In this document: one piece after another, positions 1 to 33,070 of the stretch
Position numbering within the stretch: position 1 is the stretch's first letter
Layout: the number at the start of each line of letters is the position of its first letter
Source of the DNA: an uncultured Ignavibacterium sp.
GTDB taxonomy: Bacteria; Bacteroidota; Ignavibacteria; Ignavibacteriales; Ignavibacteriaceae
Direction of reading: 5' to 3'
Assembly (NCBI GenBank): GCA_937125135.1
Contig: CAKZLD010000122.1
Location: 1-33,070, forward strand
Length of the DNA: 33,070 bases
Notes under the pieces: generated by a model
Told to the model about the DNA's origin: nothing
Seen by the model: only the letters and a program-made list of their open reading frames with translations
Database searches by the model: none
Translations under genes and position numbers: made by a program

Positions 1-1086
1 GTCATTTCCAAATGCTATTATTGGTTTTCCTACTCGCAGATATTCAAAAAGTTTTCCGGGAACATGTCTTTTCTCAGATGCACAAACCAACAGATAATCA
101 GCATTGAATAGTTCGTTAAGCATCTGACGATACGGTAGAAACCCACAATATTCAGTTATTTCTTCCAGTCCGGTTTCTTTAATCGAATTTTTTACCAATG
201 GAGCTACAGTACCGAAAAATTTTATCCTGAATTTTTCTCCCGATTCAATTCTCCTTTTGATTTCTTTCCACAGCATTATCGGATTTTGATAATCAAATAT
301 ATTTCCAGCGTGCACAATAGTTTTACATTCCCCTTCCTTTGGAAGGGGATTTAGGGGTAGGCTTTTGAAATCATCTTCGTTGTAACCCCAATATAAAACA
401 TAAGATTTATTCTCAAGGAAAGAATACTTCCTTGCATAATCTTCCTTCATTGATTCAGTAATGAAGATTACTTTGTTAGCTTTTTTAAGAACAGATTTTT
501 CTAAATGATTATCGATAATAAGAGTAACTCGACTGCGTTTGAAATTTCTGTAATATGAAATATCAACCCAAGGATCAATGAAGACTGGAAAAAAAGGAAT
601 ATTAAAGTCAACAGATAATTTTTTTGCAATCAGATGAGTTGTGTGTGGAGGTCCTATCGAAACTATAGCACCTACTTTATCTTTTTTCAAAAATTTTCTC
701 CCTGCTTGGATAGCTGGGAAATACCAGCCTATTCGCGCATCAGGTATGAATAGATTCATTCGTATCCAAACTGATATTTTATGTACGAGACTCTTATTTT
801 CTGTCGAAATAGTTTCTGATGCAATAAGTTTTTCACCCGGCTTCTTACCAATAAACTTTCTATAAAGATTAAATGGTTCATTTGCTTTCGTTCTGATTAC
901 TTCCCAATTGGGATTAACTTTCTCAAGCAGGCTTTCATCTTTTTCCGTAAAAGTTTCATCTTTTGTTGTAAGAATTATCGGTTTCCAATCAAAGTTCTGA
1001 AGATGAGTCATTATATCTAATGGCCAGTGAAGTGAAGCTTTACCTGACGGAGGCCAATAGTATGTTATGAAAAGAACTTTTTTCAT
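1..1086 (-). CDS. Glycosyltransferase, GT4-like, 3' end cut by window edge
   Basis: An uninterrupted frame of 362 codons runs from an ATG at 1084-1086 off the left edge with no stop. It starts MKKVLFITYYWPPSGKAS, the usual opening of Bacteroidetes GT-B glycosyltransferases. An N-terminal Rossmann-like domain is followed by a linker around residues 235-255. The start of the donor-binding domain then shows IVHAGN and, near the edge, VPGKLFEYLRVGKPI, which resembles the GT4 nucleotide-sugar site. The likely role is transfer of a sugar to a cell-surface polysaccharide or glycolipid; donor and acceptor cannot be told. The start overlaps the stop of the upstream methyltransferase as ATGA, so translation is probably coupled. 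Residues 243-253 (LPLNPLPKEGE) are encoded by a palindromic repeat, described separately. The family is fairly sure, the substrate unknown. Confidence 0.85.
   Translation of the reverse strand, partial: MKKVLFITYYWPPSGKASLHWPLDIMTHLQNFDWKPIILTTKDETFTEKDESLLEKVNPNWEVIRTKANEPFNLYRKFIGKKPGEKLIASETISTENKSLVHKISVWIRMNLFIPDARIGWYFPAIQAGRKFLKKDKVGAIVSIGPPHTTHLIAKKLSVDFNIPFFPVFIDPWVDISYYRNFKRSRVTLIIDNHLEKSVLKKANKVIFITESMKEDYARKYSFLENKSYVLYWGYNEDDFKSLPLNPLPKEGECKTIVHAGNIFDYQNPIMLWKEIKRRIESGEKFRIKFFGTVAPLVKNSIKETGLEEITEYCGFLPYRQMLNELFNADYLLVCASEKRHVPGKLFEYLRVGKPIIAFGND
329..360. repeat. Palindromic hairpin repeat inside the glycosyltransferase frame
   Basis: CCCCTTCC (330-337), a TTT loop and GGAAGGGG (341-348) form a perfect 8-bp stem, followed by a second G-run, AGGGGTAG (353-360). 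The C-run could pair with either G-run. It is read in frame as residues 243-253 of the glycosyltransferase. A similarly built element lies at 18354-18388. From memory, such C-run/G-run elements are dispersed in Bacteroidetes-type genomes; membership of one family is inference. Confidence 0.55.
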
Positions 1087-1682
1087 TTCTTCCTGCCAAT
1101 AAATCTTATCAAATCTGCTTTGCCCTGATGTAAGCTGCCCTCACTTAAATTGACTGTTATGCTTTCAAGTAAGATTTTTTCAAGCTCATCAAATGATTTC
1201 AAAATATCTTCCTCGCCGTATAATAGATTTACATCCTTCGGTCCGCCTGAATTATTGTCTATCTGATTCTTATTAAACGCTTCAAGAATGATCAATCCTT
1301 CTCTCTTTAGAGATGAAATAATTTTCTTGTGAACATAATTTCTTTTCTCTGCTGATAGATGAACAAAGATAATTGCTGCCAAATCATATTTGTTTTCGGG
1401 ATAATTGAATTCCATAAGATCAGAATCAAAATAGTTAATTTTTACAGAATTTAATTCTGCCAGCTTTAATGCTTTTACTTTAGCGGTTTCACTGAAATTG
1501 ACTGCATCAACCTGCCAGCCTTTTGAAGCAGCATAAATTGCATTTCTACCTTCACCTTCACCGGGTAGAAGTAAATTGCCCGGTTTTAAATTGATTAGTT
1601 GTTCTTTGAAGAATTCGTTTGGTTCTGTTCCATAAATATATTCTTCCAATGAGTATCTTTCGTTCCAAAGTTCTTTAATCAT
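1083..1682 (-). CDS. Class I SAM-dependent methyltransferase, TehB-like
   Basis: A 199-residue protein opening with W-N-E-R-Y and EEYIYGTEPNEF, the usual start of small TehB/thiopurine-type methyltransferases. The glycine-rich SAM loop is LLLPGEGEGRN near residues 37-47. An acidic motif II follows in the VDAVNFSE region, and the C-terminus HQGKADLIRFIGRKK is typical of the family. It probably methylates a small molecule or detoxifies a metal or chalcogen oxyanion; the substrate cannot be read from sequence. Its stop overlaps the start of the glycosyltransferase (ATGA), so the two form an operon. A TAnnTTTG box lies just upstream at 1706-1713. The fold is sure, the substrate unknown. Confidence 0.85.
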   Translation of the reverse strand: MIKELWNERYSLEEYIYGTEPNEFFKEQLINLKPGNLLLPGEGEGRNAIYAASKGWQVDAVNFSETAKVKALKLAELNSVKINYFDSDLMEFNYPENKYDLAAIIFVHLSAEKRNYVHKKIISSLKREGLIILEAFNKNQIDNNSGGPKDVNLLYGEEDILKSFDELEKILLESITVNLSEGSLHQGKADLIRFIGRKK

Positions 1683-1695
1683 TTTATATCTAAAA

Positions 1696-1801
1696 ATTTC
1701 TAAGACAAATTTATCAATCCTGAATAGTTTTAAGAAAATTCTTATCCATTATTTTTTTACATAGACAAAATAAAAAGCTTATTTATTTTTGTCTTAGAAA
1801 T
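1696..1801. promoter_or_regulatory. Divergent promoter region with mirrored 14-bp motif
   Basis: This gap separates the methyltransferase (minus) and groES-like (plus) genes. Each side has a perfect TAnnTTTG box: TAAATTTG on minus (1706-1713) and TATTTTTG on plus (1784-1791). Both boxes continue into the same sequence, TTTGTCTTAGAAAT, at 1788-1801 on plus and 1696-1709 on minus, a 14/14 inverted repeat. A third AGACAAAA at 1763-1770 faces the plus-strand copy and makes a near-palindrome over 1763-1794. No -33 TTTG is obvious on either side. The boxes are well supported; an operator role is inference. Confidence 0.55.
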
Positions 1802-1814
1802 AATAAGGATTAGA

Positions 1815-2189
1815 ATGGATGTGAATATTAGAAATATTCAAAAATTTATTGTGGTAGGAGATCGAGTTTTAATCAAACCAGAAAGTGAAGAAGGTAAAAC
1901 TGCAAGTGGATTATATCTTCCTCCGGGTGTAACCGAAAAAGAAAAAATACAAAGCGGATATGTGATTAAAGTTGGTCCCGGTTATGCAACTGCAACTCCA
2001 CCCGATGAAGAACCTTGGAAATCAAATGAGGAAAAAGTTAAGTACATTCCTTTGCAGGCTAAAGAAGGTGACTTGGCAATCTTCTTAAGAAAAGAAGCTT
2101 ACGAAATTGAATTTGATAAGGAAAAATATCTAATCGTGCCTCATTCGGCAATCTTATTACTTATAAGAGAAGAAGATTTATTTAGCTAA
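1815..2189 (+). CDS. GroES-family co-chaperonin-like protein
   Basis: A 124-residue protein with the Cpn10 fold signature: VVGDRVLIKPE near the N-terminus, a mobile-loop-like segment around TASGLYLPPGVTEKEKIQSG, then GYVIKVGPG. The C-terminal strands hold GDLAIFLRKEAYEIEFDKEKYLIVPHSAIL. Canonical GroES is about 95 residues. The extra length is an insert near residues 55-80, containing ATPPDEEPW, where GroES has its roof region. No groEL is adjacent and no CIRCE element is visible, so this is probably a secondary GroES-like protein rather than the main co-chaperonin. An AAGGA ribosome-binding site lies about 6 nt before the ATG. Its stop directly abuts the convergent stop of the next gene. The fold is sure, the partner unknown. 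Confidence 0.85.
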   Translation: MDVNIRNIQKFIVVGDRVLIKPESEEGKTASGLYLPPGVTEKEKIQSGYVIKVGPGYATATPPDEEPWKSNEEKVKYIPLQAKEGDLAIFLRKEAYEIEFDKEKYLIVPHSAILLLIREEDLFS

Positions 2190-3209
2190 TTATTCCCACC
2201 AACTTAAAATTTGAAATCTCCTCGTCTGCATCGCTGAAGAAATCACTTGGAGAGCTTGTGAACTGTAATAAATACCAAAATTACCATTTGAGATATTCAA
2301 ATTTACATTAGGACTTGCAACTACAACTCCACCCCATACAATTCCATTTCCATTAAGTTTGGTTGTGATATTAGAGTTTTGATAGGCAACAATCAAACCG
2401 ACATAATTAAAATTTCCATTTATCTCCAAATTTCCATTGACAACCATTACTCCACAACCACTAATTGAGTTTATTTTTATTGATCCATTTACGAAAGTTA
2501 CTTTCGGAGAACTCTGTGTGCCAAGATTCGAATGTAATCGCAAATCGCCCGTAGAGTTAATAATGATATCCGGATTACTTATTAGTGCATTAGCGTAGGC
2601 GAACCAATCTGTGGAATCACTAACTACCGAAACGCTTGGAGTACTTCCCGAACCAATAACACTTGCACTACCACCAATATTAGATTTGATTATACTGACT
2701 TGGGAAGAATTGTTTACTCCGATCCCAGGTAAAGAAGTGCTACCAGCAATAGGTGTTGTACTTCCAATTGAATGATTATGACCACTAACGGTTATATTTC
2801 CATTAATTTTAACATTACTAACAACATTCGCAGCAACTCTAAACCCTGATTTAAGAGGGAGAATACCAATTTTATCTGCTCTTGCTTTAACAATCGTTGT
2901 ATGCGTATGCCCCATAAAATTTGCAGCTGAGGTGACTGTAATAAGTGAATCAATACCAGAGATGATTACATTATATTTACCATTAAACAAGGAGTTATTA
3001 GAAAAAGTTTTTCCAAGCATAGAATTATCAGATTTAAGTTTTTCAAGAAAAATTTCAACTCCAGAATTTGCAATTAATCGGGCTTGAGTTTTACCAAACA
3101 TCTCAGTTGTTGCCCCCAAAGATTCTTTTGTATTGGAATTTAACTTAAGTACCATAAATCCTACGATGGCACTAGTACCTAAAACAATTATTAATAAACT
3201 TTTTCCCAT
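2190..3209 (-). CDS. PilX-like pilus assembly/secretion-associated protein
   Basis: A 339-residue protein with one hydrophobic N-terminal segment (about residues 4-21), then a helical stretch (ARLIANSGVEIFLEKL) as in PilX and GspK-type proteins. The long C-terminal part is rich in Asn, Gly, Ser and Val with short strand repeats, such as VKINGNITVSG and VMVVNGNLEINGNF. It ends with an IYYSSQALQ motif, as PilX-type proteins often do. It is probably an exported, membrane-anchored minor-pilin-like protein. The usual type III signal (small residue, hydrophobic residue, Glu at +5) is absent. It is last in a three-gene cluster with a 1-nt gap to the preceding gene. The PilX assignment rests on architecture rather than strong motifs. 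Confidence 0.6.
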   Translation of the reverse strand: MGKSLLIIVLGTSAIVGFMVLKLNSNTKESLGATTEMFGKTQARLIANSGVEIFLEKLKSDNSMLGKTFSNNSLFNGKYNVIISGIDSLITVTSAANFMGHTHTTIVKARADKIGILPLKSGFRVAANVVSNVKINGNITVSGHNHSIGSTTPIAGSTSLPGIGVNNSSQVSIIKSNIGGSASVIGSGSTPSVSVVSDSTDWFAYANALISNPDIIINSTGDLRLHSNLGTQSSPKVTFVNGSIKINSISGCGVMVVNGNLEINGNFNYVGLIVAYQNSNITTKLNGNGIVWGGVVVASPNVNLNISNGNFGIYYSSQALQVISSAMQTRRFQILSWWE

Positions 3210-3210
3210 T

Positions 3211-3792
3211 TTAAATATTCCTTGGACTAATGGTTAATTCCCAGTATGTGAATGTTGAATCAACTGGAGTAATGAATACGTTTTTAAATTTTATAGTAGG
3301 ATGAACCCAAAATTCTGCTTTAACATATTTAATACTGTCTTTAATTGCTGTTGTTACTCCATATCTGTCAAAATATGAAAATTTAAATTTAGTTAAACCT
3401 AAATGGGGTCCATACAGAGTGTCAACAGAATTCATAATTCTGACTAAATTCACATTTGTACTGTCGCCACCAGATTTCTCGTCAGCGGAAACAACAACAT
3501 ATTCCACAACATCAATTACTCCATGTCCAGCAGTTCCGGGTGCTTGCATATCAGCATAATATTTAATCTTATTTGAATCGGCTGTAATTATTGCACTACC
3601 GGTATAATTATATCCTATCTTTCTCAAATCTCTACTTACTATCTCAGCAATTGTTTTTGCATTTTGTTGAAGTACTAATTCTTTATCAGATGAAATAGAT
3701 GTACTAAGAGTGTAGAGGTTGAAATTCATAATCATAAGCAACAAAATTCCACCAATAAAAAATGAACCGAGTAAGTCAAGTATTGTTTGCAT
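3211..3792 (-). CDS. PilW-like membrane-anchored pilin-type protein
   Basis: A 193-residue protein with a hydrophobic helix at about residues 5-30, then a polar helix (KTIAEIVSRDLRKIGYNYTG). An R-D-L-R-x-x-G-Y run at this place is common in PilW-type minor pilins. The rest is predicted beta-rich, including VVEYVV and LTKFKFSYFDRYG. No canonical prepilin-peptidase site with Glu at +5 is visible in the N-terminus. It is the middle gene of a three-gene cluster, with 2 nt to the gene before and 1 nt to the gene after. It probably forms an envelope complex with both neighbours, perhaps a pseudopilus or a simplified secretion tip. The assignment is by resemblance and context. Confidence 0.55.
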   Translation of the reverse strand: MQTILDLLGSFFIGGILLLMIMNFNLYTLSTSISSDKELVLQQNAKTIAEIVSRDLRKIGYNYTGSAIITADSNKIKYYADMQAPGTAGHGVIDVVEYVVVSADEKSGGDSTNVNLVRIMNSVDTLYGPHLGLTKFKFSYFDRYGVTTAIKDSIKYVKAEFWVHPTIKFKNVFITPVDSTFTYWELTISPRNI

Positions 3793-3794
3793 AA

Positions 3795-4286
3795 TTACTT
3801 CGAATGTAATGTGAATATAAATGATAAAACAGCATCACTACTCATATACGGACTTTCAACTCGAACATCAACTCTTTTGTAAAAAGTTTGTGTTGTACTT
3901 ACTTGTCCCTGATTATCTTCCTGAACATAATAAACATTAGCTTTCACAGTATATTCCTCTGCATGAGGCAATGAGATATTCTTGGTATATCCTTTGTAAT
4001 CATCAATGTCATCAAAATAATTTACAGATACCTCCCCAGAATCAGGACCTAAAGAATTACTCGTTGTTAACTGATTTTTATTAATTGCAGAAAATACAAT
4101 TGTTTTTTCATCAAAAGATTTTTGTTTTATTTCTTCTATAAGGTCGTCAGCAAGTGAAAAAGCAGTAAGAAAAACCTTATTGTCTATTTCGTGCGTAAGG
4201 TTCTGTATTACTACTCCATTGAAGTTTAGTGAAATTAGAGAAAATAACACTAAAGCTCCAACTGCTAACATTGTATTTATGTTCAT
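3795..4286 (-). CDS. PilV-like membrane-anchored pilin-type protein
   Basis: A 163-residue protein with an N-terminal hydrophobic segment (about residues 5-30). This is followed by a helix containing FSLADDLIEEIKQKSFDE, which resembles the A-x-x-L-I-E-E-I-x-x-x-x-F-D-E pattern of PilV-type pilins. The C-terminal part is predicted beta, with EEYTVKANVYYV and FYKRVDVRVESPYM. It is the first gene of the PilV/W/X-like cluster. No Shine-Dalgarno sequence is evident before its ATG, and only a 7/8 match to the TAnnTTTG box (4315-4322) is upstream. The lack of a canonical cleavage motif means processing by a prepilin peptidase is doubtful. Confidence 0.55.
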   Translation of the reverse strand: MNINTMLAVGALVLFSLISLNFNGVVIQNLTHEIDNKVFLTAFSLADDLIEEIKQKSFDEKTIVFSAINKNQLTTSNSLGPDSGEVSVNYFDDIDDYKGYTKNISLPHAEEYTVKANVYYVQEDNQGQVSTTQTFYKRVDVRVESPYMSSDAVLSFIFTLHSK

Positions 4287-4542
4287 ATTTTTTGACGTTT
4301 TTTTGATTATAATTCAAATATCGGACCTTAGTTACTGAAGTATTCGATTCAAAATTAACACATTTTTCAATATTAAAACAGTAAAACTTACATGTAAAAA
4401 ATACTAAGCGAATTAATTTTTACTTGAATTAAATTTTCACAAAAAAATTTTCGAGCTTTTAATTTAATAATCGAGATTAATCTTAAAACTTTTATCTAAT
4501 TTTAATATTTTTGCAATAAATAAACATTTCAAAGGAAAGAAT
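4287..4542. other. Intergenic region between divergent pilin-like cluster and aconitase
   Basis: These 256 bp are very AT-rich and hold no plausible gene. A perfect TAnnTTTG box for aconitase lies at 4506-4513, and a weaker match for the leftward cluster at 4315-4322 on the minus strand. I see no riboswitch-like structure or strong inverted repeat. Confidence 0.5.
4506..4513 (+). promoter_or_regulatory. Promoter -7 box for aconitase gene
   Basis: TATTTTTG matches TAnnTTTG exactly and lies 29 nt before the aconitase ATG, which also has an AAAGGAAAG ribosome-binding site. No clear -33 TTTG is visible at the expected distance, so the promoter is incomplete by consensus. Confidence 0.5.
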
Positions 4543-6807
4543 ATGACACAAAATTTTGATATGATTAAAAACTATTACGAATCATTTATCGAAAAGCTAA
4601 ATACAGCGAGAGAATTATTAAAAAGACCAATGACCTATGCCGAAAAAGTTTTATACACACATTTATGGGAAAAGCCAACTCGTGAATATATCAGAGGAAA
4701 AGATTACGTTGATTTAGCTCCTGACAGAGTTGCAATGCAAGATGCAACTGCTCAAATGGCATTACTACAATTTATGTCAGCAGGCAGAAAAACTACTGCT
4801 GTTCCTACTACTGTTCATTGTGATCATTTAATTCAGGCACAAGTGGGTGCAAAAGATGATTTATTCAGAGCAAACGAAGAAAATAAAGAAGTTTTTGATT
4901 TTCTTGAAAGTATCTCAAGAAAATACGGAATCGGGTTTTGGAAACCCGGAGCAGGAATAATTCATCAGGTAGTACTAGAAAATTACGCTTTTCCTGGTGG
5001 AATGATGATCGGAACAGATTCTCATACTCCTAATGCAGGTGGATTAGGTATGATTGCTATTGGAGTCGGTGGAGCTGATGCAGTTGATGTAATGGCCGGA
5101 ATGCCTTGGGAATTAAAATGGCCTAAAATTATTGGTGTTAAATTATCTGGTAAACTTAATGGCTGGACTTCACCGAAAGATGTAATTCTCAAACTCGCCG
5201 GAATTCTTACTGTAAAAGGCGGTACTGGTGCTATTGTAGAATATTTTGGTGAAGGAACTAATTCCATTTCTTGCACTGGCAAGGCTACAATTTGTAATAT
5301 GGGTGCTGAAATAGGTGCAACTACTTCCATTTTCCCTTATGATCAAAGGATGTCTGCCTATCTGAAAATAACAAAAAGAAATGATGTCGCTGAATTAGCT
5401 GAAAAATTGAAACAAGAATTGAAAGCTGATGATGATGTTATTTACAATCCTGAAAAATATTTTGATCAAATTATTGAAATAAACTTAGATGAACTTGAAC
5501 CACATTTAAATGGTCCTTTCACACCAGATAAAGCTTGGCCAATATCCAAGATGAAGGAAGCAGTTGAAAAAGAAGGCTATCCCGACAATATTTCTGTTGC
5601 TCTAATTGGTAGTTGCACTAACTCAAGTTATGAAGATATAGATAGAAGTGCAAGTGTAGCGAAACAAGCTCTGTCGGTTGGATTAAAAGTTAAATCACAG
5701 TTTACAATTACTCCGGGTTCTGAGCAAGTCCGTGCAACAATCGAAAGAGATGGTCAATTGAAAGCATTGACAGATATTGGAGGTTTGATTCTTGCTAACG
5801 CTTGTGGTCCTTGTATCGGAATGTGGAAAAGAATGGACATAAAAACCGGAGAAAGAAATACAATAGTTACTTCATTCAACCGAAATTTCGCAAAGAGAAA
5901 TGATGGCAATCCAGAAACACTTGCTTTTGTTGCTTCTCCGGAGATAACTACTGCTTTGGCAATTGCAGGAAAACTTTCTTTTAATCCCTTGACTGATGAA
6001 TTACAAAATGAACAAGGTCAAAAAGTTAAACTTTCACCACCTGAAGGAGAAGAATTACCTGCAAAAGGTTTTGATGAAGGTAATTCGGGGTTTATTCCTC
6101 CTAAACAAAATGGAGAGGATATTGAAGTAATAGTCAATCCAAATAGCGACAGACTGCAATTACTTAAACCTTTTGATCCTTGGGATGGTAATGATTTCAT
6201 TGATCTACCAGTATTACTAAAAGCTGCTGGTAAATGCACAACAGATCATATTTCAATGGCTGGACCGTGGCTAAAGTACAGAGGTCATTTGGATAATATT
6301 TCTAACAATATGTTTCTCGGAGCAATAAACGCATTTACTGGAGATGCTGGTAAAACAAAAAATATTTTTACTGGAGAGTATAAATCTATTCCAGAGATTG
6401 CACGTGAATACAAAGCAAAAGGTATAGGATGGGTTGTGGTTGGTGACGAAAATTATGGTGAAGGTTCATCTCGTGAGCATGCAGCTATGGAACCAAGATT
6501 CCTTGGTGGAAGAGCTATTATAGTTAAAAGCTTCGCTAGAATTCACGAAACTAATTTAAAGAAACAAGGTATATTACCTCTTACCTTTGCTAACCCTAGT
6601 GATTATGATAAGATTAGAGAAGATGATAAGGTAACGTTGTTTGCTTCAGAACTTCAGCCGGAGCAACCAGTTAGGATGATTGTAAAACATTCCGATAGCT
6701 CTGAGGATGAGATAATGCTTAATCATACGATGAATGCTTCGCAAATTGAATGGTTTAAAGCTGGTAGTGCATTAAATCTAATCGCTCAAAAACAAAATCG
6801 AAATTAA
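4543..6807 (+). CDS. acn: Aconitate hydratase, mitochondrial-type
   Basis: This enzyme interconverts citrate and isocitrate in the TCA cycle using a [4Fe-4S] cluster. The 754-residue length and motif set match the mitochondrial-type aconitase common in Bacteroidetes, rather than the roughly 890-residue AcnA or the AcnB type. Visible are HCDHLIQ near residue 90, GTDSHTPN near residue 157, the cluster cysteine in [11 protein letters not shown] (about residue 358) and the pair in [10 protein letters not shown] (about 422 and 425). The C-terminal swivel domain shows [19 protein letters not shown] with the substrate-binding Ser/Arg. It is preceded by an AAAGGAAAG ribosome-binding site and ends at a strong terminator. 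It is a single-gene unit, and identity is near certain. Confidence 0.97.
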
Positions 6808-6821
6808 CAGAAGATATTTCT

Positions 6822-6852
6822 CCACTCTGAAAACACTCAGAGTGGATTTTTT
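6822..6852 (+). terminator. Rho-independent terminator of aconitase
   Basis: CCACTCTG (6822-6829) and CAGAGTGG (6838-6845) form an 8-bp stem with an 8-nt loop, followed by ATTTTTT. The T-run exists only on the plus strand, so it serves aconitase. It ends at the stop codon of the convergent DUF1460 gene. Confidence 0.9.
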
Positions 6853-7705
6853 ATTCAACAGTTCGAAGCACAATTATACCAATATGTTTTTTACTATTTT
6901 TAACATATTCGTATAAAGGTTCCGAAGTTATTTCTACCTTTTTTCCAACAACTGGGGCGTGTAAAAAATGAGTTTTGCCATTTTGATTTTTTATTGCAAT
7001 TCCAACGTGTCCAATATCCAATCCATTTTGATTTGTAACTAATGCAATAAAATCACCATTCTTTATTTCATTATCAATACCGGATATTTTGTTTTCTGGA
7101 ATGAAGTAATAATTTCGTTTTGATATTTCACTTTCTTGTTTTTTAATAATTGGAATAAACTTAGGATTATTTTTCAAATGTTTATACAAATGCGGATTGC
7201 TACTCATAAAATTTACATTAAACTTTTTTTCAACTCCTCCGATTTTTTTTGTAACATCTTCAATTAAATTTTTCCTTTGATTATCATAAATCCAATCTGA
7301 AAAATAATGTAAGCGAGAAGTGTAATTCTCTATTTTTCCATTTCTATATCTGATTTTTTTGAGATATGATTGAAAATTTTCAAATTCAGTTTCATTATTT
7401 TTTATACATAAAGCAAGAGCAAAAGTAGTTTCCAAAAATGTTGTGCAATCGAGACCTCTTAAGTTAATGATAAGCTCCTCATTGTCGGTTACTTCAAGAG
7501 TATGAGCGATATAATCAGTTGAGATAAATGTTTTACCAATGGCAGATATAATTTCATTTAATGGTAAATCTTTCAGATTATTATTTTTTGCGAATTCTAT
7601 TTTTTCAAAGAAGATTGATACATCTTCTTCAGTAAAAAACTGAGGATAAATTTCTGTTGATAGAATTAGAAGAAAGAAAGAAATTGAGACTAAAATTAAT
7701 TTCAT
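6851..7705 (-). CDS. DUF1460 family exported protein (NlpC/P60-like fold)
   Basis: A 284-residue protein with an N-terminal signal peptide (KLILVSISFFLLILS then TEIYPQ). It has the DUF1460 hallmark LDCTTFLET near residue 81, carrying the presumed catalytic Cys, and a later GHVGIAI with the presumed catalytic His near residue 236. The family adopts a papain-like NlpC/P60 fold. It is thought to act on peptidoglycan-type amide bonds, but activity for this member is not shown. It lies 9 nt after dnaB and may be read through from that transcript. Its stop overlaps the T-run of the aconitase terminator. Family membership is well supported. Confidence 0.88.
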   Translation of the reverse strand: MKLILVSISFFLLILSTEIYPQFFTEEDVSIFFEKIEFAKNNNLKDLPLNEIISAIGKTFISTDYIAHTLEVTDNEELIINLRGLDCTTFLETTFALALCIKNNETEFENFQSYLKKIRYRNGKIENYTSRLHYFSDWIYDNQRKNLIEDVTKKIGGVEKKFNVNFMSSNPHLYKHLKNNPKFIPIIKKQESEISKRNYYFIPENKISGIDNEIKNGDFIALVTNQNGLDIGHVGIAIKNQNGKTHFLHAPVVGKKVEITSEPLYEYVKNSKKHIGIIVLRTVE

Positions 7706-7714
7706 GCTTTGTTC

Positions 7715-9136
7715 TTAAAATACATCTTCTTCTTGTATTTGGGTATATTCTGCAATTTGACGAGCGTGAGCAAGATTTTCAAATCTTGCATACTCTTTGA
7801 TAAAAGCTAATCTGACTTTACCAGTTGGTCCGTTTCTTTGTTTACCAATAATTACTTCAGCAATTCCCTCTGTAGGATTATTATCTTCATCAGTCTGAAG
7901 ACCATATACTTCGGGACGATTTAAGAAAATAACAACATCAGCATCTTGCTCGATTGAGCCAGATTCTCTCAAATCTGATAACATTGGTCTTTTATCAGAC
8001 CTTGATTCAACTGCTCTATTCAATTGTGCAAGTGCAATAACCGGAATGTTTAATTCTTTAGCGAGAGATTTCAATGAACGAGATATATGTGAGATTTCTT
8101 TTTCTCTGTTTTCAGCTTTGGGAGGTCCCTGCATCAACTGAAGATAATCAATAATAATCATTCCAATTTTTTTCTCTGCTTTTAATCTTCTTGCTTTCGC
8201 TCTGATTTCTAATACAGTTTGAGCAGGCGAGTCATCTACATAAATAGGAGCTTTAATTAGCTTGTGAGCATTTTTACTAAGTTTGGCTCCATCTTCGTGC
8301 GGAAGTTTTCCTGTTCTTACTAGATGCGCATTCAGCCTTCCTTCAGCACAAAGTAATCGGATAATTAACTGCATAGTTGACATCTCCAAACTGAAAATAC
8401 CAACAGGGATGTTATGTTCAATCGCTGCATTTCTCGTAACAGAAAGTGCAAAAGCAGTTTTCCCCATCGAAGGACGAGCTGCAACTATAATCAAGTCTGA
8501 CCTTTGGAATCCACCGAGCAATTGATCGAGTTCATAAAAGCCAGATGGAACTGCAAAAGTATGATAACTCTGAGAGTGAATTGCTTCGATATATTCCAAA
8601 GCATTTTTTACAGCTATATCCATTCCCTGATAATTTCTTTTGATTTGCATTTCAGAGATCTCAAATATCCTTCTTTCTGCTTCATCAAGAATATCGAAAG
8701 CATCTTTTGTCCCCTCATAAGCATCTTTTTCGATCAGATGAGCATTAGTTATCAATGAACGAAGGATTTGTTTCTCAGCTACAATTTTTGAATGAAATTC
8801 TATCATTGCAGGAGAAGAGACATTTTGAGCAAGTTGACTTAAATATGCTGCTCCACCAACTTTATCTATTAGACTTCTCTTTTTCAACTCCTCGTAAACT
8901 GAAACTGTATCAACAGGCTCATTCGATTCAAATAAAGAAATCATCGCTTCAAAAATCATCTGATGAGCAGGTACATAAAAACTATCTACATTTAAGATAT
9001 TCAATACTTTAGCTATTGCTTCCTTATCAATTAACATTGCTCCTAATACAGCAGCTTCAACATCAGGGGATGATGGAGGAACATTCGTTGCGGGAGATAT
9101 TTTTTCGGACATTCTTTTTTTAACCGTCTTAGCCAT
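7715..9136 (-). CDS. dnaB: Replicative DNA helicase DnaB
   Basis: The hexameric 5'-3' helicase of the replication fork. The 473 residues comprise an N-terminal primase-interacting domain (VPPSSPDVEAAVLGAMLID onward) and a RecA-like C-terminal domain. The Walker A is ARPSMGKTAFAL (about residues 220-231), the Walker B-like segment is IIIDYLQLM, and the later motif is LSDLRESGSIEQDADVV. The length is normal and no intein interrupts the Walker A or later motifs, although intein insertion at those sites is common in DnaB. It is preceded by a uracil-DNA glycosylase gene with a 15-nt gap, suggesting co-transcription of replication and repair functions. Identity is near certain. Confidence 0.97.
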   Translation of the reverse strand: MAKTVKKRMSEKISPATNVPPSSPDVEAAVLGAMLIDKEAIAKVLNILNVDSFYVPAHQMIFEAMISLFESNEPVDTVSVYEELKKRSLIDKVGGAAYLSQLAQNVSSPAMIEFHSKIVAEKQILRSLITNAHLIEKDAYEGTKDAFDILDEAERRIFEISEMQIKRNYQGMDIAVKNALEYIEAIHSQSYHTFAVPSGFYELDQLLGGFQRSDLIIVAARPSMGKTAFALSVTRNAAIEHNIPVGIFSLEMSTMQLIIRLLCAEGRLNAHLVRTGKLPHEDGAKLSKNAHKLIKAPIYVDDSPAQTVLEIRAKARRLKAEKKIGMIIIDYLQLMQGPPKAENREKEISHISRSLKSLAKELNIPVIALAQLNRAVESRSDKRPMLSDLRESGSIEQDADVVIFLNRPEVYGLQTDEDNNPTEGIAEVIIGKQRNGPTGKVRLAFIKEYARFENLAHARQIAEYTQIQEEDVF

Positions 9137-9151
9137 CTTTCTTTGAGATAA

Positions 9152-9925
9152 TTAATTTGAATTACTTTTTATTTCGTCATATAATTTTCTGAATTCCTGC
9201 ACATCTTTCCAACAATCTCTCTTCCACCCTGGATTTCGCAGCAAAGCAGCAGGATGAAATGTAACCATTACTTTTATTGAATTATTAAAATTAAAAATCT
9301 TCCCTCTCAAAGATGTCAAAGAATCCTTTTTGCCTAATAATCCTTTTGCAGCAGTCAAGCCCAAACAAAGAATCAGTTTCGGTTGAATAAGTTCAATTTG
9401 CTTCTTCAAATATGGCAAACAAGTATTCATTTCATCCTGAAAAGGAGTTCTGTTATTTGGTGGTCTGCATTTAACAATGTTAGCAATATAAACTTCATCT
9501 CTTGAAAATTTAATTGCTTTTAAAATATCAGTTAAAAGCATTCCGGCTCTGCCGACAAATGGTAAGCCTTGTATATCTTCCTCAGCACCCGGACCTTCAC
9601 CAATTATCATTACATCGGAGTTTGGATTACCAGAACCAAAAACAAAATTCGTTCTGTTTTTATGCAACTCACATTTCGTACAAGTGTTAATTTTTGAATA
9701 CAAATCGTTCAAATCTTTTGCATTTGACCAGAGATCGTCTTCAGCTTCGAATAGAAAACTCTCATTTGAATCGGAAACTTTCAAAGGCTGATTTTCTAAA
9801 ACATAATTTTTACTTGAAAATGATGAAATTAGTTCTTCTTTTGAAATAAATAAATCATTTCCGAAAATCTCCATCTGTTCTATTAAAGTATTCAAAGGAT
9901 TTTGATTTTTGTTATAAAAAGTCAT
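9152..9925 (-). CDS. Family 4 uracil-DNA glycosylase
   Basis: It removes uracil from DNA in base-excision repair. The core shows CTKCELHKNR (Fe-S cysteines), motif A GEGPGAEEDIQGLPFVGRAG, the IVKCRPPNNR segment with another cluster cysteine, and motif VTFHPAALLRNP carrying the catalytic-region His. This is the [4Fe-4S] family 4 pattern. About 85 residues precede the core and look unstructured and poorly conserved; such N-terminal extensions are common in family 4 proteins of this group. The gene starts directly after the rpoZ terminator, so it needs read-through or its own promoter, which I could not locate. Family assignment is strong. Confidence 0.93.
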   Translation of the reverse strand: MTFYNKNQNPLNTLIEQMEIFGNDLFISKEELISSFSSKNYVLENQPLKVSDSNESFLFEAEDDLWSNAKDLNDLYSKINTCTKCELHKNRTNFVFGSGNPNSDVMIIGEGPGAEEDIQGLPFVGRAGMLLTDILKAIKFSRDEVYIANIVKCRPPNNRTPFQDEMNTCLPYLKKQIELIQPKLILCLGLTAAKGLLGKKDSLTSLRGKIFNFNNSIKVMVTFHPAALLRNPGWKRDCWKDVQEFRKLYDEIKSNSN

Positions 9926-9941
9926 AACATCTTTTATAAAA

Positions 9942-9972
9942 TAAAAAATGCGGAGAGATTATAATCCTCCGC
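9942..9972 (-). terminator. Terminator after rpoZ
   Basis: On the minus strand GCGGAG (9972-9967) pairs with CTCCGC (9955-9950), and a GATTATAATC self-complementary loop extends the stem. The run ATTTTTTATTTT follows. It ends the yicC-gmk-rpoZ unit ahead of the uracil-DNA glycosylase gene. Confidence 0.8.
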
Positions 9973-9993
9973 CTGAAAGTTATTAAAACGAAT

Positions 9994-10287
9994 TTATTTT
10001 GTTTTATATCGAAATTGTATTTTATTTTCCAATAACTCTTCGAGAGCTTGTAGATGAGGCTTTTCTCTTTTCTCAAATTCAAGAGCCATTTTTAATTGAT
10101 CCAGATTTGTTACATCTTCAGAATCATCATCCATTCCTGATTGTGGAATAGTTTCTAATAAAGCTTTGAATTCTATTTTGTTATCATCATTGATTGCTCT
10201 AGCTCTTTTTGCAGCAACAATTATAGCCTCATAGACATTAGCAGCACGGCTTTCTATGGCTTTCAAATCAACCGGATTTATATTCAT
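9994..10287 (-). CDS. rpoZ: RNA polymerase omega subunit
   Basis: A 97-residue protein with the RpoZ motif AANVYEAIIVAAKRARAIN (residues 15-33), which holds the conserved contacts to the RNA polymerase beta' subunit. A C-terminal acidic/charged helix is typical of Bacteroidetes omega. It helps assemble and stabilise RNA polymerase. A good AAGGAG ribosome-binding site lies upstream. It starts 4 nt after the gmk stop, and the order yicC-gmk-rpoZ is conserved in many bacteria, which strengthens the call. A terminator follows. Confidence 0.93.
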   Translation of the reverse strand: MNINPVDLKAIESRAANVYEAIIVAAKRARAINDDNKIEFKALLETIPQSGMDDDSEDVTNLDQLKMALEFEKREKPHLQALEELLENKIQFRYKTK

Positions 10288-10291
10288 TTCA

Positions 10292-10876
10292 TTACTCCTT
10301 GTTTAATAGTTTTTTTATTAGATTTTTTACTTCGTTAGTAACTTGATTTAGTTCATTGTTCACAAAAACAAAATCAAATTGATTCTTATAACTCAATTCC
10401 ATCTCAGCTCTTTCTATTCGCTTTTTCAAATCCTCTTCTGACTCTGTTTTTCTGGATTTAAGTCTTTTAACAAGTTCATCAAAAGACGGCACATCAATAA
10501 AAATTGTGATCGAGTCAGGATAAAGTTTTTTAACGCTCAAAGCACCTTTAACATCCAATTCCAATAAAATAGATTTATTGTTTTGTAAAGTTTTATTTAC
10601 CAATTCCTTTGGAGTACCGTAATAATAATCATAAAATCTTTCCCATTCAATAAATTCCTCCTTATCTATTTTTTCTAAAAATTCTTTCTCAGTTATAAAA
10701 AAATAATCAACACCTTCTATCTCATTTTTTCTTTTTGGGCGAGTTGTAGCAGATACTGAAAAAACAATTTCGGGAAATTTTTTCAGAATCTCTTTTACTA
10801 TTGATGTCTTTCCCCCGCCACTGGGAGATGAGATTACAATTACTTTTGAAGTTTTCTTTTCAGTATTACTCAACAT
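10292..10876 (-). CDS. gmk: Guanylate kinase
   Basis: It phosphorylates GMP to GDP with ATP. The P-loop is SSPSGGGKTS, followed by SVSATTRPKRKNEIEGVDYFF (GMP-binding), FIEW and the lid region KRIERAEMELSY. I choose the ATG at 10874-10876, which gives 194 residues beginning MLSNTEKK and an 11-nt overlap with the yicC stop. An upstream in-frame TTG at 10942 would add 22 charged residues inside yicC and is not typical of the family. No strong ribosome-binding site is seen, so translational coupling to yicC is likely. Identity is sure; the start is likely. Confidence 0.95.
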   Translation of the reverse strand: MLSNTEKKTSKVIVISSPSGGGKTSIVKEILKKFPEIVFSVSATTRPKRKNEIEGVDYFFITEKEFLEKIDKEEFIEWERFYDYYYGTPKELVNKTLQNNKSILLELDVKGALSVKKLYPDSITIFIDVPSFDELVKRLKSRKTESEEDLKKRIERAEMELSYKNQFDFVFVNNELNQVTNEVKNLIKKLLNKE

Positions 10877-11750
10877 TTTGAATTTGTTCTCTGATTCTTT
10901 CAATTTCCTCTTTAATCTCAATTGCTTTATGTGTAATCTCAAGCGATAAAGATTTTGCAGAGATTGTATTTGCTTCTCTATTCAATTCCTGACAAAGAAA
11001 GTTCAGTTTTCTACCGGGTTCATTTTCTTTTTTCATAATTTCAAGAAAATATTTCAAGTGACTTTTTAATCTGACACATTCCTCTGAGATATCGGACTTT
11101 TCTGCCAATAAAGCAAGTTCGAGTTTTAATCTGTCATCATATAATTCTGATGAATTCTCATTCAATAGTTGAAGAACTTTCGTTTTATAATTTTCAAAAT
11201 GTTCATTTACACTTTGCGATGTAAACGATTCAATTTCCTGAACTTTTGCTTCAATTTTTTTTATGCGTTTAGTTAAATCTTTTTCTAATTCAGCTCCTTC
11301 ATTCCTTTTCATTTTAATTAACTCATCCAAAGCAGTATTGATCGCAATTTTAAGCTGTTCAAATTCTTCTTCAGGTAACTCTTCGCCAAAAGAAGAAAAA
11401 ATATCTTTGTTTGCAAGAATATGCTCGAGTTTTATTTTTTCTTTCAGCTTGGCTTGTTTTTTTATTTCTTTAATTAATGACAAATATGTTTTTAATTTGT
11501 TATTATCGAAAGAAACTATTTCGCTATTTCCATTACCGTTCTTTTTATTATTAATGATTAAGGTAATTTTGCCTCTGTTGAATTTTGATTTAATAAGTTC
11601 TCTAAGTTCATATTCTTTATTTGAAATTGATGAAGGAACTTTAATCAAAATATCCTGATATCTGCTGTTAATACTTTTAATCTCAATTTCGAAGACAGAA
11701 TTATTGCAAATTGCAGTTGCTCTACCAAAACCTGTCATACTTACTAACAT
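10866..11750 (-). CDS. yicC: YicC/YloC family endoribonuclease
   Basis: A 294-residue protein opening with MTGFGRA at residues 5-11, the universal YicC start. The N-terminal domain contains SINSRYQDILIKVP, and the C-terminal DUF1732-type domain has EKSDISEECVRLKSHL and GRKLNFLCQELNREANTI. YicC proteins are endoribonucleases implicated in small-RNA turnover in E. coli and related systems; the target here is unknown. It heads the yicC-gmk-rpoZ unit, with a near-consensus promoter just upstream (11773-11803) and a GAGG ribosome-binding site. Identity is near certain. Confidence 0.95.
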   Translation of the reverse strand: MLVSMTGFGRATAICNNSVFEIEIKSINSRYQDILIKVPSSISNKEYELRELIKSKFNRGKITLIINNKKNGNGNSEIVSFDNNKLKTYLSLIKEIKKQAKLKEKIKLEHILANKDIFSSFGEELPEEEFEQLKIAINTALDELIKMKRNEGAELEKDLTKRIKKIEAKVQEIESFTSQSVNEHFENYKTKVLQLLNENSSELYDDRLKLELALLAEKSDISEECVRLKSHLKYFLEIMKKENEPGRKLNFLCQELNREANTISAKSLSLEITHKAIEIKEEIERIREQIQNVE

Positions 11751-11772
11751 AAAAAATCCTCAAATGAAGTTG

Positions 11773-11803
11773 CAAAAATAAATATCATATATCTGTAAGC
11801 CAA
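11773..11803 (-). promoter_or_regulatory. Promoter of yicC-gmk-rpoZ
   Basis: On the minus strand TTG (11803-11801), a 20-nt spacer and TATTTTTG (11780-11773) match the Bacteroidetes-type consensus. It fits entirely in the 56-nt gap after the Omp85 gene, so the operon can be transcribed independently of it. Confidence 0.7.
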
Positions 11804-11806
11804 CAT

Positions 11807-13879
11807 TTAGAAAGCCTCTCCAATACCGAAATGGAATTCTAAATTACTAAAAAATTTCTTTGTGAAAATGAAAGACTTATCATCGGGATTGTATAATTTA
11901 AATCCGAAATCTATTCTGAACGGAGCTATCGGAGAATAATAACGCAGACCCAATCCAGTAGCAGTTGCAAACTGATTAAAAGCAATTTTCTTGTAACCAT
12001 TCCATACATTACCATAATCAAGAAATACAGCAAAGCCAAAATCTTCTGAAAACTTTCTTCTAAATTCAAGCGAACCTTCGATTAAGAAAGTTCCACCGCG
12101 CGGAGTATTGTCTCCACGATTAGTGATTCCAAAATATTGAACTTCGTCTTTTGGCAACAATTCTCTTGATCTCCATCCTCTTACTGAATTACTCCCGCCA
12201 CTAAAAAAAGTTTTGTTCGGTGGAATTAAATCATAATAGCCCTTTATTGACTGAATATATCCCACTTTAAATTTCCATCCGAGTGCACCGTTTTGATCTC
12301 TTGAAACCGGGAAGAATTGAGAAAAAGAAGTTTGAATTTTCCAGAACCAGCCTGTCAGACTTAATTCTTCTGATGAGTCTGATTGAGAGATTCTCACATC
12401 AGTTTTTGCCTGAAATACTTCCGGATAAAAATACAAATTATACCCAGATATAGGGAAAAAAAGATTATTAGTTTTATAAGAGCCTAATTCTACACCTAAA
12501 GCCGGAGTAAGACTTTTTGCATTAATTGAAATTTCAAGTGATGAAAAATTTAAATCAAATTCCGTCAGCTCTAATGAAAACTGCGGTTTTAATAAGGTTA
12601 TAAAAGTGTACTCTGGCATTTCAAAATCAAAACTTTGACTTGCTCCGATGAGTCTTTCTGAATCAGTTTTAAATTTAGATGAACGATAATATGCTTTAGT
12701 GGCAGTTAAAATTGGTCTTCCGAATAAATAAGGTTGTTCAATACCTAATTCTAAATCTATAACTCCCTGATAAGTTGAATCTCTACCAGCTTGGGATTTA
12801 AATAAATTTCTGAAATCGAATTTTAGAATATCAATCAGTCTGAACGAAGTTGATAGATTAAATTTTCTTGCATTACCTAGAAAATTTTTTCTTACAAGAT
12901 TAATTCCAAGACCTGTGTTAAATGAATTAAAATCATTATCTACTTTAACTTCGGGTGAAATTTCATTCAGCGTTCCGACTTGAGCAACAATTTCAATCGG
13001 GACAAAATTATTTTGTGTATCCTTAATAACCGGATTAACTGAAATAGAATTGAAAAGTCCTGTGCGCAATAATCTTATTTCACTCCTCTCTAATCTTGAC
13101 TGATCATAATTTTCACCGGATTTAAGTGCAACAATATCTTTTATTAAATCGTTACTAATATCTGAAGAACCTGCTCCGGTTTTAATGATTTCTATTCCAT
13201 CTACAAGGTATTTATTTCCTGTATTAAAATAGATTTTCACATCCGCTCTGAATAAAGATGTATCCTTTATTACAACTGCACTATCATATTGAGCAAAAAG
13301 ATATCCGTTGTTTGTTAGATATCTTAAAACATCGCTGATGCTTTTTTCAATTTCTTTTTGCTTGAATGATCTTCCTTCTGAAATATTTAAAAATCTGCTT
13401 AGAAAAGATTGTTTTTCATCCTCTTGTAAAGATTCGATTCCGTAAATGTTCAGTTTTCCAAAAGTAGAAGGATTTCCTTCTTCTATAATATAAATCAACA
13501 CTGCTTTTTTATTTACTGAATCTAATTCAACAGCATTGCTTACTGTCGCAAGGAAAAAACCATTTGTTAAATAAAAATCTGTTAATGCTTTTATATCAAT
13601 TGGAATATTAAGTGAATCGAAATATTTCTTTTCACTTCCTAATGGAGTAAAAGACTTCAAAAATTTCCAGAACCACCATGGAGTTTTTTTGCTTTCTAAT
13701 TGAGCTGTTAATTCTGAAGCTGAGAACGATTTATTACCCTGAAATCTTATATCAATCAGTTCATATCTGAAATGATCTTGAGCTTCAACTTCTATAAAAG
13801 GCAAAAGGAAAAACAGCATTATCGCAGTTGTAAAAACTCTTCTATGAATCAGGGATTTAATCGAGTTTAATTTCTTCAT
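11807..13879 (-). CDS. TamA/BamA-like Omp85 outer-membrane protein
   Basis: A 690-residue Omp85 protein with a signal peptide (TTAIMLFFLLPFIEVEAQ). About three POTRA domains follow (roughly residues 38-300, with YELIDIRFQGNKSF, FGKLNIYGI and YLVDGIEIIK as their first strands). The C-terminal barrel carries the family motif SNSVRGWRSREL (VRGW) and ends in Phe. Three POTRA domains suggest a TamA-like translocation/assembly module rather than the five-POTRA BamA. I choose the ATG at 13877-13879; the TTG just upstream adds only one residue. The start overlaps the preceding lipoprotein gene by 23 nt. A TamB partner is not in the window. Family certain, TamA versus other Omp85 likely. Confidence 0.88.
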   Translation of the reverse strand: MKKLNSIKSLIHRRVFTTAIMLFFLLPFIEVEAQDHFRYELIDIRFQGNKSFSASELTAQLESKKTPWWFWKFLKSFTPLGSEKKYFDSLNIPIDIKALTDFYLTNGFFLATVSNAVELDSVNKKAVLIYIIEEGNPSTFGKLNIYGIESLQEDEKQSFLSRFLNISEGRSFKQKEIEKSISDVLRYLTNNGYLFAQYDSAVVIKDTSLFRADVKIYFNTGNKYLVDGIEIIKTGAGSSDISNDLIKDIVALKSGENYDQSRLERSEIRLLRTGLFNSISVNPVIKDTQNNFVPIEIVAQVGTLNEISPEVKVDNDFNSFNTGLGINLVRKNFLGNARKFNLSTSFRLIDILKFDFRNLFKSQAGRDSTYQGVIDLELGIEQPYLFGRPILTATKAYYRSSKFKTDSERLIGASQSFDFEMPEYTFITLLKPQFSLELTEFDLNFSSLEISINAKSLTPALGVELGSYKTNNLFFPISGYNLYFYPEVFQAKTDVRISQSDSSEELSLTGWFWKIQTSFSQFFPVSRDQNGALGWKFKVGYIQSIKGYYDLIPPNKTFFSGGSNSVRGWRSRELLPKDEVQYFGITNRGDNTPRGGTFLIEGSLEFRRKFSEDFGFAVFLDYGNVWNGYKKIAFNQFATATGLGLRYYSPIAPFRIDFGFKLYNPDDKSFIFTKKFFSNLEFHFGIGEAF

Positions 13880-14468
13880 CAACTATTTTCAGACTTGGAT
13901 AATCTTTTTTGAAATTCGAGATAATAAAATTTCTAATCATTAAATCTTCTGTGTTTTCGGATATAAATAAGGAAGCTGGATAATCAATATCGTTAACAAA
14001 ATGAGCATAGTAAACTTGTTTTTCATTCAAGTCAATGATATATGAGTAAATTTCTCCCCCACCGGTTCCCATAAAAAAGTTCAGAGAGTTATAATAGATT
14101 AGTTCAAATGGTTTATTCGAAATTTTTATTTTATCAAGCATACTCTCTTTTAAGGAGCCGGGTAAAATCTCAGTCTCATACTTACATTTAATTTTTTTAT
14201 TTGATTGCACGATATGATAAAATTTAATTCCCCAGTTGATGGTATCCATTTTCTCTGCACAGGCAATCACAGAAAGATTATTATCATCAAAGTTTCCGAC
14301 AAACACTCTGCTAATATCCGCATCAAAATGATTTTTAACTATTTCAAGTACTTGATTCTTATCTTCCATATTCAATTCGGGTATTGGTTTATCTTTTTTC
14401 CCTGAACAGCTGATAATAAAAACTGCTAAGACAATTAATGAATTACTTATTATTTTATTTGATAACAA
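13857..14468 (-). CDS. Putative lipoprotein of unknown function
   Basis: A 203-residue protein with a lipoprotein signal: a hydrophobic stretch (SLIVLAVFIIS) followed by the lipobox cysteine in FIISCSGKK near residue 21. The mature part has no motif I recognise; GTGGGEIYSYIIDL is the most distinctive segment and looks beta-rich. The start is a TTG, supported by AAAGGAAC about 9 nt upstream, and no ATG precedes the lipobox. It overlaps the upstream L,D-transpeptidase-like gene by 14 nt and the downstream Omp85 gene by 23 nt, so the three proteins are probably made together and may work together at the outer membrane. Function unknown. Confidence 0.75.
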   Translation of the reverse strand: MLSNKIISNSLIVLAVFIISCSGKKDKPIPELNMEDKNQVLEIVKNHFDADISRVFVGNFDDNNLSVIACAEKMDTINWGIKFYHIVQSNKKIKCKYETEILPGSLKESMLDKIKISNKPFELIYYNSLNFFMGTGGGEIYSYIIDLNEKQVYYAHFVNDIDYPASLFISENTEDLMIRNFIISNFKKDYPSLKIVDEEIKLD

Positions 14469-15135
14469 CTTTAGTTCCTTTGCTTATTACTGAATAAATT
14501 TCATTAATGTGTTCATCACTCAGAGCAATTGAACCATCTGTCCAGTTAAAGACAAATGGCAAATTACTTAAAAAGAAATTGAATCTTCCTATACCGTGTA
14601 TTCCAATATTACCACCAAGATTAGATTTATCTGTCGGACAATCTCCGACTGTCAAATCATTCATAATTGAATCAAATTCTCTTTGATTTATTAGTCCATT
14701 TCTTAGAGCATCAACAGCATCGGATTCGTTTGGATAATTCAACTTAAAAAATTTATTATACTTATGATTTGTATCTATTTCACAGATATAATAAACTCCA
14801 ACAGGTGTGGCTCCATCTTCTTTGAATTTCTTTTTATTAATCAGATTTCTTCCAAAGCTTGCTCTATATTTTTTTACTAATGTTGTATCTGAATATAGAT
14901 AAAGTGAGAATAATTTTCTATCAATAATAATATTAAAATTATCGGAATTTTTTTTTCCTGAATTGATTAGAAGTACTTTAAGAGGAACATCTCTGAGATT
15001 TAATATCATCCCATAAAGAATGACACAAAAAAGAAAAAAGGTAATTGTTACAATTGTAAAAAGAAAGTTCTTAAACAGATTAAAATTTTCAGGTAAGTTA
15101 CTTTTTTCGGTAAATGTATCAGTATCCTTTTCCAT
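14455..15135 (-). CDS. L,D-transpeptidase-like protein with Ser for catalytic Cys
   Basis: A 226-residue protein with one N-terminal transmembrane helix (about residues 22-46) and a YkuD-type domain. The domain shows GATPVGVYYI, then IGIHGIGRFN with His180 and NWTDGSIALSDEHINEIY. In active L,D-transpeptidases the last motif holds the nucleophile as G-C. Here the codon at 14530-14532 is TCA, giving Ser202. The protein may be a non-catalytic peptidoglycan-binding relative or use another chemistry; a sequencing error would need more than one base change. It is first in an overlapping trio with a lipoprotein and a TamA-like barrel. No Shine-Dalgarno sequence or TAnnTTTG box is evident. Fold likely, activity doubtful. 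Confidence 0.8.
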   Translation of the reverse strand: MEKDTDTFTEKSNLPENFNLFKNFLFTIVTITFFLFCVILYGMILNLRDVPLKVLLINSGKKNSDNFNIIIDRKLFSLYLYSDTTLVKKYRASFGRNLINKKKFKEDGATPVGVYYICEIDTNHKYNKFFKLNYPNESDAVDALRNGLINQREFDSIMNDLTVGDCPTDKSNLGGNIGIHGIGRFNFFLSNLPFVFNWTDGSIALSDEHINEIYSVISKGTKVVIK

Positions 15136-15175
15136 ATAAAATCGTTAAATATCAATAGAGAATCTTCTTAATCAA

Positions 15176-15206
15176 CAAAAAAACCCAACTCGTTATTTGA
15201 GTTGGG
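15176..15206 (-). terminator. Terminator after frr
   Basis: On the minus strand CCCAACTC (15206-15199) and GAGTTGGG (15191-15184) form an 8-bp stem with a 7-nt loop, followed by TTTTTTTG. It separates pyrH-frr from the envelope trio downstream. Confidence 0.92.
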
Positions 15207-15229
15207 TAGAAATAATTGGTTGAAACAAC

Positions 15230-15784
15230 TCAAACTTCCATTATTTCAGTTTCTTTGTGCTTGAGGATATCATCAATTAATTTTATATGCTGATCGGTCA
15301 GTTTTTGAACTTCGTTTTCTGCAACCTTGAGGTCATCTTCAGACATTTTCTTTTCTTTTTGTTCTCTTTTGAGATGCTCATTTACATCTCTTCTAACATT
15401 TCTAATTGCAATTTTAGAATCTTCACCGAATTTTTTCACAAGTTTTACAAAATCTCTTCTTCGTTCTTCTGTTAATGGAGGAACTGGAATTTTAATATTT
15501 GTTCCGTCCGAAATTGGATTAAATCCTATATTCGCTTCTAAAATTGCTTTTTCAATAATAGGTACTAAACTTTTATCCCATGGCGTAATTGATAAAGTAT
15601 GTGCATCCAAGACAGAAACATTTCCAACTTGATTTAATGGCGAAACCGAACCATAATATTCTACTTTTATTCCATCGAGCAGAGCAGTGGTTGCTTTACC
15701 TGTACGAACTTTGGCGAGCTCACTTCTGAGAGCTTCTATTGTTTTATCCATTCTATTTTTAGCATCTTTGATTAACGGGTGCAT
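15230..15784 (-). CDS. frr: Ribosome recycling factor
   Basis: A 184-residue protein that, with EF-G, splits post-termination ribosomes. The three-helix-bundle domain shows AKNRMDKTIEALRSELAKVRTGKA at the start, and RRDVNEHLKREQKEKKMSEDD near residue 130. The central domain holds VEYYGSVSPLNQVGNVSV and SLVPIIEKAI. The length is normal. TCTGGAG lies upstream of the ATG, and it starts 18 nt after the pyrH stop, the usual pyrH-frr arrangement. It is followed by a strong terminator. Identity is certain. Confidence 0.98.
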   Translation of the reverse strand: MHPLIKDAKNRMDKTIEALRSELAKVRTGKATTALLDGIKVEYYGSVSPLNQVGNVSVLDAHTLSITPWDKSLVPIIEKAILEANIGFNPISDGTNIKIPVPPLTEERRRDFVKLVKKFGEDSKIAIRNVRRDVNEHLKREQKEKKMSEDDLKVAENEVQKLTDQHIKLIDDILKHKETEIMEV

Positions 15785-15802
15785 ATAAACTCCAGAAATA
15801 AT

Positions 15803-16543
15803 TTAGCTTTTGAAAAGACTAGTTTTCTCATTGTTTATGATAGTTCCAATACTTTCACCAGTAACTAATCTCAAAAGATTGTCTGGAATATCCATATTAA
15901 AAACCATCATTGGTAAATTATTTTCCTGACAAAGACTAACAGCAGTCAGATCCATAACTTTTAAATTATTCTTCAGGATATCCAGATAAGAAATATTCTC
16001 GAACATTATTGCTTTGGGATTTTTTTCAGGATCGGAATCATAAACACCATTAACACGAGTGCCTTTAAGAATAACATCAGCATTTATTTCTACAGCACGA
16101 AGTGAAGCAGCGGTATCAGTAGAAAAATATGGATGTCCTGTTCCAGCTCCAAAAATAACTACTCTACCTTTTTCTAAATGTCTTATGGCTCTTCTTCTAA
16201 TGTATGGTTCAGCTATTTCTTCCATTTTCAATGCGCTCATTAATCTGGTAAAGATTCCTTTTTTTTCCAAAGCATTTTGAAGAGCAAGCGAGTTAATCAT
16301 TGTAGCAAGCATTCCCATTTGGTCTCCGGTTGCTCTGTCAATTCCTTGTGAAGAAGCACTCAAACCTCTATAGATATTTCCACCACCAATTACAATTCCA
16401 AGCTGAACTCCAATAGAATGAACTTTCCGAATTTCTTCAGCAAAAAAATCGAGGACTTCAGAAGATATTCCGAATCCTTTTTCCCCCATAAGCGATTCAC
16501 CGCTTAATTTTAACAGTACTCTCTTAAATCTTAATTTCTCCAC
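15803..16543 (-). CDS. pyrH: Uridylate kinase (UMP kinase)
   Basis: It converts UMP to UDP; bacterial PyrH is a hexamer of the amino-acid-kinase fold. Motifs are [44 protein letters not shown] and [18 protein letters not shown] prefer a GTG start at 16541-16543. It gives the short lead-in usual for PyrH, and the in-frame TTG at 16565-16567 lies inside a TAnnTTTG box (16565-16572) beside the tsf terminator. Using the TTG would add eight residues. Neither start has a strong ribosome-binding site. It is followed at 18 nt by frr. Identity is certain, the start uncertain. Confidence 0.95.
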
Positions 16544-16564
16544 ATCACTTATATTTTTTATTAG

Positions 16565-16572
16565 CAAATATA
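16565..16572 (-). promoter_or_regulatory. Possible pyrH promoter -7 box next to tsf terminator
   Basis: TATATTTG on the minus strand matches TAnnTTTG and begins in the T-run of the tsf terminator. No -33 TTTG is present, since that space is the terminator stem. It would let pyrH-frr start afresh after termination. Tentative. Confidence 0.35.
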
Positions 16573-16604
16573 AAAAAAAGGTCTTAACTAAGTTAAGACC
16601 TTTT
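16572..16604 (-). terminator. Terminator after tsf
   Basis: AAAAGGTCTTAAC (16604-16592 on minus) and GTTAAGACCTTTT (16588-16576) form a 13-bp stem with a 3-nt loop, followed by further Ts (16579-16572 are all A on plus). It sits only 7 nt after the tsf stop. Confidence 0.92.
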
Positions 16605-16611
16605 AGAATAC

Positions 16612-17469
16612 TTATTTTTTCTCATCACCAAGATGGAAACGTTTGAATTCTGCAATTCTGATTTGTGCGTTTTTTGTCTTATTATATTCGGAAATTAAAT
16701 CACCGATTGTTTTAGTGTTATCCTTAACAAAAGTTTGTTCTACGAGACAATTTTCCTGATAAAATTTATTTAATCTACCTTGAGCAATTTTTTCTAAAAT
16801 ATTTTCAGGCTTACCTTCTTTACGAGCTAATTCTTTATAAATCTCAACTTCTTTTTGAATTAAATCTGATGGAACTTGCTCTCTATAAACACAAATTGGA
16901 TTCATCGCAGCAATTTGCATCGAAATATCTTTTGCTAAAGTAGCTAAATCAGAATCGGTTGAATTTACATTCTCAAAATTCAACAGCACTCCAAGTTTTG
17001 AACCCATATGGATGTAATCAACTATATAACCATTATCTGCTTGGTAAGCTGCTAATCTTCTAATCTCGGTTTTTTCTCCGACCTTTCCCATTACTTCATT
17101 CACGAGTGTCGAAACATCGGGATTCTTCTCCAGAAGTTCTTCAATGCTGTTTACTCTCGAATCGAATGCTTTGTTTACTATTTGATTGACAAGCTCAACG
17201 AAGTCTTCACTCTTTGCAACAAAATCAGTTTCGCAATTTACTTCAACGATTAAACCATATTTATTGTCGTTTGAAACTTTAGTTGCGATCAAACCTTCAT
17301 TAGCTGTTTTCTCTGCTCTTTTAGCAGCAACTGCAGCTCCTTTTTTACGTAAAAATTCTATAGCCTTTTCGAAATCTCCGTTAGATTCTTCCAAAGCTTT
17401 TTTACAATCCATCATACCGGCGCCGGTTTTCTTTCTTAATTCATTAACTTGAGCAGCACTAATTGACAT
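16612..17469 (-). CDS. tsf: Translation elongation factor Ts
   Basis: Nucleotide-exchange factor for EF-Tu. The N-terminal UBA-like module reads [22 protein letters not shown], and the conserved core carries [18 protein letters not shown]. The later segment [12 protein letters not shown] is also typical. The 285 residues are normal for the family. AAGGAAAAG lies before the ATG, and it follows rpsB by 23 nt, the classical rpsB-tsf pair. A strong terminator follows, separating it from pyrH. Identity is certain. Confidence 0.98.
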
Positions 17470-17492
17470 AACTTTTCCTTTCTTGAAATATT

Positions 17493-18314
17493 TTATTCTG
17501 ATTTTGGTATTTCGCTTTCAGTGTTTGTATCAGATTCTTTTTTCTTCTCTTTAATTTCAGATTTTCGTTTTGCTTCTTTTTCTTTTTTGATTCGCTCTTT
17601 TTCTGCAACTTCTTCAGCTTTCTTCTCTTTGAATTTAGCTTCTCCTTCAATAATTGAATCCGCGATTTCTTTTGTAATTATTTCTATAGTTTTTACCGCA
17701 TCATCGTTTGCTGGAATTATATAATCAATCGGATCAGGGTCACAATTAGTGTCAACAATTGCAAATACCGGAATATTCAATCTCTTTGCCTCTTTAACAG
17801 CGATGTCTTCTTTCTTTATATCAACAACAAATATAGCTCCGGGAAGTTTTGTTAAAGACTCAACTCCGCCTAATACTTTTTTAAGTTTGTCTTTTTCTCG
17901 GCTTAAGAACATTCTTTCTTTTTTGGTAATTTTATCAAACGTTCCATCAATTTCCTGCTTTTCAATGGTGTTAAGTCTTTTGATACTTTTTCTGATAGTG
18001 CTAAAATTTGTAAGCATTCCACCGAGCCATCTTTCACTAACCCAGTTTTGATTACATCTTTTAGCCTCTGTTTCAATAATGTTTTTTGCTTGTTTTTTAG
18101 TACCGACGAAAAGAATTTTTTTACCTTCGGCAGCAATTTTTGAAATTTCATCGCAAGCTTCAGTAATAGCAGTCTGAGTTTTCTTTAAGTCAATTATGTG
18201 AATCCCGTTTTTTTCCATAAAGATATACGGTTTCATTTTGGGATTCCAACGACGAGTTAAATGTCCGAAATGTGCTCCAGCTTCGATAAGCTGAGTTAAA
18301 TCAATTTTTTGCAT
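17493..18314 (-). CDS. rpsB: 30S ribosomal protein S2
   Basis: The core is normal: [24 protein letters not shown], then [30 protein letters not shown] and [26 protein letters not shown]. The tail beyond about residue 222 is a Lys/Glu-rich extension of roughly 50 residues (for example [19 protein letters not shown]), probably disordered or helical; such tails occur in S2 of this group. GGAG lies 6 nt before the ATG. A TAnnTTTG box (18388-18395) and a hairpin repeat lie in the leader. Identity is certain. Confidence 0.98.
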
Positions 18315-18353
18315 GTTATCTCCTGTTTTTCATCTACTTTCTTCATCTTTACC

Positions 18354-18388
18354 GTCCACCCCTTTTATTGGGGCACAGGGGTAAATCC
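18354..18388. repeat. C-run/G-run hairpin element in the rpsB leader
   Basis: CCCC (18359-18362), GGGG (18370-18373) and a second GGGG (18378-18381) on the plus strand. In the rpsB mRNA, one GGGG can pair with either of two CCCC runs, giving two alternative hairpins. The build is like that of the element at 329-360. It sits at the predicted 5' end of the rpsB transcript, about 40-70 nt before the ATG. Confidence 0.5.
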
Positions 18389-18395
18389 AAAAGTA
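18388..18395 (-). promoter_or_regulatory. Possible rpsB-tsf promoter -7 box
   Basis: TACTTTTG on the minus strand matches TAnnTTTG. The nearest upstream TTG is 23 nt away, longer than usual. A start site 5-8 nt downstream would put the transcript 5' end at the hairpin element. Confidence 0.45.
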
Positions 18396-18466
18396 TGGTT
18401 ATTGTTATTAGAAATGTTCAAATTAAGTTCAAATTAAAGAATGAACTGAACCTGAACTGGTAATTA

Positions 18467-18853
18467 TTATCTCTTAGAAAATTGAAATCTTTTTCTTGCT
18501 TTTGGTCTGCCGTATTTCTTTCTTTCGACCATTCTTGGATCACGACTCAAGAATCCCTGAGCTTTTAATACTGTTCTGAACTCAGGATTTACATCAACTA
18601 ATGCCCTTGAGATGCCTAGTCTAATAGCCTCAGCTTGACCCGATGTTCCTCCACCTTTAACGTTAACAAATACATCATAGTTTCCAATTGTTTGGGTAAG
18701 TTTTAGAGGAGCTAAAATATCTTCTCTGCTTAACGATTGCGGAAAAAATGTTTCAAATTCTTTATCATTAATTGTAACTTTTCCACTACCGCTTCTTAAA
18801 ATTACTCTTGCTGTAGATGTTTTTCTTCTTCCAACGAAAATCTTATCTGCCAT
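18467..18853 (-). CDS. rpsI: 30S ribosomal protein S9
   Basis: A 128-residue protein with the S9 pattern: [24 protein letters not shown] at the start, [19 protein letters not shown] in the middle, and the C-terminal tail [24 protein letters not shown], whose terminal KR reaches the P-site tRNA. The ribosome-binding site is TATGGAG. It follows rplM by 4 nt in the conserved rplM-rpsI pair. Identity is certain. Confidence 0.98.
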
Positions 18854-18857
18854 TAAA

Positions 18858-19304
18858 TTACTCCATAAAACTTATTGGTTCGGGCTTCTGTGCTTGATGA
18901 GGATGTGTTTCCCCAACATAAACTTTAAGCTTTTTTATTAATCTTTTTCCTAATCTGTTTTTAGGAAGCATTCCTTTTACTGCATTTTCAACAAGGAACT
19001 CAGGTTTTGAAGATCTGATCGTTTTTACAGAAGTTATCTTTTGTCCACCTGGATAGCCTGAGTGACGAATGTATTGTTTCAATTCAGGTCTTTTACCTGT
19101 GAGAATCACTTTTTCAGCATTAATTACAACAACAAAGTCACCTGTATCCGTATTTGGTGTGAAAGTCGGTTTATTTTTGCCTCTAATTATTTTGGCAACT
19201 TCTGAAGCTAATCGACCTAAAACCTTATCTTTAGCATCAACTAAATACCATTTCTTGTCAGCATCTTCAGACTTAATAAATCTTGTTAATTTTTCTTGTT
19301 TCAC
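18858..19304 (-). CDS. rplM: 50S ribosomal protein L13
   Basis: A 148-residue protein with L13 motifs [38 protein letters not shown]-like [26 protein letters not shown] and [22 protein letters not shown]. The start is a GTG (19302-19304), supported by CGGAGGAAAA upstream. It heads the rplM-rpsI unit behind a full consensus promoter (19349-19379). Identity is certain. Confidence 0.98.
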
Positions 19305-19348
19305 TAATATTTTCCTCCGAAATACAAAAAACCATTATTAAAGAGTTT

Positions 19349-19379
19349 CAAAACTAATCTTTTATCAGCGAAAAGTCAA
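19349..19379 (-). promoter_or_regulatory. Promoter of rplM-rpsI
   Basis: On the minus strand TTG (19379-19377), a 20-nt spacer and TAGTTTTG (19356-19349) match the Bacteroidetes-type consensus. This leaves a leader of about 40 nt before the rplM GTG. Confidence 0.75.
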
Positions 19380-19401
19380 GAAATTTGAAGTTTTAATTTT
19401 A

Positions 19402-20121
19402 TTAAAAAATTTCAAAATAAGTTTTTTTGAATCGTAATGACTTTAACATTGCTAAAAATTTTGGACGAAAGGATTCAAAATTCTTATAGCCCTTTACATT
19501 TAATTTGATTTTGTAATCTACTTCTTGCTGAGTTTTAATATAAATTTCTAAAGTTATATAATCATCAATCATTTCAGGAGAATTAAAATACCAGATTACT
19601 TCTGATTGTTTCAAATTATACTCATAGTTTTTTTCATTGAAAAGATCTTTCTCCGCTACCTCCAGATGAACATAGGGAATATTGTCTGATTCATCACCTC
19701 CAGGCCAAAATGTTACTCCATCAAATTTTGAATTAACTTTTTGATCAATGAAAGTCCAACCAATGGGATATTCAATGACCAAACCTCTAGAATCATCAAA
19801 ATAAACTGAATCTAATTGGGTAGAGTCAACAATCTGAATTAAACTATCTGTGATTAAATACGAGTTGACTGATTGGAGATTATCACTTTGAATTTTTTCA
19901 GAAATTGATTCGTCCACTTTGCTTTCACGAGTGTTTGGATGATCATTCGATAGCCCAGTTTGAGTAAGATTTTCAATATTCAAAGACAGATAATTTGAAT
20001 TTGAAATGTTGTCGTTGATATTGAAATAATCCACAAACGAAAAAATAATCAGAATTATAAAATGAATTATTACTGATAATAAAAAATTAAAGTATTTTCT
20101 ATTTACTAAGCCTAATTGCAT
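19402..20121 (-). CDS. Membrane-anchored protein of unknown function
   Basis: A 239-residue protein. Its N-terminus resembles a TonB-type anchor: a short charged start (NRKYFNF), then a hydrophobic helix with an internal His (LLSVIIHFIILIIFSFV, about residues 14-30). A polar linker to about residue 100 follows, then a predicted globular domain starting GLVIEYPIGWTFIDQ; the Y-P-x-G-W pattern is reminiscent of PsbP/DUF1795-like domains. No C-terminal TonB box-binding domain is recognisable. Downstream is the rplM promoter and no terminator was seen. Function unknown; a periplasmic domain on a single anchor is the best reading. Confidence 0.65.
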   Translation of the reverse strand: MQLGLVNRKYFNFLLSVIIHFIILIIFSFVDYFNINDNISNSNYLSLNIENLTQTGLSNDHPNTRESKVDESISEKIQSDNLQSVNSYLITDSLIQIVDSTQLDSVYFDDSRGLVIEYPIGWTFIDQKVNSKFDGVTFWPGGDESDNIPYVHLEVAEKDLFNEKNYEYNLKQSEVIWYFNSPEMIDDYITLEIYIKTQQEVDYKIKLNVKGYKNFESFRPKFLAMLKSLRFKKTYFEIF

Positions 20122-20140
20122 AATTGGTTTTACTTCATAA

Positions 20141-20171
20141 TTTGAAGCCGCAACTTAAATTACTAAATTTG
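20141..20171 (+). promoter_or_regulatory. Full consensus promoter for SDR epimerase gene
   Basis: TTTG (20141-20144), exactly 19 nt, then TAAATTTG (20164-20171). This is the best match in the window to TTTG-N19-TAnnTTTG. It leaves a short AT-rich leader before the ATG at 20203. Confidence 0.8.
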
Positions 20172-20202
20172 TAAAAATATTTATAACTTTTTTTTAATTA
20201 CT

Positions 20203-21240
20203 ATGAATTTTCTTATAACTGGCGGTGCTGGATTTCTTGGCATTAACTTAGTAAGATACCTGTTTTCAAAGGGTCATCAAATTGCTTCTCTTGATATCGT
20301 TCAATTTGATTATAAAGATATGAATGATAAAATTGAAATTTTTACTGGCGATATAAGAGACAAAGCAATCGTTGAAAAAGCAGTTAAAGGACGAGATATA
20401 ATTGTTCATTCTGCAGCTGCACTTCCGTTGTACAAACCTGAAGATATCTTTTCAACAGATGTTGACGGAACCAGAAATATGCTTGAAGCAGCCAAAAATG
20501 CAGGAATAAAAAGATTCATTCATATTTCATCTACTGCTGTTTATGGAATTCCAGATCACCATCCTCTATTGGAAGATGATAAACTCGATGGTGTTGGTCC
20601 ATACGGCAAGGCAAAAATTCTCGCCGAAGAAGAATGTTTGAAAATGCGAAATGAAGGAATGTGTGTCCCAATCCTCAGACCGAAATCATTCATCGGTCCT
20701 GAAAGATTAGGTGTTTTTGATCTGTTATACGACTGGGCACTTGACGGAAGAAGCTTTCCTATGATTGGAAACGGTAAAAACAGATATCAACTTCTCGATG
20801 TTGAAGACCTTTGTGAAGCGATCTATCTTTGTGCAACTCTCGATGAGAATATTGTCAATGACACCTTTAATATCGGGGCTAAAGAATTTTCTACTATGAG
20901 AGAAGATTATCAGGCAGTGCTCGATTTTGCAGGATTTGGCAAAAAGATTAAACCGCTCCCGGAAAAACCAATTATTATGACTCTAAGATTTCTTGAAGCA
21001 CTTAAACTTTCACCTTTATATAAATGGGTTTATGAAACTGCTTCTAAAGATTCTTTTGTTTCAATCGAGAAAGCAGAAAAAGTTCTTGGTTTCAAACCTA
21101 AGTATTCAAACAAAGATGCTCTATTAAGAAACTTCCAATGGTATATCGAACATCGGAATGAGTTTAAAGATACAAGAGGAATTTCTCATCGAGTTCCTTG
21201 GAAACAAGGAATATTAAGGTTAGCTAAATTATTTTTCTAA
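20203..21240 (+). CDS. NAD-dependent epimerase/dehydratase (extended SDR)
   Basis: A 345-residue extended short-chain dehydrogenase. It begins with the NAD-binding motif [16 protein letters not shown] and shows DIRD near residue 51. The catalytic Ser/Thr region is HISSTAVYG, and the YxxxK pair is YGKAK near residue 141. A C-terminal substrate domain follows, with [15 protein letters not shown]. It probably acts on a nucleotide sugar, for example a UDP-sugar epimerase or dehydratase, but the exact reaction cannot be told. No Shine-Dalgarno sequence is seen in the AT-rich leader. It is followed by the deoxyhypusine-synthase-like gene after 74 nt. Family is sure. Confidence 0.9.
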
Positions 21241-21314
21241 ATTAAGTGAAGTAATTGCAAAAATGAATTTATATTTTAATAAACAGAATAAGGAGAATTA
21301 TTAAGGAGGTTGCT

Positions 21315-22358
21315 ATGGCGACAAAAAAAGATTACTTAAAAAAAGTAGTTGAACATATTGATATAAAAGAGCATAATGTTGTTCAGCTTGTTGATGCAAT
21401 GGAAAAAATGGCTTTCTCCGCCAGAGATTTGAACAGAGCAGCCCGCATTTACGATATGATGATTCAGGATAAAGAATGCGGAATTATTCTCACTCTTGCA
21501 GGAAGTTTATTTAGTGCTGGACTTAAGAGAGTTGTTTACGATCTTGTAATGAATAATATGGTTGATGCTATAGTTTCAACAGGCGCAATAATGGTTGATC
21601 AGGATTTCTTCGAAGCACTTGGTTTCAAACATTATCAAGGAACTAAATTTGTTGATGATAACGAATTGCGTGAATTAATGATAGACAGAATTTATGACAC
21701 ATTTATTGATGAAGAAGAGCTTAGAATTTGTGACGATACTACAGCTAAAATCTTTGATAGCCTTGAACCACGACCATATTCCTCAAGAGAACTACTTTGG
21801 GAGTTTGGGAAATATCTTGAAGATAACGGAGGTCCTAAAGTAGAAGATTCAGTAATTTGGGCTTGCTATAAAAAGAATGTTCCTATTTTTGTTCCTGCAT
21901 TTTCTGACTGCTCAGCAGGATTTGGATTTGTTGTTCATCAGACTAATAATCCCGAAAGGCACGTCTCAGTTGATTCTGCTAAAGATTTTCTTGAGTTAAC
22001 CAAAATAAAAATAAATTCTAAAGTTACCGGAATCTTTATGATTGGCGGAGGTGTTCCTAAAAACTTTACTCAGGACATCGTCGTAGCTGCTGATATCCTT
22101 CAGGAAGAAGCGGAGATGCACAAATATGCAATTCAGATTACAGTTGCTGATGAAAGAGATGGAGCATTATCCGGATCAACCTTGAAAGAGGCAAGCTCTT
22201 GGGGTAAAGTTGAAACAACTTATGAACAAATGGTTTATAGTGAAGCTACCATTGCAATGCCTTTAATTGCTGGATATGCTTATCATAAAGGAAACTGGAA
22301 GAATCGAACAGCTCGTGAGTTTCAGAAAATTTTCCAGAAAGAAGTAGTCAATAGTTAA
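21315..22358 (+). CDS. Deoxyhypusine-synthase-like protein
   Basis: A 347-residue member of the DHS family. Family marks are LAGSLFSAGLKRVV, VSTGAIMVDQDF, the NAD-region PAFSDCSAG, IGGGVPKNF (residues 245-251) and SSWGKVE with Lys298. Lys298 matches the lysine that forms the enzyme-imine in eukaryotic DHS. Where human DHS has a His-His pair after GGGVVK, this protein has Asn250-Phe251. Bacteria lack eIF5A, so the substrate is not the usual one; spermidine-type aminobutyl transfer to another amine is possible. It has a strong AAGGAGG ribosome-binding site (21303-21309). It is followed by a nitroreductase after 20 nt. Family is sure, activity unknown. Confidence 0.9.
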   Translation: MATKKDYLKKVVEHIDIKEHNVVQLVDAMEKMAFSARDLNRAARIYDMMIQDKECGIILTLAGSLFSAGLKRVVYDLVMNNMVDAIVSTGAIMVDQDFFEALGFKHYQGTKFVDDNELRELMIDRIYDTFIDEEELRICDDTTAKIFDSLEPRPYSSRELLWEFGKYLEDNGGPKVEDSVIWACYKKNVPIFVPAFSDCSAGFGFVVHQTNNPERHVSVDSAKDFLELTKIKINSKVTGIFMIGGGVPKNFTQDIVVAADILQEEAEMHKYAIQITVADERDGALSGSTLKEASSWGKVETTYEQMVYSEATIAMPLIAGYAYHKGNWKNRTAREFQKIFQKEVVNS

Positions 22359-22378
22359 AAAAGGTTCGACTCAATTTT

Positions 22379-22882
22379 ATGATTGAATATATATTCTCAA
22401 GACGAAGTATTAGAAATTATATTGATAAGGAAATCCCTAATAAAGATATAGAGCTAATTCTTAAATCAGCGATGTATGCACCAAGTGCCATGAATTTACA
22501 ACCATGGCACTTTATTGTTTTTGATAATAAAGAAATTTTCCAAAGACTAATTTCTGCTATTCCTCACGCAGAAATGATTAAGGGAGCAGACAAATGTATA
22601 TTAGTATGCGGAGACTCCATTAAAGAAAAAAATGAAAGTTGGCTAATTCAAAATTGCTCCGCTTCAATACAAAATATTTTATTATCTGCTGAAGCATTAG
22701 TAATTGGTTCGTGTTGGATAGCGATTCACGGGATGGATGAAATTGTTAGTAATGTTAAAAAGGAATTTTCGTTACCGTCCGAAATAATTCCTATTGCTTT
22801 AATTTCATTAGGCTATCCGAATGAAGTAATTACTGCTGAAGATAGATACGATTTGGGAAAAATTCATTTTAATGGCTGGTAA
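22379..22882 (+). CDS. Small nitroreductase-family flavoprotein
   Basis: A 167-residue FMN-dependent nitroreductase-like protein. SRRSIRNYIDKEIPNKDIE is the FMN-phosphate-binding start (R-R-S-I-R). APSAMNLQPWHFIV follows, then a glycine-containing segment (VIGSCWIAIHG) and PIALISLGYP near the C-terminus. These proteins reduce nitro, quinone or enone compounds with NAD(P)H as homodimers; the native substrate cannot be told. The ribosome-binding site is weak (AAAAAGG about 14 nt upstream), and the gene probably shares a transcript with the preceding one. It converges on the DUF5916 gene with an 11-nt gap and no visible terminator. Confidence 0.9.
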   Translation: MIEYIFSRRSIRNYIDKEIPNKDIELILKSAMYAPSAMNLQPWHFIVFDNKEIFQRLISAIPHAEMIKGADKCILVCGDSIKEKNESWLIQNCSASIQNILLSAEALVIGSCWIAIHGMDEIVSNVKKEFSLPSEIIPIALISLGYPNEVITAEDRYDLGKIHFNGW

Positions 22883-22893
22883 AACTATTCTCT

Positions 22894-25074
22894 CTAAAAA
22901 TAATACAGATACTTTACCTTAAAGACTCCTATTCTATCTACTGTAATCAGTTTAGAGTTCAGAATATTATTATTATCAAATTCGTTAACACGACTTTTTA
23001 ACTCGTTAACTGCGAGATAAATCCAACTTTTGGGAGAAAAATTCCAACTGAATAAAAATCCAATCAGTAATCGTTGAAGTTTATCAGATGATTTCAGATA
23101 TAAATTATCTACATAAAGTCTGATATTTAGGTTATTAAAAGGAGTCAAAGAAATAAATGGTCTTGAAGTGAGAGTTATATCCTCGATTTTATTTTCCGGA
23201 TTTCCTTCAATAAAAATTTCGCTCGAAGCACCCAAATTCAGAAAACCAAAAGGCCGTGCGTTAAATTGAATACCAAACCAAGAATAAGATGCTAAATAAT
23301 TTCTTCTGAAGTTAAAAGTGTTTGAGTAACCAGACCAAAAATTTGCACTCCAATTTTGAGAAATGTTAATCCAAGAACCTAAATTTAAGTCAAGTGAATT
23401 GTAAATAATTGAATTGTCTTTACTCTTTCCCGATGACATATTAACTTCAAAACCCCAGCCATCTCTCATACTGACACTAACTCCAAGTATAAATCCTCTA
23501 TCATAAAAAAAATCCTCATCTTCATAATTAAAATTTGCTCCAGAGTAAGTAAAAATATTACGAATAAATCCCTCATCGAAAATGAATACAGGACCAGTAA
23601 CTATGGCTGAGGAGAATGTCCCTAGCCAAGGGACGAATCCTATTTCGGAGACATTGAAATTTTTTCCTATTCCTCTCATTTTGAAAAGCGTGCCCCAGTA
23701 TTTAGTAAATTTCTTAAATCCGGTTGAAAATGCAAAATCTGATTTTGAATCTTTCAGAGAAGCTGCTATTTGATATGAGAGTTGCCAATCTGAATTTCTG
23801 AATGCACCGTCAATATCAAAAACAGAGTTTGAACCATTTTTTGAATTCTTTGTTACAAACAAAATTCCTATTGATGAGTTATCAAGGATTTTTCTTTTGA
23901 TTCTGAATGCACCAAAATACGCCTTCGGTTCATTGAAGTTTTTATTGTTAAGACTATAATCCGTTTCCCCTGTCATTGAAATAAAAGCACCATAGTCGTA
24001 GTCATTAATTTTTCCAAAAATCTTTGATCCAAAATTAAGAGGGACTTGTTTACCATCAGGCAAAATTTTTCCTACTCTTCGCGAATAGAATAACTCTAAA
24101 GGACTATAAAATCCTGAATTACTTTCTTTCCCTGATGGTAGGAAGATTTCATTTCCTTGAGTGAAGAAGGGCCTTCTTTCTCTAAAATAAGTTTCGTATC
24201 TGCTTATGTTAAAATTAAACGGGTCTGCTTCGATTTGAGCGAAATCGGGATTAGCTGAAAATAAAATTGTTAAGCGCTCAGAAGGATTATAAGTTATATC
24301 AAGTCCGGCAGTTGGTTCAATTTTATATTTATTATTATGATTTAGTATTTTGCTTATCCCTACGGGATAAATTTCTAAGTTCAAACCACTTTGTTTTGGA
24401 TTTCCTTCAACAAATTTCAATTTCCCAAATTTAGATACTCTCTGACCCTCATTCTGCTCATATTTACACCAATATAAATCCTCTCTATTATAGGATCGCC
24501 AGCGATCGAAATCTAATCCCCATTCAGTCAGCTCTTTGTTGAACTTCAATGTTTTATACGGAATTTTAATTTCAACGACATAACCCCATTCATAAATTTT
24601 TGCAGCAGAAGACCAGACTCCATCCCAAGTATAATCTCTATTTCTTCCATCATCTAAAATTTTTGAATCAGCCATAACACCCGATGCATTTACAGCAAAT
24701 TTATAAGCTGTTTGTTTATCCCCATAAGTATCGAGCATCAAAGAAACAATATCTCCGGTAAAACCATCGTGCATGCCACGGTTTGCAAGTAATTGATCAA
24801 TATTATTTTCGTAACATAAAAAAAGACAATAAATATTCGATTCATCTGATATTATTTTAACTTTTGTGAAAACAGAGGGATTATGATTGTAGTAAGGTTC
24901 CAATTGAAAAAAATCTGAAGTAGAATCAGCGCAAGCCCACAAAGAATCAATAATTCCATCAATAATTATTTCACTGTTAAGTTTTTTGAGATAAAGAATT
25001 TTATCTTCATTCACAGTCTGAGCAAATAAACTTGTTAATGAGAGTATTATTAAGTAAAAACTTTTCAAGGTCAA
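22894..25074 (-). CDS. DUF5916 outer-membrane barrel with CBM9-like N-terminal domain
   Basis: A 726-residue protein with a signal peptide (KSFYLIILSLTSLFAQ). A CBM9-like beta-sandwich follows (about residues 30-230), with IIDGIIDSLW, LMLDTYGDKQTAYKF and WGYVVEIKIPYKTL. The remainder is a barrel-like DUF5916 domain marked by LDITYNPSERLTILFSANPDFAQIE and ISRYETYFRERRPFFTQG, ending in aromatic Phe. This arrangement is common in Bacteroidetes-type genomes; the ligand is unknown. The start is TTG at 25074 (a second TTG is two codons on), with no strong ribosome-binding site. A TATTTTTG box is at 25100-25107. Family is strong, function unknown. Confidence 0.9.
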   Translation of the reverse strand: MTLKSFYLIILSLTSLFAQTVNEDKILYLKKLNSEIIIDGIIDSLWACADSTSDFFQLEPYYNHNPSVFTKVKIISDESNIYCLFLCYENNIDQLLANRGMHDGFTGDIVSLMLDTYGDKQTAYKFAVNASGVMADSKILDDGRNRDYTWDGVWSSAAKIYEWGYVVEIKIPYKTLKFNKELTEWGLDFDRWRSYNREDLYWCKYEQNEGQRVSKFGKLKFVEGNPKQSGLNLEIYPVGISKILNHNNKYKIEPTAGLDITYNPSERLTILFSANPDFAQIEADPFNFNISRYETYFRERRPFFTQGNEIFLPSGKESNSGFYSPLELFYSRRVGKILPDGKQVPLNFGSKIFGKINDYDYGAFISMTGETDYSLNNKNFNEPKAYFGAFRIKRKILDNSSIGILFVTKNSKNGSNSVFDIDGAFRNSDWQLSYQIAASLKDSKSDFAFSTGFKKFTKYWGTLFKMRGIGKNFNVSEIGFVPWLGTFSSAIVTGPVFIFDEGFIRNIFTYSGANFNYEDEDFFYDRGFILGVSVSMRDGWGFEVNMSSGKSKDNSIIYNSLDLNLGSWINISQNWSANFWSGYSNTFNFRRNYLASYSWFGIQFNARPFGFLNLGASSEIFIEGNPENKIEDITLTSRPFISLTPFNNLNIRLYVDNLYLKSSDKLQRLLIGFLFSWNFSPKSWIYLAVNELKSRVNEFDNNNILNSKLITVDRIGVFKVKYLYYF

Positions 25075-25099
25075 CTTTAATTATTTAATATTTACTCTT

Positions 25100-25107
25100 C
25101 AAAAATA
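25100..25107 (-). promoter_or_regulatory. Promoter -7 box for DUF5916 gene
   Basis: TATTTTTG on the minus strand matches TAnnTTTG and lies 25 nt before the TTG start. No well-spaced -33 TTTG is seen. Confidence 0.45.
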
Positions 25108-25196
25108 GCTCAACCTAAAACAACTAACTGAGAGGGTTTTATAAAAGGTCAATTTAATATTTAAGTTGAATTTTTTAGGGAATTTTGGTAATAAAA

Positions 25197-25316
25197 AGAG
25201 GCTGTCTCAAAATTATCATTTACTATGAATCTGAATTTATCGATTCGTAATTTTGATTGAAAATGTCAGTCTTCTATAAAATTAGACTGACATTTTGCGT
25301 TTTTGAGACAGCCTCT
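25197..25316. mobile_element. MITE-like element with 16-bp terminal inverted repeats
   Basis: AGAGGCTGTCTCAAAA (25197-25212) and its exact complement (25301-25316) bound a 120-bp element with no coding capacity. Inside is a second perfect hairpin with a 13-bp stem (25260-25272 with 25284-25296, 11-nt loop). The flanking AAAA on both sides could be a short target duplication, but the region is A-rich, so this is weak. GGCTGTCTCAAAA-type ends are, from memory, like those of some transposase families (IS1182 was considered). It starts 7 nt after the rpoD stop and may also end rpoD transcription. Confidence 0.65.
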
Positions 25317-25323
25317 AAAATAA

Positions 25324-26184
25324 CTATCCGAGGTAAGCTTTCAATCTTGTGCTTCTTTTTGAAGACTTTAAGTTTCTTAAAGCTTTTTCTTTAATTTGTC
25401 TTACTCGTTCACGAGTGAGGTTGAATCTTTCTCCAATCTCTTCTAAAGTTGCTGAATGGTCTCCGTCTATTCCGAAGTAAAGTTTTATAACTTCTCTTTC
25501 TCTTTCTGAAAGAGTTGAGAGAACATTTGCTACTTCTTTTTTAAGAGATTCAATCATCAGTTTTTGATCGGGATTCGGCATTTCTTCATTTGGAAGAATA
25601 TCCACAAGAGAATTTTTTCCGTCATCCCCTTCTTTAAGAGGAGCATCCATAGAAACTTGTCTGCCAGCTATCTGAAGTGCATAAGCTACTTCGTCTGAAG
25701 TCATATCGAGCATTTTAGCAAGTTCGTCAGTGGTTGGTTTTCTTTCATATTCTTGCTCTAAATCTCTATATGCCTTGCTGATTTTTGTCAAATTACCCAC
25801 TCTGTTAAGTGGTAAGCGAACAACACGAGATTGGTCTGCAATTGCTTGCATAATTGATTGTCTTACCCACCAAACGGCGTAAGAAATAAATTTGAAACCT
25901 CTTGTCTCATCGAATCTTTCAGCGGCTTTGATTAAGCCGATATTTCCCTCGTTTATTAAATCTCCGAGGGACAAACCTTGATTTTGAAATTGTTTAGCAA
26001 CACTTACCACGAATCGCAAATTTGCTTTAATCAATCTTTCTTTTGCCTTCTCGTCACCCTTCTTTATTTTTATAGCTAATTCTATTTCATCCTGAGGAGT
26101 GAGAAGTTCAACCTTACCGATTTCTTGAAGGTATTGATCTAACGATTTGCTTTCTCGGTTGGTGAATTGCTTTGTGATTTTCAA
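25324..26184 (-). CDS. rpoD: Primary sigma factor RpoD, Bacteroidetes type
   Basis: A 286-residue sigma-70 factor without region 1.1. It begins with region 1.2 ([18 protein letters not shown]). Regions 2.1-2.4 hold [34 protein letters not shown], region 3 holds [13 protein letters not shown], and region 4.2 shows the helix-turn-helix [24 protein letters not shown]. The short form is typical of Bacteroidetes-type primary sigma factors, which read TTTG/TAnnTTTG promoters, matching the boxes found here. The start is TTG, with AAGGAG 10-11 nt upstream and no alternative ATG. A TAAGTTTG box is upstream and a MITE-like element follows. Identity is near certain. Confidence 0.95.
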
Positions 26185-26242
26185 GTAGTTATTACTCCTT
26201 TGATGTTAAGAAATAATTTCTAAAATTTTTAGATAGCAAATG

Positions 26243-26250
26243 CAAACTTA
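26243..26250 (-). promoter_or_regulatory. Possible rpoD promoter -7 box
   Basis: TAAGTTTG on the minus strand matches TAnnTTTG and lies about 58 nt before the TTG start. The nearest upstream TTG is 25 nt away, so the -33 spacing is poor. Confidence 0.4.
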
Positions 26251-26294
26251 TATTTTTTATTAAGGCTATAAAAGACAAAAATTACTGACCTTAG

Positions 26295-27695
26295 TTAAAT
26301 TTCTAAAATTTCCCCCGAATCAGGTGCTAATACATTTTTATAGCCTAATTCAATAACTTTTTCTATTAGCGGCTTTTGCTGATCTTCTTCTCCATGTACA
26401 AAAAGCAAATGTTTTAACCTCTCAGGCGGACTGAATTTTATATAATCAATTAACTCCTTCTGATCAGCATGTGCCGAGAAATAATCGAATGTTTTGACGC
26501 TACAGTTTACAGCAAAAGTTTCACCAAAAATATTTACCTCTTTTTCACCATCAATTATTTTTCGGGCTAAAGTATGTTCAGCTGCGTATCCGACAAAAAG
26601 TATAAGATTTTTAGGATTCTCTATATTATTTCTTAAATGATGTAAAATTCTACCACCTTCAGCCATTCCGGATGCTGATATTATTATCATTGGCTTTTGT
26701 AAGGAATTCAATTTTTTTGATTCTTCAACGGTTTTTAAGTATGTGAGTCTCTCAAATCCAAATGGGTCTTCACCCTCCTGAAGAAAAATTCTGTAAGTTT
26801 CTCTATCCATACACTCCGGGTGTGCTCTGAATACATTCGTTGCATTGAAAGCAAGTGGGCTATCAACATAAATAGGAATTGATGGAATTCTGTTCTGGTC
26901 AAATAATTTATGAAGCATATAAACGATTGTCTGTGTCCTCCCAACTGCGAATGCTGGTATGATAACTTTACCGTTTCTCTCAATTACCTCTCTAATAGTT
27001 GACGCAAATTCTTCTTCAACAGCCTCAGAATCGGAATGTAATCTGTTACCATAAGTTGATTCCATTATAAGAATATCTAAATCACGTAAAATATCTGGTG
27101 AACGAATAACAGGAGAATTTGGTCTGCCGATATCACCGGAAAATCCGAAACGTATTACATTTCCATTACCATCGCGAATGTCAAGTTGGATTCCTGCCGA
27201 TCCGAGTATATGTCCAGCATCCCTGAAAGTTGCTTTTACACCCGGACAAATTTCAATTTGCTTATTATATTGAACTCCGATAAAATGTATCATTGCATTT
27301 TCAACGTCTTCAATTTCATAAAGTGGTTCGACGGGTTCTTCTCCTTTCTTTTTTCGTTTCTTGTTTACGAATTCAATATCCATCTCATGAAGATGTGCGG
27401 AATCTCTTAACATAATCTGACATAAATCTACTGTTGCAGATGTTGCATAGATATTACCTCTAAATCCGTTTTTAACAAGATTAGGTATGTTGCCGCTGTG
27501 ATCAATATGAGCATGAGACAACAGCATAACATCTATTTCAGAAGGATCAAATTTGAAGTTTTTATTTTTTTCATAAGTATCGCTTCGTCTTCCCTGAAAT
27601 AGTCCGCATTCAAGAAGAATTTTTTTTCCGTTGATGTGTAATAGATGTTGTGATCCCGTAACGGTTCTTGCACCACCAATAAATTCAATTTTCAA
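26295..27695 (-). CDS. MBL-fold beta-CASP ribonuclease
   Basis: A 466-residue metallo-beta-lactamase with a beta-CASP insert and RNA-specificity domain. Zinc motif HAHIDHSGN lies near residue 60, DAGHILGSAG and FSGDIGRP follow, and the beta-CASP motifs are MESTYGNRLH, PAFAVGRTQTIVYML and SASGMAEGGRILHHL. The C-terminal SAHADQKEL carries the last zinc ligand. Relatives (CPSF-73-like bacterial proteins) act as RNA endo- or exonucleases. No KH domain is present. It starts with TTG preceded by AGAGGT at a good distance. It lies 47 nt after polB and may be co-transcribed. The fold is sure; the RNA substrate is not known. Confidence 0.92.
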   Translation of the reverse strand: MKIEFIGGARTVTGSQHLLHINGKKILLECGLFQGRRSDTYEKNKNFKFDPSEIDVMLLSHAHIDHSGNIPNLVKNGFRGNIYATSATVDLCQIMLRDSAHLHEMDIEFVNKKRKKKGEEPVEPLYEIEDVENAMIHFIGVQYNKQIEICPGVKATFRDAGHILGSAGIQLDIRDGNGNVIRFGFSGDIGRPNSPVIRSPDILRDLDILIMESTYGNRLHSDSEAVEEEFASTIREVIERNGKVIIPAFAVGRTQTIVYMLHKLFDQNRIPSIPIYVDSPLAFNATNVFRAHPECMDRETYRIFLQEGEDPFGFERLTYLKTVEESKKLNSLQKPMIIISASGMAEGGRILHHLRNNIENPKNLILFVGYAAEHTLARKIIDGEKEVNIFGETFAVNCSVKTFDYFSAHADQKELIDYIKFSPPERLKHLLFVHGEEDQQKPLIEKVIELGYKNVLAPDSGEILEI

Positions 27696-27742
27696 TTGTA
27701 CCTCTGATATTTTTGAATTTTTGAGTCACTGCAATGATAAAT

Positions 27743-30055
27743 TTAGAACATGTTCAATTGAGTCGTATTAACAATGTTATCAAAATTCTTTCCTAATAAA
27801 ATTAGGACAGAATCCGCAATTGGTTTTAATTGCTTTTCAATATAATGATTGTAATCAATATCATCGTACTTTAGCTGAATTGGAATAGGACCCCGATGAG
27901 TTATAACATAATAAACTGTATCGCCAGGATTTTGTAAAAGTTTTGCAGCTTTAACATGGGGTGGAATATTTTTAATGTATTCCTCAACATCTTTTCTTAA
28001 TCGTTTTTTGTAAATAAGTTTTTCATCAAACTCACCTTTTTTGAGTTTATCTACCACTGAACGTATCCATTCATTTACTTCTTCATTTTTGAAAATTCTT
28101 TTATAAAGTTCTGTTTGAAATTCCTTTGCTAATTTAGTCCAATCTGACCTGACAAATTCCAATCCAACAAACTCAATATCTTCTTCATTGCCTTTCATCA
28201 ATAAACCGGCATATCTTTTCTTTGCTCCAGCTTCGCTTCCACGAGCAGGAGTAACAATAAATTTTTTATAATATTTCTCAAATTCTATTTCAAGGAAAGA
28301 TTTTACATTATATTTTCCGCTGAGTTCATCTTTCCAGAAATCATTAAGCATCTTTGCTAATTCTTCTCCTGCTTTTTTAGTATCTATATTCATCTGTTTT
28401 TTCAACATAACAAATAAAGAATCAGTATCACCATAAACAACTTTATAACCTCGTTCTTCAAGAAATGATTTACTACCAAGCAGAAGATATTTTCCTGTGC
28501 TTGTTATCGCAGAAGGTAAATCTGGATGATAAAATCTGCATCCATAAGAGCCCATAACTCCATAAAAACTATTCATCAAAATTTTGATAGCCTGTGATAA
28601 TGATCTATCATTTTGCTTTATTGCTTTTGCTCTTTGTTCCATTAAATTTTCAATAAACTCCGGCAAGAAATTCTGTGTTGAAGAAAATTTGTAACCTTCT
28701 GGTGTATTGACAGTATCAATATGTGAAAGCAGTCTTGATAAAGGATCAATTTTAAATGTTCTAATTATTGAAGGATACAAACTCTTAAAATCAAGCACAA
28801 CTACATCATCATAAATTCCAGGGATTGGATCAAGCACGTGCCCACCAGCTGAATGCTCCGAAGTTTCAAGGTTTTTTACATCAGGTGCTACGTAGCCAAT
28901 TCTATGAAGCCTTGGTAAATAAAAATGATCAAATGCTGCCGTCATCATTGCAAGTTGATCTATTAATAAACCAGATAATTGTGCCCGTTTTATGTAAAGT
29001 TCAATGATACCGGTTTTATTAAATATTTCCGAAACAAGTACAGCATCCTGAAGATTATATTCTGCAAGTGCGAGCTTATCCTCTTTAAATAAACGTTCAA
29101 TTTCTTTCGCTTTATTTTCTTCAGACGTTATTGTTTTCCCCGTTCCCAGAATTTCTTGAGCAACAGTTTCAAGTTTGAAATCTTCAAAACTAAAAAATGA
29201 AGTTCGTAGAGCTGTCGGACCATCAATAACTACCCTTCCCGGAACAAAGGCAAAAAATCCCCGTGGTTCTCTTTTCCTGATGGTTACTTTTCCTTCACTT
29301 CTACCAAGTTCAAAATTTATGTTCAGCTCTTTGCATTTATTATCAAGAAACTGAAGATCAAAACCTATAATGTGCCACCCGATTATAACATCAGGATCAA
29401 TGTCTTTAAACCATTCAAAAAAAGATTGAAGTAAAATTTTTTCCTCAGGAAAGAATGAAATTTTATGCGGATGGTTTTTAGGTGGCTCACCAATTATAAA
29501 AATCCGCTTATGCTCACCTTCTCTACCTGTTATATGAACTGCTATCGAATAAAGATTATTTCCTTTCACTGATGTTTCAATATCAAGCGATGCTACAACC
29601 AAATTAGGAGTAAAATCACAAGGCTCTACTTTAGGATTGGTAAAAGTTGTTATATTATTTTTTACTGTTGCCTGACCAGTAACTTTCATCTGAGCATTAA
29701 TGAAGCGTTCCATTAAATATCTTCGAACAGGATCAACATCAGATTCGTAAGTTGAAATGCCCAATTCTTCAAGTTTATCCACAGCTTGACGAAAATCTTT
29801 CATTGTATTGAAATAGATTGCATCGACAGTTTTGCCAGAAAAAGTTTTCATCTCTACTTGCTTACGAATATAATTCGACTTCAAACCGGTGAGCAAAGAA
29901 TCTCTTTCTACAAATAGAACAGGTTTATTATTATCTATGATGACTTTGATTGTCCCTAATTCTTCTGAAGTTCCAAAGAATCGAAGTATATTTCTTCCTT
30001 TGAAATCGAGCCAATCGCCTGTAAGTAAAAAAATATTTGTGGAAATTTCTGACAT
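27743..30055 (-). CDS. polB: DNA polymerase II, family B
   Basis: A 770-residue family-B polymerase. The proofreading exonuclease shows SLDIETS, IIGWHIIGFDLQF and YNLQDAVLVSEI. Polymerase motifs are A, DFKSLYPSI; B, KILMNSFYGVMGSYG; and C, YGDTDSLFV, with the KKRYAGL motif after. All catalytic Asp residues are present. The C-terminus is QLNMF, matching the bacterial sliding-clamp motif QLxLF, as at the end of E. coli Pol II. In E. coli this enzyme restarts stalled forks and performs translesion synthesis. I choose the ATG at 30053-30055; a TTG four codons upstream is possible and neither start has a clear ribosome-binding site. Identity is strong. Confidence 0.95.
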   Translation of the reverse strand: MSEISTNIFLLTGDWLDFKGRNILRFFGTSEELGTIKVIIDNNKPVLFVERDSLLTGLKSNYIRKQVEMKTFSGKTVDAIYFNTMKDFRQAVDKLEELGISTYESDVDPVRRYLMERFINAQMKVTGQATVKNNITTFTNPKVEPCDFTPNLVVASLDIETSVKGNNLYSIAVHITGREGEHKRIFIIGEPPKNHPHKISFFPEEKILLQSFFEWFKDIDPDVIIGWHIIGFDLQFLDNKCKELNINFELGRSEGKVTIRKREPRGFFAFVPGRVVIDGPTALRTSFFSFEDFKLETVAQEILGTGKTITSEENKAKEIERLFKEDKLALAEYNLQDAVLVSEIFNKTGIIELYIKRAQLSGLLIDQLAMMTAAFDHFYLPRLHRIGYVAPDVKNLETSEHSAGGHVLDPIPGIYDDVVVLDFKSLYPSIIRTFKIDPLSRLLSHIDTVNTPEGYKFSSTQNFLPEFIENLMEQRAKAIKQNDRSLSQAIKILMNSFYGVMGSYGCRFYHPDLPSAITSTGKYLLLGSKSFLEERGYKVVYGDTDSLFVMLKKQMNIDTKKAGEELAKMLNDFWKDELSGKYNVKSFLEIEFEKYYKKFIVTPARGSEAGAKKRYAGLLMKGNEEDIEFVGLEFVRSDWTKLAKEFQTELYKRIFKNEEVNEWIRSVVDKLKKGEFDEKLIYKKRLRKDVEEYIKNIPPHVKAAKLLQNPGDTVYYVITHRGPIPIQLKYDDIDYNHYIEKQLKPIADSVLILLGKNFDNIVNTTQLNMF

Positions 30056-30136
30056 AATTTTTATCAATTAAATTATCCGAAGTATCCGTTAAATCCTTCT
30101 TCCTCCCTCAGAAATAATTGAACCCTGCTTTACGGA

Positions 30137-30979
30137 CTAAACGGATTTTACATATTCATAAAAAATATTTTGAATTAACTTAGTAACTTTCCCTGGAATA
30201 CCATCTCCAACAATCCTATCATTTAACTGTATGACAGGTGTAACTTCTGTTGTTGTTCCAGTAATAAAAAATTCATTAAAGGTTTTTAATTCGTCCACTT
30301 TGATATAATCTTCAACTACTTTTAGATTATTCAGAAAACAGAGTTCAATTACTACTTCTCTTGTTACACCTTCCAAAATAAAATTTGATACCGGTGCTGT
30401 ATATATGATGTCATTTCTTACAGCAAAAAAATTTGTATGCGAACCTTCTGTAATAAAATTATCCCGATAAAAAACAGTCTCATATGCATTAAAACTCACT
30501 GCCTTAGTTTTGGCTAATACTGATGGAAGAATTGAAATGGATTTAATATCACACCTCAACCATCTTATATCTTTTTCAAGAATCACTTTGACTCCTTTTT
30601 CAACCTGTTGTCTATTATCAATTAGTTCAGAAACTGAGACAAATACAGACGGACTAAGATGATTTTCAAAATTATGTTTTCTGGGGAATTGCACACCTCT
30701 TGTAATCTGAATGTAAGTAGAAAATTCTTTTTTGTGGAGGTTATTTATTTCAGCAAGTTCATAAGAAATTTTTTCAATCTCATTGAATTGTTCAAAATTT
30801 ATATTCAGTTCATTAAGACTATATTTTAATCTTTTTAAATGTGAATCAAAACGAAATAATTTTCCATTATAAGTTCTCAATGTTTCATAAACACCATCGG
30901 CAAATTGGAAGCCTCGATCATAAGGAGATATTTTTACATCATCGAGAGGCAGGTAATTTCCATTGAAATAAACAATCAT
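30137..30979 (-). CDS. dat: D-amino-acid transaminase (class IV aminotransferase)
   Basis: A 280-residue PLP enzyme. DRGFQFADGVYETLR is the class IV start. TRGVQFPRKHNF has the R-x-H that binds the substrate carboxylate in D-amino-acid transaminases. RCDIKSISILPSVLAKTKA carries the PLP Lys in the DAAT context, and FITEGSHTNFF and GVTREVV are further family motifs. It interconverts D-Ala and D-Glu with their 2-oxo acids, supplying cell-wall D-amino acids. A branched-chain transaminase is the alternative, less likely given the RKH and RCDIKS motifs. I use the ATG at 30977-30979; a TTG just upstream adds one residue. It lies downstream of the aldolase terminator and its promoter was not found. 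Confidence 0.85.
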   Translation of the reverse strand: MIVYFNGNYLPLDDVKISPYDRGFQFADGVYETLRTYNGKLFRFDSHLKRLKYSLNELNINFEQFNEIEKISYELAEINNLHKKEFSTYIQITRGVQFPRKHNFENHLSPSVFVSVSELIDNRQQVEKGVKVILEKDIRWLRCDIKSISILPSVLAKTKAVSFNAYETVFYRDNFITEGSHTNFFAVRNDIIYTAPVSNFILEGVTREVVIELCFLNNLKVVEDYIKVDELKTFNEFFITGTTTEVTPVIQLNDRIVGDGIPGKVTKLIQNIFYEYVKSV

Positions 30980-31001
30980 CAAAATTCAGAATTTTTGATA
31001 A

Positions 31002-31037
31002 TAAAAAAGGTCAGTCCGATTAATTTGCAGACTGACC
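31002..31037 (-). terminator. Terminator after fructose-bisphosphate aldolase
   Basis: On the minus strand GGTCAGTC (31037-31030) and GACTGACC (31016-31009) form an 8-bp stem with a 13-nt loop, followed by TTTTTTATT. It lies 20 nt after the aldolase stop and just before the transaminase start. Confidence 0.88.
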
Positions 31038-31057
31038 AAAGTAAGTTTAGAAAAGTT

Positions 31058-32107
31058 TTAAGCAATAGTAACTTCTTTAGTTAAGTAAACATCTTGAATA
31101 ACATTTAATAATTTAACGCCTTCTTCCATAGGACGCTGGAAAGCTTTTCTACCGGAAATCAAACCCATTCCACCAGCTCGTTTATTTATAACAGCGGTTT
31201 TTGCAGCCTCTGCAAAATCGTTAGTTCCACTTGGTCCTCCACTGTTTATCAAACCAGCTCTACCCATATAATTATTTATCACCTGATAACGACATAAATC
31301 AATCGGGTGATCTGATGTTAAATCTGAATAAACTTTTTTGTGAGTCTTACCGAAATTTAAAGCAGTGTAGCCACCATTGTTTTCAGGCATTTTTTGTTTA
31401 ATAATATCAGCTTCAATTGTTACTCCGAGATGATTAGCTTGTCCAGTTAAATCTGCAGAGATATGATAGTCTTTTTCTTTAGTCTTGAAAGCTGAGTTTC
31501 TGGTATAGCACCATAAAATAGTAGCAAGTCCTAATTCATGAGCAAATTTGAATGCCTGACTAACTTCTTGAATTTGTCTTGTACTTTCATCTGAACCGAA
31601 ATAAATCGTAGCACCCACGGCAGCAGCTCCCATATCATAAGCTTGTTCTACACCTGCGAACATAATTTGATCGTATTTATTTGGATAAGTAAGTAACTCA
31701 TTATGATTGATTTTAACAACAAAGGGAATTTTATGAGAATATTTTCTCGCAACAATTCCTAAAACACCGAGAGTTGAAGCAACTGCATTACACCCACCTT
31801 CAATAGCTAATTCAACAATTTTTTCCGGATCAAAATAATCTGGATTCGGTGCAAAAGATGCACCTGCACTATGTTCAATTCCTTGATCAACAGGTAGAAT
31901 TGAAAGATAACCTGTTCCGGCTAACCGTCCAGTATTAAAAATCCATTGAAGATTACCTAAAACTCTATTGTTTCTGTCTGATTGAAGAAAAATTCTATCA
32001 ACGAAATCAGAGCCCGGAAGATGAAGTTTTTCTTTTGGGAAAATTGCCTTGTAATTTAACAAGTCATTTGCTTCTTCGCCTAAATATTCAACTATTTTGT
32101 CTATCAT
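31058..32107 (-). CDS. fbaB: Class I fructose-bisphosphate aldolase, FbaB/DhnA type
   Basis: A 349-residue Schiff-base aldolase of glycolysis/gluconeogenesis, cleaving fructose-1,6-bisphosphate to GAP and DHAP. It follows the E. coli FbaB pattern: [82 protein letters not shown] and [20 protein letters not shown]. The length equals that of FbaB. A TGGAGAT ribosome-binding site lies before the ATG, and a TATTTTTG box is at 32147-32154. A terminator follows, so it is a single-gene unit. Identity is near certain. Confidence 0.97.
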
Positions 32108-32146
32108 TTTTTATCTCCATTTTGTTATGATTTCTTAATGTGCATA

Positions 32147-32154
32147 CAAAAATA
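32147..32154 (-). promoter_or_regulatory. Promoter -7 box for fbaB
   Basis: TATTTTTG on the minus strand matches TAnnTTTG and is 39 nt before the fbaB ATG. No -33 TTTG was found at normal spacing. Confidence 0.45.
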
Positions 32155-32210
32155 AATACGTTTTCTCATTTTATAATCTTAAAATTTTCATTACGGTGTT
32201 AAATTTTTAG

Positions 32211-32242
32211 TTGCTGATATTTATCCGCATTACATATCTTTG
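32211..32242 (+). promoter_or_regulatory. Promoter for YwqK/TonB-C protein
   Basis: TTG (32211-32213), 21 nt, then TATCTTTG (32235-32242) matches the Bacteroidetes-type consensus with slightly long spacing. It leaves about 20 nt to the ATG, and no good Shine-Dalgarno sequence is visible. Confidence 0.55.
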
Positions 32243-32262
32243 AAAAAAGATAAAATTCTGAT

Positions 32263-33070
32263 ATGACTTTAAAATTCTTAACAACTTTTTTTCTTTTTAC
32301 CGTAATAGTATTCTCACAAGCTGATAGCTTAGTTACTTATTATCCGAACGGCTCCATCGAATCAATTACATACTTAAAAAATTCTTTAAGAGAAGGAAAA
32401 TCAATTCTTTTTTATGAAAATGGAAATATTAAAGAAGAAAGAAATTATCAGAACGATAAAATCAATGGTGTAATTCGAGTTTATCATCCGAATGGTCAAA
32501 TTAAAGAAATTTTTAATATTGAAGATGGCAAACGTGAAGGTGTAACTTCATTTTTTGATTCCAATGGTGTACACATTGAAGATGTTCTTTTCGAAAAGGG
32601 TTTACGAAAAGGACAAGATTTTAATTTAGTCGGAGAATACCGCTATGAAGATTACTTAAAGTTGCTCGAAGCATGGAAACGAAGACAGGAAGAGCTAAAA
32701 AAAGAAAACAGTGATTTAATCCCACCTTCTACTGTTGAAGAAACTAATTTCGAGGATGATCCTGCTTACTTCATTAATGTTGAAATACTTCCGGAACCAA
32801 TTGGAGGATGGAATAGTCTTTATAACAGATTATCATATCCAAAAGAAGCACGAGAAAAGAAAATTGAAGGCGTCGTGAAAATCCTCGCTTTTATTGAAAG
32901 GAATGGCGAAGTTTCAAGTGCTTCTGTAATTCAAGGTATTGGATACGGCTGTGATGAAAATGCAAGATTAGCAGTTTACTACACAAGATTCAAACCCGGC
33001 ATTTTGAAAGGCAAACCAGTAAAAGTTCAGATGGAAATTCCGATTGAGTTTTCGATATCAAAATTCAGAT
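32263..33070 (+). CDS. YwqK-repeat and TonB-C-terminal-domain protein, 3' end cut off
   Basis: An uninterrupted frame of 269 codons runs from the ATG at 32263-32265 off the right edge. An N-terminal signal sequence (KFLTTFFLFTVIVFSQ) precedes about four YwqK/MORN-like repeats of some 22 residues (YYPNGSIESITY, FYENGNIKEERNY, YHPNGQIKEIFN, FFDSNGVHIEDV). A charged helical linker (EAWKRRQEELKKEN) leads to a TonB-C-like domain (GWNSLYNRLSYPKEAREKKIEG, VVKILAFIERNGEVSSASVI). The signal looks cleavable, not the long anchor of a true TonB, so it is more likely a periplasmic or outer-membrane-associated protein than a TonB energy transducer. Only a few residues are probably missing at the end. Partner unknown. 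Confidence 0.85.
   Translation, partial: MTLKFLTTFFLFTVIVFSQADSLVTYYPNGSIESITYLKNSLREGKSILFYENGNIKEERNYQNDKINGVIRVYHPNGQIKEIFNIEDGKREGVTSFFDSNGVHIEDVLFEKGLRKGQDFNLVGEYRYEDYLKLLEAWKRRQEELKKENSDLIPPSTVEETNFEDDPAYFINVEILPEPIGGWNSLYNRLSYPKEAREKKIEGVVKILAFIERNGEVSSASVIQGIGYGCDENARLAVYYTRFKPGILKGKPVKVQMEIPIEFSISKFR

Follow-up and report, generated by a model that had tools for sequence, protein, structure and literature searches.

A YkuD-fold protein with serine at the catalytic cysteine position, fixed in one clade and encoded beside an Omp85-family gene

The closest described relatives of the protein reported here are two L,D-carboxypeptidases, Csd6 of Helicobacter pylori and Pgp2 of Campylobacter jejuni, and the peptidoglycan meso-diaminopimelic acid protein amidase DpaA/YafK. 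Csd6 and Pgp2 are cysteine enzymes (C176 in Csd6, PMC4599014). DpaA has a catalytic Cys143 and an essential Lys83, whose replacement (K83A) abolishes activity and whose side chain holds the diaminopimelate carboxylate in a docking model (PMC10653827). An engineered Cys-to-Ser mutant of LdtMt2 (C354S) gave no product with peptidoglycan fragments, and its crystal structure with substrate has been solved (PMC11410929). The catalytic Cys has also been lost in nature, in the second YkuD domain of LdtPae1 of Pseudomonas aeruginosa (QLGKIR), for which the authors proposed peptidoglycan binding (PMC10434034). As for the outer membrane, the mature, tetrapeptide-rich peptidoglycan of E. coli binds BAM and suppresses its activity (PMC9242858). 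How outer-membrane assembly is matched to cell-wall growth in diderm bacteria is an open question.

The window analysed here is a stretch of 33,070 nucleotides from an uncultured Ignavibacterium sp. (GCA_937125135.1, contig CAKZLD010000122.1). Its minus strand carries, in order, rpsB, tsf, pyrH and frr, then the trio of genes described below, then yicC, gmk and a small rpoZ-like gene, the names of these flanking genes being taken from reading their translations. Read from its TTG start, gmk shares 77 nt with yicC (10866..10942), and its real start is probably further in. The first gene of the trio (14455..15135, minus strand) encodes a protein of 226 aa, here called the pseudo-YkuD protein, with a predicted transmembrane helix at about residues 16-47 and a YkuD-fold domain at 64-226. 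The second (13857..14468, minus strand) has a TTG start and encodes a lipoprotein of 203 aa with its lipobox Cys at position 21, and the third (11807..13882, minus strand) an Omp85-family outer-membrane protein of 691 aa with POTRA domains and an Omp85 barrel at 333-691 (690 aa if the alternative ATG start at 13879 is used). The first two genes overlap by 14 nt, as the first-pass annotation had stated, and the lipoprotein and omp85 genes by 26 nt if the TTG start is used or by 23 nt if the ATG of the next codon is, so that the 23 nt given earlier applies to the ATG start. The same annotation had placed the whole trio at 13857-15135; three minus-strand genes are indeed present, but the Omp85 gene (13882..11807) lies outside that interval. 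Purifying selection is seen on ykuD (dN 0.13 against dS 1.07) and on omp85 (dN 0.10 against dS 1.44). The possibility that ykuD is a pseudogene was rejected, its dN/dS being about 0.12 against a 78% identical homologue with dS near saturation.

The 226-aa protein matched PF03734 over residues 69-225 with 59.5 bits (cut-off 23.4), and all 79 of 79 homologues matched the same model at an E-value of 0.001 or better. Its AlphaFold2 model (mean pLDDT 89.5) has an N-terminal helix at 16-47 followed by the YkuD domain. The best fold match of this model was Csd6 (Z 16.2, 2.4 A over 128 residues); Pgp2 followed at Z 14.8 and DpaA at Z 12.7, with YkuD enzymes overall at Z 11-16. By sequence, the nearest solved relatives were Csd6 (4xzz, E 2.3e-5) and then DpaA (8ikr, E 3e-4), and in a search of NCBIfam, which includes the DpaA/YafK family NF040599 (cut-off 365 bits), the protein had no match at E up to 1. 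These matches, the H180-G181 pair and the W-T-D-G followed by S202 (codon TCA) bear out the earlier reading of a YkuD-type protein with an intact HG and a Ser at 202. The label L,D-transpeptidase-like is imprecise, as the nearest solved relatives are the L,D-carboxypeptidases Csd6 and Pgp2 and the amidase DpaA. The other YkuD protein of the same genome (587-aa frame, contig C39, L001 1237-2997) has an intact SHGC motif, and a normal L,D-transpeptidase is probably present in this genome besides the pseudo-YkuD protein.

The codon of Ser202 (14530..14532, minus strand) closes the motif N-W-T-D-G-S, at the site that the nucleophilic Cys occupies in the family. Scanning the genome collection yielded 126 relatives, 80 of which were kept, and orthologues of the gene were found in 38 of 41 relatives. 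Among 99 non-redundant homologues residue 202 is Ser in 98, Asn in one and never Cys (80 Ser and one Asn in the 81 rows of the Ser clade in the tree), whereas in the nearest outside relatives, taken from this class and phylum, all 44 aligned rows have Cys, nearly always as W-T-x-G-C. The catalytic His and the counterpart of Lys102 are also each present in 44 of 44 of these outside rows. In the maximum-likelihood tree the Ser rows form one side of a branch (support 97/96) that is found in 99% of bootstrap trees, and the closest relatives with a name are Ignavibacterium genomes. The earlier question whether Ser is fixed within a clade can thus be answered with yes, and the simplest reading of the alignment and tree is that Cys would have changed to Ser once, at the base of the clade, and has stayed so since. 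A sequencing error at Ser202 was rejected, as TCA is two changes away from TGC or TGT and 98 of the 99 homologues have Ser.

His180 is present in the window protein but is not conserved across the clade. It is lost in 16 of the 81 tree rows (Gln in 15, Glu in one), requiring at least 11 changes on the tree, and 18 of the 99 rows are non-His (Gln 16, Glu 1, Ile 1); the lone Asn202 row has Gln here as well. The catalytic Cys of the H(S/G/D)X14-19C motif, by which active enzymes of the family are recognised, is replaced throughout (Ser in 98 of 99, Asn in one), and in the window protein S202 is separated from H180-G181 by 20 residues. One may ask if Ser202 is nevertheless an active nucleophile, the protein working by altered, Ser-based chemistry as a peptidoglycan hydrolase or a transpeptidase, as would suit a Ser that is almost invariant (98 of 99) and as is brought to mind by a YafK-family protein with Ser-dependent beta-lactam turnover, in which, however, the Ser concerned is another one, away from the Cys position (PMC13400389). 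We regard this as improbable, since LdtMt2 C354S makes no product (PMC11410929) and no His base is conserved; with His180 lost repeatedly, a Ser nucleophile activated by it is unlikely to be the conserved function. A mechanism of the Lpg1514 type through Ser132 was also rejected, as that Ser lies elsewhere; by sequence its place would be at about residue 124 (our own placement), and this residue is not conserved. As far as sequences can tell, loss of catalysis in the pseudo-YkuD protein is well supported. Of the two options offered by the first-pass annotation, a non-catalytic module fits the pattern, and altered chemistry is disfavoured by the natural His-to-Gln changes.

A residue important for substrate binding is kept. 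Lys102, the Lys nine residues before the proline of TPxG, aligns by sequence with K83 of DpaA and with the Lys of Csd6 (with C143 of DpaA at position 125 of the chain, K83 comes to lie at position 65), and it is found in 78 of 81 Ser rows and also in f54, a family of the same class from another order. Tyr126, equivalent to Tyr109 of DpaA, is found in 77 of 81 Ser rows and is absent from the f54 sequences. The kept Lys102 and the Csd6/DpaA-like predicted fold together suggest that the protein binds peptidoglycan. Alternatively, the YkuD domain may have become a dead scaffold whose ligand is now a protein (the POTRA domains of Omp85, the lipoprotein or a client) instead of peptidoglycan. Such a scaffold would accommodate the loss or drift of the two catalytic residues, the very strong conservation at positions other than these two (e.g. 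N197-W198-T199 and NLPF), the constant Omp85 linkage described below and the absence of Tyr126 from f54, but a pure protein binder would have no need for the Lys102 kept in 78 of 81 rows and in f54, and we consider this alternative possible but on the unlikely side.

Two further cysteines, Cys118 and Cys166, are present together in 93 of 99 Ser-clade sequences, with two rows lacking both and four lacking Cys166 only, and they are not conserved in the Cys relatives. Judged from this pattern they may form a disulfide. The same co-occurrence, restricted to the Ser clade, could be taken to mean that the nucleophile has moved from position 202 to Cys118 or Cys166, but the exceptions imply that neither residue is indispensable and a disulfide is the simpler reading of the pair, so that we give a moved nucleophile very little credence.

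Each of the 80 named loci has an Omp85 gene downstream of the YkuD gene on the same strand, and in 75 of them the Omp85 frame starts no more than 150 nt from the end of the preceding gene. Of the 54 loci with 5 kb or more of upstream sequence, 29 no longer have frr directly next to the YkuD gene (12 of these 29 have no frr in the stretch), while Omp85 stays. In 17 loci 1-5 kb of extra sequence lies between frr and the YkuD gene. In family f54 the Ser protein, the lipoprotein and Omp85 occur together in all four loci long enough to show them. An Omp85 relative is also present in other families of the class, where neither neighbour was detected in the fetched stretch, and no Omp85 was detected beside Cys-type relatives in five loci of about 11 kb each. 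The YkuD gene is lost and Omp85 kept in three genomes, where frr is followed by the lipoprotein gene and Omp85 (G007), by Omp85 (G014) or by a 758-aa frame and Omp85 (G025, the 758-aa frame lying at L157 6787-9060). Therefore the YkuD gene is accessory, and Omp85 can do without it. No sign was seen of a faster Omp85 divergence after loss of the YkuD gene, as the neighbouring genes also score low in those genomes.

It could be argued that there is no functional tie to Omp85 at all and that the gene order reflects slow shuffling of a housekeeping block, given that the surrounding frr, pyrH, tsf, yicC and gmk are also conserved and that three genomes have retained Omp85 but not the YkuD gene. Yet the link to Omp85 holds in 80 of 80 loci with frr adjacency lost in 29 of 54, which is more than mere slow shuffling would leave; the separate family f54 has the trio too, and short or overlapping junctions recur. 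We therefore take the absence of a tie to be distinctly improbable. With respect to the trio proposed at first, the order of the YkuD and Omp85 genes stands, but the lipoprotein is not obligate (undetected in 27 of 80 loci) and the YkuD gene itself can be missing.

The lipoprotein gene lies between ykuD and omp85 in the other 53 loci, and in 46 of these 53 it has a TTG start overlapping the end of ykuD by 14 nt. The loci in which it was not detected include all those named Melioribacter or Melioribacteraceae, and in most of them Omp85 comes directly next. In the alignment of the family the lipobox Cys21 and His156 are invariant, and a GSGGGE-like stretch is conserved. The earlier description as a lipoprotein of unknown family stands: the 203-aa window protein matched nothing in Pfam, no Pfam family was matched by more than two homologues, no relative was found among solved structures, and a Foldseek search gave no match at E 0.001. 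A second structural comparison gave Z values all below 8, mostly to propeller-like eukaryotic entries.

The 691-aa protein matches Omp85 and POTRA models and is one of five Omp85 proteins in the genome, another of which (contig C238, L142 1489-3921) has a patatin-like domain fused to the barrel (PlpD-like). Against the curated models it scored 174.9 bits for BamA (TIGR03303, cut-off 297.15), 120.9 for TamA (NF047950, cut-off 625) and 146.4 for TamL (NF052279, cut-off 400), below the cut-off each time. It was rejected as BamA of this genome, since a different protein passes that cut-off with 398.9 bits; by these scores it is an Omp85 paralogue separate from BamA. The Omp85 barrel of the first reading is thus confirmed, but its TamA-like character is not established. 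Of 39 genomes of the order, 11 had a match to TamB (PF04357), mostly in frames of about 1500 aa; as the profile probably misses divergent copies, the absence of TamB is unusable as a sign that a TamA partner has been replaced.

The explanation we favour, to which we assign a probability of roughly 0.5, is that the pseudo-YkuD protein, anchored in the membrane and no longer an enzyme, binds stem peptides of peptidoglycan and links them with a dedicated Omp85. Its ancestor would be a YkuD-fold peptidoglycan hydrolase with a Cys-His pair, on the side of the Csd6/Pgp2 L,D-carboxypeptidases or of the DpaA/YafK amidases, in which the nucleophilic Cys was replaced by Ser a single time, at the base of the clade, and the His base was then lost repeatedly. 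The protein would be anchored in the inner membrane with its domain in the periplasm, where the domain, with the Lys that could hold diaminopimelate, probably binds, but does not cut, the stem peptides of mature peptidoglycan. By way of Omp85 and, in most genomes, the lipoprotein, the insertion of outer-membrane components could thus be made responsive to the cell wall, or else the pseudo-YkuD protein could position the Omp85 machine at the wall. The lost catalytic residue, the kept Lys and the Omp85 neighbour suggest a reader of the cell wall rather than a cutter. The coupling is deduced from gene linkage, and we likewise infer how the protein sits in the membrane, that it touches Omp85 or the lipoprotein, and what the regulatory outcome would be. 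Some points speak against this explanation: strict conservation of the Ser leaves room for some chemistry, the coupling is not obligatory as three genomes keep Omp85 alone, an inner-membrane helix and an outer-membrane barrel need a bridge that is so far hypothetical, and Tyr126 is kept in 77 of 81 rows yet absent from f54. A more specific version, which we offer only tentatively and think rather doubtful, is that a dead pocket of the L,D-carboxypeptidase type recognises tetra- or tripeptide stems and gates a dedicated non-BamA Omp85, whereby outer-membrane growth would follow wall maturation. Since L,D-carboxypeptidases act on tetrapeptides, a dead one might, speculatively, be suited to read the tetrapeptide mark.

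If the pseudo-YkuD protein does read the wall, it would be a separate and mutable candidate sensor, so that wall reading could be tested separately from outer-membrane assembly. Nature also offers here a clear example of a YkuD enzyme that lost catalysis once and stays under selection, and the trio gives a first functional lead for a nameless Omp85 subfamily and a lipoprotein family. Compared with the known systems, the protein shares its fold and the K, TPxGxY, NYPN and HG features with Csd6 and Pgp2, but it has Ser for their Cys, a drifting His and a membrane helix, and the NTF2-like domain of Csd6 is missing. With DpaA it shares Lys102 (Lys83) and Tyr126 (Tyr109), but has Ser for Cys143 and no match to NF040599. 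The 691-aa protein resembles BAM, TAM and TamL in its barrel and POTRA domains and differs in falling below the curated BamA, TamA and TamL cut-offs; BAM activity itself responds to peptidoglycan (PMC9242858), and in the tentative version above the gating of this Omp85 would run through a separate sensor protein, unlike the direct binding of BAM to the wall in E. coli. In the open-licence papers searched we found no description of BAM, TAM or TamL systems with a YkuD pseudoenzyme, nor of a clade-wide, stand-alone Cys-less YkuD protein tied to Omp85. A YkuD domain without Cys is known from LdtPae1, where the domain is a duplicate joined to an active one; here it is a protein of its own with a membrane anchor, present throughout a clade and with a genetic tie to Omp85.
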